DNA of 61,767 nt, from positions 1 through 61,767 of the forward strand of contig JANWWQ010000001.1 in NCBI GenBank assembly GCA_025055635.1. Reading direction: 5' to 3'. A model generated the notes under the pieces. That model made no database searches. It saw only the letters and a program-made list of their open reading frames with translations, and was not told the DNA's origin. This document shows, in pieces, positions 1 to 61,767 of the stretch. Each line of letters starts with the position of its first letter. The stretch's first letter is position 1. This DNA comes from Flavobacteriales bacterium. GTDB taxonomy: Bacteria > Bacteroidota > Bacteroidia > CAIKAF01. The translations under genes and the position numbers were made by a program.

Positions 1-2095
1 GGGACAGATTGGATACACCTGGAATACCACTCCCGTCCAGACCACAGCTACAGCCACCAATCTTTCGCAGGGCACCTATACCGTGACGGCCACGGATGCC
101 AATGGTTGCCAGGCCAGCGCCACTGTCCAGATCATGCAGCCGTCCCCTCTGCAGGTGGCTATCACCAACATCAGCCACGTCAGCTGCTTTGGCCTCTCTA
201 ATGGTACGGCTACCGCAGTGGCTTCGGGTGGCGTGGGCTCCTACTCCTACTCGTGGAACACCACTCCTCCTCAGAATGCGGCCACTGCCACAGGTTTAGG
301 CGCCGGTACCTACAGTGTGATGGTCACCGATGGTAATGGTTGCCAGAACGGGGTTTCCATCCAGATTACCCAACCGTCCCAACTGACTGTCTCGGTCAAT
401 GCCCAGAACGCTTCCTGCCATGGCACCAACACGGGGTCCATTCAGGCGACAGCCCAGGGCGGTACACCTAACTACACGTACTCCTGGAATAACGGAGCCC
501 TCATGGGACCCAGTCACAGCAACCTACCTGCAGGCACTTACAACGTGTTGGTCACGGATGCGAACGGTTGTACGGCCAGTGCCCAGGGTACTATCAGTCA
601 GCCTGCACCGCTGGCTGTTAGCATTACTAATGTGCAGCATGTCAGTTGCTTCGGTGCCAATGATGGGTCGGCTACGGCGGTGCCATCCGGCGGCCCCGGC
701 GGATACCTTTATTTATGGTTACCCGGGGGCCAGACTACCCCTACGGTGTCGGGCCTGGGGCCCGCCACTTACACTGTGTACGTGGCTGATAATCTGCTGT
801 GTGATACCGTGAGCGCCACCGTGACCATCAACGAGCCTCCCCCCGTAACGCTTTCCTTGAGCGCCTCTCCGGGTACAGAGGTGTGCAGCGGTACGGCGGT
901 TACTCTTTCAGCCTCAGGTGCTCAGGATTATACTTGGAATCCCGGTGCCCTGCAGGGCAGTTCCATCCAGGTGGCTATCGTGAATAATACAACCTACGAT
1001 GTTATAGGCACCGATGCCAACGGCTGTATAGGTATCGGTTCTATTACTCTGACGGTGTTACCAAATCCGGTGGCCTCCCTGCAGGCTTCGCCCCCCGAAG
1101 TATGCGCAGGCCAGGTCCTGACCTTGGACGCCTCCGGGTCTACCACACCGAGCCCGGGTTCTGTGACTGCTGTGGATTGGGATATGGACAATAACAATAT
1201 CTTTGAGATAACAAACGGGGGCTTTACGCAGTCCGTAAATACTTCCACTCCAGGCACTTATACCGTCCAAGCCATGGTAACCAACAGCGATGGATGTAAG
1301 GACATTCAGGCCGTCACCTACACGGTGAATCCCGTGCCCGTGGCAGCTTTTTCTGCTGCAAACGTGTGTGATGGAACAGCTTTAAACTTTAACAATCAGA
1401 GCTCTATGACTCCTGGAGGGACCTTAAACTACCAGTGGGACTTCGGCGCGGGCGGAACAGGCTCCACCCAGCCATCGCCCTCTTATACTTATCCCGGTCC
1501 TGGCTCCTATCCCGTGACCCTCACAGTGACCTCGGACAAGGGATGCATAAGCCAAGCCTACGATACGGTGCAGGTATATCCAAATCCACCGGTCGCATTC
1601 ACCGTCCAACCCCAATGCTTTCACGTGGTGGATGTGTCCGTCACAGATCCCCAGAATGACCTTTCCTATATGTGGGATTTCGGCGATCAAAGCAGTGCCA
1701 CAGAAACTATTTACCAACATACCTACGAGCAAGCAGGTACCTACACCATTACCCTGACGGCCACCAACGCCTTCGGATGTCAGAGCTCCACGAGTCAGAA
1801 TGTAGACGTCATCAAGAGCGTTCCCCTCTCGCAGGTGCAACTTCCCAACATTATCACCCCAAACGGCGACGGGCTGAACGACCGTCTTCTCATAGATCCC
1901 AACTTTGAACAATGCACCGAATATGAAGTGCTGATCTTCAACCGCTGGGGTAATCTGGTGTACCGCTACACTCAAAATGGTACACCCTTTGAAGGTAAAA
2001 ACAAAGGAGGAACGCGCCTGCAGCCGGGTGTGTACTTTTACGTGATCCGCTCAGGCACACTGGAAAAAAATTCCAGCCTTACGATCGTTCAATAA
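1..2095 (+). CDS. SprB/PKD-repeat surface adhesin, T9SS type B sorting domain (5' end outside window)
   Basis: The reading frame is open to the left edge (first full codon at base 2), so this is the C-terminal ~697 residues of a larger secreted protein. It opens with three full SprB-like repeats of about 80 residues plus part of a fourth, each ending in GTYxVxVTDANGC-like text with a conserved Cys and a GG-Y-Y-W core. Three PKD domains follow (WDMDNN, YQWDFG, YMWDFGD turns). The last ~90 residues start at NIITPNGDGLNDR and include IFNRWGNLVY and PGVYFYVI, the gliding-motility-associated type B sorting domain used by T9SS. Known members are cell-surface adhesins such as SprB of gliding flavobacteria; a role in gliding or attachment is inference. 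The next gene starts 13 bp downstream. Confidence 0.9.
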   Translation, partial: GQIGYTWNTTPVQTTATATNLSQGTYTVTATDANGCQASATVQIMQPSPLQVAITNISHVSCFGLSNGTATAVASGGVGSYSYSWNTTPPQNAATATGLGAGTYSVMVTDGNGCQNGVSIQITQPSQLTVSVNAQNASCHGTNTGSIQATAQGGTPNYTYSWNNGALMGPSHSNLPAGTYNVLVTDANGCTASAQGTISQPAPLAVSITNVQHVSCFGANDGSATAVPSGGPGGYLYLWLPGGQTTPTVSGLGPATYTVYVADNLLCDTVSATVTINEPPPVTLSLSASPGTEVCSGTAVTLSASGAQDYTWNPGALQGSSIQVAIVNNTTYDVIGTDANGCIGIGSITLTVLPNPVASLQASPPEVCAGQVLTLDASGSTTPSPGSVTAVDWDMDNNNIFEITNGGFTQSVNTSTPGTYTVQAMVTNSDGCKDIQAVTYTVNPVPVAAFSAANVCDGTALNFNNQSSMTPGGTLNYQWDFGAGGTGSTQPSPSYTYPGPGSYPVTLTVTSDKGCISQAYDTVQVYPNPPVAFTVQPQCFHVVDVSVTDPQNDLSYMWDFGDQSSATETIYQHTYEQAGTYTITLTATNAFGCQSSTSQNVDVIKSVPLSQVQLPNIITPNGDGLNDRLLIDPNFEQCTEYEVLIFNRWGNLVYRYTQNGTPFEGKNKGGTRLQPGVYFYVIRSGTLEKNSSLTIVQ

Positions 2096-2108
2096 TAGAG
2101 TATAGAAA

Positions 2109-2819
2109 ATGAAAAAATTTTATGGAATAATTGCAAGCTTTTTGATAGGGTTGCCTCTGGTGGGCCAGTCGCCTACTCTGAGGCTGCTCAACTACAGCAA
2201 TCAGGATATCACAGGCACTACACTCAATAAATTCATTTTTCCAAGTCAACTTTCCCATTTTGCCGATATCAAGGTACTAAATGCCGGGCCCGATGCCGAG
2301 GTGATGGTGAAAAGAGAGAATGTTAATATGCCTGCAGGCTATATTAATTATTTCTGTTGGGGTACCAACTGCTACCCTCCCCATACGGACGTCTCCACAT
2401 ATCCGGAATTTTTAAGTTCTGGCCAGCAGAATCTGACGTTCATTTATTACATCCAGGCCGATACTACCGGCGGCAATTGGAGCATTACATATACTTTCTT
2501 TGAGCCAGGTAACCCCACAAACTCTGTATCTGTGCACATCAATGGGTATACCTATGGTGTGTCGCTTTCTGACTTACCGGTGCTCCAGGTGAAAGCCTAT
2601 CCCAATCCAGCCCGGGAGCGGTTCATCATTACGCCTGCCGTGGATGTGCAGCGCTTCAATGTCACCATCACTGACCTGGTAGGTAAAGTCATTGCAGCCG
2701 GTCAGTACACCGGAGGCCAGGCCGTAGTGGATGTACGGGGCCTGCGGCGGGGATTATATGTGTACCATGTAGATGTGCCGGGGTATAAACGGTTAACCGG
2801 TAAGTTCTGGGTAGAATAA
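2109..2819 (+). CDS. Small secreted protein with T9SS type A sorting domain
   Basis: 236 residues. It begins with a clear Sec signal peptide (MKKFYGIIASFLIGLPLVGQ). The middle ~150 residues match no family I recognise; they have a beta-rich look and two cysteines close together (FCWGTNCYPP). The C-terminal ~75 residues are a type A sorting domain: VKAYPNPARERFIITP, then ITDLVGKVIAAGQY, then LRRGLYVYHV and a final basic stretch. The protein is expected to cross the inner membrane by Sec and the outer membrane by T9SS, then be anchored or released. It lies 13 bp after the adhesin with no promoter-like sequence between, so the two are probably cotranscribed. Function of the middle domain is unknown. 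Confidence 0.85.
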   Translation: MKKFYGIIASFLIGLPLVGQSPTLRLLNYSNQDITGTTLNKFIFPSQLSHFADIKVLNAGPDAEVMVKRENVNMPAGYINYFCWGTNCYPPHTDVSTYPEFLSSGQQNLTFIYYIQADTTGGNWSITYTFFEPGNPTNSVSVHINGYTYGVSLSDLPVLQVKAYPNPARERFIITPAVDVQRFNVTITDLVGKVIAAGQYTGGQAVVDVRGLRRGLYVYHVDVPGYKRLTGKFWVE

Positions 2820-3153
2820 ACAGGACTGAGAGGGCTTAAACACTTTTTATCCCGCTTTAAGGGCCGACAAAAAATCCTCTCGTGAAATAGTGAGAATAAT
2901 TTTTTTTAGCCAAAGTTTTAAAGGAAATAGACAGGAGGTTGGTCATGGGCCTTGACAGAGGATGCTCCATCCTATCCAAAATTGTTATGAACGCTTCTTT
3001 CCTCAAAGGCAAGTGAGCAATGCTCGGGACTCAAAATTTAGGAGCTTTCAAGGGGATGTACTTATTCCTACCCCGGGGAACTGAGGGGGAGGTAAAAGTC
3101 TCATGGATTTTTAACGGCTCTTGATTTAAAGTAACGAGCTGCCAAAGAGCCAA
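2820..3153. other. Intergenic region between convergent genes; imperfect hairpins, no gene
   Basis: Separates the + strand T9SS gene from the - strand hpd. It holds an imperfect hairpin at 3067-3092 (CCTACCCC paired with GGGGGAGG) and a 7-bp inverted repeat GGCTCTT/AAGAGCC at 3116-3122 and 3145-3151, directly beyond the hpd stop. Neither has a convincing T-tract, so neither is called as a terminator. A 23-codon reading frame with an SD-like AGGAGG sits at 2945-3016 (see findings). No RNA gene was recognised. Confidence 0.5.
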
Positions 3154-4302
3154 TCAGAGCGTGCCACGACGAGCCTGTTCGCGCTCTATGGCCTCAAAAA
3201 GGGCTTTGAAGTTACCCTTTCCAAAAGATGTGGCTCCTTTGCGCTGGATGATTTCAATAAATAGTGTGGGCCTGTCCACCACAGGCTTAGTGAAAAGCTG
3301 GAGCAGGTATCCCTGATCGTCGCGATCCACCAGAACGCGTAGGCGCTTAAGCGTTTCGGTATCTTCGTCAATGGTCCCCACGCGTTCAAAGAGGGAATCG
3401 TAGTAGGCGTCCGGAACTTCCAGAAACTCCACTCCCCGGGCTCGCAATTCGGAAACTGTGTGAATGATGTCGTTGGTAGCCAAGGCCAAGTGTTGGCATC
3501 CGGGGCCGTGATAAAAGTCCAGATATTCCTCCACCTGGGATTTTTTGCGGCCTTCGGCCGGCTCGTTGATGGGAAACTTGATCCAGCCACTCCCGTTGCT
3601 CATCACCTTGCTCATCAGGGCCGTGTATTCGGTGCTGATGTCTTTGTCGTCAAAGGAGATGAGTTGGGCAAAGCCCATGACTTTTTTGTAGAAGTCAGCC
3701 CAGGTGTTCATTTCGCCCCAACCGACGTTACCCACCATGTGGTCCACGTATTGAAGGCCTGTGGGGGTGGGATGGTATCCGCTGTCCCATGGCTGGTATC
3801 CGGGTAGAAAGGCCCCCCGGTAATTTTTGCGTTCCACGAAAATGTGAACCGTATCCCCATAGGTGTGGATACCAGAGCGCACCACCTGACCCCAGGAGTC
3901 TTCTTCCACGGTGGGTTCCATGAAGGGACGGGCGCCGCGGGAGGTGGTTTCTTCAAAGGCTTTGCGGGCGTCTTCCACTGTAAGGGCAATGACGCGGACG
4001 CCGTCGCCATGCAAACGGACGTGATCCCAAATTGGGTTTTCAGGTGTCAAGGCCGCCGTGAGCACCAGACGGATTTTATTCTGAATCAAAGCATAGCTGA
4101 CGCGATCCTTGATCCCCGTCTCCAGGCCGGCATAAGCCAGGTCCTGGAACCCAAAAGCCGTTTTGAAGTAGTAAGCGGCCTTTTTGGCATCGCCCACATA
4201 AAGTTCCACATAATCGGTGCCCAGTAGGGGAAGAAAGTCTTCGGCTTCGGGCACAATTTTTTTGTAGGTTTTAAAGCTGAATGGATCGGTGAGTGTTTCC
4301 AT
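3154..4302 (-). CDS. hpd: 4-hydroxyphenylpyruvate dioxygenase
   Basis: 382 residues, the usual length for this Fe(II) enzyme, which converts 4-hydroxyphenylpyruvate to homogentisate in tyrosine catabolism. Two vicinal-oxygen-chelate domains are visible (about 25-160 and 180-360). The iron ligands expected for the family are present: His188 (YVDHMVGNV), His271 (GCQHLALAT) and Glu350 (FIEIIQRKG). The C-terminal FGKGNFKALFEAIE is the conserved gate helix. The start ATG at 4302 lies 34 bp after the hmgA stop, so hmgA and hpd form one operon that carries two consecutive steps, transcribed from the hmgA promoter. Downstream genes of the pathway (maleylacetoacetate isomerase, fumarylacetoacetase) are not in the window. 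Confidence 0.97.
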   Translation of the reverse strand: METLTDPFSFKTYKKIVPEAEDFLPLLGTDYVELYVGDAKKAAYYFKTAFGFQDLAYAGLETGIKDRVSYALIQNKIRLVLTAALTPENPIWDHVRLHGDGVRVIALTVEDARKAFEETTSRGARPFMEPTVEEDSWGQVVRSGIHTYGDTVHIFVERKNYRGAFLPGYQPWDSGYHPTPTGLQYVDHMVGNVGWGEMNTWADFYKKVMGFAQLISFDDKDISTEYTALMSKVMSNGSGWIKFPINEPAEGRKKSQVEEYLDFYHGPGCQHLALATNDIIHTVSELRARGVEFLEVPDAYYDSLFERVGTIDEDTETLKRLRVLVDRDDQGYLLQLFTKPVVDRPTLFIEIIQRKGATSFGKGNFKALFEAIEREQARRGTL

Positions 4303-4336
4303 GGGAGGGAGGTTTTTTCAGTTTAACGTGAATACA

Positions 4337-5494
4337 TTATTCCTGCCAGGAATATTTGTAGTTGGGGTCTTCAATGGCTATGGCATCCGTGGTCACCATG
4401 AGGGGCTTAAAGGTGTCGATCATCACGGCCAGTTCGTTGGTTTCTTTCTTTCCGATGCTGCGCTCTATGGCACCAGGCTGGGGGCCATGCGGTATGCCGG
4501 CTGGGTGGAGGGTGATCATGCCCTGCTCCACGTCGTTACGGCTCATGAAATCTCCATCCACGTAGTAGAGCACTTCGTCGCTGTCAATATTGCTGTGGTT
4601 GTAGGGGGCGGGGATGGCCTTGGGATGCCAGTCGTAAAGCCGCGGACAAAATGAGCACACCACAAAAGCATCAGTTTCAAAAGTTTGGTGTACGGGCGGA
4701 GGCTGATGCACCCGGCCCACAATGGGTTCAAAGTTGTAAATACTGAATCCCCAAGGATAATTGTAACCATCCCATCCGACCACATCAAAGGGATGGGTCT
4801 GATAAACCACATGATGCAAAGTGTCCTGTTTCTTTACCTTGATGAGGAACTGCCCTCTTTCGTCGTAAGTTTCCAGGCTATGCGGGAGCTTGTAATCCCT
4901 TTCGCAGAAAGGGCTGTGCTCCAGCAATTGGCCAAAGTTGTTGCGATACCGCTTGGGAGTGTATATGGGATGGAAAGATTCCACGATGAGCAACCGGTTA
5001 TCTTCGGTTTCAAAGTGCATTTGGTAAATCATACCCCGCGGCACCACCAGATAATCCCCGGGTTCAAAGTCTATACGGCCCATAAAAGAACGAAGAGCAC
5101 CCCGACCTTTATGAATAAAAATTAACTCATCGGCGTCGGCGTTTTTATAAAAATAATCTTTAAAACCTCGGCGGGGTGCCGCCAGGGCGATATAAATATC
5201 GCGGTTCACTAAGACATACCGGCGCGCTTGTAGGTAATCGTCCTGAGGTTCCACCCTGAAGCCCAAAAGGCGCCGGGGTGCTATGTTTTTCTCTACCGCC
5301 ACCTGAGGCTTCCATTCGATTGATTCAAGAATCTCATGAATGCGTGTGGGACGGTGGACATGATACAGCAAACTGCTCATACCCACAAACCCAATGGTCC
5401 CGAATAACTGTTCATAGTACAATGAACCATCGGGCTTCCGAAACTGTGTGTGCCGTTTGGCAGGAATCTGACCCAGCTTATGATAGATAGGCAT
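4337..5494 (-). CDS. hmgA: Homogentisate 1,2-dioxygenase
   Basis: 385 residues from the ATG at 5494 (MPIYHKLGQIPAKRHTQF). It opens the ring of homogentisate to give 4-maleylacetoacetate, the step after hpd. The cupin-type core includes YHVHRPTRIHE near the N-terminus, the FIHKGRGALRSFMG and PGDYLVVPRG segments, and the conserved HPAGIPHGPQPGAIE near the C-terminus where iron ligands lie. A longer reading from a TTG at 5506 adds four residues, but that codon lies inside the -7 promoter box at 5504-5511, so the 5494 start is preferred. Start and box are only 9 bp apart, which predicts a 5' leader of a few bases. First gene of the hmgA-hpd operon. Confidence 0.95.
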   Translation of the reverse strand: MPIYHKLGQIPAKRHTQFRKPDGSLYYEQLFGTIGFVGMSSLLYHVHRPTRIHEILESIEWKPQVAVEKNIAPRRLLGFRVEPQDDYLQARRYVLVNRDIYIALAAPRRGFKDYFYKNADADELIFIHKGRGALRSFMGRIDFEPGDYLVVPRGMIYQMHFETEDNRLLIVESFHPIYTPKRYRNNFGQLLEHSPFCERDYKLPHSLETYDERGQFLIKVKKQDTLHHVVYQTHPFDVVGWDGYNYPWGFSIYNFEPIVGRVHQPPPVHQTFETDAFVVCSFCPRLYDWHPKAIPAPYNHSNIDSDEVLYYVDGDFMSRNDVEQGMITLHPAGIPHGPQPGAIERSIGKKETNELAVMIDTFKPLMVTTDAIAIEDPNYKYSWQE

Positions 5495-5503
5495 AAGGGA
5501 GTA

Positions 5504-5511
5504 CAAATTTA
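5504..5511 (-). promoter_or_regulatory. Predicted -7 promoter element of hmgA-hpd
   Basis: On the minus strand this reads TAAATTTG, a perfect match to the Bacteroidota -7 consensus TAnnTTTG. It ends 9 bp before the hmgA ATG. No clear -33 TTTG is seen. Position and exact match support it; the short spacing predicts a nearly leaderless mRNA. Confidence 0.6.
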
Positions 5512-5563
5512 AGATGCGCGCGAACAGCCCGAGCGTACCACGAAAAGGGGATTTGCTGGCAAC

Positions 5564-5734
5564 TTAGCCGCGCAAATATTTAACGGCCAGCACCACCAGT
5601 CCTATTAAAAACATGAAAATGCTGATCCTATTGATGCCATGCATGAAGCGCAGATTGAGACTAAGTTTTTTCTCAGGTTTGCGGAACATGGTGGCCGGGT
5701 TGAGGTAATGCAGAATTTTTTCCCAAAGACCCAT
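5564..5734 (-). CDS. Small single-pass membrane protein of unknown function
   Basis: 56 residues, ATG at 5734, TAA at 5564-5566. Layout: an amphipathic N-terminus (MGLWEKILHYLNPATMFRK), a basic middle (KPEKKLSLNLRFMHGINRIS) and one membrane segment (IFMFLIGLVVLAVKYLRG) reaching the C-terminus. The segment NLRFMHGINRISIFMFL and the overall plan resemble a family of tiny conserved Bacteroidota proteins, possibly the one catalogued as DUF6728; I am not certain of the name. The Lys/Arg-rich segment before the membrane helix favours an N-in topology. A perfect -7 box (TACCTTTG) sits just upstream, which supports a real gene. It stands alone between hmgA and trxB. No function can be given. Confidence 0.75.
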   Translation of the reverse strand: MGLWEKILHYLNPATMFRKPEKKLSLNLRFMHGINRISIFMFLIGLVVLAVKYLRG

Positions 5735-5742
5735 ATACAAAG

Positions 5743-5750
5743 CAAAGGTA
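5743..5750 (-). promoter_or_regulatory. Predicted -7 promoter element of the 56-residue membrane protein gene
   Basis: Minus strand reads TACCTTTG (consensus TAnnTTTG), 8 bp before the start codon, so the mRNA would begin about 2 bases before the ATG. No good -33 element is visible. Confidence 0.5.
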
Positions 5751-5922
5751 AAACGCTCGGGCAGAAGATAAGTTTTTCCATATCATAAAAGGGGACCCAA
5801 GTTCATGGAATTTGCGACGGGACAATGCTCTTTCCAGAAATGGGTACGTGACTCCAGTTTCTTTAAGGAGTGGATGCAAATACTTTCCTTTGCACCCAAT
5901 AAAACAAAATCCCCTATAATCC

Positions 5923-6870
5923 ATGGAATTCACAGAACGGAAGCTTGAGCAATGTGTGATCATCGGTGCCGGCCCGGCCGGTTATACCGCAGCCATTTAC
6001 GCTTCCCGGGCTGCGCTTCATCCGTTGTTGCTGGCTGGTCCCCAACCTGGAGGCCAGCTCATGATTACCAATGAAGTGGAGAACTTTCCGGGATTTCCAG
6101 AGGGTATTATGGGACCCGAATTGATGGATTTGTTTCGCAAACAGGCTGAGCGGTTTGGTACTCGTATCCTGTATGAGAGCGTCACAGAGGTTGATTTTTC
6201 TAATCCTAATTGTCATCTAATCAAGACCGATCAAGGCCGGACGATTGAAACCCGTACCGTTATTGTGTGTACGGGCGCTTCGGCCAAGTGGCTCGGATTA
6301 GAAAGCGAGCAGCGCCTTAATGGCAAAGGTGTTTCTGCCTGCGCCGTGTGCGACGGATTCTTTTTCCGCGGACAGGAAGTGGCCGTTGTGGGAGGTGGTG
6401 ATACGGCCTGTGAAGAGGCACATTATCTTTCCAAATTATGCACCACTGTGCATATGCTGGTCCGCAGTCATAAATTCCGCGCCAGCAAAATCATGGAACA
6501 GCGCGTACGCAACACCCCCAACATTAAAATTTACATGAATACTGAGACGCTGGAGATATTGGGACAGGACAGCGTGGAAGGAGTCCGTGTCATTCATAAG
6601 GACATAAACCAGGAAAGCGTAATTCCCGTGAAAGGCTTTTTTGTGGCCATAGGGCATAAACCCAATACGGACTTTTTGAAACCTTGGCTACGCTTGGACG
6701 ACAATGGCTACGTGGTGACCAAGCCTGATTCTACGGCCACTGACGTTCCGGGAGTCTTTGTAGCGGGGGATGCCCAGGATAAGGTATACAGGCAGGCCGT
6801 CACAGCTGCAGGTACCGGGTGTATGGCTGCTCTGGAAGCGGAGCGCTACCTGGCTTCGGTGGGGCATTGA
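5923..6870 (+). CDS. trxB: Thioredoxin-disulfide reductase
   Basis: 315 residues, the normal length. It is the FAD/NADPH enzyme that reduces thioredoxin in the cytoplasm. FAD-binding VIIGAGPAGYTAAIYASRA lies at 12-30, the redox-active pair is Cys140-Ala-Val-Cys143 followed by Asp (CAVCDG), and the NADPH-binding Rossmann motif VAVVGGGDTACEEA follows. The C-terminal GVFVAGDAQDKVYRQAVTAA is the second FAD motif. The ATG at 5923 is the first start that keeps the N-terminal FAD fold. Upstream, TTCCTTTG at 5885-5892 matches the -7 consensus except for one base and could be the promoter. Divergent from the small membrane protein gene; monocistronic as far as can be seen. Confidence 0.96.
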   Translation: MEFTERKLEQCVIIGAGPAGYTAAIYASRAALHPLLLAGPQPGGQLMITNEVENFPGFPEGIMGPELMDLFRKQAERFGTRILYESVTEVDFSNPNCHLIKTDQGRTIETRTVIVCTGASAKWLGLESEQRLNGKGVSACAVCDGFFFRGQEVAVVGGGDTACEEAHYLSKLCTTVHMLVRSHKFRASKIMEQRVRNTPNIKIYMNTETLEILGQDSVEGVRVIHKDINQESVIPVKGFFVAIGHKPNTDFLKPWLRLDDNGYVVTKPDSTATDVPGVFVAGDAQDKVYRQAVTAAGTGCMAALEAERYLASVGH

Positions 6871-6896
6871 AAACCTTCAATCGGGCCTACATCAAA

Positions 6897-6904
6897 TATT
6901 TTTG
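6897..6904 (+). promoter_or_regulatory. Predicted -7 promoter element of the T9SS protein gene at 6927
   Basis: TATTTTTG matches TAnnTTTG exactly, 22 bp before the chosen ATG and 26 bp after the trxB stop. It supports separate transcription from trxB and argues against a start that overlaps trxB. Confidence 0.5.
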
Positions 6905-6926
6905 TTGCGACAGAAATTTGCAGAGT

Positions 6927-8120
6927 ATGAAAAGATTTTCTCCAACATCGTTCATCGGCTTTATATTGAGCTTGTCTACTGCATTTGCAAGCGCCCAAAC
7001 GGTAATCCTTACTGCAGATGATTTTGCTCAACCAGGAGATTTTGCAGAATTCAAAGTATGCGGAACTCCTTCCAACCTCACGGCCGATACCCTGCCAGGA
7101 ATACCAGGCGTAGTGGATACTTTAAAACTAAATACGCAGACTGTCACCGACCAGTTCACACTGAATTTTGTTCTGCCTTCGGCATTTCCCGAAGGGGCCT
7201 TGTTCCCCAGCGCCACGGTGGCCTATACTTCCCCTGGGAATGTGAACTTTTTCCTTCAGAACACTTCCTCAAATCTGAAGATTTTGGGCACCTCGGGAGA
7301 CCTTCAGGGCACGCAACTCGTGGCCCAGTTCACCCCGCCTTACACCCTCATGAATTATCCCTGCACCTTAGGCACTCTGATTAATACTTCTTATTCCTTT
7401 GAAAATTGGTTGGCTGTGGATTTTCTGAATACCTATGATGTTCTGGGAACCCTCGTAACGGTTGATATTGACAGTGCCCACGTGAAGCGTCAGGCCACCG
7501 TGAAAGCCCATTTTAATGAGATTGTGCAGGTGTTGACTCCGGATCACCCTTCTGGCACTCTCACGCTGAAGGCCTATGTGCGCCAGGATAACATAGATAC
7601 TCTGGAAGTGAAGCTGGGTGCGCCCATCAGCATCCCTGCCCTAGGAGTGAATTATCCAGCCGACTGGGTGCTGGTGGATGAGAATTTATACACTCTTATG
7701 GTGGCCGTCCTGGGCTACGATCCGGGGGTGAAGACCGGCTTCAACACCCAGAGATCGGTGGAATATTTTGCTAAGTTCCGGCGCTTCCGGTTCGCCGGCG
7801 TAGAACTCAATCCAGACAATACCGTGAAGCGTGTGGAGTGGATTAGCAATGTTAATAACATCAGCAATGCCGAAGAGGATCAGTCTTTTCTGAAAATATT
7901 TCCGAATCCTGTGACGGATAATCTACGCTTTGTAGGGCAGGATGAATCGGAATATACGGTGCGAATATTTAGCGTTGAAGGTCGTCTGTGGGTTACCAGG
8001 CATTTCTCAGGAACCTTTGAGCTATCGCTGCACCATTTGCCTGCTGGAATGTTCCTGGCCGAAATAACGGAAAAAGGGAGTCCCTACCGCCCCATGCGCC
8101 AGGTTATTTTGAAACAATAA
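6927..8120 (+). CDS. Secreted protein with T9SS type A sorting domain
   Basis: 397 residues from the ATG at 6927 (MKRFSPTSFIGFILSLSTAF, a good Sec signal peptide). The frame stays open further upstream into trxB, but those starts have no signal peptide and lie before the promoter box at 6897, so they are rejected. The long central part (about 25-310) is beta-rich with LxVDxxNTYD-like text and matches no family I recognise. The end is a type A sorting domain: LKIFPNPVTDNLRFVG, VRIFSVEGRLWVTRHF, LPAGMFLAEITE. It should be exported by Sec then T9SS. Neighbours give no functional hint. A possible weak terminator (TCCCC/GGGGA) lies in the AT-rich DNA beyond it. Confidence 0.8.
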   Translation: MKRFSPTSFIGFILSLSTAFASAQTVILTADDFAQPGDFAEFKVCGTPSNLTADTLPGIPGVVDTLKLNTQTVTDQFTLNFVLPSAFPEGALFPSATVAYTSPGNVNFFLQNTSSNLKILGTSGDLQGTQLVAQFTPPYTLMNYPCTLGTLINTSYSFENWLAVDFLNTYDVLGTLVTVDIDSAHVKRQATVKAHFNEIVQVLTPDHPSGTLTLKAYVRQDNIDTLEVKLGAPISIPALGVNYPADWVLVDENLYTLMVAVLGYDPGVKTGFNTQRSVEYFAKFRRFRFAGVELNPDNTVKRVEWISNVNNISNAEEDQSFLKIFPNPVTDNLRFVGQDESEYTVRIFSVEGRLWVTRHFSGTFELSLHHLPAGMFLAEITEKGSPYRPMRQVILKQ

Positions 8121-8474
8121 TAATCCTCTTTCCACAATTTAAGGTCTATTTTTCCTCTTTTACGAAAAATTTGTGTTAGTGATTTTTTTAATGTGAAATC
8201 CCCCTTTATCTTAGGGGAAATTATAAATTAATAAATTTAAATTACTTATTTAAGATTAACTTTTTTACTATTCTTAAATTTAATAAAATAATATTTTTTT
8301 GAAAATGCCTTTTTAAGGAGTATTTTTAAGATTAAGTTCTTGGGTATAAAAATTTCATTCTTAATTACTAATTGCTTAGGGAAAATCTTAACCTTAGGGA
8401 GGGATTTGATGGAAAGGGCCCATGGGACTTTTCAGCCCTGATATTTTGGAGCTTAATGTTATTGAGAAAAATTT
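8121..8474. other. AT-rich intergenic region between convergent genes, with short repeats
   Basis: Very AT-rich compared with its surroundings. TTAAGATTAA occurs directly at 8250-8259 and 8326-8335, and AATCTTAA, the inverse of its first eight bases, at 8384-8391. A TCCCC/GGGGA hairpin occurs near 8200-8220. No reading frame here looks coding and no RNA gene was recognised. It may simply be a spacer that ends two convergent transcripts. Confidence 0.4.
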
Positions 8475-9749
8475 TTATTGATAATTGTGCTTATTTTTTT
8501 GATAAAACAACTTTTCAAACTCTAAGGCTAGTTTTCTTGAATCATAAGGGCCCAGATGAGGAGGACGGCTTAAGAGCCGGCCTTCGCAGAAACTATGGTA
8601 GGCTTCCTCAAGGACCTGCCGGGCTATATCCGGACGACCAAAAGGAATATACCAACCGGCTTTTAATTCCTGTATTAAATGGCATAGGTCGCCCTCCATA
8701 GGGCCGAAGGCGATGATAGGTCGGCCGCTTGCTAAATATTCAAACACTTTGCCGGTGAGGATGCCCTGGCTGGTATCGGTCCGATTGGCCACGACGAGCA
8801 GAAGGGCTGCCTGGCGCTGGCGCTGGAGCGCTTCGGCGTGGGGCACGGGAGGCAAGACGTGCACTTTCCCCTGAAGACCATAGGCCTGAATGGATTGTCT
8901 AATAGAAGTATCCACCTGCCCCACTAAATGAACAGTGAATGGAAATTGCAGGCGCTGGAGGGCTTCCCACAGTTCGGGGACATTGCGCTCCGCGGGTAGG
9001 GTACCCGTGTGCAGGATAGAAAACTCCGAAGGATTTGATTTTGGCTGTGCGGGGGGTAGGAGAGTTGGATCAAAACCGTTGGGTACCACTACTACCGGAC
9101 AAGTTGTCTTAGCCTTTAGCAGGCGCTGAAGGCCAGGGCTCACAGTAGTGACCACATCTGCCCCCTGGAGCACGCTACGTTCCAGACGTGCATGGATCCA
9201 GCGCGCCCAGGATGTGAGCCGCAAGTGGTGAAGGTAATCCACTTCCATCCAGGGGTCTCGGAAGTCTGCTATCCAGAAAATTTCTGGAAGCCTTCTTTTG
9301 ACCTGTAAACCCGCCAGGTGAACGCTATGAGGCGGTCCCGTGGTGATGAGCATCAGGGGTGAGGAGCCCTTTAATTCTCGGTGGACGTGGCGCACCAATG
9401 GTTTCACCCAAAACACCCGGGCGTCAGGTATGAAAAAATTGCCGCGTATCCAAGCCATCACAGCGTGTCTAAAGCCGGTGCCCTTCTCCCCGGCAAAAGC
9501 CACACCCGGCTTATTGGAAATGAATTGAGCCGGCTCGACGATGGGGACCTTGTGCACCTTCACAGCATCCGGGACAAGCTTGCATAAAGTAGGGTCGGTT
9601 TCAATATATGCGGCTCGTTCAGGAACGAAGACCGTAAGGGGCCAACGCTCGTGTGGCCAATGTCGACTAAACCGCAACCACCGATGAACACCGGGACCTG
9701 AGGCCGGAGGCCAATAATAAGTAATCAGGACGGCGCGGCCCACGTTCAT
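8475..9749 (-). CDS. Glycosyltransferase, GT-B fold, family 4 type
   Basis: 424 residues. The N-terminal half has ITYYWPPASGPGVHRWLRF and the WIADFRDPW segment typical of Bacteroidota GT4-like enzymes; the C-terminal half has VVPNGFDP, then LHTGTLPAERN, and the donor-binding region around GILTGKVFEYLASGRPIIAFG with the family Glu. It should move a sugar from a nucleotide-sugar donor to an acceptor on the cytoplasmic side; donor and acceptor are unknown. Its ATG overlaps the stop of the YfhO-like gene by four bases (ATGA), so the two are translationally coupled and probably act on the same glycoconjugate. It ends in AT-rich DNA with a less typical, Lys/Asn-rich tail. Confidence 0.85.
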   Translation of the reverse strand: MNVGRAVLITYYWPPASGPGVHRWLRFSRHWPHERWPLTVFVPERAAYIETDPTLCKLVPDAVKVHKVPIVEPAQFISNKPGVAFAGEKGTGFRHAVMAWIRGNFFIPDARVFWVKPLVRHVHRELKGSSPLMLITTGPPHSVHLAGLQVKRRLPEIFWIADFRDPWMEVDYLHHLRLTSWARWIHARLERSVLQGADVVTTVSPGLQRLLKAKTTCPVVVVPNGFDPTLLPPAQPKSNPSEFSILHTGTLPAERNVPELWEALQRLQFPFTVHLVGQVDTSIRQSIQAYGLQGKVHVLPPVPHAEALQRQRQAALLLVVANRTDTSQGILTGKVFEYLASGRPIIAFGPMEGDLCHLIQELKAGWYIPFGRPDIARQVLEEAYHSFCEGRLLSRPPHLGPYDSRKLALEFEKLFYQKNKHNYQ

Positions 9750-12472
9750 CGTGCCGTCCTGCTGCGCCGGTGCTTTAGTTTTTGGAGAATGGGCATTCCC
9801 AATCCAGCTAAAACCAGGACACTCAAGACATAAGAAAAAGCGGTGGACACCTTCAAGCGTTCAGGGAGTTGAGAACGAAACTCAAATACAACTCGATGGG
9901 CCCCTGGTTCTAGATGAAGACCCCTCAATATGTAGTTTGCTCGCAGGATTGGCACCTCTTTTCCATCAACAAAGGCATGCCATTCCCGAGGATAATATAT
10001 TTCGGAAAACACGGCGCAACCTCCGTACGTGCTAAACACTTCGTATTCCAATCGTTCAGGATGGTAGGATACAAGGCGGATACGGGCCGATGAATCCGAA
10101 GGTCCCTCCATTAGGATATTAAATTGTTTTACTGTTTCAGCCGGCAAGACGGCTGTTGTACGCACATTGGCCTCCTTTGTGCCTTTCAGCTCTTCATCCG
10201 CATCGGTGGCTGCCCGAACTCTGGACACAAACCAGGCATTGCCCATCGCATGACGGTTGGGAATAGGAGGCGCCTCAGGACTGTATATCAAGTACTTTAC
10301 ATTGAGCATATTGAGCGCCTTGGAAGCGGCGAGGGCACTATCCACCTGGGCAAGGGAGGGTTTTTTTGTAAGCACATTTTCCAGCGCATCTAATTCAGTC
10401 CTTAACATGTTTTCTATTACATCCTGATAACGGCGCAGCTTGGCCCCATGGTAACCGCCAATAGATTTGTGGCGATAGGAAGTGGTGGCATCATTAAATG
10501 TACTCACAGCCATGTTAGCCACCCGATAATAGGTACTACTGTCTCTTAAGATTACCTCATCAGCTTTTGTTAAAGGGATGGCTTCCTTTTCGTACTTTTT
10601 CTTATCTACCCAATTTTCCTTGGGGAGGTAACGAAAATTAATCGGTACCATATCCAAGCTTACCACCCCAATAAGAAGCAGCGCAGATACTGCGGGCCTG
10701 AGCTTGAATTGGGCCATGCTCCATACCACCCCTCCTGTTAGCAACACAAACAAGAAGCTCCGCCAGGCATCGCGCTTTAACAGCACACTTCGGGCAGAAC
10801 CAAGGTGGTCCAGAAAATCTCGGATCTGGGCGGCACCGAGCCCGAACGATTGAAGTTGACTACTTAACTGCTCCTCCTCGCCATTGGCATAGAATGAGGT
10901 GAAAAGCTGAGGAATCAGGGCAAAAGCCATGGTGAATGCGCCCAGGAGGGAGGCCGTTACCAGGAATACCTGCAGATAATTCCAGCGAAGCGGGATGCCG
11001 GCTAAGTGGGCCTCATCCTTAAACTTCTCAGGCTGTAATACAAAGGGAGCTAGGCCCAGAAAAGCCATGGTTGGAAGGATAAATTCGGCCACTACCAGGA
11101 TGGAAGCCACTGCGCGAAACTTGTTGTAAGCCGGGAAATAGTCCAGGAACCAGTCTGTGAGGGGAAAGGAAGGTCCCCACTTTAAGGGGCCAAATAGGGT
11201 AAGCGCCAGCAGAAGAGCCGTTACCAATAGATTGCTTCGCAGTAAGGTTATCTTCTGGCTGTCGGAGAGGGATTTTTGCCCTTTTACGTAAAGCGAGAAA
11301 CCCATTTGGAAAAAGGCCAGAACTATTACACCGATAGGAAGCGTTGTAAAATTTTTACCCCACGACAGGGCTATTGTGAGCACTAGAACGAACAGAAGGG
11401 GCCATTTATACGATTCACGAAAAACCCATAAAGAAAATAAGAACAGCAAAATCACGGATGCCCCCGCATATACTGGACCGGCCGTGAAGGGTTGATCACC
11501 CCAGTAAGCGTTCAGGGATCCCACACTGTCGCGCAGAGTGGCCGGAACGTGGCGCAAAGCTTCTTTGTAGGCGGAAAGGGGAGTAGACTCGCCCCCCTTG
11601 AAGTTGGGAATGAGCAGTGTGAGAGTTTCATCAATTCCGTAAGACCACTGGGTCACGTAGTCCCGGTCCAGGCCAGAAGTTTTATTTTCCGTGTGGGATT
11701 TTAGTTCCGATCCGCCTCTAATGGTGTAGCGTCCATATTCGGAAGTGGTTTTTAAATAAGCGTAATGAGCCCCAGCCCCTAAACAGGCGCCAGCCAGAAG
11801 AAGCAAAGAGGCAAGTAGGAAGCGATTGAAAGACTTTTCTCTCAAGGTTCTGATGGCTTCGCCCACCACAACGGCCACCAACACGAAGCCGAAATAATAA
11901 ATCATCTGAGGGTGGTTGGCCTTAAGCTCCAGAGCAAAAAACAACGCGAACAAGGCCGCGCCAGTCCATAGTTTTCCTCTGTAGCAAAGCAGGAGCCCCG
12001 CAAAGAGAGGAGGCAGATAAGCCATGGCATGGGCTTTGGCATTGTGTCCGGCCCCGATGACGATGATAAAATAGGTGGAAAATCCATAAGCAACAGCGCC
12101 AGCAACGGCCAAAAATGGTTCTACCCCCAACGCCAGCAACATGATGAAAAACCCTAATAACAAAAGGAAAACCAAGGCCGCAGGGTGAGGAAGGATAATC
12201 CGTAGCAGATAATTCAGCGCATGGATAGGTCCATCGTTGTATTCGGTGGACACCATGTAGGCCGGCATTCCGCTAAACATACTGTTGGTCCAGTAAATGG
12301 TTTCTCCCTTCTCCTTGTAATCGGCAATTTCCTTGCTCATCCCTTTGTGTTGAAGGATATCGTACTGCCGGAGCGTCTTGCCCTGAAAGGCGGGCATGGT
12401 GAAGTAGCTGCATATGCCCAGCAGTAGGAGAATGGCGGCGAGGGGCTTGAGGAGGCTATGAGGTATGGCCAC
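9746..12472 (-). CDS. YfhO-like polytopic membrane protein
   Basis: 908 residues, GTG start at 12470-12472. It begins with a membrane segment (LLKPLAAILLLLGICSYFTM), then a large loop with TIYWTNSMFSGMPAYM, then about a dozen hydrophobic helices up to residue ~610, and a soluble C-terminal domain (~620-870) that ends with another helix before the basic tail LKHRRSRTAR. This matches the YfhO family of large GT-C-like membrane proteins; the Bacillus protein is linked to lipoteichoic acid glycosylation, but Bacteroidota members have no set role. Coupled by a four-base overlap with the downstream glycosyltransferase, which suggests lipid-linked sugar transfer across the membrane (inference). Confidence 0.8.
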   Translation of the reverse strand: MAIPHSLLKPLAAILLLLGICSYFTMPAFQGKTLRQYDILQHKGMSKEIADYKEKGETIYWTNSMFSGMPAYMVSTEYNDGPIHALNYLLRIILPHPAALVFLLLLGFFIMLLALGVEPFLAVAGAVAYGFSTYFIIVIGAGHNAKAHAMAYLPPLFAGLLLCYRGKLWTGAALFALFFALELKANHPQMIYYFGFVLVAVVVGEAIRTLREKSFNRFLLASLLLLAGACLGAGAHYAYLKTTSEYGRYTIRGGSELKSHTENKTSGLDRDYVTQWSYGIDETLTLLIPNFKGGESTPLSAYKEALRHVPATLRDSVGSLNAYWGDQPFTAGPVYAGASVILLFLFSLWVFRESYKWPLLFVLVLTIALSWGKNFTTLPIGVIVLAFFQMGFSLYVKGQKSLSDSQKITLLRSNLLVTALLLALTLFGPLKWGPSFPLTDWFLDYFPAYNKFRAVASILVVAEFILPTMAFLGLAPFVLQPEKFKDEAHLAGIPLRWNYLQVFLVTASLLGAFTMAFALIPQLFTSFYANGEEEQLSSQLQSFGLGAAQIRDFLDHLGSARSVLLKRDAWRSFLFVLLTGGVVWSMAQFKLRPAVSALLLIGVVSLDMVPINFRYLPKENWVDKKKYEKEAIPLTKADEVILRDSSTYYRVANMAVSTFNDATTSYRHKSIGGYHGAKLRRYQDVIENMLRTELDALENVLTKKPSLAQVDSALAASKALNMLNVKYLIYSPEAPPIPNRHAMGNAWFVSRVRAATDADEELKGTKEANVRTTAVLPAETVKQFNILMEGPSDSSARIRLVSYHPERLEYEVFSTYGGCAVFSEIYYPREWHAFVDGKEVPILRANYILRGLHLEPGAHRVVFEFRSQLPERLKVSTAFSYVLSVLVLAGLGMPILQKLKHRRSRTAR

Positions 12473-12561
12473 TGCTCAATTTTTGGCTAAAGTAGAAGGC
12501 AGGGGACTAAAAGAAAAGGCCCGCAAAATGGGCTTTTCACAATCTGGCTAAGAACAGACTG

Positions 12562-14796
12562 TTATTGAAATACCAACCTCCGTATGGCCCGCTCCCCGTC
12601 AGCCTGGACCTTTAGGATATAAAGACCGGAAACAAAACCGTCTTCCCTGTTGATTTGGATGGCATGGGCCCCGGGCAGAAGAGACTCCCTGGCATAGGAT
12701 TTAATCAACCGGCCACTCAAATCCAGCACATCTATTTTTAATTTTTGGATGGGTGTGATGTTGTCAATAATGAGCTGCGACTGATCGAGGGCAGGATTAG
12801 GTTGTAAGCTGAGGGCCAACCCCGGGACTTCCAGGATCGGTGCTGAAATATGCTGCGAACCCACTATTTCTATATCATCTAGGTACAGATTGTTTCCTAT
12901 AAAAAGACCCGCTGTGAACTCAAACATGAAGCGCACATCATTGCCTTTTGCAGCACTGGGAATTAAAATATCGGCCTGGTACCAGTCCACCTTTTCGGTA
13001 GGTGTATAAAACTGCGGATAAATACCGGCTGTGACCAGTTCTGATTTTGTTATGGTACGGATAGGTTGCCAGGTGGTGCCGCAATTTTTAGAATAGGAGA
13101 TACGAAGAGCGTCCATAAAGTTGCTGTTGGCTCCGGACGGAAGGCTCTGGTTCAGCGCATAAGCATAGCGGAATCGCAGGCGCAACTGTTCACCCGGATT
13201 GAGCTGAATGGCATTAAGATCATAGGAGGGACTTATCAAATAAGCTTTTTGCCCACGGACATTGTTGAAGAAGTTGCTCATACGCAGGGCACAGAACCCA
13301 CCGTACGAGGTGGCACATGTATGTTCCCAGCGGGCTGGTATACCTGCGGGCTCGGTGTAGGTGGTCCAGCGGCCCTGTTCAAAATCCTCCCCGTACTCAA
13401 AACCTTCCGAATAGCCCCAACTACGCACTTTGGTTTCCGGATAGCCCACCACCACCACCTCTTCCTTTGTGCGCACATCGCTGCCGTTGGCATTGGATAC
13501 GGTGAGCTTTACGGGGTAAATACCCGGTGCCGCGTACTTAATTCCCGTGGGATTTTGCTGGGTGCTTGTGGAGGGGGTACCACCTGGAAATTCCCATTGC
13601 CAGGAATTGGGAGTGCCATTAAATGAACCGTCCCGGAAAGAAACGGATTCTCCTACACACACAAATTTCTTCGTTGCCCAGAACTCGGCTTTTGGTGCTG
13701 GGCTACAGGAGGGTAAGCCATCAGCCACCCCCGTCTGCAAAAGATTGTCCTCTTGCCATAGATTTCTGCGGAATGGGTAATAATCCAGGGCAGCCCGCAT
13801 GCGGTCTGCCTGGCCTTTGGTGAACATGTTCGGACAGTTGTAGTTGCTCACATAGTTCATAATATTTTGATAATTCTCACCCACTTTAATCCGCATGTGG
13901 ATTTTGTATTTGTATAGGGCCGAATCGCCACCAGCCAGCACCCAACTGGTATCATAGCACGTGGCTTCTACGACGTCCGTATCGCAGGGATTGGGTAAAC
14001 TGAACATCACATCTTTCTGGATGGGGGTATCGTCCACCTGGTCATCACCGCATTCCTCGTCCCCCCAGGTGTGTATTAAGTTGAGGTGGTGGCCAATTTC
14101 ATGGGCTACTACGGCCTGTGTTAAAGCAGCACCAGCAGCCACCGTGCATCCGTCATCCAGTGAGGAGCCTGTACCAGGAAAATTACAGAAGCCCAGAATG
14201 ATGCCTTGTCCCTGATTCTCAAAAGGGGACTCTATGTTATTGACAATCCAAATATTCAAATATTTAGAGCGGTCCCAATAACTGAAGCGTTTATAGTTAA
14301 CATCGCTGTAAACATCCGAAGTTTTAGTGGGGGCATATACTCTGCGAATCCCATCGGTGCAATTTCCCTGGGGGTCTTTGCGCGCCAGACGAAATTGAAT
14401 TTTGGGGTCTACAGCAATTGTGTCAAATCTTTTGGGTAGGGTATTAATATTATCGGCTTGCTTGGAGAACACCTCATTAAGGGTTTGAACTATTTGTTGA
14501 ATCTGGGCATTGGAAAGATTTTCGTTTTGGCCCACGGGACTCCCTTGATGAACGATATGAAATACCACGGGTATGATGCGCAGGTCATAACTTTTTTCTT
14601 CGGCATTTTCCGCCAGTTTCCGCACGTAGGCATTAAATTTTTGGAAGTCTTCAGCAAAAGCCGGATCTGTGAGGTATTCATGAATGTTCACCGCACATCC
14701 CGGATGGGGTTTGTGGCTCTGAGCCTGGGTGGGGGTCAAATTCCCCACAAGTTCCAGAACAACTGCTATAATAGGTAATCCCAATAACTTTTTCAT
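12562..14796 (-). CDS. Secreted M43-family zinc metalloprotease with PKD domain and T9SS sorting domain
   Basis: 744 residues. A signal peptide (about 1-25, ending near TQAQS) leads to a pro-region and an M43 (pappalysin/cytophagalysin) catalytic domain. The zinc site is HEIGHHLNLIH at 232-242, giving ligands His232, His236 and His242 with catalytic Glu233. The usual following Met-turn region (NIMNYVSNYNCPNMFTKGQ) is present. A PKD domain follows at about 375-455 (WQWEFPGGTPS), then a beta-sandwich with GNNLYLDDIEIVGS. The C-terminal ~75 residues are a type A sorting domain (LALSLQPNPALDQSQL, VLDLSGRLIKSY, SGLYILKV). It is expected outside the cell or on its surface. Single gene with its own promoter at 14822-14849. 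Confidence 0.92.
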   Translation of the reverse strand: MKKLLGLPIIAVVLELVGNLTPTQAQSHKPHPGCAVNIHEYLTDPAFAEDFQKFNAYVRKLAENAEEKSYDLRIIPVVFHIVHQGSPVGQNENLSNAQIQQIVQTLNEVFSKQADNINTLPKRFDTIAVDPKIQFRLARKDPQGNCTDGIRRVYAPTKTSDVYSDVNYKRFSYWDRSKYLNIWIVNNIESPFENQGQGIILGFCNFPGTGSSLDDGCTVAAGAALTQAVVAHEIGHHLNLIHTWGDEECGDDQVDDTPIQKDVMFSLPNPCDTDVVEATCYDTSWVLAGGDSALYKYKIHMRIKVGENYQNIMNYVSNYNCPNMFTKGQADRMRAALDYYPFRRNLWQEDNLLQTGVADGLPSCSPAPKAEFWATKKFVCVGESVSFRDGSFNGTPNSWQWEFPGGTPSTSTQQNPTGIKYAAPGIYPVKLTVSNANGSDVRTKEEVVVVGYPETKVRSWGYSEGFEYGEDFEQGRWTTYTEPAGIPARWEHTCATSYGGFCALRMSNFFNNVRGQKAYLISPSYDLNAIQLNPGEQLRLRFRYAYALNQSLPSGANSNFMDALRISYSKNCGTTWQPIRTITKSELVTAGIYPQFYTPTEKVDWYQADILIPSAAKGNDVRFMFEFTAGLFIGNNLYLDDIEIVGSQHISAPILEVPGLALSLQPNPALDQSQLIIDNITPIQKLKIDVLDLSGRLIKSYARESLLPGAHAIQINREDGFVSGLYILKVQADGERAIRRLVFQ

Positions 14797-14821
14797 ATAT
14801 TTTTTAGGTTGTAAAGGTAGG

Positions 14822-14849
14822 CAAAAGTATGAGATTCTCTCAAGGACAA
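14822..14849 (-). promoter_or_regulatory. Predicted promoter of the M43 protease gene
   Basis: On the minus strand, TTG (14847-14849, within TTTTG) is followed after 17 bp by TACTTTTG (14822-14829), which fits the Bacteroidota -33/-7 promoter (TTG, 17-23 bp, TAnnTTTG). The -7 box ends 25 bp before the ATG. One of the best complete promoters in the window. Confidence 0.65.
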
Positions 14850-14903
14850 AATTTTTCCTCTGGGGACATTTGAATGACTTAAAATAGGATTTTTGTGGAT
14901 GAA

Positions 14904-15920
14904 ATGAAGAGGGTACGGATTGGAATCAATGGCTTTGGACGCATAGGGCGCTGTGTATTCCGGCAGGCCCTGCTTAGGCCTCAGGTTCAGGTGGTGGCTG
15001 TGAACGACCAGGCTCCACTCGCCACGCTGGTCCATCTTTTAAATTTTGACTCGGTGTTTGGAAGGCTGGAGCCACGTGCCGAATTAAGCGGAAACAACAG
15101 CTTCCGTGTAGGTGAGCAGGAGCCCGTCACTGTTTTCTCCGCTACGCATCCCTCCCAGATTCCATGGGATTCTGTGGGGGTGGACTTCGTGATTGAATGC
15201 ACGGGCCATTTCAGGTCGGCTGAAAAAGCCCGACCCCACCTTGAGAGAGGTGCCCACCGGGTGATCATCTCCGCCCCGACCGAGGATGATGAGACGCCCA
15301 CCGTTTGCATGGGCATTAATCACACCATCATCAGCCCTTCTGACCTTATTGTGTCCAACGCCTCCTGTACGACCAATTCGGCAGCTCCCTTACTGGATGT
15401 GCTGCACCGTCATTTCGGATTGGAAAAGGCCTTCGTGACTACGGTGCATGCCTACACCTCTGATCAAAGGTTGCAGGATGCGCCGCACAGCGATCTGCGC
15501 CGGGCTCGGGCAGCCGCTGTATCCATTGTGCCCACTACCACAGGAGCTGCCAAAGCGCTTTATAAAATATTTCCTCATCTTAAGGGCCGCCTAGGTGGCG
15601 CAGGCGTACGGGTTCCGGTTGTCAATGGTTCCCTCACCGATCTGACGGCTATTGTATCCCAGCCTGTCACCGCCTCGCAAGTCAATGAAATATTTAAAGA
15701 AGAGTCCCAAAAGAGCCTCAAGGGCATTCTGCAGTACAGCGAAGACCCCCTAGTTTCGGCTGATATTCTTGGCAATCCGCACTCCTGTATTTATGATGCA
15801 GGGCTCACTACTGTGCTGGATAATATGGTCAAAGTGGTGGGTTGGTATGATAATGAATATGGGTATTCGGCGCGGCTTCTGGATTTGGCCGAGTACCTTG
15901 CGGGGTTAACGGCCATGTGA
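14904..15920 (+). CDS. gap: Glyceraldehyde-3-phosphate dehydrogenase
   Basis: 338 residues from the ATG at 14904. It oxidises glyceraldehyde-3-phosphate to 1,3-bisphosphoglycerate in glycolysis or the reverse. The NAD-binding RIGINGFGRIGR is at the N-terminus, the catalytic Cys155 sits in SNASCTTNSAAP, and the active-site His is in VTTVHAYTSDQ. The C-terminal WYDNEYGYSARLLDL is conserved. A GTG three codons upstream (14895) is in frame, but a near-consensus -7 box (GATTTTTG, 14888-14895) ends on it, with TTTG 15 bp further up, so the ATG is preferred. It is followed by a DUF5522 gene 9 bp downstream and by aroC, so the three may be cotranscribed. Confidence 0.96.
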   Translation: MKRVRIGINGFGRIGRCVFRQALLRPQVQVVAVNDQAPLATLVHLLNFDSVFGRLEPRAELSGNNSFRVGEQEPVTVFSATHPSQIPWDSVGVDFVIECTGHFRSAEKARPHLERGAHRVIISAPTEDDETPTVCMGINHTIISPSDLIVSNASCTTNSAAPLLDVLHRHFGLEKAFVTTVHAYTSDQRLQDAPHSDLRRARAAAVSIVPTTTGAAKALYKIFPHLKGRLGGAGVRVPVVNGSLTDLTAIVSQPVTASQVNEIFKEESQKSLKGILQYSEDPLVSADILGNPHSCIYDAGLTTVLDNMVKVVGWYDNEYGYSARLLDLAEYLAGLTAM

Positions 15921-15929
15921 ATTACTATC

Positions 15930-16118
15930 ATGCCCCGTCAGGAACTTCAACCCGAAGACTATTACCTCAGTCCTGAAGGTTATATTATCTTTACTGAAGC
16001 CTACCATCTGAAACGGGGCTATTGTTGCCGGAGTGGCTGTCGCCACTGTCCCTATGGATTTAATAAAAAGACCGGGCGTCAGGAATTACCCAAAAAGCCC
16101 AAGCACTCCGGCCGATGA
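15930..16118 (+). CDS. DUF5522-type small cysteine-rich protein
   Basis: 62 residues. The core reads YYLSPEGYIIFTEAYHLKRG followed by YCCRSGCRHCPYGFNKKTG. The CC-x3-C-x2-C cluster with His and the preceding YI-FTE-YHL-RG match the DUF5522 family of small proteins, which often stand beside unrelated housekeeping genes. The four cysteines suggest metal or Fe-S binding (inference). The C-terminus is basic (LPKKPKHSGR). Its TGA overlaps the aroC ATG (ATGA), so aroC translation is coupled to it. No function is established. Confidence 0.85.
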   Translation: MPRQELQPEDYYLSPEGYIIFTEAYHLKRGYCCRSGCRHCPYGFNKKTGRQELPKKPKHSGR

Positions 16119-17230
16119 ATACCATGGGATACCTTCTGCGTCTCACCACATTTGGTGAGTCCCACGGTCCTGTGGTGGGCGGTGTGTTGGATGGTTTCCC
16201 TGCTGGTTTTAGGCCCGATCTAGCGCAGGTGCGGCTATGGAACGCCCGACGCAGGCCGGGCAGTACGCCTTTGGGCACCGAACGCCAAGAAAGCGATGAA
16301 CCCGAGTTTCTTTCTGGTTTGAGCCAGGGCCTCACCACCGGTGCCCCGATTGCCTTCGTCATTCGCAACAGAGATCAAAGGTCGCAAGATTATGACACGC
16401 TCAATCAAGTATTTCGCCCTTCTCATGCTGATTATACATACTGGGCCAAATATGGGCAGCCCCCCGCACCCGGTGGGGGGCGCGCTTCGGCCAGGGAAAC
16501 CGCCGTACGGGTAACTGCAGGTGCCCTAGCTTTGCAGTGGCTCCAGGCCCGCGGTGTGACTCTTGCCGCCTGGACAGAAAATATCGGTGGTGTTCATTAT
16601 CCGTGTCCTCCGGAGCCCCCTCCTGAGGATATGATTTACGCCTCTCCTACGCGGTGCCCCGATCCTGATATCTCAGCACGCATGGCCTCCCTTGTAGAGC
16701 AAGTTCGGGAACGAGGGGATAGCATCGGGGGAACGGTACGTTGCATGGTTACCGGACTACCGCCAGGGTTAGGTGAGCCTCTCTACGGAAAAATCACCGC
16801 TTTGATCGGGCAGGCGTTGTTTTCCTTGAATGCGGTGCGCGGTGTGGACTTTGGAGTGGGTTTTGACGGACTGTCCCGAACGGGTTCTGAATTGAACGAT
16901 GCCTTTATCCGTGAAGGGGATACCATCCGTACCCTTACTAACCACTCCGGCGGTGTCCAAGGCGGTATCACCAACGGTATGCCCCTGGTATTCCGGGTTT
17001 TGTTCAAGCCTGCCGCTACTATCGCACAATCCCAACAAACCGTGAATCTTAAAGGCGAACCTACCCACGTAGAAGGGCGAGGCAGGCACGACCCCTGCGT
17101 GGTGCCTCGGGCCGTTCCGGTCGTAGTAGCTCTCACTGCCCTGGTTCTCATGGATGCCTGGCTCTTGTATAGTGCCAGATATAAGGTTGATGAAAAGTTT
17201 AGAGAGCATTTTGAAAACAAAAAATTATAA
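16115..17230 (+). CDS. aroC: Chorismate synthase
   Basis: 371 residues. It makes chorismate from 5-enolpyruvylshikimate-3-phosphate using reduced FMN, the last shared step of aromatic biosynthesis. Family signatures are present in order: TFGESHGPVVGGVLDGFPAG near the N-terminus, GGRASARETAVRVTAGALA around 123-141, RGVDFGVGFDGLSRTGSELND, and NHSGGVQGGITNGMPLVFRV. Length and motifs are normal and no truncation is seen. The ATG at 16115 overlaps the DUF5522 stop by four bases. The gene ends at the edge of the AT-rich segment that holds the HARE-HTH gene. Confidence 0.96.
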   Translation: MNTMGYLLRLTTFGESHGPVVGGVLDGFPAGFRPDLAQVRLWNARRRPGSTPLGTERQESDEPEFLSGLSQGLTTGAPIAFVIRNRDQRSQDYDTLNQVFRPSHADYTYWAKYGQPPAPGGGRASARETAVRVTAGALALQWLQARGVTLAAWTENIGGVHYPCPPEPPPEDMIYASPTRCPDPDISARMASLVEQVRERGDSIGGTVRCMVTGLPPGLGEPLYGKITALIGQALFSLNAVRGVDFGVGFDGLSRTGSELNDAFIREGDTIRTLTNHSGGVQGGITNGMPLVFRVLFKPAATIAQSQQTVNLKGEPTHVEGRGRHDPCVVPRAVPVVVALTALVLMDAWLLYSARYKVDEKFREHFENKKL

Positions 17231-17408
17231 TTGAATTATTTTAGTGTTCCTACAGTTATAAAAATATGGTAGAAAGAATAATCTGTCCTAGGTCACGCTG
17301 CTAAATAACGGTGTGGTGAATAAGTAAGTAAGAATCGCGAGGGAAATTCCTTCTATTCTGATTAGTAAAAAGGTGATTAAATAATTAAAATATGTGACGC
17401 TAAAAATA

Positions 17409-17416
17409 TATCTTTG
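17409..17416 (+). promoter_or_regulatory. Predicted -7 promoter element of the HARE-HTH gene
   Basis: TATCTTTG matches TAnnTTTG exactly, 39 bp before the ATG at 17456. The rest of 17231-17455 is AT-rich and holds no gene that I can see. No clear -33 element. Confidence 0.5.
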
Positions 17417-17455
17417 AACACGCTTTTAGGCAAGCTTTTAAAATGAATTATTAAT

Positions 17456-18430
17456 ATGCCTAAGAAGCCTACTTTCAGGGATGTTATTCTGAAGACCTTA
17501 GAAAAAGCCGGGGTCCCTCTCACTCCAAAAGAAGTTTGGGAGAAAGCGAATGAATTAGGCACGATTGGAGATTTTACCACAACAGGTAAAACGCCTTGGA
17601 ATACCATAGCCGCTCTGTGCTATACAGATATAAAAAGAAATGGCGAAAATTCTGCCTTTATTCAAACGAGTGAAAGACCAGCTCGGTTTTACTTGAGAAA
17701 ATATTTTGATTTTAACAAAGTAAGCCGAAGTGGGGAAAAAGGTTACCAGGAAGCTAAGTCAAAAAAGAGGTTCCAGGAAAGAGATTTACATCCACTAGTT
17801 GTAGCCTATGCCTATGCAGAAAGCCACTTTAGGGCTTTTTTAAAAACTATTCATCACGAGAATTCCCACAGGGCCTCAAAGGGACAAAATGAATGGCTCC
17901 ATCCGGATTTGGTGGGGGTCTATTTTCCTTTTCAGGATTTTAGAGAAGAAACTCTAGAAATTCAAAAATACTTATCTGTAAATTCAATTAAATTATTTTC
18001 TTTTGAGGTAAAAGTTTCCCTTGATTACGGAAATCTTCGGCAATCATATTTTCAGGCTGTTTCAAATTCCAGTTGGGCCCATGAAGGATACCTCGTAACG
18101 CTCAATTTTGAAGAGGATCCCTCTTTCCGTGACGAAGTTAGGCGTCTTAATAATGCATTTGGTATTGGTGTTATTTTGTTAAATCCGGAAAATATCCATG
18201 AATCGCAAATCTTATATCCTTCCAGGGTAAACCATGAAATTGACTGGGATACGGTAAACCGTTTGGCCTGCGAAAACCAAGACTTTTGTCAGTTTTTAAA
18301 ATTAATCACAGAAGATTGTAAACTTGGAAAAGTGAAAAGCCAGTATGATAAAATACTCTGCTCTGATGAACTTTCCAATTACGTCAAGGAAAAGGGTATT
18401 TTAGAGATTCTTGAATATAAAGCTATTTAA
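17456..18430 (+). CDS. HARE-HTH domain protein, COG2958/HrgA-like, possible PD-(D/E)XK nuclease core
   Basis: 324 residues. Residues 5-82 form a HARE-HTH winged-helix domain (FRDVILKTLEKAGVPLTPKE, then WNTIAALCYTDIKRNG, then RFYLRKYF). After a charged linker, residues 109-300 read LHPLVVAYAY, IHHENS, NEWLHPDLVGVYFPF, FSFEVKVSL, YFQAVSNSSWAHEGYLV, which I recognise as the COG2958/HrgA-like family. Asp151, Glu184-x-Lys186 and Gln200 are spaced like a PD-(D/E)XK nuclease core; this is my inference. HrgA replaces a restriction gene in some Helicobacter strains. The gene and its upstream DNA are more AT-rich than their neighbours, it has its own -7 box, and it sits between two housekeeping genes, all consistent with horizontal gain. 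No methyltransferase partner is nearby. Confidence 0.75.
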   Translation: MPKKPTFRDVILKTLEKAGVPLTPKEVWEKANELGTIGDFTTTGKTPWNTIAALCYTDIKRNGENSAFIQTSERPARFYLRKYFDFNKVSRSGEKGYQEAKSKKRFQERDLHPLVVAYAYAESHFRAFLKTIHHENSHRASKGQNEWLHPDLVGVYFPFQDFREETLEIQKYLSVNSIKLFSFEVKVSLDYGNLRQSYFQAVSNSSWAHEGYLVTLNFEEDPSFRDEVRRLNNAFGIGVILLNPENIHESQILYPSRVNHEIDWDTVNRLACENQDFCQFLKLITEDCKLGKVKSQYDKILCSDELSNYVKEKGILEILEYKAI

Positions 18431-18508
18431 AACTATAAATAATTGATTGAATCTGATAAAAGAAGAAAAAATTTTTTGCTTAAGGCTAATATTTTCTTAA
18501 TATTCCGC

Positions 18509-19849
18509 TCACAACAACTCATTGGCCAGGTTGGCCAGCTCACTGCGTTCCCCCTTTTCCAGAGTAATGTGGGCGTGCAAGGGGTGATGGTGGATCTTAT
18601 CTATCAAATAGCTGAGGCCATTGCTCTCGGTATCCAAGTAAGGGGTGTCAATCTGAAAAATATCCCCTGTGAACACCACTTTGGTGCCTTCGCCGGCCCG
18701 CGTGATGATCGTTTTTATTTCGTGGGGAGTGAGGTTCTGGGCTTCGTCCACTATGAAAAAGACATTACTAAGGCTGCGGCCTCTGATGTAAGCCAGCGGT
18801 TGTATCACGAGCTTTTCGTTTTCCAGCAGTTCGTTGATTTTTCTAGCTTCCTTATCGTTTTCTCCGTGGCGGCTCTGAATGTACTTTAAGTTGTCGTAAA
18901 GGGGTTCCATGTAGGGGTGGAGCTTGCTTTTGATGTCGCCGGGCAGGTAGCCTATGTCCTTGTTGCTGAGGGGCACAATAGGACGGGCCAGGTATATTTG
19001 CCAATATTGACGGCGGGTTTCCAGGGCAGCGGCCAAGGCCAGAAGGGTTTTTCCCGTGCCGGCCACACCCTGCAGGGTAACCAGGCGAACTTGGGGATTA
19101 AGGAGGGCATGGAGAGCAAATACCTGCTCCACATTGCGGGCGCGTATGCCGTATGCTTCTTTGCGTTCCACGCGTTCCACCCGGTTGGTTTCAGGGTTCA
19201 TGTAGGCCAGCGCGCTGCTATTTTCGCTTGTGAGAAGGTAGTAATGGTTAGGAAAGGTGGGAGTTCCGGGGGGTAATTCATCCTTTTCAATATAACCCCG
19301 GGTATAGATGGCCTCAATGAGCCTTGAATCAGGTAAGAATAGCTCGCTTTTTCCAGTGTATAGCCGGGAAATGTCCTGCACTTTTCCGGTTTCAAAATCT
19401 TCGGCTTCGATTAAAAGGCTTTTGGCCTTGATGCGCAGGTTGATGTCTTTGGAGACCAGAATGACCCGCCGAGTAGGGTATTGGGCTTTGAGGGCCAGGG
19501 CTGCGTTGAGAATTCTATGATCCACTTTGTCTTCACCAAACACTTCCCGAGCGTCAGGATGGGCGTGTTCGTCCATGACCACGCGGAAGAAGCCTTTACC
19601 TGATCCATTGAGGGGTATCCAGTCATTGAATGTTGTGCCCTGACTGTATTCGTCCATCATTCGGATGAACTGACGGGCTTCAAAGTTTTTAGTGTCGTTG
19701 CCCTTTTTAAAATTGTCCAATTCTTCCAGGACGCTGATGGGGATGGCCACATCGTGTTCCTCAAAACAGTTGATAGCGTTATGATTAAAGAGAATTACAG
19801 AGGTGTCCAGAATGAAAATTTTCTTATCTTTTTTTTTACGGGGTGTCAT
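18509..19849 (-). CDS. PhoH-like ATPase with N-terminal PIN domain
   Basis: 446 residues. The N-terminal PIN domain (about 8-150) starts with FILDTSVILFNHNAI and includes the acidic residues expected for an RNase fold (Asp12, EELD). The C-terminal PhoH domain has Walker A GVAGTGKT, VPLSNKDIGYLPGD, Walker B FIVDEAQN and GEGTKVVFTGD. This PIN-PhoH fusion (YlaK/PhoH2 type) is thought to be an RNA helicase-nuclease; its cellular role is not firmly set. It is downstream of engB on the same strand, separated by 109 bp with a weak inverted repeat (GGTGAAA/TTTCACC) that lacks a T-tract. It converges on the HARE-HTH gene. Confidence 0.92.
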   Translation of the reverse strand: MTPRKKKDKKIFILDTSVILFNHNAINCFEEHDVAIPISVLEELDNFKKGNDTKNFEARQFIRMMDEYSQGTTFNDWIPLNGSGKGFFRVVMDEHAHPDAREVFGEDKVDHRILNAALALKAQYPTRRVILVSKDINLRIKAKSLLIEAEDFETGKVQDISRLYTGKSELFLPDSRLIEAIYTRGYIEKDELPPGTPTFPNHYYLLTSENSSALAYMNPETNRVERVERKEAYGIRARNVEQVFALHALLNPQVRLVTLQGVAGTGKTLLALAAALETRRQYWQIYLARPIVPLSNKDIGYLPGDIKSKLHPYMEPLYDNLKYIQSRHGENDKEARKINELLENEKLVIQPLAYIRGRSLSNVFFIVDEAQNLTPHEIKTIITRAGEGTKVVFTGDIFQIDTPYLDTESNGLSYLIDKIHHHPLHAHITLEKGERSELANLANELL

Positions 19850-19958
19850 AAAACAGCTGCGAGGAGGCTACTAATGTGAGGTTTAAAATTATTGGTGAAA
19901 TCAAGTTTTCAAGTACGGCACATTCCTTTGATTTTTTCACCCATTTACAAACAAGGTC

Positions 19959-20603
19959 TTAGGAGCGGAGGGGATAGGAGGCAGCCATTTGGCTAAAGTA
20001 ATCCAGGATCGTGTCACGGTTAAACCCGGATGTGGCGCTGACAGGAAAAGAAGCCGTGAGACGCTGAGCAAAGCGTCCGGCTTCCTGCTGTCTTTGTTGC
20101 CAAATATGGTAGTTCCGGCTTTTAGGCAGCTTGTCATATTTGGTGAAAATGAGCGTCCAGGGCAGGGGACTTTGGCTCAGGCGTTCCATGACCAGTAGGT
20201 CTGATTTCTGCCAAGGTACCGAAATGTCCACAAGGAGACACACAGAAACAATGTTGGGACGACTGGCCAGATACTGGTTCAGGGCGAGCATCCAGCGATT
20301 TCGTTCGTGGATGGGGGAGCGGGCGTATCCGTAGCCGGGTGCGTCGGTGAAATACCAACTGTGGTTTACAAGGTAGTGGTTTAGTGTCTTTGTTTTGCCT
20401 GGTTGGGCCGAGGTTCGTGCCAAACCTTTATGGCCCACCAGCATATTGATGAAGGAAGATTTTCCCACATTGCTGCGGCCTAGGAACACGAATTCTGGGT
20501 ATTGGGGGGGTGGGGCGTCATGGGGGCCGGTGCTGCTTTGAATGAAGGAGGCGGGAAGGGGAAGTGGCCAACGGCTTAATTGGGCACGGGATGGCGTAAC
20601 CAT
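19959..20603 (-). CDS. engB: Ribosome biogenesis GTPase YihA/YsxC/EngB
   Basis: 214 residues from the ATG at 20603. GTPase motifs: G1 GRSNVGKSS, G2 Thr in the TSAQPGKT region, G3 DAPGYGYA, G4 TKYDK and G5 SATSG. The protein helps assemble the large ribosomal subunit. The frame extends to 20660, but the extra 19 residues have no counterpart in the family, and the 20603 start places about 30-40 residues before G1, close to the usual spacing. That start still overlaps the end of the upstream alpha/beta hydrolase by 28 bp, so the two are translationally linked. The pair hydrolase-engB is often found near the division cluster in Bacteroidota, as here. Confidence 0.93.
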   Translation of the reverse strand: MVTPSRAQLSRWPLPLPASFIQSSTGPHDAPPPQYPEFVFLGRSNVGKSSFINMLVGHKGLARTSAQPGKTKTLNHYLVNHSWYFTDAPGYGYARSPIHERNRWMLALNQYLASRPNIVSVCLLVDISVPWQKSDLLVMERLSQSPLPWTLIFTKYDKLPKSRNYHIWQQRQQEAGRFAQRLTASFPVSATSGFNRDTILDYFSQMAASYPLRS

Positions 20604-21340
20604 TGTTCCAGAATTTGATTGAACTGCTCGGGGTGCTCCATCATCGGAGCATGACCACATTTATCAATCCAGAACAGGGCAGAGTTTTTAATGCGTTGAT
20701 GAAATTCTTCGGCCACTTCCGGCGGGGTGATGATATCGTTGCGCCCCCATATCAGGCAGGTGGGTGTTTGGATCAGATGCAATTCATTGGCCATATTGTG
20801 GCGAATGGCTGACTTGGCAATAGAGATAATACGCACGAGTTTAGCACGATCGTTGATGATTTCAAATACTTCGTCCACCAGTTCTTTAGTGGCAATAGCC
20901 GGGTCATAAAATGTAATTTCCACTTTCTTTTTAATGTATTCGTAGTCGCCGCGTTTGGGGTAAGAGCCGCCGAAGGCATTTTCATAAAGCCCAGAAGAAC
21001 CGGTGAGAATAAGGTGATTCAGGCGGTCTTGATGGTTAACGGCATACACCAGAGCCACATGGCCACCCAAAGAATTACCAAGGAGGGAAACTTTATCATA
21101 ACCCTTGAAATCAATAAATGCTTTTATGTATTGGTACAGGGGTTGCACACCGGCATCTACCACATCCAGTTCAAAAATGGGCATCAAAGGGATAACAACA
21201 TTGAACTGGCTACGAAAATGTTGCACCACTCCGGTAAAATTGCTAAGGGCACCCATCAATCCGTGCAAGAGCATGAGCACCGGGCCTTGTCCATCCTCAA
21301 AATAAGCAAAACCATTATGGCGAATGACTTTTTCGTCCAT
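20576..21340 (-). CDS. Alpha/beta hydrolase
   Basis: 254 residues, ATG at 21340. The catalytic triad is visible: nucleophile Ser90 in LLGNSLGGH, acid Asp in IWGRNDIITP and His in KCGHAPMMEHPEQF. The oxyanion-hole HGLMG is at 26-30. The fold resembles MhpC-type C-C bond hydrolases, but the substrate cannot be told from sequence. It is the first gene of a unit with engB, with a -7 box (TACTTTTG) 14 bp before the ATG. There is no signal peptide, so it is cytoplasmic. Its conserved place next to engB suggests a housekeeping role rather than catabolism (inference). Confidence 0.9.
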   Translation of the reverse strand: MDEKVIRHNGFAYFEDGQGPVLMLLHGLMGALSNFTGVVQHFRSQFNVVIPLMPIFELDVVDAGVQPLYQYIKAFIDFKGYDKVSLLGNSLGGHVALVYAVNHQDRLNHLILTGSSGLYENAFGGSYPKRGDYEYIKKKVEITFYDPAIATKELVDEVFEIINDRAKLVRIISIAKSAIRHNMANELHLIQTPTCLIWGRNDIITPPEVAEEFHQRIKNSALFWIDKCGHAPMMEHPEQFNQILEQWLRHPVPN

Positions 21341-21354
21341 GTGTTTTGGGATAC

Positions 21355-21362
21355 CAAAAGTA
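21355..21362 (-). promoter_or_regulatory. Predicted -7 promoter element of the hydrolase-engB unit
   Basis: Minus strand TACTTTTG, an exact TAnnTTTG match, ends 14 bp before the hydrolase ATG, giving a predicted leader of about 7 bases. No -33 element is obvious. Confidence 0.5.
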
Positions 21363-21419
21363 GAAAATTTTATTCCCTGGGTGTGAGGCTAGGCCGGGAG
21401 GGGGGATGCGGTCGAGGCT

Positions 21420-21908
21420 TTAACAACCGCAGTGACCTAGGAAAGTGATCTCCCGGCTTTGACCCTGAGGTGTGTACAGGATGAGAGTACCTTCTTTACG
21501 AGAATGGTTGTTACCGCAATTGCCTTTATCGGAGACTTTTAAGAGAAGGTGCAGGGAATCGGAGGTATATTCTTCCTCTACATCAAATTCGTTGATATTT
21601 CTAGACTGAGACTTTACCAGTGTCTGGAAGGCCCCGTTCAGCTTAACTAGAGCCCGGCTCTCCATATCACTGACGAATATGTATTGGGAGCGGGCCAGCG
21701 AAGTTGAGTCATGGGCGAAAAAGCAACCGCATCCGCGTAAATCTAAAGGAATCTGACTGAAAACTTCCGGTTCAGCGATGGCCAGATTGCCACTTCCGGC
21801 CTTTGCCCCGGCCAACGTGGCGGTGAAGCTTCCGCCTTCGCAGGCCCAAAACATGCAACCAGCTACCGAAGCCAAGAATATTTTAAGACTTGCTCGGAAG
21901 GAGTGCAT
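21420..21908 (-). CDS. Cysteine-rich lipoprotein of unknown function
   Basis: 162 residues. The N-terminus is a lipoprotein signal: hydrophobic core KIFLASVAGCMF and lipobox FWAC with Cys23 as the lipidated residue, followed by EGGS. The mature part holds DLRGCGCFFAHDS, KLNGAFQTLVKS, a short VSDKGNCGNN segment and the very C-terminal GHCGC, so there are at least five cysteines after the lipobox that could form disulfides. I do not recognise the family. It is transcribed away from the division cluster, behind a 525-bp intergenic region shared with mraZ. A strong SD-preceded short frame lies in its leader (see findings). Location in the outer membrane or periplasm is inferred from the lipobox. 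Confidence 0.75.
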   Translation of the reverse strand: MHSFRASLKIFLASVAGCMFWACEGGSFTATLAGAKAGSGNLAIAEPEVFSQIPLDLRGCGCFFAHDSTSLARSQYIFVSDMESRALVKLNGAFQTLVKSQSRNINEFDVEEEYTSDSLHLLLKVSDKGNCGNNHSRKEGTLILYTPQGQSREITFLGHCGC

Positions 21909-22353
21909 GTTTCAAATGGAAATTTGTATATGCAATTATAAAAAAAAATATCATAGAATCCTCCTCTTTTTTAAGTTTTTAACTAAGATACGAAAAAACT
22001 TTATACGTTAACAATTATTGATTAATTGTAAAATAACAAATTGGTTTTTGTCTTTGTTTTATAAAAAAGCCAGGTTTACAGTGTCCCCAAATTAGCCATA
22101 TAGGCGCTCTAAAGAAAAGCGGAGTAGCCACCTTCTTTCATTTTCATTTTTCTAGAGGTTACTACCGGCGAGGTATGGTGGAAGGCCTAAGGGCTTTTGG
22201 TTATGATGGAGGGGGTGTACGCAGAGTCCAAACCGAGTCGGCAGGGTGGGCCTTTGGAGGTAGGTACGGGCAGAGGTATTCCAGGCGTCACGCTCTTCAG
22301 TAATCGGTTCGCATGGGTACGGCATACGAACAGAAATGAACAAAAAGGAAAAA
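21909..22353. other. Divergent intergenic region before the division cluster
   Basis: Between the lipoprotein gene (-) and mraZ (+). The first ~150 bp are AT-rich and form the lipoprotein leader. From about 22080 the DNA becomes GC-richer and holds small inverted repeats: TACC/GGTA near 22158-22170 and a strong hairpin at 22307-22331 (GTTCG-ATG paired with CAT-CGAAC). Frames of 40-140 codons exist on both strands but have poor composition and are not called. An unrecognised structured RNA is possible. Confidence 0.4.
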
Positions 22354-22402
22354 TTTTTCAACACAATGTGGTAAAAAATATAACTTTGTGGGGAAAAGTG
22401 GT
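22354..22402 (+). promoter_or_regulatory. mraZ promoter with three phased GTGG repeats (putative MraZ boxes)
   Basis: The -7 element is TAACTTTG at 22381-22388 (exact TAnnTTTG), with a T-rich -33 region TTTTTC at 22354-22359. GTGGT at 22368-22372, GTGGG at 22388-22392 and GTGGT at 22398-22402 start 20 and 10 bp apart, so they lie on the same face of the helix. MraZ is known to bind direct GTGG/TGGG-type repeats at 10-bp spacing before its own gene. The boxes overlap and flank the -7 element, consistent with autorepression of the whole operon. The predicted leader is about 39 bases. Confidence 0.65.
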
Positions 22403-22433
22403 AAATCGTACATAAATTAGCCCCCTGAAAGCC

Positions 22434-22898
22434 ATGAGCCTTTCCCTGATTGGCGAGTACGACTGCAAACTGGACGCCAAGGGACGCTTCATGTTTCCGG
22501 CACCGCTGCGCAAACAATTGGGAGATGCTTTTGAAAAAGGATTCATTGTCAATCGCAACCTGCATCAGAAGTGCCTGGTACTGCATACTAGGGAAGGGTG
22601 GGAAGCGTTGAACAGAAAGCTTTCAAAACTTAACCGTCTTATCAAGCAGGACGATATACTGGTGAGGCGGGTAACAGGCGGGGCTACTCCGGTGGAACCA
22701 GATGGAACGGGGCGGTTGTTGATCCCAAAAAGTTTAATGGAATATGCGGGCCTGTCCACCGACATCAAAGTGGTGGGCTCCAATGATGTGGTGGAAATAT
22801 GGGATAAAAAGGCTTATGAAGAGTTTATGAATGCCGATTTTGACTTGGAAAAGCTGGCAGCTGAAGTATTAGGAAAACTCCATGACAACGCAGAATGA
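22434..22898 (+). CDS. mraZ: Transcriptional regulator MraZ
   Basis: 154 residues with the two AbrB-like MraZ repeats. The conserved DxxGR signatures are both present: DAKGRFMFPAPLR near residues 14-26 and DGTGRLLIPKSL in the second half. MraZ forms a ring-shaped oligomer that binds repeats before its own gene and represses the division and cell-wall cluster. Here such repeats overlap the promoter. It is the first gene of the cluster, and its stop overlaps the rsmH ATG by four bases. No SD precedes the ATG, as usual in this genome. The C-terminus (ADFDLEKLAAEVLGKLHDN) is the normal family tail. Confidence 0.96.
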   Translation: MSLSLIGEYDCKLDAKGRFMFPAPLRKQLGDAFEKGFIVNRNLHQKCLVLHTREGWEALNRKLSKLNRLIKQDDILVRRVTGGATPVEPDGTGRLLIPKSLMEYAGLSTDIKVVGSNDVVEIWDKKAYEEFMNADFDLEKLAAEVLGKLHDNAE

Positions 22899-23848
22899 AT
22901 ATGAAAGAGTCGGCACAGCACATATATCATGTTCCCGTGATGTGCGAAGAGGTGTGCCGGCTATTGGTCACGCGTCCGGATGGGGTGTATGTGGATTGCA
23001 CCTATGGTGGAGGTGGGCATAGCATGGCAATACTGAAGAGGCTGAGTCCAAAAGGGAAGCTAATTTGTATTGAAAAGGATCTGGACAGCCCCGTTCACCT
23101 AATAGACGATCCGCGGGTTTTCCCTATCCGAGGCGACTTCAGGCACGTAGCCAACTATCTGGAATTTTTGGGGTTAGGGAAAGCCACAGGGATCCTTGCC
23201 GACCTAGGGCTCTCCTGGCATCAGCTGGACACGGTGGAGCGGGGTTTTTCGTTTCGGAGGGAGGGGGCACTGGACATGCGCATACACAAGCATCAAGAGC
23301 TATCGGCTCAGGTGTTTTTGGCTCAAACCAGCGAAGAGGAATTGGAATATGTATTACGGCAATATGGCGAATTGCCACACAGCCGCCAGGTTGCACGCCG
23401 AATAATCCAACAGAGGAATCAACGTCCCCTCTTTACGTCTACCGATTTGAAAGATGCCCTGGAGGGCCTGACTTTGCGAGGAAGCCATGAAAAATTGCTG
23501 GCGTGCGTGTTTCAGGCCATCCGCATCCACGTGAATGGGGAGTTGGAGGCCCTGCGCAAGCTGCTGCAAAGTGTGCCTGAAATCCTGGAACCTGAGGGCC
23601 GGGTGGCCATCATTTCTTACCACTCCCTGGAAGATAGACTGGTGAAGAACTTTTTCCGGACAGGAGATTTTGAGGGCAAAGTCCGCAGCGACGCTTACGG
23701 CAGGGTGCTAAGACCGCTGGAACCTTTGATGCCTGAGCTGATACGGCCCACCGAGGAAGAAAAGGCTCAAAATTCCAGGGCCCGCAGTGCACGGCTCCGT
23801 GTAGCCATAAAACCTGTGAGTGCATATGATGAAAGTCCAGGAAATTAA
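22895..23848 (+). CDS. rsmH: 16S rRNA (cytosine1402-N4)-methyltransferase
   Basis: 317 residues. SAM-dependent enzyme that methylates C1402 in the ribosomal decoding centre (old name mraW). Motifs: HVPVMCEEVC at the N-terminus, SAM-binding VDCTYGGGGHS, GILADLGLSWHQLD, GFSFRREGALDMRI, and the C-terminal IISYHSLEDRLVKNFFR and NSRARSARLRVA. Length is normal. Second gene of the division cluster; start coupled to mraZ by ATGA. It overlaps ftsL by about 23 bp at its 3' end. Confidence 0.97.
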   Translation: MNMKESAQHIYHVPVMCEEVCRLLVTRPDGVYVDCTYGGGGHSMAILKRLSPKGKLICIEKDLDSPVHLIDDPRVFPIRGDFRHVANYLEFLGLGKATGILADLGLSWHQLDTVERGFSFRREGALDMRIHKHQELSAQVFLAQTSEEELEYVLRQYGELPHSRQVARRIIQQRNQRPLFTSTDLKDALEGLTLRGSHEKLLACVFQAIRIHVNGELEALRKLLQSVPEILEPEGRVAIISYHSLEDRLVKNFFRTGDFEGKVRSDAYGRVLRPLEPLMPELIRPTEEEKAQNSRARSARLRVAIKPVSAYDESPGN

Positions 23849-24236
23849 AACACCACCTCGGCGGCAAGAGGCTACCACCCCTGCGAAGGGTAGGCCCTCT
23901 ATGGTGAGCCGGGCAGGCCAATTGCTCCGTGGCGATTTTCTGGCCACGGCCATCCTAAGAAGAGAACTTCCCTATTTGGTGTTATTGGCCGTGTTGGGCA
24001 CCCTGTACATTGGAAATGCCTACAGGGCCGAAAAGAAAATGATGGAAATCAGGAAACTCCAGGCCCGAGCCAAGGATTTGCATACGCGCTACATAGCCCT
24101 GAAATCAGAGCTGCTGTTCACTCTCACAAGGTCGGAAGTGGAAAATGCTTTGAAGGATTTAGGTATAAAGCAGATCACCCAACCTCCCCGTGTAATTCTG
24201 TATGATCCAAATAAAATCCGTCAACCCATTTACTAA
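23826..24236 (+). CDS. ftsL: FtsL-like cell division protein
   Basis: About 136 residues. Called mainly from position between rsmH and ftsI and from architecture: a basic N-terminal cytoplasmic part (~45 residues), one membrane segment (LPYLVLLAVLGTLYIGNAYRA) and a periplasmic heptad-rich coiled coil (RKLQARAKDLHTRYIALKSE). This matches the FtsL-like proteins of Bacteroidota, which work with FtsB-like and FtsQ proteins to recruit and activate FtsW-FtsI. The ATG at 23826 (or 23829) is chosen over a GTG at 23820; both lie inside the end of rsmH. Its TAA shares a base with the ftsI ATG. Confidence 0.85.
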   Translation: MMKVQEIKTPPRRQEATTPAKGRPSMVSRAGQLLRGDFLATAILRRELPYLVLLAVLGTLYIGNAYRAEKKMMEIRKLQARAKDLHTRYIALKSELLFTLTRSEVENALKDLGIKQITQPPRVILYDPNKIRQPIY

Positions 24237-26353
24237 TGCAGGAAATTAAAAGAAACATAGCCAATCGCGTATTGCTTTTGTATGGGGCTGTGTTTCTGAT
24301 GGCCGTGGTCATCATGGCCAAAGTGGTACACCTGCAAACAGGTGGAGGGGCTGAGCTGCGGGCTAAGGCCAAGGAGTTGATTCTGGAGAAAGTGGAGATT
24401 AAGCCCATGCGAGGCAATATTCTGAGTGCTGACGGGCGATTGCTAGCCACAACGGTGCCTGTGTATGACGTACATATGGATTTGCGTGCGCCAGGACTGA
24501 CTGAGAAGCGTTTCCGGCGCCATCTGGACTCCCTCGCTTATTGCCTGGCTTCGTTTTTTAAGGACAGAAGCGCAGGACAGTACAAGCAGCTATTACTGCT
24601 AAATTTTCGTAAGGGAAATCGCTACTTGCCTCTAGCCAAAAGACTTTATTACAAAGAGCTTGAGATTATAAGGAAGTTTCCACTGCTTCGCGATGGCCCC
24701 AATAAGGGTGGCCTGATCGTTACGGAGCATTTTCAGCGCATCAGGCCTTACAATCATCTAGCGCAAAGACTGATAGGGCGCGTGGGGGGCAACCGGACGG
24801 CTGTGGGGTTGGAGGCCGCTTACAATGAATATCTGGAGGGCCGTCCTGGTTTGCGCCTAATGCAGAAGTTGGCTGGTGGTCTCATGAAACCTGCATCGGA
24901 CATCTATGAAAAAGAACCAGAGGCCGGTTGCGATATCGTCACCACGTTGGATATCGAGTTGCAGGATGTAGCCGAGACAGAGCTTTTGAAGAAACTCATG
25001 GAGAGCAATGCCGATCACGGATGTGTTGTGGTGATGGAAGTGGGCACAGGAGATGTGAAGGTGATGGCCAATCTGAAAAAAATGGCTGATGGGAGTTATG
25101 CTGAAGCCCTGAACTATGCCATCAGTGAGGCCGTTGAGCCAGGTTCTACGTTTAAGCTCATGAGTTTGATGGCTGCTATGGAAGATGGCTTGATAAAACC
25201 CACAGATTCCGTCCAGACAGGGAATGGTGTTTGGGTGATTAGTGCCCAGCGTAAGCTAAGTGATGTGCATGGAGGGCATGGTAAAATTTCAGTGGCCAGA
25301 GCTTTTGAGATTTCATCCAACGTGGGGGTAGCCAAAACGGTGTACAATGCTTATAAGAATAGGCCTGAAAAGTTTTTGCTCCGTCTGAAAGCCTTTCACC
25401 TGGGAGAACCCTTGGGGGTGGAGATACCCACCGAGGCCCGTCCTGTGATTATGACCCACAAGGGTCGGTTAGATCCGTATTCCATCATTCAGAAATCCAT
25501 CGGTTATGAGCTCATGTTGACTCCTCTCCAAATTCTGGCTTTCTATAATGCTGTTGCCAACAATGGGGTATTGCTTAAACCCCGCTTTGTACGAGAAATC
25601 CGACAAAAAGGCCGCCTAATAAAGCAATTTCCTGTGGTCGTGCTGGACTCCTCGCTGGCCTCTCCAGCTACGCTTACTGCCGCCAGGCAGATGCTTCGGG
25701 GGGTGGTGTTAAACGGGACGGCCTCAGCCCTGCGCAGCAGTCCCTACGCCGTGGCTGGCAAGACCGGTACGGCTTGGGTGTATCAGGAAGGAAAGGGTTA
25801 CACGGTTGACGGAGTGCGTAAGTACAGGGCCTCTTTCGTGGGTTTCTTTCCGGCTGATAATCCCCAATACTCCTGTCTTGTGATGATTACCGACCCTCAG
25901 GGACCCTTGTATTATGGGGGCACCCTTTCAGCCCCGGTTTTTAAAGCGGTTGCCGATCGCATTTACGCCACAGCCTTCCACTTACACGAACCGATAAATC
26001 GCTCCTTACCCCATATAGCAGATACCAACCATCCCCAAGTGAAAACGGGCAGGGCTTTCCTTACTGCTGCAGTGCTTAACCGCTTGAATATCACTAACGG
26101 TTTCGCTCAGCTTGGTGCTGAGATGGTGGAAGCCTATTTCGATGTGTATCGTTTTAGAAGCCGTAGAAAACCTTTGCCCGAAAAAGGAATTTTACCTGAT
26201 CTGAGGGGCTATTCTCCCCGAGATGCCGTAGCCCTAGTGGAACAAGTGGGCGGCCGTCCCTTGCTGGAAGGCCGGGGAGCCGTGCAGGAGCAGCTTCCAC
26301 CTCCCGGTACGCCTATCCGCCGTTTTCAAACCGTAAAACTCAAACTGGGATGA
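24236..26353 (+). CDS. ftsI: Penicillin-binding protein FtsI-type, septal transpeptidase with PASTA domain
   Basis: 705 residues. One N-terminal membrane anchor (about 9-32), a PBP dimerisation domain (RGNILSADGRLLA at 59-71), and a transpeptidase domain with the three active-site motifs: Ser304-Thr-Phe-Lys307, Ser360-Ser-Asn362 and Lys509-Thr-Gly511. The last ~65 residues (from KGILPDLRGYSPRDAVALVE) are a PASTA domain, so it is SpoVD/Pbp2x-like in tail, as is common in Bacteroidota. It cross-links septal peptidoglycan together with FtsW. Start overlaps the ftsL stop (TAATG), stop overlaps the murE start (ATGA). It lies in the periplasm, anchored in the inner membrane. Confidence 0.95.
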   Translation: MQEIKRNIANRVLLLYGAVFLMAVVIMAKVVHLQTGGGAELRAKAKELILEKVEIKPMRGNILSADGRLLATTVPVYDVHMDLRAPGLTEKRFRRHLDSLAYCLASFFKDRSAGQYKQLLLLNFRKGNRYLPLAKRLYYKELEIIRKFPLLRDGPNKGGLIVTEHFQRIRPYNHLAQRLIGRVGGNRTAVGLEAAYNEYLEGRPGLRLMQKLAGGLMKPASDIYEKEPEAGCDIVTTLDIELQDVAETELLKKLMESNADHGCVVVMEVGTGDVKVMANLKKMADGSYAEALNYAISEAVEPGSTFKLMSLMAAMEDGLIKPTDSVQTGNGVWVISAQRKLSDVHGGHGKISVARAFEISSNVGVAKTVYNAYKNRPEKFLLRLKAFHLGEPLGVEIPTEARPVIMTHKGRLDPYSIIQKSIGYELMLTPLQILAFYNAVANNGVLLKPRFVREIRQKGRLIKQFPVVVLDSSLASPATLTAARQMLRGVVLNGTASALRSSPYAVAGKTGTAWVYQEGKGYTVDGVRKYRASFVGFFPADNPQYSCLVMITDPQGPLYYGGTLSAPVFKAVADRIYATAFHLHEPINRSLPHIADTNHPQVKTGRAFLTAAVLNRLNITNGFAQLGAEMVEAYFDVYRFRSRRKPLPEKGILPDLRGYSPRDAVALVEQVGGRPLLEGRGAVQEQLPPPGTPIRRFQTVKLKLG

Positions 26354-27822
26354 AGAAGCTGAGCGATATCCTCTATGGAACTCCACTGCGGGATTTAATT
26401 GGAAATCCCAACATGGCTATTGAGCACCTCACGCTGGATTCCAGAACAGTGAGGCCCTTTTCGCTCTTCTTTGCAAATCCGGGCCTTCGCACTGACGGTC
26501 ATAAATACATCCCAGAAGCAATTCAGAGAGGTGCCAGCGCGATCGTGTGTAACCGCTTGCCTGAAAATCCAGAACCCTCCGTTACATGGGTTGTGGTGGA
26601 CGATACGCGTAGAGCCATGGCTGACATCGCACTCAACTTTTATGATAATCCCTCCGCTTCCCTCCATCTTGTGGGTGTTACAGGCACCAACGGCAAAACC
26701 ACTACCACAACATTGCTATACAACCTTTTCAGTGCCTTGGGGTATCGGTGCGGGTTGATATCTACCGTGCGCATTGTCATCAATGGTCAGTCCGTCCCAA
26801 CTACCCACACCACACCAGACATTTTGCGAACCAACGAATTACTGGCGCGGATGGTGAGCGAGGAATGCAAGTATGCCTTCATGGAGGTGAGTTCCATTGG
26901 GGTACATCAGGGCCGCATTGACAGGCTTTCCTTTGCCGGCGGCATTTTCACTAATATCACTCATGACCATTTGGATTACCACGGCTCTTTTGCCAATTAC
27001 CTCCAATGTAAAAAGCAGTTTTTAGACATGCTCCCGGCCCAGGCTTTTGCACTGGCCAACCTGGACGATCCAAACGGCGAAATAATGCTGCAAAACACGA
27101 AGGCCCGGTGTTACGGATATTCTCTTCATGGTAAAGGGCAATTTACAGGACGTATCAAGGAGTTGGACCTCAGTGGTATGCTTATGGAGATCAATGGCAC
27201 CGAAGTGTGGCTGAAACTCACGGGGGAATTCAATGCCTACAATGTGTTGGCTGTGTATGGAGCGGCGTGCCTTCTGGAGCAGGAACCCCAGCGGGTCCTC
27301 ACGGTGCTCAGCAGTTTAGAGCCCGTGGAAGGGCGATTCAATGTGGTACCGGGTCCGCTCCGTACCACGGCCATTATTGATTATGCGCATACACCCGATG
27401 CTCTGAAAAACATCATGGAGGCTGTTAAGCACGTGATGCGGGGATCGGGCCGCTTGATCGTCCTGGTGGGCTGTGGCGGCAACCGCGACAAGGAAAAGCG
27501 GCCCCTCATGGGTAAAATAGCTGCTTCTGGGGCACACCTGTGCATTTTCACCTCCGACAATCCCCGCTTCGAAGATCCCCAGGCCATCATAGAAGATATG
27601 AAAAAGGGTCTTTCCGAAGAAGAGCTGGCCCGCGTGTATACCCTGGTTGACCGACGCGAAGCTATCCGGCTGGCGGCGGCCATGTTACAACCGGGAGATG
27701 TACTACTGGTGGCTGGAAAAGGACACGAAGATTACCAGGAAGTGAAGGGGGAAAAGCTCCCATTTAATGATAAAAAAGAAGTAGCTGAAGCGCTCCGAAC
27801 CAAAATCATAAACCGCAATTGA
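26350..27822 (+). CDS. murE: UDP-MurNAc-L-Ala-D-Glu:meso-diaminopimelate ligase
   Basis: 490 residues. Mur ligase with N-terminal MurE substrate domain ([16 protein letters not shown]), ATP-binding [13 protein letters not shown] at 109-120, a carbamylated-lysine region CKKQFLDML, and the C-terminal domain. The motif DNPR at 403-406 ([10 protein letters not shown]) is the signature of enzymes that add meso-diaminopimelate rather than lysine, so the peptidoglycan is predicted to be of the mDAP type. ATP-dependent, cytoplasmic. It overlaps ftsI by four bases and is followed by mraY with a one-base gap; murF, usual next in many bacteria, is absent from this cluster. Confidence 0.96.
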
Positions 27823-27823
27823 C

Positions 27824-29092
27824 ATGCTCTACTATCTGTTTCAGTATCTTGATAAAACTTGGGACGTTCCGGGAGCCGGTGTTTTTCAATATATCAGCTT
27901 CAGGTCGGGGTTGGCGCTTATTTTTTCTCTGCTTATTTCCGCTGTTTTTGGAAAAAAACTTATTTATATATTAAAAAAATATCAGGTAGGGGAAACCATT
28001 CGCGACCTCGGATTAGAGGGACAACTTGAAAAACAAGGCACTCCCACCATGGGGGGCCTGATCATTATCCTGGCCATACTGGTCCCCACCTTACTGCTAA
28101 CTCGGCTTGAGAATATTTATATAATACTGATGATTGTTGCAACAGTGTGGCTAGGCTTTATTGGTTTCCTGGATGATTATATTAAAGTATTTAAAAAGGA
28201 TAAAAAAGGCCTTGCCGGAATATTCAAAGTAATTGGGCAGGTGGGGTTAGGTCTGATTGTGGGCGCCACATTATATTTTCATAAAGACGTGCGCGTTAGG
28301 GATTTTAAGCAGACCTATATGCCTGTGGCCTTGACTAGCACAGGTGTGAACACGATTTTTTCTATTGCTGAAGAGAGTGGCAAGCAAAAACCAATTATTC
28401 ATAAAGATATTAAGGCTTTGCGTACTACGTTGCCATTTGTCAAAAACCATGAATTGGATTATGCGGATATTTTGAAATTTATTGGGAAAGATTATCAGAA
28501 ATGGGCCTGGATTGTTTTTATACCTATTGTTATTTTTATAATTATTGCTGTATCCAACGGAGCCAATATCACAGACGGGATCGACGGTCTGGCCACGGGC
28601 ACTTCTGCCATAATAGGCGTCACATTGGCGTTGTTTGCTTATGTATCTGGTAATGTCGTTTTTTCTAAATATTTAAATATTATGTACATTCCACATACAG
28701 GGGAACTGGTAGTCTTTTCCGCTGCTTTTATCGGGGCTTGTGTAGGCTTTCTATGGTACAATGCCTATCCGGCTCAGGTATTCATGGGCGATACAGGGAG
28801 CCTGGCTTTAGGGGGCATTATAGCCACCCTGGCTATCTGCGTGCGCAAGGAGCTTCTCATTCCCGTTATGTGTGGCATTTTTCTAATTGAAAACTTATCC
28901 GTAATGATTCAGGTAAGTTATTTTAAATACACAAAAAGGAAATTTGGGGAAGGGCGGCGTATCTTCAAAATGGCCCCTCTCCATCACCACTACCAGAAAC
29001 TGGGCATGCATGAGGCCAAGATTGCGAGCCGCTTCTGGGTAGTGGGAATAGGCCTGGCCATATTATCAGTGATTACATTAAAACTTAGATAA
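27824..29092 (+). CDS. mraY: Phospho-N-acetylmuramoyl-pentapeptide-transferase
   Basis: 422 residues. Integral membrane enzyme that transfers phospho-MurNAc-pentapeptide to undecaprenyl phosphate to form lipid I. Motifs: [13 protein letters not shown], the Asp pair in FLDDYIK (117-118), [12 protein letters not shown] with Asp251 and Asp254, [12 protein letters not shown], and the [11 protein letters not shown] histidine motif. About ten hydrophobic segments are visible. It is some 60 residues longer than the E. coli enzyme; the extra part is a hydrophilic insertion at about 158-228 ([10 protein letters not shown] to KDYQKWAW), which is usual in Bacteroidota. Gap to murD is 3 bp. Confidence 0.96.
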
Positions 29093-29095
29093 AAG

Positions 29096-30448
29096 ATGGT
29101 GCCAAAGAGCTGGCGCAGAATTATAGTTATGGGGGCCGGAGAAAGCGGGCAGGGCGCCGCTCTTTTGGCCAAGCGCAAAGGCTACGATGTATTTGTGAGC
29201 GAAGCAAGCACGTTGCCACCCGAAGTAGCTGATAATTTCAATAATAATAAAATTCCTTTTGAAGAAAATAACCATACGTTGCAACTTTTCCTTGAGGCTG
29301 ACGCCGTAGTAATAAGTCCCGGGATTTCGGATCAGCACCCTGTGGTGGCCGCATGTCTGGAAAAACATGTTCCGGTGATTTCAGAAGTGGAATGGGCCGC
29401 GTTGCATACCGATGCCACGATTGTGGCCGTGACGGGAACCAATGGCAAAACCACTACGACAAGTCTGATTTATCACATATTACGCAAAGGTGGACTGGAT
29501 GTAGGAGTGGCCGGCAATATCGGCTACAGTTTTGCTCGGGCTGTAGCCGAAACTTCCCACACCCATTACGTGGTAGAAGTGAGCAGTTTTCAGCTAGATC
29601 ATTGCTATAGCTTCCGGCCTTATGTGGCTGTAATTACTAATATAACTCCAGATCATTTAGACCGCTACCAGAATAGATATGATTTATATGTGGCTTCCAA
29701 AATGCGGATATTCCAAAACCAAACAGAGGAAGACCACCTGGTGGTGTGTAACGATTCGCCCGATCTGGTTGCCGCTCTAGGACGGCAATCTCCCAGGGCT
29801 CGGGTTCACTGGTTTGGTACGGCTTCTCAACCTGTTCCCGAGGCCACATTTGATAAAGAGAAACTCATTATTCACCAAAACCATAAAAACACCTGGACTA
29901 TGTATCTAAATGAACTGGCATTACAAGGTCGGCATAATTATTACAATTCGCTGGCAGCGGCCATCGCGGCACAACTACTAAATATCCGCAAAGAAGTGAT
30001 CAGGGAGAGTTTTATGGATTTCCGTGGGGTGGAACATCGGTTGGAATATGTAGCCACTGTGAAAGGAATTGATTTTATCAATGATTCTAAGGCCACTAAT
30101 GTCAACTCGGCTTTCTATGCTCTGGAATCCATGACGCGCCCTACAATTTGGATTGCGGGAGGGCGCGATAAGGGTAATGACTATTCGCAACTGGTGCCTA
30201 TCGTAAGGGATAAGGTGAAAGCCATCGTGGTGCTGGGAGAAGGTTACAGTAAAATCCGTGCGGCTTTTGAAAAAGTGGTGCCTCTCATTGTACCGGTAAA
30301 TAACATGGCAGAGGCCGTGAAAACGGCCTACCGGCTAGGCCAAAAAGGTGATGTTGTATTGTTGTCGCCAGCCAGCGCCAGTTTTGATTTGTTCAGGAAT
30401 TACCAAGACCGCGGGAACCAATTCAAATTTTTTGTTCGGGAGTTGTGA
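29096..30448 (+). CDS. murD: UDP-MurNAc-L-alanine:D-glutamate ligase
   Basis: 450 residues. Adds D-Glu to UDP-MurNAc-L-Ala using ATP. The N-terminal Rossmann-like domain starts IIVMGAGESGQGAALLAKRKG and includes VISPGISDQHP; the ATP site is [12 protein letters not shown] from 111; YVVEVSSFQLD and NITPDHLDRY follow; the C-terminal domain has FINDSKATNVNSAFYALES and AGGRDKGNDY. Cytoplasmic and of normal length. Its stop overlaps the GTG start of ftsW. Confidence 0.97.
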   Translation: MVPKSWRRIIVMGAGESGQGAALLAKRKGYDVFVSEASTLPPEVADNFNNNKIPFEENNHTLQLFLEADAVVISPGISDQHPVVAACLEKHVPVISEVEWAALHTDATIVAVTGTNGKTTTTSLIYHILRKGGLDVGVAGNIGYSFARAVAETSHTHYVVEVSSFQLDHCYSFRPYVAVITNITPDHLDRYQNRYDLYVASKMRIFQNQTEEDHLVVCNDSPDLVAALGRQSPRARVHWFGTASQPVPEATFDKEKLIIHQNHKNTWTMYLNELALQGRHNYYNSLAAAIAAQLLNIRKEVIRESFMDFRGVEHRLEYVATVKGIDFINDSKATNVNSAFYALESMTRPTIWIAGGRDKGNDYSQLVPIVRDKVKAIVVLGEGYSKIRAAFEKVVPLIVPVNNMAEAVKTAYRLGQKGDVVLLSPASASFDLFRNYQDRGNQFKFFVREL

Positions 30449-31626
30449 TAACCAGAGGAGTCAGAATATCTGCTTTTTTGCAGCGGCATCTCCAGGGCGA
30501 CCTGGTGATCTGGGGTGCAGCTTTGGTGCTGGCCCTTATATCCCTCTTGGAAGTATATAGCACTACAGGATTGCTGGCATACCGCCACAAAGCTTACAAT
30601 ACAGAACATTATCTGCTGGAGCGGCTGCTTTTCCTGGGCCTGGGATTTGGGGCCATGTACGTAACACATCGCATTGCGCCGCGCTACTTCAGCATGGTAG
30701 CCAACCTATCAGTGATAATGGCCTGCGTGTTGCTGGTGATAACATTGCTTTTTGGCACACGACTGAATGACGCCAACCGCTGGCTGCGCCTGCCAGGTCT
30801 TCCTTTCTCCTTTCAGCCCAGCGATCTGGCCAAGATGGCACTTGTATTGTTCACGGCTCGCTTCTTAGCCCGACGTCAGGCCTTTATAGGTCAATGGAAA
30901 AAAGTGCTGCTACCCCTTGGTATCGTGGTGGGGGTGGTGTGCTTGCTCATCTTGCCAGCCAATTTTTCCACCGCTGCCATGCTGTTTTTCATTTGCTTGC
31001 TCATGATGTTTGTAGCTAGAGTGCCATTGTACCAACTGGTCGGTTTAGCAGTGATAGCAGGACTGGTATTGTTGCTTTCCGTTTGGGTGTTGGCGCGCGT
31101 GCCCGGCAGTCGGGTCTCCACCTGGAAAGCGCGTTTAGAAAGTTTTGTCAACGGCGACAAGGGGAAAAATTACCAAACCGAATACGCTCAGATGGCCATT
31201 GCCACAGGTCGGCTCACTGGCTCGGGCCCAGGCAACAACCCCTACCGTTACTTACTACCTCAGGGCAGCTCTGACTTCATTTTTGCCATGATAGCCGGAG
31301 AGTGGGGCGTGTTAGGGAGTGGCCTTGTGCTGCTGCTTTACCTCATCATCATGTACCGCAGTGTGCGCATTGCTCTTAGTTCTTACACTGCCTTTCCTTT
31401 GTTTTTGGCCATAGGTATTGGTCTGATGATCACTGTGCAGGCTTTCATTAATATGATGGTGGGGGCCACGTTGTTGCCGGTTACAGGCCAACCCCTGCCT
31501 CTAGTAAGCATGGGAGGCACGGGCACAGTTTTTACCTGTGTGGCTTTGGGTATGTTGCTCAGTATTAGCCGGCACAATAGGTTAATTAAACAGAAACTGG
31601 AATTGGAGGAAAACAACGAATCATGA
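30445..31626 (+). CDS. ftsW: Septal peptidoglycan polymerase FtsW (SEDS family)
   Basis: 393 residues with a GTG start that overlaps the murD stop. About ten membrane segments. SEDS hallmarks: RWLRLPGLPFSFQPSDLAKM, the large extracytoplasmic loop with GNNPYRYLLPQGSSDFIFA followed by AGEWGVLGSG, and the C-terminal PLVSMGGTGTVFTCVALGML. It polymerises glycan strands from lipid II at the septum with the ftsI product as partner. Stop overlaps the murG start by four bases. The GTG start may lower its translation relative to its neighbours (inference). Confidence 0.95.
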   Translation: MITRGVRISAFLQRHLQGDLVIWGAALVLALISLLEVYSTTGLLAYRHKAYNTEHYLLERLLFLGLGFGAMYVTHRIAPRYFSMVANLSVIMACVLLVITLLFGTRLNDANRWLRLPGLPFSFQPSDLAKMALVLFTARFLARRQAFIGQWKKVLLPLGIVVGVVCLLILPANFSTAAMLFFICLLMMFVARVPLYQLVGLAVIAGLVLLLSVWVLARVPGSRVSTWKARLESFVNGDKGKNYQTEYAQMAIATGRLTGSGPGNNPYRYLLPQGSSDFIFAMIAGEWGVLGSGLVLLLYLIIMYRSVRIALSSYTAFPLFLAIGIGLMITVQAFINMMVGATLLPVTGQPLPLVSMGGTGTVFTCVALGMLLSISRHNRLIKQKLELEENNES

Positions 31627-32720
31627 AACTGGAGCGCATTATAATCAGCGGGGGTGGTACGGGCGGACATATTTTCCCCGCCTTAGCCATTGCAGAGGCT
31701 TTCCGAAAGGCTGCTCCAGGTATTAATATTCTTTTTATTGGTGCCGAGGGGCGGATGGAAATGGAAAAAATACCGGCCGCCGGTTATCCTATTGAAGCCA
31801 TCCGCATTGAGGGCTTAAAACGGAAAAATCTTCTGGCTAACATTTTTCTAATACCAAAGCTCTTTAAGGCCATACGCCAGAGTAAAAAAATCATCCGACG
31901 TTTTGGGGCCCAGCTCGTAGTGGGTACGGGAGGTTTCGTTTCAGGACCTGTGTTGTGGGCAGCCTGTGACTTAAAAATTCCTGCTGTGATTCAGGAACAA
32001 AACTCCTTGCCCGGACTCACGAACAGGCTTCTGGGTCGGCGGGTACGACTCATTTGCACGGCCTATCCCGGTTTAGAACGATACTTCCCCGGAAAACGAG
32101 TGGTGCTCACGGGAAATCCTGTGAGAGAAAAAATTGAATTCATCCGGCCTGGGAAGGCCGAAGCGTGTCAGCATTTTCGATTGCAACCCCAGTGGCCTGT
32201 GGTGTTGGTGTATGGAGGCAGCCAGGGTGCGCGGGGCATCAATCTGGGATTACAATCTGCGTTGCCTGCTCTGCAGAACCGGCATGTCCAAGTGTTGTGG
32301 CAAACGGGCCATCAGTTTTTTCCGGAGGCGGAACGTTGGATAGCAGAGCATAACCTCACCTTGGTTAAGCCAATTCCGTTCATAGATGAGATGCAGTTGG
32401 CCTATGCAGCTGCTGATCTTGTGGTATCCCGTGCGGGGGCCATGACAATTTCGGAATTGGCCCTATTGGCAAAACCGGTTATTTTGATCCCTCTACCCAC
32501 AGCGGCTCAAAACCATCAGTACCACAACGCTCGGGTGTTAGAAGAGGCCGGCGCGGCCTGTTGCCTGATGGAAGATGAAGTGCCTTCGCGGCTTTCGTCC
32601 CTTATTTTAGAATTACTGAACGATACGGCTCGCCGCACTCAAATGGCCACTAAAATTTCTGGTTTCGCAAAGCCCCGGGCTGCTGAAGCCATCGTACACG
32701 CCATTCTCCAAGCCCTATGA
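31623..32720 (+). CDS. murG: UDP-GlcNAc:lipid I N-acetylglucosaminyltransferase
   Basis: 365 residues. Transfers GlcNAc to lipid I to give lipid II on the cytoplasmic face of the membrane. GT28 motifs: the glycine-rich ISGGGTGGHIFPALAIAEAF at the N-terminus, VIQEQNSLPGLTNRLL, VYGGSQGARGINLG and the donor-binding VVSRAGAMTISELALLAKP with PLPTAAQNHQYHNAR. Normal length. Start coupled to ftsW and stop coupled to murC by four-base overlaps. Confidence 0.97.
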   Translation: MKLERIIISGGGTGGHIFPALAIAEAFRKAAPGINILFIGAEGRMEMEKIPAAGYPIEAIRIEGLKRKNLLANIFLIPKLFKAIRQSKKIIRRFGAQLVVGTGGFVSGPVLWAACDLKIPAVIQEQNSLPGLTNRLLGRRVRLICTAYPGLERYFPGKRVVLTGNPVREKIEFIRPGKAEACQHFRLQPQWPVVLVYGGSQGARGINLGLQSALPALQNRHVQVLWQTGHQFFPEAERWIAEHNLTLVKPIPFIDEMQLAYAAADLVVSRAGAMTISELALLAKPVILIPLPTAAQNHQYHNARVLEEAGAACCLMEDEVPSRLSSLILELLNDTARRTQMATKISGFAKPRAAEAIVHAILQAL

Positions 32721-34120
32721 AACTAGTTCTTGAGCATATCCACTACGTATACATGATCGGTGCGGGGGGCATCGGGATGAGCGCCTTAGGCAGGTATTTC
32801 TTAAATAAAGGCTGCCGCGTGGCCGGTTATGACAAGACACCCTCTCCTCTCACGGAGAGATTAATCCGGGAAGGCATGGAAATTCACTTTGAGGACGATC
32901 CCATAAAAATACCTGTGGACTTTAAAAAGGCTTCCCGGGATGAAGTCCTTGTGATCTACACACCGGCCATTCCTGGGGACCATCAGGAGTTAAGCTACTT
33001 CAGAACGGCCTCCTATCACATCCTCAAACGGGCCGAAGTGCTGGGAATTTTGACGGCAGGAACCTTTAATATATCGGTGGCCGGAGCTCACGGGAAAACC
33101 ACTACCACGGCCTTTACGGCCCATATCTTTTCAGAAGCCGGCCGGTCCCCAATGGCCTTCCTTGGGGGCCTTTTGAGCGGTAAGGAATCCAATTTCATAC
33201 CGGGTAATGGTAGTCTTACCATCACCGAGGCCGATGAGTATGACCGTTCTTTCCTGCATCTGGAACCCTCCGTGGCTGTGGTTACTGCCTTGGAACCCGA
33301 CCATTTGGACGTTTATGGAAGTGAAGAAAAGCTGGTCTCAGCTTACCAGGAGTTCGTGTCCCGAATTAGGCGGGGAGGTCGATTGGTGGCCTCCATGCAG
33401 GCCTGGCATGCCTTACAGGGCAAGAGTCTTTCGCTCCCATCTGGCGTGGAAACAATTACGTATGGCCTGGAGGCAGAAGCCGACTACAGGATAACTGAAA
33501 TATCCGGATCCTCTTTTGTGTTGAACGGACCCAGTCTTCCATCCACGCGTTTCACCTTACCGATGCCTGGTCGCCATAACGCCCTTAATGCGGCAGCGGC
33601 TACAATAGTGGCCCTCGGTGAAGACATTGAAGTGGCTGCAATAGAGAAAGCATTAGCCAAATTCCCTGGGCTGCGCCGTAGACTGGAGAAAATAACAGCT
33701 ATTCCAGGTTTGGTTTACTACGATGATTATGCCCATCATCCTACGGAACTGGAGGCTTGTATAGAGGCCTTGCGCCAGGTAGATCCCCAGGCCCAGCTCA
33801 CAGGGATCTTCCAACCCCATCTGTATTCCCGCACACGGGATTTTGCCGAAGGATTTGCTCGGGCGCTGGACGCTTTGGACACTGTGATTCTCATGCCAAT
33901 TTATGCAGCCCGGGAAGAGCCTATACCAGGGGTAAGCGCTTCCCTCATTTTCGAAAACATGAAAAACCCTAGGAAATACATGGCTGGTCATTCTGAGGTG
34001 ATTCCCCTTTTGGAACAATTAAATCCTTCAGGAATTCTAGCTACCCTGGGTGCGGGCGATATTGATCGCCTGGTAGAACCCATCCGTCGTTGGATGAATA
34101 TGAGAAAAACTGCATTATGA
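32717..34120 (+). CDS. murC: UDP-N-acetylmuramate:L-alanine ligase
   Basis: 467 residues. First ATP-dependent peptide ligase of the pathway, adding L-Ala to UDP-MurNAc. Motifs: YMIGAGGIGMSALGRYFLN at the N-terminus, ATP-binding VAGAHGKTTTTAFTAHIF, EADEYDRSFLHL, DHLDVYGS, MPGRHNALNAAAA, YDDYAHHPTELEA and FQPHLYSRTRDF. Normal length, cytoplasmic. Its TGA overlaps the ftsQ ATG at 34117. Confidence 0.97.
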   Translation: MKLVLEHIHYVYMIGAGGIGMSALGRYFLNKGCRVAGYDKTPSPLTERLIREGMEIHFEDDPIKIPVDFKKASRDEVLVIYTPAIPGDHQELSYFRTASYHILKRAEVLGILTAGTFNISVAGAHGKTTTTAFTAHIFSEAGRSPMAFLGGLLSGKESNFIPGNGSLTITEADEYDRSFLHLEPSVAVVTALEPDHLDVYGSEEKLVSAYQEFVSRIRRGGRLVASMQAWHALQGKSLSLPSGVETITYGLEAEADYRITEISGSSFVLNGPSLPSTRFTLPMPGRHNALNAAAATIVALGEDIEVAAIEKALAKFPGLRRRLEKITAIPGLVYYDDYAHHPTELEACIEALRQVDPQAQLTGIFQPHLYSRTRDFAEGFARALDALDTVILMPIYAAREEPIPGVSASLIFENMKNPRKYMAGHSEVIPLLEQLNPSGILATLGAGDIDRLVEPIRRWMNMRKTAL

Positions 34121-34899
34121 AAAAGAACCCTCTACTAAAAATCCTTAAAATTCCCGCATTTCTGGTTTTTCTGGCGGGGGTAGGTTTCATGGTTTACTAT
34201 GGCCATAGCTATCGTGCGCAAGCCGAGTGCCGCCAAATTGATATACGATACAAGGCCCTTCCCCAGTTGACAAGCCGGGCAGAGATTTACAATATCATTC
34301 GGAAAGAATGCGACACCTTGGAAGGTTTCCTGCAAATAAATCTGGCAGGCCTAGAAGCGCGACTGGATTCGTTGCCCTTCATTAAAAAATCTGAAGTCTA
34401 TAGGACCCTAAACGGCACTCTCATCGTCAACCTGGAAGAGAGGACGCCGGTTGCTCGGGTCTTTACTCCTTCAGGAGCCTCCTACTTTGTCGATGAACAA
34501 CTTCAAGTCATACCCGTTAGAGCTGGCCACACGCCTATGACGGCTTTAGTTACAGGTAAAGTTCCTGAAAGCGAAGAAGATGCAAAGAAAACTTTCCACG
34601 ATCCTTGGTTGAAAAATCTTTCAGCCCTCGACGATGCTGTGGGTATGTTGTATTACATTAGACAAGACACCTTCTGGCATGCGATGATTGAACAGGTGCA
34701 TATTACGGAGGAAAATGAACTGGAGCTTGTTCCACGGGTCGGGAACCATATTGTGCTCCTGGGAGATACAGTTGGCCTGGCAGGAAAGCTCAACAAACTC
34801 CATCTCTTTTACACGGAGGCTCTAAGCCGGGGAGGCTGGAAAAGCTTCCGCTACATAAACCTGAAATTCAAAAACCAAATAATCTGCAAAACCACATGA
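34117..34899 (+). CDS. ftsQ: Cell division protein FtsQ
   Basis: 260 residues from the ATG at 34117, which overlaps the murC stop (ATGA) and places the basic MKKNPLLKILK directly before the membrane segment (IPAFLVFLAGVGFMVYYGHS). A longer frame from 34090 is possible but breaks the coupling pattern. The periplasmic part has the beta-domain text LPFIKKSEVYRTLNGTLIVNLEERTPVARVF with YFVDEQLQVIPV, as in FtsQ/DivIB. The POTRA sequence is weakly conserved in Bacteroidota. It links FtsL-like proteins to the septal synthase. Stop overlaps ftsA start. Confidence 0.9.
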   Translation: MKKNPLLKILKIPAFLVFLAGVGFMVYYGHSYRAQAECRQIDIRYKALPQLTSRAEIYNIIRKECDTLEGFLQINLAGLEARLDSLPFIKKSEVYRTLNGTLIVNLEERTPVARVFTPSGASYFVDEQLQVIPVRAGHTPMTALVTGKVPESEEDAKKTFHDPWLKNLSALDDAVGMLYYIRQDTFWHAMIEQVHITEENELELVPRVGNHIVLLGDTVGLAGKLNKLHLFYTEALSRGGWKSFRYINLKFKNQIICKTT

Positions 34900-36224
34900 A
34901 AACTATGGATACACAGCCCCACAACGACCCCATAATAGTAGGCCTGGACATCGGCACCACAAAAATTGTGGCTATGGTGGGCCGGCTGAACGAACACGGT
35001 AAGCTAGAAATTCTGGGCTATGGCAAAGCCGATAGTATTGGTGTACAGCGCGGTGTGGTCACCCACATCCCTCAGACCACCGATGCCATTTTGAAGGCCG
35101 TGCAAGAAGCAGAACGGGTGTCGGGTGTGGAAATCAAATCGGTGATTACGGGTATAGCTGGTCAGCATATCCGCAGCTATCAGCACAGGGGAATCCTGAC
35201 CCGTCCAAATCCGGATGAAGAGATCACACAAAAAGACATTGACACACTGATTGAAAACATGTATCGGCTGGCCATGCCGCCAGGTGAAGAGATTATCCAC
35301 GTATTGCCTCAGGAATATGTGGTGGATACCACACAAGGGGTGTACAACCCTATCGGAATGTTGGGTAGCCAAATTGAAGCTAATTTCCATATCGTCACTG
35401 GCCACGTATCGGCTGCCAGAAACATTTCGCGGTGTATTACCAACGCCGGCCTCACCCAAGCACAGCTTATCTTGGAACCCATCGCTTCGGCCGAGGCCGT
35501 TCTTCACCCCGACGAAAAAGAAGCCGGTGTGGCCCTCATTGACATCGGGGGAGGTACCACCGACATAGCAATTTTTCATGAATCACGCATACGTCATACG
35601 GCAGTCATTCCGCTCGGAGGTAATATTATCACTGAGGACATCCGGGCGGGCTGCAATATCATCCGCGACTATGCCGAACGGCTCAAGGTGCAGCACGGCT
35701 CGGCTCTGGCGCTGGAAAATCTGTCTAATAAGGTAGTTACGATTCCGGGACTTCACGGACGGCCCCCACGGGAAATTTCCTTGCGTACCCTAGCGGGAAT
35801 TATCCAGGCCCGCATGGAAGAAATTTTGGAGTATGTAATGTTTGAAATTAAACAATCCGGCTTTGAAAACAAGCTATCCATGGGGATGGTACTTACCGGA
35901 GGCGGAGCTCTTCTGAAAAACATCCGTCAGCTGGCAGAATATGTAACAGGAATGGAGGTGCGTATAGGAAGCCCCCGCGAGCATTTAGCCAACAGTCCCT
36001 TCAACGATAAGGTGGCCAACCCTGTTTTCGCTACATCCATCGGCCTGGTCATGATGGGCCTGGAAGAGGTTGTCGGACGTCAGAAGCTTATGGCCCAGGA
36101 ACAAAGCCAGTTACGTCGGCACGAGCCTCCGGCAACCCACTCCCATAAACAGGGGGGGCGCTTTTTTGAAATACTAAGGGGAATAGGCAGAGAATTCTTC
36201 GGGAGCGATGAACCTCAAAGCTGA
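34896..36224 (+). CDS. ftsA: Cell division protein FtsA
   Basis: 442 residues. Actin-like ATPase that tethers FtsZ to the membrane. Actin-fold motifs: VGLDIGTTKIVAMVGRL (phosphate 1), SVITGIAGQHI in the SHS2 (1C) region, ALIDIGGGTTDIAIF (phosphate 2) and GMVLTGGGALLKN (adenosine). The C-terminus (GGRFFEILRGIGREFFGSDE) is an amphipathic helix suited to membrane binding. Length is normal. Start overlaps ftsQ by four bases; ftsZ follows after 34 bp. Confidence 0.96.
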   Translation: MKTMDTQPHNDPIIVGLDIGTTKIVAMVGRLNEHGKLEILGYGKADSIGVQRGVVTHIPQTTDAILKAVQEAERVSGVEIKSVITGIAGQHIRSYQHRGILTRPNPDEEITQKDIDTLIENMYRLAMPPGEEIIHVLPQEYVVDTTQGVYNPIGMLGSQIEANFHIVTGHVSAARNISRCITNAGLTQAQLILEPIASAEAVLHPDEKEAGVALIDIGGGTTDIAIFHESRIRHTAVIPLGGNIITEDIRAGCNIIRDYAERLKVQHGSALALENLSNKVVTIPGLHGRPPREISLRTLAGIIQARMEEILEYVMFEIKQSGFENKLSMGMVLTGGGALLKNIRQLAEYVTGMEVRIGSPREHLANSPFNDKVANPVFATSIGLVMMGLEEVVGRQKLMAQEQSQLRRHEPPATHSHKQGGRFFEILRGIGREFFGSDEPQS

Positions 36225-36258
36225 AAAAACTTGAAAAACCCTATAAAAACCACAATCT

Positions 36259-37920
36259 ATGGATCCGCTTCACAACGATATCTATCTGAGTCCGCTGCTC
36301 ACAGTGGACAATCAGGACAACCCAACGTCTATCATCAAGGTGATTGGCGTGGGTGGCGGCGGTAGTAATGCCGTCAACCACATGTTCAACCAGGGCATTC
36401 GTGGGGTTAATTTCATGGTGTGCAACACGGATGCTCAGGACCTGGAAGCCAGCCCTGTGCCGGTGAAGATTCAGTTGGGCCGTAACCTTACCGAAGGTCG
36501 CGGGGCAGGGTCTATACCCGAGGTGGGACGCAGTGCTGCTCTGGAAAGCATTGAGGAATTGAAGGCGGCCTTAGGCAGCCATACCAAGATGGCCTTTATC
36601 ACCGCCGGTCTGGGAGGAGGTACTGGCACGGGCGCGGCCCCCGTCATTGCGGATTTGGCTCGGCAGATGGGTATCCTAACGGTGGCTATTGTTACCATGC
36701 CCTTCGCCTTTGAAGGGCGCCGGCGCCGAATGCAGGCAGAGGAAGGGCTGGAGCAATTACGCAACTGCGTAGATACAATCCTAGTGATATCCAATGAGAA
36801 ACTCCGAGAGATTTATGGTAACCTTACCTACTCCGCCGCTTTCGCTAAAGCCGACGATGTGCTGACCACGGCAGCCCGCTCTATTGCCGAAATCATTACT
36901 GTGAAGGGATATATCAATGTTGACTTTGCAGATGTATGCACCGTCATGCGCAACGGTGGCAATGCCCTTATGGGTTCAGCTATGGCATCAGGTGAAAACA
37001 GGGCTTTTAAGGCTGTGCACGCTGCCATTTCCTCACCGCTGCTCAACGACAATTGCATCGCTGGGGCCCAGCATGTCTTGTTGTACATCTCCACTGGTGC
37101 GCAGGAGCTGCTCATGGACGAAATCACGGAAATCACTGATTTTGTACAACAGGAAGCGGGCTCCAATGCCGATATTATTTGGGGCACAGGTCAGGATGAA
37201 AAACTAGGAGATAACCTTTGCGTCACAATCATTGCTACAGGCTTTAAGTCAGGGCAAAGAGAAGAAAAGGTATCTAGTCCAGAAAAAGTGAAGCTGGAAA
37301 TAACTAATCCAGAAAGTACACTAATTGCGGACCAGCCTGTCTTTGAAGAGCCTGTGTTCACGGTTACGGAAAAGCCCGAAACTGGTCTCGCTGAGGCGCC
37401 AGCTTTGCCCGAAACGATTCAGGAGCCTAAGCCCGAAGTTTTAGAATTAGACCTTACCACCCCCGTGGATCAGATTGTGAACCTGGATGAACCCACGTCT
37501 CCTTTTGAACATAGCGTTGAACAGAGCGAGTCCCTCTGGGAAGAAAAGCCTGTCACCGCCTCGCCTATGCCTCAGTTTTGCCAAGATACTACGAGGACCG
37601 AGCCCCCTCGACTTGACCTAAGCAAACCTACCGTAGTTCCGCCTGATAAAACGTCTGAGGACCTGAAGTCCTTCCAAAGTCGGATATTAAGGATAACGGA
37701 GGCCTCCCACATTTTGCGTTCGCCCTCCGCTTTACGAGATTTGGAAAACGAGCCGGCATTTAAGCGGCGTAACCTCAGATTTGAGGAAATTGGGCCTACC
37801 GACCAGACTGCGATAGACAAACCCAATCCCCTCTCTAATTGGAGTATCAACGACCCTAAAAGCCCCAGTAATTCCCTTTTTAAGCGAAATAACTCCTACT
37901 TACATGGTAATGTCGATTAG
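36259..37920 (+). CDS. ftsZ: Cell division protein FtsZ
   Basis: 553 residues. Tubulin-like GTPase that forms the division ring. GTP-binding: IKVIGVGGGGSNAVNHM at 26-42, signature GGGTGTG at 119-125, and the catalytic T7 loop NVDFADVCTVM. The GTPase body ends near residue 335; a long acidic, proline-rich linker of about 180 residues follows, and the last segment (NSLFKRNNSYLHGNVD) contains a basic patch that may be the C-terminal peptide bound by FtsA. The length well above the E. coli protein (383) is due to the linker, as in other Bacteroidota. Last gene of the division cluster; no clear terminator follows. Confidence 0.96.
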   Translation: MDPLHNDIYLSPLLTVDNQDNPTSIIKVIGVGGGGSNAVNHMFNQGIRGVNFMVCNTDAQDLEASPVPVKIQLGRNLTEGRGAGSIPEVGRSAALESIEELKAALGSHTKMAFITAGLGGGTGTGAAPVIADLARQMGILTVAIVTMPFAFEGRRRRMQAEEGLEQLRNCVDTILVISNEKLREIYGNLTYSAAFAKADDVLTTAARSIAEIITVKGYINVDFADVCTVMRNGGNALMGSAMASGENRAFKAVHAAISSPLLNDNCIAGAQHVLLYISTGAQELLMDEITEITDFVQQEAGSNADIIWGTGQDEKLGDNLCVTIIATGFKSGQREEKVSSPEKVKLEITNPESTLIADQPVFEEPVFTVTEKPETGLAEAPALPETIQEPKPEVLELDLTTPVDQIVNLDEPTSPFEHSVEQSESLWEEKPVTASPMPQFCQDTTRTEPPRLDLSKPTVVPPDKTSEDLKSFQSRILRITEASHILRSPSALRDLENEPAFKRRNLRFEEIGPTDQTAIDKPNPLSNWSINDPKSPSNSLFKRNNSYLHGNVD

Positions 37921-37980
37921 TCAAATTAGAGAATTTTGGAAGGGCATATAAGGGAGGGAAATTCCTATCTCACAGGCAAG

Positions 37981-38008
37981 TTTGAGCAGGAGATACCGCC
38001 TAAATTTG
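37981..38008 (+). promoter_or_regulatory. Predicted promoter of the SGNH hydrolase gene
   Basis: TTTG at 37981-37984 and TAAATTTG at 38001-38008 are separated by 16 bp, close to the Bacteroidota -33/-7 arrangement. The -7 box ends 19 bp before the ATG at 38028. This suggests that the gene is transcribed apart from ftsZ. Confidence 0.55.
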
Positions 38009-38027
38009 CCCATAGGATCGGGCCCTC

Positions 38028-38687
38028 ATGGGGAAATGGTCCTTCGTGGTAGCGCTTTTGGGTGCATCTTGGTTACAGGCTCAGACGGTTCTAATTATCG
38101 GTGATTCTCATATAGTAGGAGATTTTGGGGAATACTTTCACTGGGAACTTCACAAGCTAAATAGATATGACATTCTTTCGCTGGGGATTGGGGGTGCCGG
38201 CTCTCTACATTTTACAAATACCCTGAAAAACCATTGTTGCGGTTACAAATTTCGGGAGTCCTGCCGAGGAGAAAAACTAGTCAAAGGACAAAAGATTAGG
38301 GTTTTGGAGGAGGGTAAGGGCGCTGATGGTGGGATGATTTTGCCTGGCTTTCATTCTCAACTTGGCGAATTACTACAGGCCTACAGACCTGAAGTAGTGG
38401 TGGTTGCTTTGGGTTCCAATAATGTGAATGCCCATGGGCACTTGTTGCGGCTTATCAAGCGTCACTGTCCAGCTGCTCGTATCGCTTGGATAGGGCCATT
38501 TTTACGATTGGTGTTGGAACAGCGCCTTCGGGCTATTCAGGCTGCTATAAAAAGAGAACCCTCCGCAATTCTCATTCGTAGTGATGACATTTTGGGGCAT
38601 GACATCCTAAAGTCGGCTCATTTTACAGGCGCCATGGCGAGGAAATGGGCTGCCGCAGTGGTGGAGCGGCTCAAGACAACCCTTTGA
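38028..38687 (+). CDS. SGNH/GDSL-like hydrolase, secreted
   Basis: 219 residues. A signal peptide (WSFVVALLGASWLQAQ) leads straight into block I, VLIIGDSHIVGDFG, with nucleophile Ser27. Block II Gly is in LGIGGAGSLHF, block III in VVVALGSNNVNAHG. The block V His is probably in KSAHFTGAMARKWA, but the Asp expected three residues before it is a Lys, so the catalytic Asp is missing or lies elsewhere. Two cysteine pairs (NHCCGYKFRESC) are unusual. Related secreted enzymes act on acetyl groups of polysaccharides or peptidoglycan; with ftsZ upstream a cell-wall substrate is tempting, but that is inference. Activity is uncertain. Confidence 0.75.
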   Translation: MGKWSFVVALLGASWLQAQTVLIIGDSHIVGDFGEYFHWELHKLNRYDILSLGIGGAGSLHFTNTLKNHCCGYKFRESCRGEKLVKGQKIRVLEEGKGADGGMILPGFHSQLGELLQAYRPEVVVVALGSNNVNAHGHLLRLIKRHCPAARIAWIGPFLRLVLEQRLRAIQAAIKREPSAILIRSDDILGHDILKSAHFTGAMARKWAAAVVERLKTTL

Positions 38688-38727
38688 AAAAAGGAAAAGT
38701 AAAGTGCCAATAGGGTTAAAAAAGTTG

Positions 38728-38735
38728 TAATTTTG
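38728..38735 (+). promoter_or_regulatory. Predicted -7 promoter element of the subtilase gene
   Basis: TAATTTTG matches TAnnTTTG and ends 6 bp before the ATG at 38742, which would make the transcript start on the ATG itself. No -33 element is clear. Confidence 0.5.
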
Positions 38736-38741
38736 AAAGTT

Positions 38742-41700
38742 ATGCGTCCAAAATTTCAATTTATTCAACTGTGGACTGCTTTATTGTTTTTTTTCATCTT
38801 TTTCTGGGCACGGGATGTTCACACCCAACGAGGATTAAATATTCCTACCGAATATTCTGAAGGGGTTCATTATGAGTCGGGAGTAGCGGTTGCAAAACTT
38901 CCTGAGGGTCTGGATGAGTCTGTTCTCCAAGAGCCTGGCATATCTGCCCTATTGCAATCCTGGGGCTTGGAGTGGCAAAAATTTTTCCCTCAGGCTGAAA
39001 AGCCCTCCAAAAGGTTTAATGATTTTGGCGAACCATTGGTGGACTTGACTAGAATAATACGTTTTGAATGGCAACATGAAGAATCTGTAAAAGAAATGCT
39101 TCTTAAACTCCGCACTCTCACAAATTGGGAATATCTTCAGCCGTTGTACTTCTATGAACCAATCGGAGAGGAAAAGACCACTTTCATTCCTTCCGATCCC
39201 AATATCAGTAGCCAATATTATTTAGGCCTTATACAAGCCTATGAGGCCTGGGATATTACGCAAGGCGATACCAACGTGGTGGTGGCCATCGTGGACGGAG
39301 GCACCAACTTCGGGCATGCCGATTTGCAGAACTATAAGTACAATTATGGCGATCCGCTGGATGGACTTGATAACGATGGTAACGGTTATTTAGATGATTG
39401 TTGCGGTTGGAGCACGGGAAATAATACCAATCAGACCCAGTACAACTTTAATGGGGGTAGTAACCACGGGGTATTTGTCAGTGGTGTGGCCAGCGCTACG
39501 ACCAACAATGCCATTGGCATTGCCGGCGTGGGTTTTGCCTGTCGGTATATGCCAGTAAAAATAGTGAATCCAAGTGGACAGTGGAACGGAGGCATCGCTG
39601 GCATTTTTTATGCTGCCTTTATGGGAGCTGATGTGATAAATTGTAGTTGGGGCAGTATTTATCCTGACCCTTTGCTAGAAGACGTAACACGCTATGCCGT
39701 TTTTAACAAAAACTGTCTTTTGGTTGCCGCGGCGGGCAATTCTAATCCTTCCTCCCACGTGCCCTACTACCCGGCTGCCTACGAGTGGTGTATGGCCGTT
39801 GCGGGTACTACGGCTTCCGACCTGAAGTGGGGGACCTTCACCTCAGGATCCTCGTATTACGACGAAGTAGATATATCCGCGCCCGCCCATAACATCCTCT
39901 CTACGTCGGTATCTGGATATGCAACCAGCTCCGGTACCTCATTCTCCACACCGATGGTGTCGGCCGCTGGAGCTTTAGTGAAATCGGTCTTTCCCACTTA
40001 CCAGGCCCGTCAAATCAGGGCGCTTCTCATTGAGCGTTCCGACGATATTTACGGACTGCCCGGGAATGCTCCCTACTTGCATAAACTAGGTAAGGGTCGG
40101 TTGAATGTTTTTAAAGCAGTCCAAGGACCTACAAGTCCATCCCCAGAAATGATCATCCGGACCATCTCGGATGGTAACGATAATCTTCCTCATGCCGGTG
40201 AAACCGTTTCTCTTTCGGGCCAATTCATTAATTGGCTATTACCCTCATCGCCTGCGCTTACAGCCACCTTGTCCACCACCTCGCCCCATATTTCAATTAT
40301 TGATCCTACCACTATCATAGGATCTTTAGGCACGTTAGGCACCTTCAATTCTTCAGCTGATCCTTTTGTCTTTACTGTGCTTCCTTCTTGCCCTCCGGAT
40401 CACCGGGCTTTATTTATTGTTCAATACACCGACGGGGCTTACACCCACCGGCAGGTATTCCATTTGACTGTGAATCCTTCGTATGTGGACATTACCATTA
40501 ATGCATGCCACAGTACAGTGGCCTCTAATGGAAGAATTGGCTTTGCGGACGAGGATTTGTATTTTGGAAAGGGCTTAAGTAAGAATGGACTGCGTAATGC
40601 CTTAGAGGCTTGTTCCTTTATCGTAGGCAACAGCTCCTCTCGCGTGTCTGACGCTACGTTTGGTTCCTCCGTAGTGCCTTTTGACCAGGACTTTGTTCCA
40701 GTTCAGCCGGCTTTGCCTGTAGTTCCCTCTGTGGTCAGTCATTATGATGTGGCAGGCGTTTTCAATGACCATGGTGCTGGGGCTGCCAAGCTGAACGTGG
40801 AAGTCAGTTACCGGGCATATGCCTGGAACAATCCTGGAGATCAGAATTTCATTATTTTGGATTATGTAATAAAAAACACTGGCAGTTCCCATTTGGCCAA
40901 TGTATATGCAGGGCTTTTCGCCAACTGGCGCATTCTTAATGGTCAGGCTTTTACATGGGATAATGTGGCTGCTTGGGATGCATCGCGAAACTTAGGTTAT
41001 GTTTATTCTTCTCTAAATCCACAAGGGGGATATGCGGGCATTAAATTTTTGGGTTATACACCCCCGGCCTATTATGCATTCAACAATGACGGGGCGGGGG
41101 GATCCATTAATGTGTATGATGGCTTTACCACGGCTGAAAAATGGCAAGCTCTGAGCAACGGCGTGTCCCGGCCCACGTCCAGCCCTGGCACTACATCATC
41201 TCTGATTGGCACAGGGCCTTTTGATATTGCTGCTGGGGCTTACGCTCGGGTGTCTTTTGCCCTGGTTGTGGGTGACAATCTAGGCCAGCTGCAGGCGGCA
41301 GCCGATGCTGCTCAGCTCCGCTACGAGAGCCTCTTTAGTCAATGGACAGGCTCAGTGAACAACGACTGGAACAATCCGGCCAACTGGTCCCCTTCTGGTG
41401 TCCCAACCGCAGGGCAAGATGTGCTTATTGGAAGTGCACCCCACCAACCCCATACCAGTGGTCCCTCTCAATGCCGGGACCTGGTGGTGAAAACAGGACA
41501 AACCCTCTACGTGGAGCCGGGGGCTCCACTGACTGTGAACCGTATGCTGGTAAACAATGGCCAGGTGATCGTAAACCACAGTCCCGGACTTGTGCAGACA
41601 TCAGAAAGTATCCTCGCAGGCAATGGAACCTGGAAAGTGAGACGTCAGCTTGTTAATTCCGGTTTAAGCCATCATTTTGTGGGTAGTGCAGTGGCCCCTT

Positions 41701-42983
41701 TCTCTTTGTCAGATGTGGCCGCAGATATTGGGGGCTTTGGCCTGAATTCTTATGCCACTTTTGACGGGATTAATGTGCAGATGGCCACGTGTTCTCCCCC
41801 CTATTATATCACTCCTACTTCACCGTACGGGAACATTTTGCAATACAATGAAGCTGAGGTAACCACCTGTCATATGGAGGGCTGGGAAGTGCGTACCGGT
41901 GGCTCCGGCCAGTCTGGACGGGGGTATGCGGTGCTTGCCCCCTCTGGAACCTGGTTGGATGTTAATGGTACTATCCATAATCAGGAGGTAGTGTTCTCCG
42001 GGGTGACGCGGACCGCTACCAACAGCAGTTTATTCCAAGGAATCAATCTGGTGGCCAACCCCTATCCGTCTTCTTTGGACTGGTTGGCATTTCGAGCCTC
42101 CAATCTGGGGGCCATTCAAGGTTCCGGATACTTGTATAATCAGGGATCCTGGGTCACTTTGGATGCCTTTACCCCGGGACAGCGCATTGCTCCCCTGCAA
42201 GGTTTTGAAGTGGAAGCCTGGAATATTCCTGGAGTGTATTCCATCACATTCAGGAACAACCAGCGAAGCGCCGGTATGTCGTCTTTTTTTTCAGAGGGCG
42301 AACCTTACAGCGGGCGCCTGATTATAACGGTCATGGACCCGTCGTCCGGTCGTCAACAGGAGGCATTCGTGTATATCACGGAAGCTGCGACTTGGCAATG
42401 GGACCCCGCTCTGGATGGCAAAAAGTTTCCCAATGATGCTCATTGGCCAGATTTATGGCTGCGCACCCGTCACGATTCTTTGCCTTACAGTGTGATGGCT
42501 ATACCTGCATTGACTAACTCCGATACGCTATGGTTATGGCTGAGTCCACCCGCTGGGACCTCTGAGTTGGTTTTGCAAGTGGAAGGACTGGGTTTTGGAA
42601 CGGACCTTCCTGCCTGGGCGCAGCTTCATGATACTTCTGGTGCTGAATTAGCCGTATTCTCATCCACAAGTCCCTCATGCACGCTCTCAATTTTCGGGGC
42701 AAAAATGTTTTACCTCACTTTCCACTCCGGCGCAGGGAGTGTAGGTGCCTCCGATGCTGAACAAAACCTAGCCTGGTTTATCTATCCAACTGTCCGGTTC
42801 AGTAATTCTGTAAATAATGGTTTCTGGAAATTATTTGATGCCACAGGCCGCATGGTGGCTTCAGCTAATATCACTGGAAATCAGGTATGGCTTCCTTCGG
42901 GTTTGGCTTCGGGCGTCTATGTGTTTTCCTGGTTAAATTCTAGCACGGGAACCCAGAACTGGATGCGAATATTGATTCCATAA
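38742..42983 (+). CDS. Secreted S8 subtilisin-like protease with T9SS sorting domain
   Basis: 1413 residues from the ATG at 38742; an in-frame TTG at 38733 lies inside the promoter box and is rejected. A signal sequence (LWTALLFFFIFFWARDVH) is followed by a ~130-residue pro-region. The S8 domain shows Asp185 (VVVAIVDGG), His242 (SNHGVFVSGVAS), the oxyanion Asn333 (AAAGNSN) and Ser400 (SSGTSFSTPMVS). A Ca-like DNDGNGYLDD stretch lies nearby. About 900 residues of beta-rich domains follow, including a TGSVNNDWNNPANWSPSGVP segment typical of secreted Bacteroidota proteins. The end (FWKLFDATGRMVASANI, LASGVYVFSW) is a type A sorting domain. It is expected to be surface-bound or released; its substrate is unknown. 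Confidence 0.93.
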   Translation: MRPKFQFIQLWTALLFFFIFFWARDVHTQRGLNIPTEYSEGVHYESGVAVAKLPEGLDESVLQEPGISALLQSWGLEWQKFFPQAEKPSKRFNDFGEPLVDLTRIIRFEWQHEESVKEMLLKLRTLTNWEYLQPLYFYEPIGEEKTTFIPSDPNISSQYYLGLIQAYEAWDITQGDTNVVVAIVDGGTNFGHADLQNYKYNYGDPLDGLDNDGNGYLDDCCGWSTGNNTNQTQYNFNGGSNHGVFVSGVASATTNNAIGIAGVGFACRYMPVKIVNPSGQWNGGIAGIFYAAFMGADVINCSWGSIYPDPLLEDVTRYAVFNKNCLLVAAAGNSNPSSHVPYYPAAYEWCMAVAGTTASDLKWGTFTSGSSYYDEVDISAPAHNILSTSVSGYATSSGTSFSTPMVSAAGALVKSVFPTYQARQIRALLIERSDDIYGLPGNAPYLHKLGKGRLNVFKAVQGPTSPSPEMIIRTISDGNDNLPHAGETVSLSGQFINWLLPSSPALTATLSTTSPHISIIDPTTIIGSLGTLGTFNSSADPFVFTVLPSCPPDHRALFIVQYTDGAYTHRQVFHLTVNPSYVDITINACHSTVASNGRIGFADEDLYFGKGLSKNGLRNALEACSFIVGNSSSRVSDATFGSSVVPFDQDFVPVQPALPVVPSVVSHYDVAGVFNDHGAGAAKLNVEVSYRAYAWNNPGDQNFIILDYVIKNTGSSHLANVYAGLFANWRILNGQAFTWDNVAAWDASRNLGYVYSSLNPQGGYAGIKFLGYTPPAYYAFNNDGAGGSINVYDGFTTAEKWQALSNGVSRPTSSPGTTSSLIGTGPFDIAAGAYARVSFALVVGDNLGQLQAAADAAQLRYESLFSQWTGSVNNDWNNPANWSPSGVPTAGQDVLIGSAPHQPHTSGPSQCRDLVVKTGQTLYVEPGAPLTVNRMLVNNGQVIVNHSPGLVQTSESILAGNGTWKVRRQLVNSGLSHHFVGSAVAPFSLSDVAADIGGFGLNSYATFDGINVQMATCSPPYYITPTSPYGNILQYNEAEVTTCHMEGWEVRTGGSGQSGRGYAVLAPSGTWLDVNGTIHNQEVVFSGVTRTATNSSLFQGINLVANPYPSSLDWLAFRASNLGAIQGSGYLYNQGSWVTLDAFTPGQRIAPLQGFEVEAWNIPGVYSITFRNNQRSAGMSSFFSEGEPYSGRLIITVMDPSSGRQQEAFVYITEAATWQWDPALDGKKFPNDAHWPDLWLRTRHDSLPYSVMAIPALTNSDTLWLWLSPPAGTSELVLQVEGLGFGTDLPAWAQLHDTSGAELAVFSSTSPSCTLSIFGAKMFYLTFHSGAGSVGASDAEQNLAWFIYPTVRFSNSVNNGFWKLFDATGRMVASANITGNQVWLPSGLASGVYVFSWLNSSTGTQNWMRILIP

Positions 42984-43046
42984 AATTTTTAATTGAGGAA
43001 AGAAAAGATGGAAAGAATTTGGAGGAATTAAATGATCAAAATCCCG

Positions 43047-43054
43047 TATATTTG
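43047..43054 (+). promoter_or_regulatory. Predicted -7 promoter element of tRNA-Lys
   Basis: TATATTTG, an exact TAnnTTTG match, ends 17 bp before the tRNA. The nearest TTTG (43018-43021) is 25 bp upstream of it, a little far for a -33 element. Confidence 0.55.
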
Positions 43055-43071
43055 CGGCCTGTTTTGGGGGT

Positions 43072-43144
43072 GATTCCGTAGCTCAGCAGGTAGAGCATTA
43101 CACTTTTAATGTAAGGGTCCTGGGTTCGAATCCCAGCGGAATCA
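43072..43144 (+). tRNA. tRNA-Lys (anticodon TTT)
   Basis: Full cloverleaf. Acceptor GATTCCG pairs with CGGAATC and the discriminator is A. The D stem is GCTC/GAGC, the anticodon stem TTACA/TGTAA with loop CTTTTAA, so the anticodon is TTT, and the T arm is CTGGG-TTCGAAT-CCCAG. The 3' CCA is not encoded (CTT follows). It has its own promoter box upstream and a strong terminator 11 bp downstream, so it is a single-gene unit. Confidence 0.97.
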
Positions 43145-43155
43145 CTTGTGAAATT

Positions 43156-43184
43156 GGCGTGCACAAGCACGCCTTTTCATTTTT
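43156..43184 (+). terminator. Rho-independent terminator of tRNA-Lys
   Basis: Perfect 7-bp stem GGCGTGC/GCACGCC (43156-43162 and 43167-43173) with loop ACAA, followed by TTTTCATTTTT. It overlaps the stop codon (43177-43179) of the convergent metal-receptor gene. Confidence 0.85.
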
Positions 43185-44001
43185 GGAGGCTTGTGAATAG
43201 GGGAGCAATTATTTGGGCGCGCACATTTTCCAAATATCGGAAAGCCTCAATCATACGGCTTCCATACCAGGAAAACATTTCGCCATCGGCTAGGAAGATA
43301 GCCGAATTGGGGAGAAGCTTGGCAATTTCATCCTTATGTTTTTCGTTGAATGGGTAGGGCTCGCTGGAAAGCACGACTAACGTGGGATGAGCTTGTCGGA
43401 TTTCCTGTTCGGAAAGGGTGGGGTAGCGGTCGGGGTGATCAGCAAATACATTTTGCATACCGCAAAGGGCCATCATGTGATGGATGAAAGTGCTGTGGTT
43501 CACGGTCATATAAGGCCGGCGCCAGATGAGGTAAAGAGTGGGCACCCTATCAGAAGGTGTTTTGAGCCATTTTCGGGCTTTCTCCACATCGCGTAACAAA
43601 GCATGCGCTGCTTCGGGGGTGCCACACACATCGCCGAGCAGTTGCATCATCTCTATAGCTGAATCGTAATCCTTAACATCGCTAATCCAGACGGGCAGGC
43701 CCTGATTTTTGAGAAAAAGGAGTTTTTCCTTTTCATTTTCCTCTTTATTGGCTACGATGAGGTCGGGCTGGAGCGCTTGAATAATTTCAGGTTTAAAGTT
43801 TTTCGTGCCCCCAACGATGGTTTTCGTCTTGCGAAAATGGTTCGGATGAACGCAAAACTTGGTGATACCGACGATTCGCGACTCTAATCCCAGGTCATGG
43901 AGGTATTCAGTTAGGGAAGGAACTAGGCTGATGATCCGCTGCGGGCGGGGGGGAACCTGTATGGCAAAACCCATTTGGTCGCGAACGGTACGGAGTTCCA
44001 T
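43177..44001 (-). CDS. BtuF-like helical backbone metal receptor (ABC substrate-binding type)
   Basis: 274 residues, ATG at 44001. The sequence PPRPQRIISLVPSLTEYLHDLG, KFCVHPNHFRKTKTIVGG, EIIQALQPDLIVANKEENEK and the closing LSSEPYPFNEKH are typical of class III substrate-binding proteins for cobalamin or iron chelates. No signal peptide or lipobox is present: the mature-type sequence starts almost at residue 1, and the in-frame upstream codons reach a stop after seven codons without an ATG. It may therefore act in the cytoplasm or be mis-started. No ABC permease or ATPase is adjacent. Function as a cobalamin-binding protein is plausible but not shown. Confidence 0.8.
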   Translation of the reverse strand: MELRTVRDQMGFAIQVPPRPQRIISLVPSLTEYLHDLGLESRIVGITKFCVHPNHFRKTKTIVGGTKNFKPEIIQALQPDLIVANKEENEKEKLLFLKNQGLPVWISDVKDYDSAIEMMQLLGDVCGTPEAAHALLRDVEKARKWLKTPSDRVPTLYLIWRRPYMTVNHSTFIHHMMALCGMQNVFADHPDRYPTLSEQEIRQAHPTLVVLSSEPYPFNEKHKDEIAKLLPNSAIFLADGEMFSWYGSRMIEAFRYLENVRAQIIAPLFTSLQK

Positions 44002-44039
44002 GAGTAATAGGGATAATGCAATTTAGGAAGAAGGGAGAG

Positions 44040-44106
44040 TCACTAGTGAGGAGGAGACGGCAGCAGCCCGATCCCTGCGGATCGGAAGGAAGGGAACCGG
44101 CCGGTT
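44040..44106. repeat. Cluster of inverted repeats in the intergenic region 44002-44284
   Basis: Three inverted repeats follow within 67 bp: TCACTAGTGA (44040-44049, perfect palindrome), CCGATCC-CTGC-GGATCGG (44068-44085) and AACCGGCCGGTT (44095-44106, perfect palindrome). They contain GGAAGGAAG between the last two. No T-tract follows, so they do not look like terminators. A similar arrangement is seen at 59827-59872. The rest of 44002-44284 holds nothing that I recognise. Confidence 0.5.
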
Positions 44107-44284
44107 AAGAGTTGCACAGCTTCTTACAATACGTCGCCTCTCAGGAAATACAACCTGAAAAATATTCCAAGACATACAATCTATCCTTCAGTTAGGTCGT
44201 GGCTGTGTCTGCAACCAAGATAAAGGCAGATGGGTGAAACAAGGCAGGAGAGAATAAAAAAATTTTTAATAGGGGATGTGAAAA

Positions 44285-45025
44285 TCAGAAGTTGGGTTTG
44301 AGCATGTAACGGCTGTAGAAGTCTTTGACGATACGAGCAATTTCTATGGGATCGTCGGAAATGGAAAAGAGTTGAAGGTCTTCCGGACTGATGTTTTTTT
44401 GCTGGTGTAACACCACTTCGGTAAGCCATTGAATGAGACCCTCCCAATAAGAGCGACCCACCAGGACAATAGGGAATTTTCCGATTTTATGTGTTTGGAT
44501 GAGAGTGAGGGCCTCAAAAAGCTCGTCTAAGGTACCGAAGCCGCCAGGAAGTACTACAAATCCTTGGGAGTATTTGATGAAGACCACTTTGCGGACAAAA
44601 AAGTAATCAAAGGTTATGAGCTTGTCGCGGTCAATGTAGTTATTAGGAGCCTGTTCAAAAGGCAGGAAAATATTGAGACCTGCTGAACGGCCTCCGGCAC
44701 GGCGGGCCCCTTTGTTAGCGGCTTCCATAATGCCTTGTCCGCCGCCTGTGATGATGCCAAAACCTTGGCGTGAGAGGTGGAAAGCAATTTCTTCAGCGAG
44801 CTTATAGTAAGGGGAAGAGGGCTCTGTACGGGCACTGCCAAACACGGAAACGCAAGGACCAATGCGGGCCATTTTTTCAAAGCCCTGCACAAACTCGGCC
44901 ATGATCTTGAATAATTCCCAGGAATCGTGACTTTTGATGTCGGCCCAATCCATTTGATTGAGGGCCCGGCTTATTTCTTCAGGGGAGATATTGCTGTTAT
45001 CCGGTCTGGAGGGATTAAAATTCAT
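44285..45025 (-). CDS. LOG-family Rossmann-fold protein (TIGR00730 type)
   Basis: 246 residues. The hallmark motifs are GGGQGIMEAANKGARRAGG and PGGFGTLDELFEALTLIQT, which bind the nucleotide phosphate and hold catalytic Arg and Glu in LOG phosphoribohydrolases. Plant and some bacterial homologues cleave cytokinin riboside monophosphates; most bacterial members probably act on nucleoside monophosphates, so the physiological substrate is unknown here. The family has about 180 residues, and this one has an extra N-terminal ~60 residues (DSWELFKIMAEFVQGFEKMA), a form common in Bacteroidota. It is 21 bp after uvrA on the same strand and probably the last gene of that transcript. Confidence 0.9.
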   Translation of the reverse strand: MNFNPSRPDNSNISPEEISRALNQMDWADIKSHDSWELFKIMAEFVQGFEKMARIGPCVSVFGSARTEPSSPYYKLAEEIAFHLSRQGFGIITGGGQGIMEAANKGARRAGGRSAGLNIFLPFEQAPNNYIDRDKLITFDYFFVRKVVFIKYSQGFVVLPGGFGTLDELFEALTLIQTHKIGKFPIVLVGRSYWEGLIQWLTEVVLHQQKNISPEDLQLFSISDDPIEIARIVKDFYSRYMLKPNF

Positions 45026-45046
45026 AGAAATTCAGAGACTAAGATT

Positions 45047-47884
45047 TTAAATGAGTTCTTTTGCAAAAGTTTTAAGTTCTTGCCGTAGAAATTGGGCGGT
45101 GTAGCCGGTACCCTTAAGGACCATCTCCTCCGGCGTTCCGGCAAAAATGATTTTTCCTCCCTCTTCTCCTGCTTCAGGACCTAAATCAATGATGTAATCG
45201 GCGTTGGTGATCACTTCCCTGTTGTGCTCAATCACCAGCACTGTGTTTCCCTTGTCCACAAGGCGGTGAAGGATATTGAGCAACTGACGTACATCTTCAA
45301 AATGGAGGCCTGTGGTGGGTTCATCCAGCAGGTAGAGCGTACGGCCGCTGTCCCGTTTGTTAAGCTCGGCGGCCAGTTTTACGCGCTGAGCTTCGCCCCC
45401 GCTGAGGGTAGTAGCCTGTTGACCCAGACGCAGGTATCCTAGTCCGATTTCTTGGAGGGTTTGGAGTTTGCGCGCTATGGAGGGAATATTCTCAAAGAAT
45501 TCCACAGCTCTGTGTATTTCCATTTCCAGGATGTCAGAGATAGAGCGACCTTTGTAGCGCACTTCCAAGGTTTCGCGGTTGTATCGACGGCCTTGGCAGG
45601 TATCACAGGTCACCTGGACATCAGGGAGAAAATTCATTTCAATTGTTTTAATACCCGCGCCCTGGCATTCCTCGCAACGCCCCCCTTTGACGTTAAAGGA
45701 GAAACGTCCGGGCTTGTAGCCACGCACGCGGGCCTCGGGAAGCTGGGCGAATAAGTTACGGATTTCCGAAAATACACCCGTGTACGTGGCAGGGTTGGAG
45801 CGGGGTGTTCGCCCGATAGGCGATTGATCCACGGAGATCACTTTATCAATATGTTCGGTGCCGCGCAGGCTGCGGAAAGGCAAACCCCGTTCAGTGCTTT
45901 TGTACAACCGTGCCATAAGGGCAGGGCGAAGGGTGTCGTTGATCAGCGACGATTTACCACTGCCGGAAACGCCGGTCACCACAGTGAATGTACCCAAAGG
46001 TATCCGCAGATCCACGTTTCGAAGATTATGACCCGATGCACCGAGGAGTTCTAGGTAATGACCGTTACCGGGTCTTCGCTTGGTAGGTGTGGGGATAGAA
46101 AGCTTGCCGGAAAGGTATTTGCCTGTGAGACTTTCGCTATGGTTTTTGATTTTTTGCGGCGGACCGCAGGCCACTACGTGGCCCCCGTAGGTGCCAGCAC
46201 CGGGCCCTAAATCTACCACAAAATCAGCCTCTTCAATCATGTCTCGGTCATGCTCTACAACAATAACAGTGTTGCCATTATCACGCAGGCGCTTCAGGGC
46301 CTGGATGAGGCGATGGTTATCACGCAGGTGGAGGCCAATGCTGGGTTCATCCAAGATATACAATACCCGAGTAAGCTGAGAACCCACTTGAGTAGCCAGC
46401 CGCAAGCGTTGCATTTCTCCTCCTGAGAGGGTAGAAACGGGCCGGTTTAGCTCCAGATAACCCAAACCCACATCTAAAATGAAAGTGAGGCGCTTTAATA
46501 TTTCTGGTACAATTTCGGAAGCCACTGCTGCGTCCCGCGAAGGCAGTCTGGTTGGAAGCCCTTCAAACCAGGAGCGTAGTTCACTTAAAGGCGTAGTGGC
46601 CAGTTGGTGGATGTTCTTGTTGTCCACACGGAAGTATAGAGCCTCTGGTCTCAAGCGGGAACCCTTACATTGCTTACAAGGTGTAGTGCTCATGAAACTT
46701 TCGGCCCAACGTTTTAATGAAGCCGAGGAGAATTCGTTGTCAGCAATGTTCTGAATGAAGCGGGCCAGGCCTTCGTAAGGTGTGGCAACCGGTCTGAATC
46801 CCTCCGCCCATTCCACCTGAATAAGCTCTTCTGTTCCATATAGCAGAACGTGAAGAGCTTCTTCGGAAAAGTCCTTGAGAGGAGTGTCTAATGTGAAGCC
46901 GTACTTTCGGCCCACGGCTTCCAGAATCTTCGTTAGGTTTTGGTGGCGAAACCCTAGTACAGATAAAATGCCTGTGCGGATACTGAGGGAAAAGTCAGGG
47001 ATGATACGGTGGATATCCAATTGGAGGGTTTCGCCAAGCCCATTGCACTCAGGACAAGCTCCGTAAGGAGAATTGAAGGAAAAAAAGTTCGGGGCAGGGT
47101 CTGGGTAGGAAATACCGGATGTCGGGCAAATGAGATGCCGACTGTAGTGTCGCACCTGTTGATTGTCGCTAGAACGCACGGCCAGCCTACCCTTGCCCAT
47201 TTTGAGGGCTAGGGCTATGGCACGTTGTATGCGGGAAAGTTGGTCTTGACGAATAGAGAGCGTATCAATTTGTAAATAAATATCGTGGGTTTTGTAGCGG
47301 TCTAATTGGAGACCGGCTGTGAGTCGCTGACGTTTACCATCAATCCAAGCAATTTCAAAACCAGCCTTACGCACGGATTCCAACAGCTCGCGATAATGGC
47401 CTTTCCGGCCCAGGACAAGAGGAGCTAGGATAGATATGGATTGATTGTCAAATGAAGATGTTATCAGTTGGCATATTTGTTCTTCAGTGTAGCGCACCAT
47501 GGGCTCCCCTGTCACGGAAGAGAAGGCCTGAGAGGCTCTGGCAAAAAGAAGGCGGATAAAGTGGTACAGTTCGGTAACGGTGCCCACGGTAGAGCGTGGA
47601 TTGGTGTTGGTAGACTTTTGTTCAATGGCTACCACGGGGCTCAGGCCTTTGATTTTGTCTACATCAGGACGGGTGAAGCCCCCGATGAACTGGCGGGCAT
47701 AAGCGGAAAATGTTTCCAAATAGCGGCGCTGACCTTCGGCGTACAGCGTGTTAAAAGCGAGGGACGACTTGCCGCTACCGCTCAAACCAGTAAAAACCAC
47801 CAGGGCCTGATGGGGAATATATAAATCTATATTTTTAAGATTGTGCTCTCTAGCTCCGTAAATCTCAATTTTTCCTGAACTCAT
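45047..47884 (-). CDS. uvrA: Excinuclease ABC subunit A
   Basis: 945 residues, normal for UvrA. Damage-sensing ATPase of nucleotide excision repair, acting as a dimer with UvrB. It begins IEIYGAREHNLKNIDLYIP. Two ABC units are visible: Walker A FTGLSGSGKSSLAFNT and VTGVSGSGKSSLINDT, with signatures STLSGGEMQRLRLATQ and TTLSGGEAQRVKLAAEL and Walker B segments LYILDEPSIGLH and LYLLDEPTTGLH. Zinc-finger cysteines appear in GACPECNGLGE and in CEECQGAG with CDTCQGRRY. Its ATG overlaps the stop of the lytic transglycosylase gene (ATGA), so it is coupled to the polysaccharide/cell-wall run upstream. No LexA-type box was identified near it. Confidence 0.97.
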   Translation of the reverse strand: MSSGKIEIYGAREHNLKNIDLYIPHQALVVFTGLSGSGKSSLAFNTLYAEGQRRYLETFSAYARQFIGGFTRPDVDKIKGLSPVVAIEQKSTNTNPRSTVGTVTELYHFIRLLFARASQAFSSVTGEPMVRYTEEQICQLITSSFDNQSISILAPLVLGRKGHYRELLESVRKAGFEIAWIDGKRQRLTAGLQLDRYKTHDIYLQIDTLSIRQDQLSRIQRAIALALKMGKGRLAVRSSDNQQVRHYSRHLICPTSGISYPDPAPNFFSFNSPYGACPECNGLGETLQLDIHRIIPDFSLSIRTGILSVLGFRHQNLTKILEAVGRKYGFTLDTPLKDFSEEALHVLLYGTEELIQVEWAEGFRPVATPYEGLARFIQNIADNEFSSASLKRWAESFMSTTPCKQCKGSRLRPEALYFRVDNKNIHQLATTPLSELRSWFEGLPTRLPSRDAAVASEIVPEILKRLTFILDVGLGYLELNRPVSTLSGGEMQRLRLATQVGSQLTRVLYILDEPSIGLHLRDNHRLIQALKRLRDNGNTVIVVEHDRDMIEEADFVVDLGPGAGTYGGHVVACGPPQKIKNHSESLTGKYLSGKLSIPTPTKRRPGNGHYLELLGASGHNLRNVDLRIPLGTFTVVTGVSGSGKSSLINDTLRPALMARLYKSTERGLPFRSLRGTEHIDKVISVDQSPIGRTPRSNPATYTGVFSEIRNLFAQLPEARVRGYKPGRFSFNVKGGRCEECQGAGIKTIEMNFLPDVQVTCDTCQGRRYNRETLEVRYKGRSISDILEMEIHRAVEFFENIPSIARKLQTLQEIGLGYLRLGQQATTLSGGEAQRVKLAAELNKRDSGRTLYLLDEPTTGLHFEDVRQLLNILHRLVDKGNTVLVIEHNREVITNADYIIDLGPEAGEEGGKIIFAGTPEEMVLKGTGYTAQFLRQELKTFAKELI

Positions 47885-48876
47885 TGCGAAAAAAGTTCTC
47901 TGGTAAAGATGCCGCGAATTTGGTTTTGGGCCTCCTTGTAATTAAAAGGCTGAGGAATTAACACTTTGTATTTTTTTCTTTTCGGGTTGCGTAGATAGGG
48001 CTTTCGTATCCAAGGGTTGGCTTCCAGTAGGTGTTTGTAGGTTGTACCCTGGGCCAGAGCAAACTCTATCCAGGATGTTACAGCCGAGTCCACTTCAACT
48101 TCCTTTAAAGGAATGGGGGGAAAGAGCTGGTTTTCCTGAATATCAAAGTTGAAGTACGCCGGAAATTTCATAATATACTTAAGAGCCAAAATTCGGAATA
48201 CGTAACGTGAGGTTTCCTGGTTCAGATAAAGATTATAATAGGAACTTTGTTTTTGCTCTGATTGTTTTACCTGAAAACCGCCCATACCCATGTTATAGGA
48301 TGCGGCAGCATTGGTCCAGGAACCCAAGCGTGAGCGGGCGTCTTTTAAAAAACGACAGGCAGCCCGTGTAGCCTTCTCAAGATGGTAGCGTTCATCCACT
48401 TCATCGTTAACTTCCAGACCGTATTCTAGGGCCGTGGATTTGAGAAACTGCCAAAATCCTGCTGCTCCTGCTGGACTAACCACATTAGAGAGTTCGCTTT
48501 CAATGACGCAGAGATACTTGAAATCATCCGGTACACCTTCCTCGCTCAAAATTTTTTCAATCACGGGAAAGTATCGGCCAGCTTTCTTAAGGATCAATAA
48601 TGTTTTGGCATGGCGAAAGGTATTCTCCAGAATTTCTCTTTCCAGGCGTTCGCGCACCTCATAGTCGGCAAGAGGGACAGGTTCCCCTGCAAAATTGATT
48701 TGGTCCATCAATTCAGGGGAATTTACGCAGTAGCGGCAAGATACCGGGCTCTTTATTTCTTCGTTGTGATAAGTGGAGGTAAGTTTTCCATTTAAAAAAG
48801 TAGCCATTCCAAAGGCTGCCAGGATTGCAGCTCCCGAAACCCATATGCTACCAATTCTGTTGAAGGAGTGAACCAT
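47881..48876 (-). CDS. Lytic transglycosylase (MltD-like SLT domain)
   Basis: 331 residues. An N-terminal hydrophobic segment (IWVSGAAILAAFGMATFL) serves as signal anchor. The SLT domain spans about 95-250: catalytic Glu126 in CVIESELSN, then GAAGFWQFLKSTALEYGLEV, RAACRFLKDARSRLGSW and AAASYNMGMGGF. It cleaves the MurNAc-GlcNAc bond in peptidoglycan with formation of anhydro-MurNAc. The C-terminus (LIPQPFNYKEAQNQIRGIF) has no LysM repeats, unlike E. coli MltD. It lies 7 bp after the wecA-like gene and overlaps uvrA by four bases. A role in opening the wall for polysaccharide export or in turnover is inference. Confidence 0.9.
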   Translation of the reverse strand: MVHSFNRIGSIWVSGAAILAAFGMATFLNGKLTSTYHNEEIKSPVSCRYCVNSPELMDQINFAGEPVPLADYEVRERLEREILENTFRHAKTLLILKKAGRYFPVIEKILSEEGVPDDFKYLCVIESELSNVVSPAGAAGFWQFLKSTALEYGLEVNDEVDERYHLEKATRAACRFLKDARSRLGSWTNAAASYNMGMGGFQVKQSEQKQSSYYNLYLNQETSRYVFRILALKYIMKFPAYFNFDIQENQLFPPIPLKEVEVDSAVTSWIEFALAQGTTYKHLLEANPWIRKPYLRNPKRKKYKVLIPQPFNYKEAQNQIRGIFTRELFSQ

Positions 48877-48883
48877 CGTTATT

Positions 48884-49945
48884 TTAACGTTGGCTTTTCT
48901 TTAATCTTGTTGTGGAATATAAAGCCAAGAAAATAAATAGAGAAACCACCATACTTACGATGATGGAAAAGGTGTTCCAGGAAGAATTTCCATATACAAA
49001 ATAAATGGCAAACAGACCGCCGAAAAGGGAAATAAGTAAATATAGAATTGCCACCTGGCGTTGGGAAAAGCCATTAAACACGAGGTTGTGTGTGGTGTGG
49101 TCACGCCCCCCCACAAAAGGACTTTGACCCTTTAATAGACGATTGATGGTGACAGTAGCGGTATCTGAAATTGTAACTATGAATACCAACACAGGAATTA
49201 AAATATTTTTTGATTGAATGAACTGACCGTTTACGTCGGTGGCATTCCACAGGAATTTTACACCTAGCCAGGCCAAAAGCATTCCGATAAATTGGCTACC
49301 GCTGTCACCCATGAACATTTTTGAGGGATACCAGTTGTGGTATAGAAAACCCAGAAAGCTACCCATCATTCCCACCGAAATTAAAAGGTAAAAGTCGTCA
49401 TCGGTAAGATTGAGAATCTGAAAAATAGAAATAAATAATAATATTACGAAACTTACGGTTGCAGTTATTGCATCCATATTATCAAGCATGTTGAGCGAAT
49501 TCATTAAGCCTACGACCCAGAGAAAGGTGGTTATGTAATTGAGGGTTTCTACTGGGAAAACCCGTATGTAATTATCGGATATTATAAAAACGATGGCACA
49601 GGAAACCTGTACTAAAAACTTTATAAGGGGCTTGGTGTTGTATGCATCGTCGGCAAGTCCCATGACGAAACCCGCAACAGCGCAATACAGAAACCCCCAA
49701 AGATGAACTTCATAATATTTTTCTTTTATCATATTCGAAAAAAGAGCTATAATGACAAGGATCAGGAAAACCAGAAAAAAAGTAATTCCTCCAAGAGAGG
49801 GCTTTCTTGCGGGATTCCAACGTATTTCCTCGGAGATATCGCGGGTACCTAGATTGGTAGCAAATTTTAATAATAAAGTATTGAAAATGACTGTGAGCAA
49901 GCAGGATATAAAGAAAATAATTCCCAGTAGGTAAATCTTTTCCAT
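48884..49945 (-). CDS. MraY/WecA-family glycosyl-1-phosphate transferase
   Basis: 353 residues, about ten membrane segments. It transfers a sugar-1-phosphate from a UDP-sugar to undecaprenyl phosphate, starting a lipid-linked glycan. Motifs: KPSLGGITFFLVF, the Asp segment GLADDAYNTKPL, LNMLDNMDAITA, SKMFMGDSGSQFIGM and the cytoplasmic GGRDHTTHNLV in place of the HxH loop. It differs from MraY at 27824 and groups with WecA/WbpL-like enzymes; the exact UDP-sugar is unknown. Its start shares one base with the rfbC stop. Together with the export genes upstream it probably starts the repeat unit of a capsule or exopolysaccharide. Confidence 0.88.
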   Translation of the reverse strand: MEKIYLLGIIFFISCLLTVIFNTLLLKFATNLGTRDISEEIRWNPARKPSLGGITFFLVFLILVIIALFSNMIKEKYYEVHLWGFLYCAVAGFVMGLADDAYNTKPLIKFLVQVSCAIVFIISDNYIRVFPVETLNYITTFLWVVGLMNSLNMLDNMDAITATVSFVILLFISIFQILNLTDDDFYLLISVGMMGSFLGFLYHNWYPSKMFMGDSGSQFIGMLLAWLGVKFLWNATDVNGQFIQSKNILIPVLVFIVTISDTATVTINRLLKGQSPFVGGRDHTTHNLVFNGFSQRQVAILYLLISLFGGLFAIYFVYGNSSWNTFSIIVSMVVSLFIFLALYSTTRLKKSQR

Positions 49946-50481
49946 CAGAAAGGAGACTGAAAATTTCTGAACAAAATACCCTTAGAGTCTTTTTCAGATA
50001 AAATCGGATCATGGATGGGCCAGGGAATGGCCAGGTCGGGATCGTTCCACAAAATACATCGTTCCGAATCTCTGTGATATGGCGCTGTTATTTTATACTG
50101 AACGAGGGTGTTGTTTTCTAGTGCAAGGAAACCATGGGCAAATCCAGGAGGGATCCATAAAATGTGTCTATTTTCTTCGGAAAGTAATTCGGCATGAAAT
50201 TTTCCGTAGGTAGGAGAAGATTTTCGGAGGTCCACCACCACGTCAAAGATTCTTCCTTTAACTACACGGACTAATTTCCCCTGTTCTTTGGGAGGCACCT
50301 GAAAGTGAAGCCCTCGTAACACATTCTTATGGGAGCAACTTTCATTATCCTGAACAAAAGTGAATCCCGTGGATTTTTGTATAATTTCATTAAAAGATTC
50401 TATAAAATAGCCCCTATGATCTTTGAAAACACGTGGAATAAAAATAATTAAATCGGGAAATGAAAGATTAACTTTCTGCAT
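49945..50481 (-). CDS. rfbC: dTDP-4-dehydrorhamnose 3,5-epimerase
   Basis: 178 residues, normal for RmlC. Cupin enzyme that epimerises dTDP-4-keto-6-deoxyglucose in dTDP-L-rhamnose synthesis. Motifs: FKDHRGYFIESFNE, the substrate-binding NVLRGLHFQVPPKEQGKLVRV with the catalytic His, VVVDLRKSSPTYGK and WIPPGFAHGFLALE. The other rhamnose genes rfbA, rfbB and rfbD are not in the window. The start lies 14 bp inside the end of the autokinase gene. Its presence suggests that the polysaccharide made here contains L-rhamnose or a related 6-deoxysugar. Confidence 0.96.
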   Translation of the reverse strand: MQKVNLSFPDLIIFIPRVFKDHRGYFIESFNEIIQKSTGFTFVQDNESCSHKNVLRGLHFQVPPKEQGKLVRVVKGRIFDVVVDLRKSSPTYGKFHAELLSEENRHILWIPPGFAHGFLALENNTLVQYKITAPYHRDSERCILWNDPDLAIPWPIHDPILSEKDSKGILFRNFQSPF

Positions 50482-52987
50482 TTGATTTGGGCAGTTTTCT
50501 CCGGAATAAACGAATGTAAAATGGTTCTTTTTTATCTATTCCTTTTTCCTGGTCATAATACCCATATCCATATCCATATCCGTACCCATACCCATATCCA
50601 TAACCATACCCATAACCGTAACCATACCCATAAGCATAGGAACGACCATATCCATAGCTATAACCATAGTTGTAAGAATATCCATACCCGTATTTTCCAG
50701 CTTTCTGCAAGTCTACACCGTTAAGAACAACCGAAAGGTTACCAATCTTACTTTCATGTCTAAGATGATTCAAATTGTTTATAAAAAACCTTCTGGAATA
50801 TTCTGATCGGAATACATAAATAGGGAAATCGGCTTTTGTCATCACGGCAATGGCATCCGAAACTACTCCTACAGGTGGATTGTCCACTACGACGTAGTCA
50901 TAATTTTTTCTGAGGAACTCCAAAAGTTCGTTCATTTTGGAACTTAGCAAAAGCTCGGAGGGATTGGGCGGGGGAGGACCGGCTGTAATAAAGTCCAGAT
51001 TATTTAACTTACTTGGTTTAATACAATCTTCAATCCCCGATTGACCGCTCAGGATGGTACTCATTCCTACGTTGTTATCGGTCTCAAATCCTAGGTGAAT
51101 TTTTGGTTTTCGCAAGTCGCAGTCCAGCAGAACAACACGGCTTCCTGTAAAGGCCAGGATCCCCGCTAGGTTAATAGTGACGAAAGTTTTGCCTTCTCCT
51201 GAAATGGTGGAGGTGATAGCTATCACTTTCGATCCTGGTGCATTATTAAGGAATTGAAGGTTAGCCCGAATGGTTCGGAATGCCTCTGCTATGAGTCCCT
51301 TGGGCTTTTTATCAATAACAAGCTGAGAGATGGGGATATCCTCTTTATACTTATGCACCATACCCAAAATGGGGGCATCGGTATACTTTGCAATATCGGA
51401 AATGGCAAGTATTTCGTCAAAAAACAAATATTTTAACAAAATAAGAATTAGAGATAATATTAGCCACCCTGCAAGGCTTGAAATGATGATGAGCTGCCGG
51501 TCGGGGGCAATAGGCAGTTCCGGGGTTACGGCATATTGAAGAATCTGATATTCCGGTACGTAACCTTCTTTAGCCAGCATGTATTCTGTTCTTTTGTCAA
51601 TAAGAGAATTGTAATACTTTTCATTGATGGCTTGTATTCTCCGAAGCTTTGCCAGTTCGATGTTAGAAGTATCTCCTTTTTCGCTCCCCATCTGGGGCAG
51701 TAGAATGGCCTTTAATTTTGATATATTTTCATTTATTGTATTCAGCCGATTATTATAAACTTCACGAATAGTTTTTGCACTTTGGACAAGAGCATCTTTT
51801 TGAATTCTAATTTGATAATCAATAGCATCAAAGGCTTTGCTATTGGGCGTTACATTATAGGCTATGTCCTCTTTTCTAGCTAATAAATTTCTAATTTGAT
51901 TTAAAATAGGACTTAAATATTTTTCCGTTTCTGTTCCAGAAAGGATTACTAGCTGCTCGTAAATATCCGCAGATGAGAATTTTTCTTTCTGGAGAATATT
52001 ATCCAGAAGTTGAAGTTCCAGCTCTAATTTTAACTTAGCATTTTCCAATTCAAATAGAATCTGGGTTTGATTGTTGATATCTGTTTCCATTGGCAGGAGC
52101 GCTCCGTCTTCAAACAGGCGCGTTAACCCTGATAGCTTTTTTTCGTTTTCTGAAAGTTTTTCTGTGACAAGGCCAAGGGTTCTGTCAATATAAGCGATGA
52201 CATTATTGGCACTTTCCTGCTGTTTCTCGGTATGAAAAACTTCAAATTCCTTGGCCATGCCGTTTACGAAGTCGGCGGCCTTAACGGGGTTGTTATCTTC
52301 AAGCGTAATCTCTATAGTTTTAGCAGCCTCGTTGAGTACTTTGACTTTAAGATTTGTTTTATACTTTAGAATGTGTTTTGTTGGGTCGTTGATTATGAAG
52401 TAAAAGTCGCCTTTTACTTTTTCTAATTTTTCGTAATCAGGGTTTATTTTTAACCGAAATTCAGGAAAATCAACCCAAACGCCCAAGCCGACAGTTCTTT
52501 TCGTTTCGTTGTTCTTTATTTTGTAGAATACCTCAGCTACAGTACCGGAGAATCGGACGTAAACCGGCACACCGAATATTTTTTTATCAATCACTTCATA
52601 TTCTATGGTATACGGAGATTGTTTATACATTTCAAAGTCAATGATATTGCCCTTATTAAAATAGCTTACATCTAGGGCCAGCTTTTCAATCACCCGCTGA
52701 ATGAATACCGAGGAGCGTAAGAGCTCTACTTGTTTGGCTATATCATCAGCATACAATTGGCTCGTACCTTCAATAATATTGGATTTTTGTTTATTGGAGT
52801 CGCTGGTAAGTTGAATGATGGATTTTGTCTGATAAATAGGCTGTGTGTAACGAATAAGCAAAAATGCCGTGGTAACGGATATGAGTAAAAGTGTAACAAT
52901 CCATACGATATTTTGAAATATCACCATCATCAGGAGCCTTGGATCAAAGTCCTGATTTATTTGTGGAACTGGCTTAATGTGGGCCAT
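50468..52987 (-). CDS. Wzc-type polysaccharide co-polymerase and tyrosine autokinase with Gly-Tyr tail
   Basis: 839 residues. A Wzz domain with membrane segments at about 24-45 and 499-520 and a long periplasmic coiled-coil part between. The cytoplasmic BY-kinase domain has Walker A STISGEGKTFVTINLA (593-608), Walker A' VVLLDCDLRKPK (618-629) and Walker B DYVVVDNPPVG (697-707). The tail 766-811 holds 23 tyrosines in 46 residues, including an unbroken (Gly-Tyr)12 run at 787-810, followed by a basic end (RLFRRKLPKSN). In known Wzc proteins a C-terminal Tyr cluster is autophosphorylated in trans and controls chain length; this cluster is far longer than the usual few tyrosines. One base separates it from the export lipoprotein gene upstream. 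Confidence 0.95.
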   Translation of the reverse strand: MAHIKPVPQINQDFDPRLLMMVIFQNIVWIVTLLLISVTTAFLLIRYTQPIYQTKSIIQLTSDSNKQKSNIIEGTSQLYADDIAKQVELLRSSVFIQRVIEKLALDVSYFNKGNIIDFEMYKQSPYTIEYEVIDKKIFGVPVYVRFSGTVAEVFYKIKNNETKRTVGLGVWVDFPEFRLKINPDYEKLEKVKGDFYFIINDPTKHILKYKTNLKVKVLNEAAKTIEITLEDNNPVKAADFVNGMAKEFEVFHTEKQQESANNVIAYIDRTLGLVTEKLSENEKKLSGLTRLFEDGALLPMETDINNQTQILFELENAKLKLELELQLLDNILQKEKFSSADIYEQLVILSGTETEKYLSPILNQIRNLLARKEDIAYNVTPNSKAFDAIDYQIRIQKDALVQSAKTIREVYNNRLNTINENISKLKAILLPQMGSEKGDTSNIELAKLRRIQAINEKYYNSLIDKRTEYMLAKEGYVPEYQILQYAVTPELPIAPDRQLIIISSLAGWLILSLILILLKYLFFDEILAISDIAKYTDAPILGMVHKYKEDIPISQLVIDKKPKGLIAEAFRTIRANLQFLNNAPGSKVIAITSTISGEGKTFVTINLAGILAFTGSRVVLLDCDLRKPKIHLGFETDNNVGMSTILSGQSGIEDCIKPSKLNNLDFITAGPPPPNPSELLLSSKMNELLEFLRKNYDYVVVDNPPVGVVSDAIAVMTKADFPIYVFRSEYSRRFFINNLNHLRHESKIGNLSVVLNGVDLQKAGKYGYGYSYNYGYSYGYGRSYAYGYGYGYGYGYGYGYGYGYGYGYGYYDQEKGIDKKEPFYIRLFRRKLPKSNAES
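50561..50632 (-). repeat. (Gly-Tyr)12 coding repeat, 6-bp unit
   Basis: Twelve tandem hexamers GGN-TAY on the minus strand. Codons vary (GGG 5, GGA 4, GGT 3; TAT 10, TAC 2) and the longest exact tandem stretch is three GGATAT units. The wider Tyr-rich coding segment spans 50555-50692. This is not a CRISPR array. Confidence 0.9.
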
Positions 52988-52988
52988 T

Positions 52989-53789
52989 TCAGTTAAAAAC
53001 GTTTCTAATTATAAAGAAAGATGTGACAAAATTTGAAGCTACAAAAACAAAAGTTAGCCAGGGTAACACTTCTTCCCTGAGATAATCTATGAGCCTTTCT
53101 TGGGGTTCTACGTAAATAATATCATTGGGTCTAAGTACCAAGTCTGCATCCTTCATACCCTCAATTGTAGCCAAATTGATTAAATAGATTTTTGGATTTT
53201 TGAGATCTCCTCGTATCAGCTTTATACGGTAAGCCTTAGCGCCTCTGCTAAGGCCTCCGGAGGAGGCTATGGCTTCGAAAAGCGTCATATTCGGATTTTC
53301 AAAACGCACAACCTTGGCCGAACCACCCTGTCCAGGAAACACGATAACCCTTTGATTTAAAACTTTTACCTGTACATAGGGATCCCTGTAGTGCTTAGAA
53401 AATATTCGTTCCAGTGTATCTTCAAGTTGACGGACATACATACCTTGTACTTTGAGGCGACCCACCAGGGGAAGTTTGATGGTGCCGTCATACTCAACTG
53501 TGAATACCACCTGTGTGCCTTGTCTGCGGGCCTCATTAAATTGTCTTGTTAGTTCCAAGTTTGCTCCTACAATGTCAATCAGAGGAAAGCCTCCATCGGC
53601 TACTAACAGAATGGATAACTCATCATTAATACCTATTACATATTGTGAATCTCTTACGGCAGGGAATTCATCATACTTGTAATTTTTGGGAGTACGAATC
53701 ATTATGGAAGGGTTCATATACCTGCATCCCGGCAAAAAAAAGGCTACACATATCAGCAATAGAACTAATTTAATTAATTTTTTAATCAC
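52989..53789 (-). CDS. Polysaccharide export lipoprotein (Wza/Poly_export family)
   Basis: 266 residues with a GTG start at 53787-53789. The lipoprotein signal ends at Cys22 (CVAFFLPGCRYM). A Poly_export domain follows (QYVIGINDELSILLVADGGFP), then VEYDGTIKLPLVGRLKVQG and an SLBB-like part (NQRVIVFPGQGGSAKVVRF, NDIIYVEPQERL). A C-terminal hydrophobic stretch (LTFVFVASNFVTSFFII) may cross a membrane. It should form the outer-membrane channel for a capsule or exopolysaccharide and work with the autokinase encoded 1 bp downstream. It is the first gene of a tightly packed seven-gene run and has a -7 box 28 bp before the start. Confidence 0.93.
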   Translation of the reverse strand: MIKKLIKLVLLLICVAFFLPGCRYMNPSIMIRTPKNYKYDEFPAVRDSQYVIGINDELSILLVADGGFPLIDIVGANLELTRQFNEARRQGTQVVFTVEYDGTIKLPLVGRLKVQGMYVRQLEDTLERIFSKHYRDPYVQVKVLNQRVIVFPGQGGSAKVVRFENPNMTLFEAIASSGGLSRGAKAYRIKLIRGDLKNPKIYLINLATIEGMKDADLVLRPNDIIYVEPQERLIDYLREEVLPWLTFVFVASNFVTSFFIIRNVFN

Positions 53790-54229
53790 CTTAATTAATA
53801 ATCTTCATTCCAATTTGCAAAGATAAGCCTTTAAAGCCTAAAGCGGAGGGCGAATAACAAAAAATGTGGTTCGGATGTGGAATAAAATGATATGGTATCC
53901 TGCAGGAATAGCAAGGATCTCCTGACCAACTATCAGAACAAATGCAGTCCTGTAACAGAAAAAAGCGTATCAATTTGCCAGGGGCTTTACACCCCTGGAA
54001 TGGAGTACAGAAAAGGTGTAGATTTTGGTATTTTTTCAACATTATATTTATTACTTATATTTATGGCAAAACAGGGTTACAGGGAATGAATTAATATGGC
54101 TTAGTTCTTGCTGTTGCTGCGAAAATTGAAATACTGAACTTTTGTGGTTCGTAGAAGTTTTTATTCCCCGAATTGGGACGCTATGGTTAGGTTTCTTCTA
54201 CTAATCTGGCGGGCATATTGTAAATGAGT
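53790..54229. other. Intergenic region before the polysaccharide operon; one hairpin, no gene
   Basis: Holds the export operon promoter at its low end. A perfect 7-bp inverted repeat CCAGGGG/CCCCTGG with a 7-base loop lies at 53978-53998 and lacks a T-tract on either strand. An 83-codon minus-strand frame covers part of the region but has an unlikely composition and is not called. 54043-54229 shows nothing that I recognise. Confidence 0.4.
53818..53825 (-). promoter_or_regulatory. Predicted -7 promoter element of the polysaccharide export operon
   Basis: Minus strand TATCTTTG, an exact TAnnTTTG match, ends 28 bp before the GTG start at 53789. No -33 TTTG at the right distance. Confidence 0.55.
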
Positions 54230-55420
54230 TCAGGTTTTTTGGTTTAGTAATTTTTCATACAGGTTTCTCATGCGTTCGGCTAGGGAAGTGGCCGAAAATG
54301 TGTGGGCTACAAATTCTCTGGCCGTATTGGCCATGCGTAAACGGAGTGCGGTATTCCGATATAGTTTATTCATGGCTTGTGCCAAAGCAGATTGTTGGCG
54401 AGGGGGTACTAAGAGAGCTGAAACTTTTTCTAATGTTACATCGCGCACTCCCCCCACGTCTGTGCTTATCACAGGGAGTCCAGCGGCTTGGGCCTCAATA
54501 AGACTTACGGGGGTACCTTCATTATCACTTGAAAGTACCACCACATCAAGTGCTGGCAGTAGGTGTTCAATATATTTTACCCAACCGGTAAAGAAAATGT
54601 CGGCCTGGCCGTCATAGGTAATATAGCAAGAAGTAAGCCCTAGTCTGGCCGCCTGGCCACGGAGTTTATCCAGCAGGGGTCCGTCCCCAACCACTAAAAG
54701 CATGGGTTTTGGGGAGGCAGATTGAGCAACCTCTGCAAAGGCGTTGAGCAGCAGGCTATGGTTTTTTATGGGTGCCAGCCTACCGATAGTGCCAAAGATG
54801 AATCGCTCAGGCGGCAGCTGAAAGCGCCGGCGGGCTTCAAAGCGGTGTTCCGGGCCTAAATGTAGGAAGCGCTGCAGTTCAAATCCGAGAGGCACCACAT
54901 GGATTTTTTCTGGAGGGCAAATCCGGTGCAAGGAGGCCAATTCCTCCTTTTGTCGGGGGCTTACGGCGATGATGGCGTCACTGAGGCGGGCCAGGTATCG
55001 CTCCAGGCTTTTGAAAACCCTGGTTTTCAGGGGCCCAAAATAGGAGTGAAATACGTGTCCGTGGAAAGTGTGGACAGTAACAGGCACACCACAAAGCTGC
55101 GCGGCCAAACGGCCGACAGCCCCTGCCTTAGAGGCATGGGTGTGCACAATGTGGGGCCTAAATTTTCGGATGAGGCGTATCACTTCAGCCAGTGTGACCG
55201 TGTCCCGAAAAGGATGAATTTCCCGGCCCATAGAAGGCAATACCTGATATTCTACACCAAGATCTTTTAAGATGTATTCAGAGCTTTCCTCTCCGGGTTC
55301 ATGGGGGGCACCCACTAATAGAGTTTCATATTCGGGGGCAAGGTATTTGGTAAGAATACCTACGTTGTAAGTGGGCCCTCCTAGGTTAAAGCGATTTGTG
55401 AGGCGCAGAATGCGAGGCAT
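54230..55420 (-). CDS. Glycosyltransferase family 4
   Basis: 396 residues, GT-B fold. N-terminal LRLTNRFNLGGPTYNVGIL with the acceptor-side Gly-Gly motif, then HIVHTHASKAGAVGRLAA and VTVHTFHGHVFHSYF. The C-terminal donor domain has FIFGTIGRLAPIKNHSLLL, a VVGDGPLLDKLR segment, and the catalytic region DVVVLSSDNEGTPVSLIEA with conserved Glu residues. Donor and acceptor are unknown. The ATG shares one base with the asnB stop, so lpd-asnB-GT form one transcript. It may contribute to the polysaccharide exported by the adjacent operon. Confidence 0.92.
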   Translation of the reverse strand: MPRILRLTNRFNLGGPTYNVGILTKYLAPEYETLLVGAPHEPGEESSEYILKDLGVEYQVLPSMGREIHPFRDTVTLAEVIRLIRKFRPHIVHTHASKAGAVGRLAAQLCGVPVTVHTFHGHVFHSYFGPLKTRVFKSLERYLARLSDAIIAVSPRQKEELASLHRICPPEKIHVVPLGFELQRFLHLGPEHRFEARRRFQLPPERFIFGTIGRLAPIKNHSLLLNAFAEVAQSASPKPMLLVVGDGPLLDKLRGQAARLGLTSCYITYDGQADIFFTGWVKYIEHLLPALDVVVLSSDNEGTPVSLIEAQAAGLPVISTDVGGVRDVTLEKVSALLVPPRQQSALAQAMNKLYRNTALRLRMANTAREFVAHTFSATSLAERMRNLYEKLLNQKT

Positions 55421-57306
55421 TAGAGCACATATTTTTTATACCAATGCTGAAAGACCACAATTGACCACAACCACCAGGGACTGTCCCCATAATCGCTACT
55501 TTGAAGTTTGCGAAGAATAAACCGGATAGCCTCTTTGTTAAAAATCCCCTGGGTATCCAGCAAATCATCCGAAAGATATTCTTTTATTATGAGATGCTCT
55601 AGATCCTCCAGGAACCATTTGCGTAAAGGGACTTCAAAACCACGCTTACCTCGACTGTATATGCTTGCCGGAAGTTGATCTCTGAATGCATCGCGCAGAA
55701 TTTTTTTGGAATATCCAACTCCTACTTTGAAAGAAGTAGGAAGGCTAAGAGCTAATTCTACAACCTTATTGTCAAGAAAAGGTGGACGTACTTCTAAACT
55801 ATGCATCATGCTCATGCGGTCGGTTTTAGTCAACATATCGTTGGGCAAGACGAGCAGAAGATCGGCCAGGAGAGTGGCTTCCAGGCTATCATTCCAGCGC
55901 AGCAGGTCACACAATTCATTTTTAAGTCGGTCCCATCCCTTTTGGAATGTGGTGGAATCTAGCAATGTGTTCATGACCTTACTTTCTCCAAAGGAAGCCC
56001 ATGTTAGGTAACGAACACAGGGTTCCATAGAGGCTCCTTCTAAAATCCTCACTGCCTGACGCACTTTATTTACAAAAGCCCCGCCTCTTCCTTTAGGAAA
56101 CATGCGTAGCAAGGGCAATAGAAAGGAGATTTTTCGTATCCAAGGTTGCCTCACCACCCAAGCTTCGGCACGGTGCTTTTGGTATCCTCCGAACAATTCA
56201 TCACCGCCATCTCCGGACAGTGCCACGGACACGTGCTGACGGACCCGTTGAGAAAGAAGCGACACTGCCAGAGCTGAGGAATCGGCGAAGGGTTCATCCA
56301 GGTAATCCAGAACAGCGGGCAGGGCTTCCCGAAGTTCTGCAATTCTGACCGGTAAAACATGGTGTTGTGTTTTTGCCTTTTCGGCCACCATGAGGGCAAA
56401 AGGTGTCTCATCATAGTAGGGTTCGTCACTGAAGGCTACCGAAAAAGTCTGGATTTTGAGATGTCGTGCTGCGGCAGCCAGACAAATTACGGCGGAGTCA
56501 ATACCTCCACTGAGGAAAATGCCCACAGGGACGTCCGCAACCAGCCAGTCGTTTACAACATCGATTAATAGTTCTTTAAGCTGGCTGACAGATTCCTGAT
56601 AAGATTGGTTGGCATTTTTCCGATTTGGGGCTAGGGGCGACCAGTAAGAGACAGGCTGATCAGGGCCCTTTGGGGTAACGCGGATCCAATGGCCAGGTGG
56701 GAGCTTGTTAATATCCTGGCACATGGTGAGGGGTGCCGGAACGTAAGTGAGCATGAAGTAGGGGGCTAAGGCCAGAGAGTTCAACTGGGGCTTCCCCCAA
56801 AAAGGAATGAGGGCCTTTAATTCACTACCAAAACAAAAAAGGCGGTCCTTTTGCCCGTAAAAAAGGGGCTTGATGCCTAGCCGGTCACGAGCTAGAAAGA
56901 GTTCCTGACGCTGGGCGTCCCAGACGGCAAAAGCAAAAAATCCATTTAAGCGCAAAAGACAAGCAGGGCCTTCAGATTTCCACAATTCCAGGAGTACCTC
57001 GGTGTCGCTGCGGGTGCGAAAGGTTATACCTCGCTTCTGCAGTTCGGTCCGGAGAGATCGGAAATTGATGATTTCGCCATTGTATGCAATTGTGAAGCGC
57101 CCTTCCGCATCCGTCATGGGTTGTCCAGCCTCTGGAGTGAGGTCAATGATTGAGAGACGGCGGTGCACTAAAGCCAGTGGCCCGCTATGGTAGAAACCCT
57201 GCGCATCGGGGCCACGAGAGGCCAATGCTGTGGCGGCCTGATCCCAGCCTTGTGTGGGAGGAAAAGTAGCAGGGGCCAGTGCGAGGCACCCAGCGAATCC
57301 GCACAT
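55420..57306 (-). CDS. asnB: Asparagine synthase (glutamine-hydrolysing)
   Basis: 628 residues. Class II glutaminase domain starts at Cys2 (MCGFAGC), with IAYNGEIINFRSLR and FRTRSDTEVLLELW. The synthetase domain has the ATP pyrophosphatase loop FLSGGIDSAVI, then ALSGDGGDELFGGYQKH and LVLPNDMLTKTDRMSM. It makes Asn from Asp with Gln as ammonia donor; homologues near sugar-transfer genes often amidate other substrates, for example uronic acids of surface polysaccharides. Its setting beside a glycosyltransferase makes that second role possible here. Six bp separate it from lpd. Confidence 0.93.
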   Translation of the reverse strand: MCGFAGCLALAPATFPPTQGWDQAATALASRGPDAQGFYHSGPLALVHRRLSIIDLTPEAGQPMTDAEGRFTIAYNGEIINFRSLRTELQKRGITFRTRSDTEVLLELWKSEGPACLLRLNGFFAFAVWDAQRQELFLARDRLGIKPLFYGQKDRLFCFGSELKALIPFWGKPQLNSLALAPYFMLTYVPAPLTMCQDINKLPPGHWIRVTPKGPDQPVSYWSPLAPNRKNANQSYQESVSQLKELLIDVVNDWLVADVPVGIFLSGGIDSAVICLAAAARHLKIQTFSVAFSDEPYYDETPFALMVAEKAKTQHHVLPVRIAELREALPAVLDYLDEPFADSSALAVSLLSQRVRQHVSVALSGDGGDELFGGYQKHRAEAWVVRQPWIRKISFLLPLLRMFPKGRGGAFVNKVRQAVRILEGASMEPCVRYLTWASFGESKVMNTLLDSTTFQKGWDRLKNELCDLLRWNDSLEATLLADLLLVLPNDMLTKTDRMSMMHSLEVRPPFLDNKVVELALSLPTSFKVGVGYSKKILRDAFRDQLPASIYSRGKRGFEVPLRKWFLEDLEHLIIKEYLSDDLLDTQGIFNKEAIRFILRKLQSSDYGDSPWWLWSIVVFQHWYKKYVL

Positions 57307-57312
57307 GCCCTT

Positions 57313-58701
57313 TTAAAGGTGAATAACTTCTCCGTAAGCTGCAGCCGTAGCCTCCATAATAGCTTCGCTCATGGTGGGGTGGGGGTGCACGGATTTAATG
57401 ATTTCGTGGGCCGTTGTTTCAAGTTTCCGGGCCACGACCACTTCAGCTATCATTTCAGTAACGCCGGCGCCCACCATGTGGCAGCCCAACCACTCTCCGT
57501 AGCGGGCGTCAAATATGACCTTTACAAACCCCTCCTTATGGCCTGAGGCATTGGCTTTGCCCGAAGCTGAGAAGGGAAACTTCCCTACTTTTAGGTCATA
57601 ACCTTTTTCGCGGGCCTGTTTTTCTGTGAGTCCCACGGAGGCTACTTCGGGCATGCAGTAGATACAGCTGGGAATGTTATTATAATCCAAAGGTTCTGGA
57701 TTAAGCCCTGCAATAGCTTCCACGCAAATAATTCCTTCGTGCGAGGCTACATGGGCCAATGCGGGACCGGTGGTGACGTCACCGATGGCATAAATTCCCG
57801 GCACATTGGTGCGGTAGTATTTATCGGTAGCGATTTTGTCTTTATCCATTTTAATCCCCAACGTTTCTAAACCGATGTTTTCAGTGTTGGGCTGGATACC
57901 GGCAGCGCTCAAAACCACGTCGCACTCCACTTGGGTGTGTCCCTTATCTGACCTAATTACGGCTACTGGCTTGCCGTTTTTTTCTTCCACTTTGTCCACC
58001 GTAGCGGAGGTAAAAATTTCAATTCCTGCTTTGCGAAATGCTTTTTCTACAGCTTTGCTAATGTCTTCATCTTCCAATGGGAGAATTTGTGGCATGTACT
58101 CTACGAGTGTGACTTTAGTACCCATAGCGTTGTAGAAATAGGCAAATTCACTGCCTATAGCGCCGGATCCAATAATGACCATGCGGTCGGGTCTTTGGGT
58201 GAGGCTCATGGCTTCGCGATATCCGATTACGGTGGTCCCGTTTTGCGGAATGGCTGGCAGTTCACGGGATCGGGCTCCCGTGGCAATGATGATGTGACGG
58301 CCTTCCAGAATTCTTTTCATATTGTCGGGGGTGGTTACTTCCAGTTTTCCTGGAGCGGCCAGCTTTCCATGCCCCATAATGACCTCAATTTTGTTTTTTC
58401 GCATAAGGAATTCCACCCCCTTGCTCATACCCTGAGCCACCTGACGGCTGCGGGCTATCACCTTGTCAAAAAGAACGCGGGCTTCCTTTACTTCCATTCC
58501 GTAGTCACCGGCGTGGTCCAGGTATTCCTTGATTGTTGCGCTTTTGAGCAGGGCCTTGGTGGGTATACAACCCCAGTTGAGGCACACGCCACCGAGCGCT
58601 TCTTTCTCAACCACAGCGGTTTTGAAGCCGAGTTGGGCGGCACGGATGGCGGCCACATATCCCCCGGGCCCGCTACCAAGCACTATAACGTCGTATTGCA
58701 T
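57313..58701 (-). CDS. lpd: Dihydrolipoyl dehydrogenase
   Basis: 462 residues. FAD enzyme (E3) that reoxidises dihydrolipoamide in 2-oxoacid dehydrogenase or glycine cleavage complexes. FAD site VIVLGSGPGGYVAAIRAAQLG; redox pair Cys40 and Cys45 in GGVCLNWGCIPTK; NAD site MVIIGSGAIGSEFAYFY; second FAD motif YAIGDVTTGPALAHVA; and the catalytic His-Glu near the C-terminus in HPHPTMSE (His441, Glu446). Length is normal. A near-consensus -7 box (TACTTTCG, one mismatch) lies at 58718-58725 on the minus strand. First gene of lpd-asnB-GT; no E1 or E2 gene is nearby. Confidence 0.95.
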   Translation of the reverse strand: MQYDVIVLGSGPGGYVAAIRAAQLGFKTAVVEKEALGGVCLNWGCIPTKALLKSATIKEYLDHAGDYGMEVKEARVLFDKVIARSRQVAQGMSKGVEFLMRKNKIEVIMGHGKLAAPGKLEVTTPDNMKRILEGRHIIIATGARSRELPAIPQNGTTVIGYREAMSLTQRPDRMVIIGSGAIGSEFAYFYNAMGTKVTLVEYMPQILPLEDEDISKAVEKAFRKAGIEIFTSATVDKVEEKNGKPVAVIRSDKGHTQVECDVVLSAAGIQPNTENIGLETLGIKMDKDKIATDKYYRTNVPGIYAIGDVTTGPALAHVASHEGIICVEAIAGLNPEPLDYNNIPSCIYCMPEVASVGLTEKQAREKGYDLKVGKFPFSASGKANASGHKEGFVKVIFDARYGEWLGCHMVGAGVTEMIAEVVVARKLETTAHEIIKSVHPHPTMSEAIMEATAAAYGEVIHL

Positions 58702-58773
58702 AAGGAAAAACTTGCTGCGAAAGTAGTGGGAAGGCTTTTATTTTACCCTAGAACGGGAGAAGGGACGCGGTGC

Positions 58774-59592
58774 TTAGCGGCGTTCGCGTTCCAGGTCCCA
58801 ACGAAGCCGGCGCAGCTCGTCGTGGACGGCATTGAGGGCTTTCCGAATCGGGTCTTTTTTAAGGTTTGGGGGAGGCAGTTCGGAGCTGATGTAATGGACG
58901 AAGCGCCATACTTCCAGCACGTCGTCCACATGAACCTCGTAGGGAGCATAGGCAGGGTTGGTGGAGCTGAGGACCAAGCGATTGCATTCGCGGATTTCAT
59001 TGTGAACAATTTTGAACACCACTCCATCCTGTCGGGTGACAACGATACAAGGAGTGCCGCTGCGTATCAACAGCCAGTTGTCCACAAATTCTCCTGTGAC
59101 ATAAGAGCCATGAGCAACGGGTGGCATGCTGTCGCCGGCAATCTGGAAGGTTCGGTATTTTCGATCACTTCGCAGAAAGGGTAAGTGAAAGGCCGGCAAC
59201 ACCCGAATGAATTCTGGGTCCGCATAACCACTCACATAACCGGCGCGGGCTTTTTCGGGTACCAGTTCCACGTTGTTGCGTCCCTGATGATCGGCAGTAG
59301 TCACAACGACGCGCAGGCGGCTGCCTGACGCTCTTTCTTCCCAGGCTAATTCCAGAGTGCGTATCTGGCTTTCGCTCCACTGTTCTAAGGTCTCGCGTAA
59401 TAAGATATCCAGGGGTATTCGAAAATAATCTGCGATTAAGGATAAGGTGTGCAGAGAAGGCTCGGATACGCCTTGTTCATAAGCGCTCCAGGTAGTGCGT
59501 TTGAGGCCCAAAGCTTGCGCCACTTCTTCCTGGGACCGGCCGATGCGCTTACGGAGGAAACGGATGTTGGCAGCAAAGGATGTGGGTGACAT
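58774..59592 (-). CDS. XRE-type regulator with LexA/S24-like C-terminal domain
   Basis: 272 residues from the ATG at 59592. A longer frame up to 59802 exists, but its extra 70 residues cross the promoter box and look non-coding. Residues 7-60 are a helix-turn-helix (LRKRIGRSQEEVAQALGLKR, SAYEQGVSEPS). The C-terminal part is an S24-type fold with Ser155 in IAGDSMPPV and Lys194 in VVFKIVHN, spaced like the Ser-Lys dyad of LexA, and Ala117-Gly118 upstream (KARAGYVSGY) where LexA-type proteins are cut. Self-cleavage is inference; many Bacteroidota relatives are just called LexA-family regulators. A C-terminal coiled-coil (HDELRRLRWDLERERR) is extra. Regulated genes are unknown. Confidence 0.88.
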   Translation of the reverse strand: MSPTSFAANIRFLRKRIGRSQEEVAQALGLKRTTWSAYEQGVSEPSLHTLSLIADYFRIPLDILLRETLEQWSESQIRTLELAWEERASGSRLRVVVTTADHQGRNNVELVPEKARAGYVSGYADPEFIRVLPAFHLPFLRSDRKYRTFQIAGDSMPPVAHGSYVTGEFVDNWLLIRSGTPCIVVTRQDGVVFKIVHNEIRECNRLVLSSTNPAYAPYEVHVDDVLEVWRFVHYISSELPPPNLKKDPIRKALNAVHDELRRLRWDLERERR

Positions 59593-59603
59593 ATTTTTTG
59601 TAG

Positions 59604-59611
59604 CAAATTTA
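59604..59611 (-). promoter_or_regulatory. Predicted -7 promoter element of the XRE/S24 regulator gene
   Basis: Minus strand TAAATTTG, an exact TAnnTTTG match, ends 11 bp before the ATG at 59592, giving a leader of about five bases. Supports the 59592 start. Confidence 0.6.
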
Positions 59612-59826
59612 GATGTTTTTTTTGTAATAGGTGCTTTAAATAAGCAAGGTTGCGGAAATTGAATAGAGGAACTCCTGAGGACCTTGAAAGGGTGATGTTT
59701 GACTTTGCGTGAGGATTTGTAAAGGCGGTCCCCGGAAGGCAAAGACGAGGTGACGGGTCTTAGGCCTGGCGGTAAGGATTTGCAGGAGCGGACGCGGAAC
59801 ACGAAAGAACTAGACCCCTAAGGGGC

Positions 59827-59872
59827 GGCGGAAGCTACCCGCCGGCCGGGGAGGAAGCCGGCCCTCCGGCCG
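59827..59872. repeat. GC-rich inverted-repeat block in the region 59612-59895
   Basis: GGAAGCTACCCG is followed by the palindrome CCGGCCGG, then GGAGGAAG and a further GCCGGCC/GGCCG pairing. The surrounding 59640-59890 is GC-rich, free of convincing coding sequence on both strands, and not a tRNA, tmRNA, RNase P or SRP RNA that I can recognise. It resembles the block at 44058-44106. It may be a repeat element or a structured RNA. Confidence 0.4.
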
Positions 59873-59895
59873 CCAGTCTGCCGGGGTCACGTCTG

Positions 59896-59932
59896 AATAA
59901 AAAAACCCGAATCCGAATCACGATTCGGGTTT
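59896..59932 (-). terminator. Rho-independent terminator after rpoC
   Basis: An 11-bp perfect stem (AAACCCGAATC paired with GATTCGGGTTT, 59903-59913 and 59922-59932, 8-base loop). Read on the minus strand, the stem ends in a run of T residues. It begins 26 bp after the rpoC stop codon and should end the rpoB-rpoC transcript. Confidence 0.85.
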
Positions 59933-59957
59933 AGAGAAGGAAAACCATCGGAGCTTT

Positions 59958-61767
59958 TTACACGTGTTCCCTGGTTCGGCGGCGGCTGGGTATAGTCTCC
60001 GGAGCTTCCACCTGCGGAATGGGTTCCTTGTACTGACCAGAAGTGGATATCACGGTGCCTTTGAGATAGCGACGCAGACCGGTGCCAGCCGGAATGAGAT
60101 GACCTACAATGACATTTTCCTTGAGACCTTCCAGGGTGTCCACCTTGCCGCGAATGGCGGCTTCGTTGAGCACTTTAGTAGTTTCCTGGAAGCTGGCGGC
60201 CGAAATCCAGCTTTCGGTCTGGAGAGAGGCGCGAGTGATACCCTGGAGCACTGGCTTGGAAGTGGCAGGCATGGCGTCGCGGGCCTGAGCCAGACGCTGG
60301 TCGCGGCGGCGCAACAGAGAGTTTTCGTCCCGCAGTTTCCGTGCTGACACAATCTGGCCGGCTTTGAGCGTGGTGGAATCGCCGGGATCGGTGATTACCT
60401 TCATTCCGAACAGTTTGTTGTTCACTTCCATGAATTCAAACTTATTGACCAATTGGCCTTCTAGGAAATTGGTGTCCCCGGGCTCCACGATTTCCACTTT
60501 ACGCATCATTTGGCGCACGATTATCTCAAAGTGCTTATCGTTGATCCGCACGCCTTGCATGCGGTACACTTCCTGAATTTCATTTACCAAGTATTCCTGC
60601 ACTTCGGTGGGTCCTTTGATATCCAGGATGTCACTAGGGGAGATAGCGCCGTCGGTGAGGGGTTGACCTGCCCGCACAAAGTCGTTTTCCTGGACGAGAA
60701 TGTGACTGGTGAGGCTGATGAGATACTTATATTCCTTACCGTCGCGGCTTGTAATGATGATTTCGCGGTTACCCCGTTTCACCTTGCCTAGGCTTACGAT
60801 GCCGTCCACTTCTGCCACGACGGCAGGGTTGGAGGGGTTGCGGGCTTCAAAGAGTTCGGTCACTCTGGGTAAACCTCCCGTGATGTCGCCCACCTTACCG
60901 GATTGGCGCGGAATTTTTACCAACACTGTGCCGGCATGGATGGTTTCTCCGTCGTCCACCATGAGGTGGGCGCCGGCTGGAATATTATAGGTGCGCAGCA
61001 CTTCGCCCAGTTTGTCTACTATGCGGATGGCGGGGTTGCGGGTTTTGTCGCGACGTTCTAGGATCACTTTATCGGAGTATCCTGTGGTTTCGTCGGCTTC
61101 CAGACGGTAGGTGACGCCTTCCACTATGTTTTCGTATTCCACACGGCCTTCAAATTCCGACACAATAACGGCATTGAATGGATCCCATTCACAGATGACA
61201 TCGCCTTTGTTCACCATGTCACCGGAGTTGAAGTACAACGTGGCTCCATAGGGAAGATGGGCAGAGGTAAGAGGCATGCGGGTGTTCGGGTCTAAAATGC
61301 GCATTTCGGCCGAGCGGCCAATGATTACCATGGGTTTGCGGCCATTTTTATCAGGGGCTTCGCTGTCGGTTTTGGTTACAGTACGCAGTTCTTCAATTTC
61401 TAGGATGCCTGAATACTTGGCTTCTATGCGCGACTGAGCCGCAGAACCGCCAGCTGCACCTCCTACGTGGAAGGTACGCAGTGTTAGCTGCGTGCCGGGT
61501 TCCCCGATGGACTGGGCCGCAATCACCCCTACGGCTTCGCCAATTTCTACTAGGCGGCCGGTGGCCAAGTTTCGTCCGTAACATTTGGCACAAACTCCTT
61601 TGCGGGACTCACAAGTGAGTACGGAGCGGATTTCCACCATTTCAATAGGGGAATTTTCAATGATACGCGCCTTATCTTCATCTATTTCCTCCCCGGCTTT
61701 CACGATGCACTGTCCGGTTTCGGGATGGATCACATCTTCCAGAGCGGTGCGGCCTAAAATGCGGTCG
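59958..61767 (-). CDS. rpoC: DNA-directed RNA polymerase subunit beta' (C-terminal part; 5' end outside window)
   Basis: About 603 residues are visible and the frame is open at the right edge (it reads [18 protein letters not shown] from base 61766), so this is the C-terminal part of a protein of about 1400 residues. Recognisable beta' sequence: the zinc-binding segment [16 protein letters not shown], the bridge/trigger region [20 protein letters not shown] followed by TFHVGGAA, then [37 protein letters not shown], and [20 protein letters not shown] with [13 protein letters not shown] and [16 protein letters not shown]. The C-terminus ([20 protein letters not shown]) is short and basic. Core transcription gene; its terminator lies just downstream. 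Confidence 0.98.

Follow-up and report, generated by a model that had tools for sequence, protein, structure and literature searches.

A 23-tyrosine Gly-Tyr tail on a flavobacterial BY-kinase is the extreme of a tail type widespread in class Bacteroidia

The BY-kinase encoded in the window (the whole 61,767-nucleotide stretch of Flavobacteriales DNA analyzed here) carries a tail of 23 tyrosines in 46 residues, which is the extreme of a lineage-wide tail type in a known kinase family and not an oddity. By analogy with Wzc of E. coli K30, this tail is probably an extended YxY track that would serve as the autophosphorylation substrate of an exopolysaccharide-controlling kinase.

The kinase, its gene cluster and its tail

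The gene (50468..52987, minus strand) encodes an 839-residue BY-kinase/PCP-2a polysaccharide co-polymerase, in which the Pfam domains Wzz, GNVR and AAA_31 all score above cut-off in one chain. The protein also exceeds the cut-off of the tyrosine autokinase domain model TIGR01007 (166.4 bits against 108.05) and has Wzc, CapAB, Etk, BceF and VpsO as PDB relatives; a Foldseek fold search returned the kinase domains of CapAB, Wzc and BceF as top matches, with 3bfv the best. The original prediction of a Wzc-type (PCP-2a) tyrosine autokinase thus stands in the broad sense only, because the protein falls below the Wzc equivalog cut-off (NCBIfam PRK11519, 185.7 bits versus 1068). Walker A (residues 594-602, TISGEGKTF; 51182..51208), Walker A' (residues 620-628; 51104..51130) and Walker B (residues 697-706; 50870..50899), all on the minus strand, were located by alignment, and their key residues K600, D624 and D702, equivalent to Wzc K540, D564 and D642, are each present in 106/106 class members. 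The ExxRxxR oligomerisation motif (E568, R571 and R574) is invariant among 21 orthologues. Nearly all organism-named relatives of the kinase carry the label Bacteroidetes or Flavobacteriales, and it is the single BY-kinase detected in the window's draft genome (2.3 Mb, about 94% complete). Judged from its sequence, the gene is an ordinary single-chain exopolysaccharide-control BY-kinase, Wzc-like in the broad sense.

The surroundings of the kinase gene point to an exopolysaccharide cluster, since they include, all on the minus strand, genes for a Wza-like outer-membrane polysaccharide export (OPX) protein (52989..53789; Pfam Poly_export and SLBB_2), the dTDP-4-dehydrorhamnose 3,5-epimerase RmlC (49945..50481; Pfam and NCBIfam TIGR01221), a WecA-like polyprenyl-phosphate sugar-1-phosphate transferase (48884..49945; Pfam Glycos_transf_4) and a group 1 glycosyltransferase (54230..55420; Pfam). 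The 3' end of the kinase gene shares 14 nt (50468-50481) with the start of rmlC, an overlap that suggests translational coupling. As candidates for a cognate phosphatase, family matches to the low-molecular-weight tyrosine phosphatase LMW-PTP were found on other contigs of the same genome; a search of this draft genome for a CpsB-type PHP phosphatase found none. Elsewhere in the window, a large ORF (38733-42983) encodes a subtilisin-like (S8) protease whose C-terminal region, inspected by eye in translation, resembles a type IX secretion sorting domain.

The tyrosine-rich tail occupies residues 766-811 (50555..50692, minus strand), is composed of 23 Tyr, 17 Gly, 3 Ser, 1 Asn, 1 Arg and 1 Ala, and is predicted to be disordered (pLDDT below 50). 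Within it lies an unbroken (Gly-Tyr)12 at residues 787-810 (50558..50629, minus strand), and TRF detects a hexanucleotide tandem array. Retranslation reproduced exactly the coordinates and counts first reported for the tail and its repeat, as well as the use of three Gly codons (GGG 6, GGA 6, GGT 5, GGC 0) and both Tyr codons (TAT 19, TAC 4). All but one of the tyrosines (22/23) fall on one parity, and 20,000 shuffles of the tail letters never gave a GY run longer than 8, so that (GY)12 is not a chance product. Nor is the repeat likely to be the assembly error against which the original prediction had cautioned, because the frame is open, the codons are diverse and the tail of a genus-mate is similar. 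On the opposite strand, an antisense ORF of 80 aa (50482-50724) rich in His-Thr/His-Ile probably reflects nothing more than the GY codons of the kinase strand.

The tail ends in a terminal tyrosine pair and acidic box, YYDQE (residues 810-814; 50546..50560, minus strand), and the pattern YY.?[DE] is shared by 73/79 named relatives. It is followed by a basic amphipathic C-terminal element (residues 821-834, EPFYIRLFRRKLPK; 50486..50527, minus strand), for which a single-chain AlphaFold2 model of kinase and tail gave a helix at 823-829 with modest confidence (pLDDT blocks 55-76). Class-wide, the five residues past the last Tyr hold on average 2.5 acidic residues versus 0.84 in shuffles, and the basic stretch beyond the acidic box is more amphipathic than shuffles (combined Z 6.1; motif 88 versus 56.6). 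For window residues 812-839 by themselves, the amphipathicity falls short of significance (P 0.11). Tails from the phylum's other classes lack the amphipathic signal and show the acidic box only weakly. We would guess that the basic element touches the membrane or a subunit.

Tyrosine number and spacing across the phylum

We collected 158 tails from the phylum (including the window's own and leaving out its duplicate), 106 from the same class, Bacteroidia, and 52 from other classes. Among the Bacteroidia tails the median Tyr count is 11 (range 4-24) and the median GY run 5, with runs of at least 3 in 79% and at least 7 in 41%; among those of the other classes the corresponding medians are 9 and 1. 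The same picture emerged from 79 named relatives, in which GY runs reach 17 units (L197); these loci partly overlap the surveyed genomes, and duplicates were dropped before statistics were pooled. The expectation that such tails typically carry 4-8 Tyr is borne out by literature examples from E. coli, Vibrio and Porphyromonas gingivalis, but not by the kinase's own class, and the contrast with Proteobacteria is based on E. coli Wzc and published papers.

Among 172 distinct class tails that of the window has the most tyrosines, 24 when Tyr 824 past the cluster is included, followed by 21 and 19. The comparison of tail length and Tyr count among homologues that had been proposed thus gives the window the highest count, but on a continuum. 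In kind the tail does not stand out: most of the class has GY tails, and strict runs of 13-17 units, longer than the window's 12, occur in other relatives. Runs of at least 14 units were sought in 297 genomes of the phylum and found in one, in the BY-kinase of G099. The kinase of genus-mate G001 (80% identical) has 21 Tyr and a longest GY run of 5; the two tails share their start and end, differ in the middle and are unequal in length. Close relatives with a short cluster and intact polysaccharide control had been named as counter-evidence to a special role of the tail, and the first half of this was found, in that orthologues within the same family have just 8-9 Tyr (L005, L020 and L022). A literature search, with subscription journals mostly outside its coverage, turned up no description of such tails, and YGYGYGY gave no match on bacterial kinases.

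Two further relatives deserve mention. The genus-mate also encodes another BY-kinase, less closely related (L084, G001:C1:10000-12600; 33% identical) and with a (GY)14 tail; a search of the window's genome, a draft about 94% complete, detected no paralogue of this kind. In L258 the tail stops after one Tyr (DIKKSRGY), with a kinase domain 92% identical to that of a protein with a full tail; a frameshift or assembly error is a possible cause.

The pattern conserved in the class is one of spacing. Across class tails 72% of Tyr-Tyr spacings are of two residues, YxY occurs 801 times versus 434 in composition shuffles (Z about 30), YY is depleted (116 versus 451) and the parity coherence of Tyr is 0.835 versus 0.588 when shuffled. 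A generic low-complexity tendency of the genomes was rejected as a source, as 36/36 of the GY runs of at least 7 listed from 60 genomes lie within BY-kinase genes. We also rejected an effect of base composition, given that neither Tyr count nor GY run correlates with gene GC.

Length change, selection and competing readings

When relatives were compared in 42 independent pairs, 26 pairs agreed in tail length and 16 differed, the difference being even in 12 of 15 usable cases, consistent with whole GY units being gained or lost. The 26 equal-length pairs differ in their tail codons by 276 synonymous versus 20 replacement changes, compared with 1935 versus 598 in the kinase domain (Fisher P about 2e-13), a contrast that is inexact because tail and domain differ in codon make-up. 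Had the GGN and TAY codons changed neutrally, most differences would be replacements; the few seen argue for selection at the protein level. This evidence comes from other pairs and holds at the level of the family, the window's own pair being unequal in length. A constraint on DNA or RNA is disfavoured, because synonymous sites differ freely.

Of the explanations that compete with a YxY track, the one that fares best, while still unlikely, is a redundant pool of substrate, that is, a flexible stretch of equivalent tyrosines in which any register binds, total charge weakens the ring and the number of Tyr drifts through 6-bp units above some minimum. It would accommodate the 16 pairs that differ in length, the mostly even differences and the nearly pure repeats that form the runs of a few relatives (L105, L152 and L075), as well as the finding that in E. 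coli the extent of phosphorylation matters and no single Tyr does (PMC11986026). However, a mere pool of tyrosines has no need of the conserved Gly positions or of a two-residue spacing so far above composition shuffles; moreover, tail length matches in 26 of the 42 pairs even though their codons have diverged.

Tyr- and Gly-rich segments can phase separate, and a tail predicted to be disordered and rich in both residues might form the phase-separating or amyloid-like assembly of the original prediction, which would cluster unphosphorylated kinases and disperse on phosphorylation. We regard this as very doubtful, since condensation through stickers and spacers requires neither strict alternation nor a terminal YY-acidic box, and short-tailed homologues are common. 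The phosphorylation counter that the original prediction linked to polysaccharide length is speculative.

Least probable of all is a neutral or artefactual repeat, produced by recent DNA slippage or misassembly and devoid of a role in the protein, to which the hexanucleotide array and the near-identical units of a few relatives would lend themselves, but which is at odds with the strong synonymous excess across relatives, with a codon usage in GY runs close to that of the remainder of the same genes, and with adjacent units that are identical no more often than under unit permutation (2 versus 2.17 expected in the window's run; 115 versus 121.4 in 51 runs of at least 6 units). Recent slippage as sole cause was rejected for the family on these permutations and the synonymous and replacement counts.

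The original prediction held that the amino-acid pattern is kept by selection and not by recent slippage. Its first part is upheld across the family by the synonymous excess and by units no more alike than permuted ones; its second part is less secure where the source of length change is concerned, given the even differences and the few relatives with near-identical units, whose repeats look recent. The strict run as such is not kept, not even in the genus-mate. Comparison of the sequences supports, for the family, a division in which slippage or a like gain and loss of units probably makes the length variants and selection holds the alternation.

An extended YxY track and its known counterparts

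The closest functional reference is K30 Wzc (PDB 7NHR and the 2025 YxY-ratchet structures), which likewise fuses a Wzz/GNVR-type membrane part to a BY-kinase with Walker A, A' and B motifs, has a Tyr-rich, YxY-spaced tail ending in a YY pair and is encoded in a cluster with an OPX gene. Its tail, however, has 7 Tyr in 14 residues (705-718) and the protein ends soon after, whereas the window kinase has another 28 residues after the Tyr tail, which include an acidic box and a basic, amphipathic C-terminus. Within the same phylum, the characterised Ptk1 of P. gingivalis is similarly a single chain with a transmembrane part, Walker motifs, an RK cluster and a C-terminal Tyr cluster, but its autophosphorylated tyrosines are 6 in 16 residues (PMC8863745). 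CapA/CapB of Staphylococcus aureus shares the kinase fold (3bfv), and the CapB tail inserts in the neighbour's active site; unlike the single-chain window kinase, CapA/CapB consists of two polypeptides and its Tyr tail is shorter. The GY-tailed BY-kinases across Bacteroidia have the same domains, (GY)n tail, YY-acidic box and basic amphipathic end, the window differing from them by the highest Tyr count sampled, with strict runs of up to 17 elsewhere.

In K30 Wzc, the tail enters the active site of the neighbouring subunit (PMC11986026, PMC8285477), phosphorylation begins at Y717/Y718 and moves from there towards the N-terminus, a ratchet places the Tyr at i-2 in a pocket, and the octamer no longer persists once four phosphates have been added (PMC11986026). 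Transferred to the window, the BY-kinase would control export and polymerisation of the exopolysaccharide made by the surrounding cluster, with the tail as its putative autophosphorylation substrate. In a ring such as that of K30 Wzc, one Tyr would sit in the neighbour's active site and the Tyr two residues earlier in a nearby pocket, and the tail would advance by two residues per step, beginning at the terminal YY and moving in the direction of the kinase domain. Being about three times as long as that of E. coli, the tail could offer many registers before its slack is gone, and hence accept more phosphates before the ring is pulled apart. Lineages may stretch or shrink the track in whole GY units, the alternation itself being maintained by selection. 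The sequences directly show the family, the intact catalytic residues, the tail itself, its class-wide conservation and the protein-level selection; autophosphorylation, the ring, stepwise movement along the track and any effect of its length are extrapolated. We favour this reading because a regular (GY)n is as expected of a long track and the terminal YY, with an acidic residue after it, resembles that of K30 Wzc.

The main weakness of the track model, as far as a sequence alignment can tell, is the replaced pocket glutamate. E675, which in E. coli Wzc has been proposed to exclude phosphotyrosine, aligns with F735 in the window kinase, and two other residues of the pocket, S679 and P536, are replaced as well. 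Phe occupies the E675 position in 52/106 class members and Glu is outside the six commonest residues there, which suggests that the ratchet's selectivity step, in the form described, has not been retained. A further objection is that a slack tail of this length could be used out of order. No fixed number of Tyr appears to be required, since length varies among relatives and some family orthologues have 8-9. A broader scenario, which we put forward as a long shot, is that in Bacteroidia the short Wzc Tyr cluster has been extended into a long and evolvable YxY track, flanked on one side by the kinase domain and on the other by an acidic start box plus a basic, possibly membrane-touching helix, and that track length would set the number of phosphates before the ring opens and so tune polysaccharide output or length.

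The current ratchet model of how the Tyr-rich tail of BY-kinases would control polysaccharide polymerisation derives from a single E. coli protein, whose tail is short and has one break in its YxY pattern. The natural (GY)n tails found throughout the class, regular and of varied length, are ready-made tests of whether such a ratchet depends on the order, the spacing or the number of its tyrosines.
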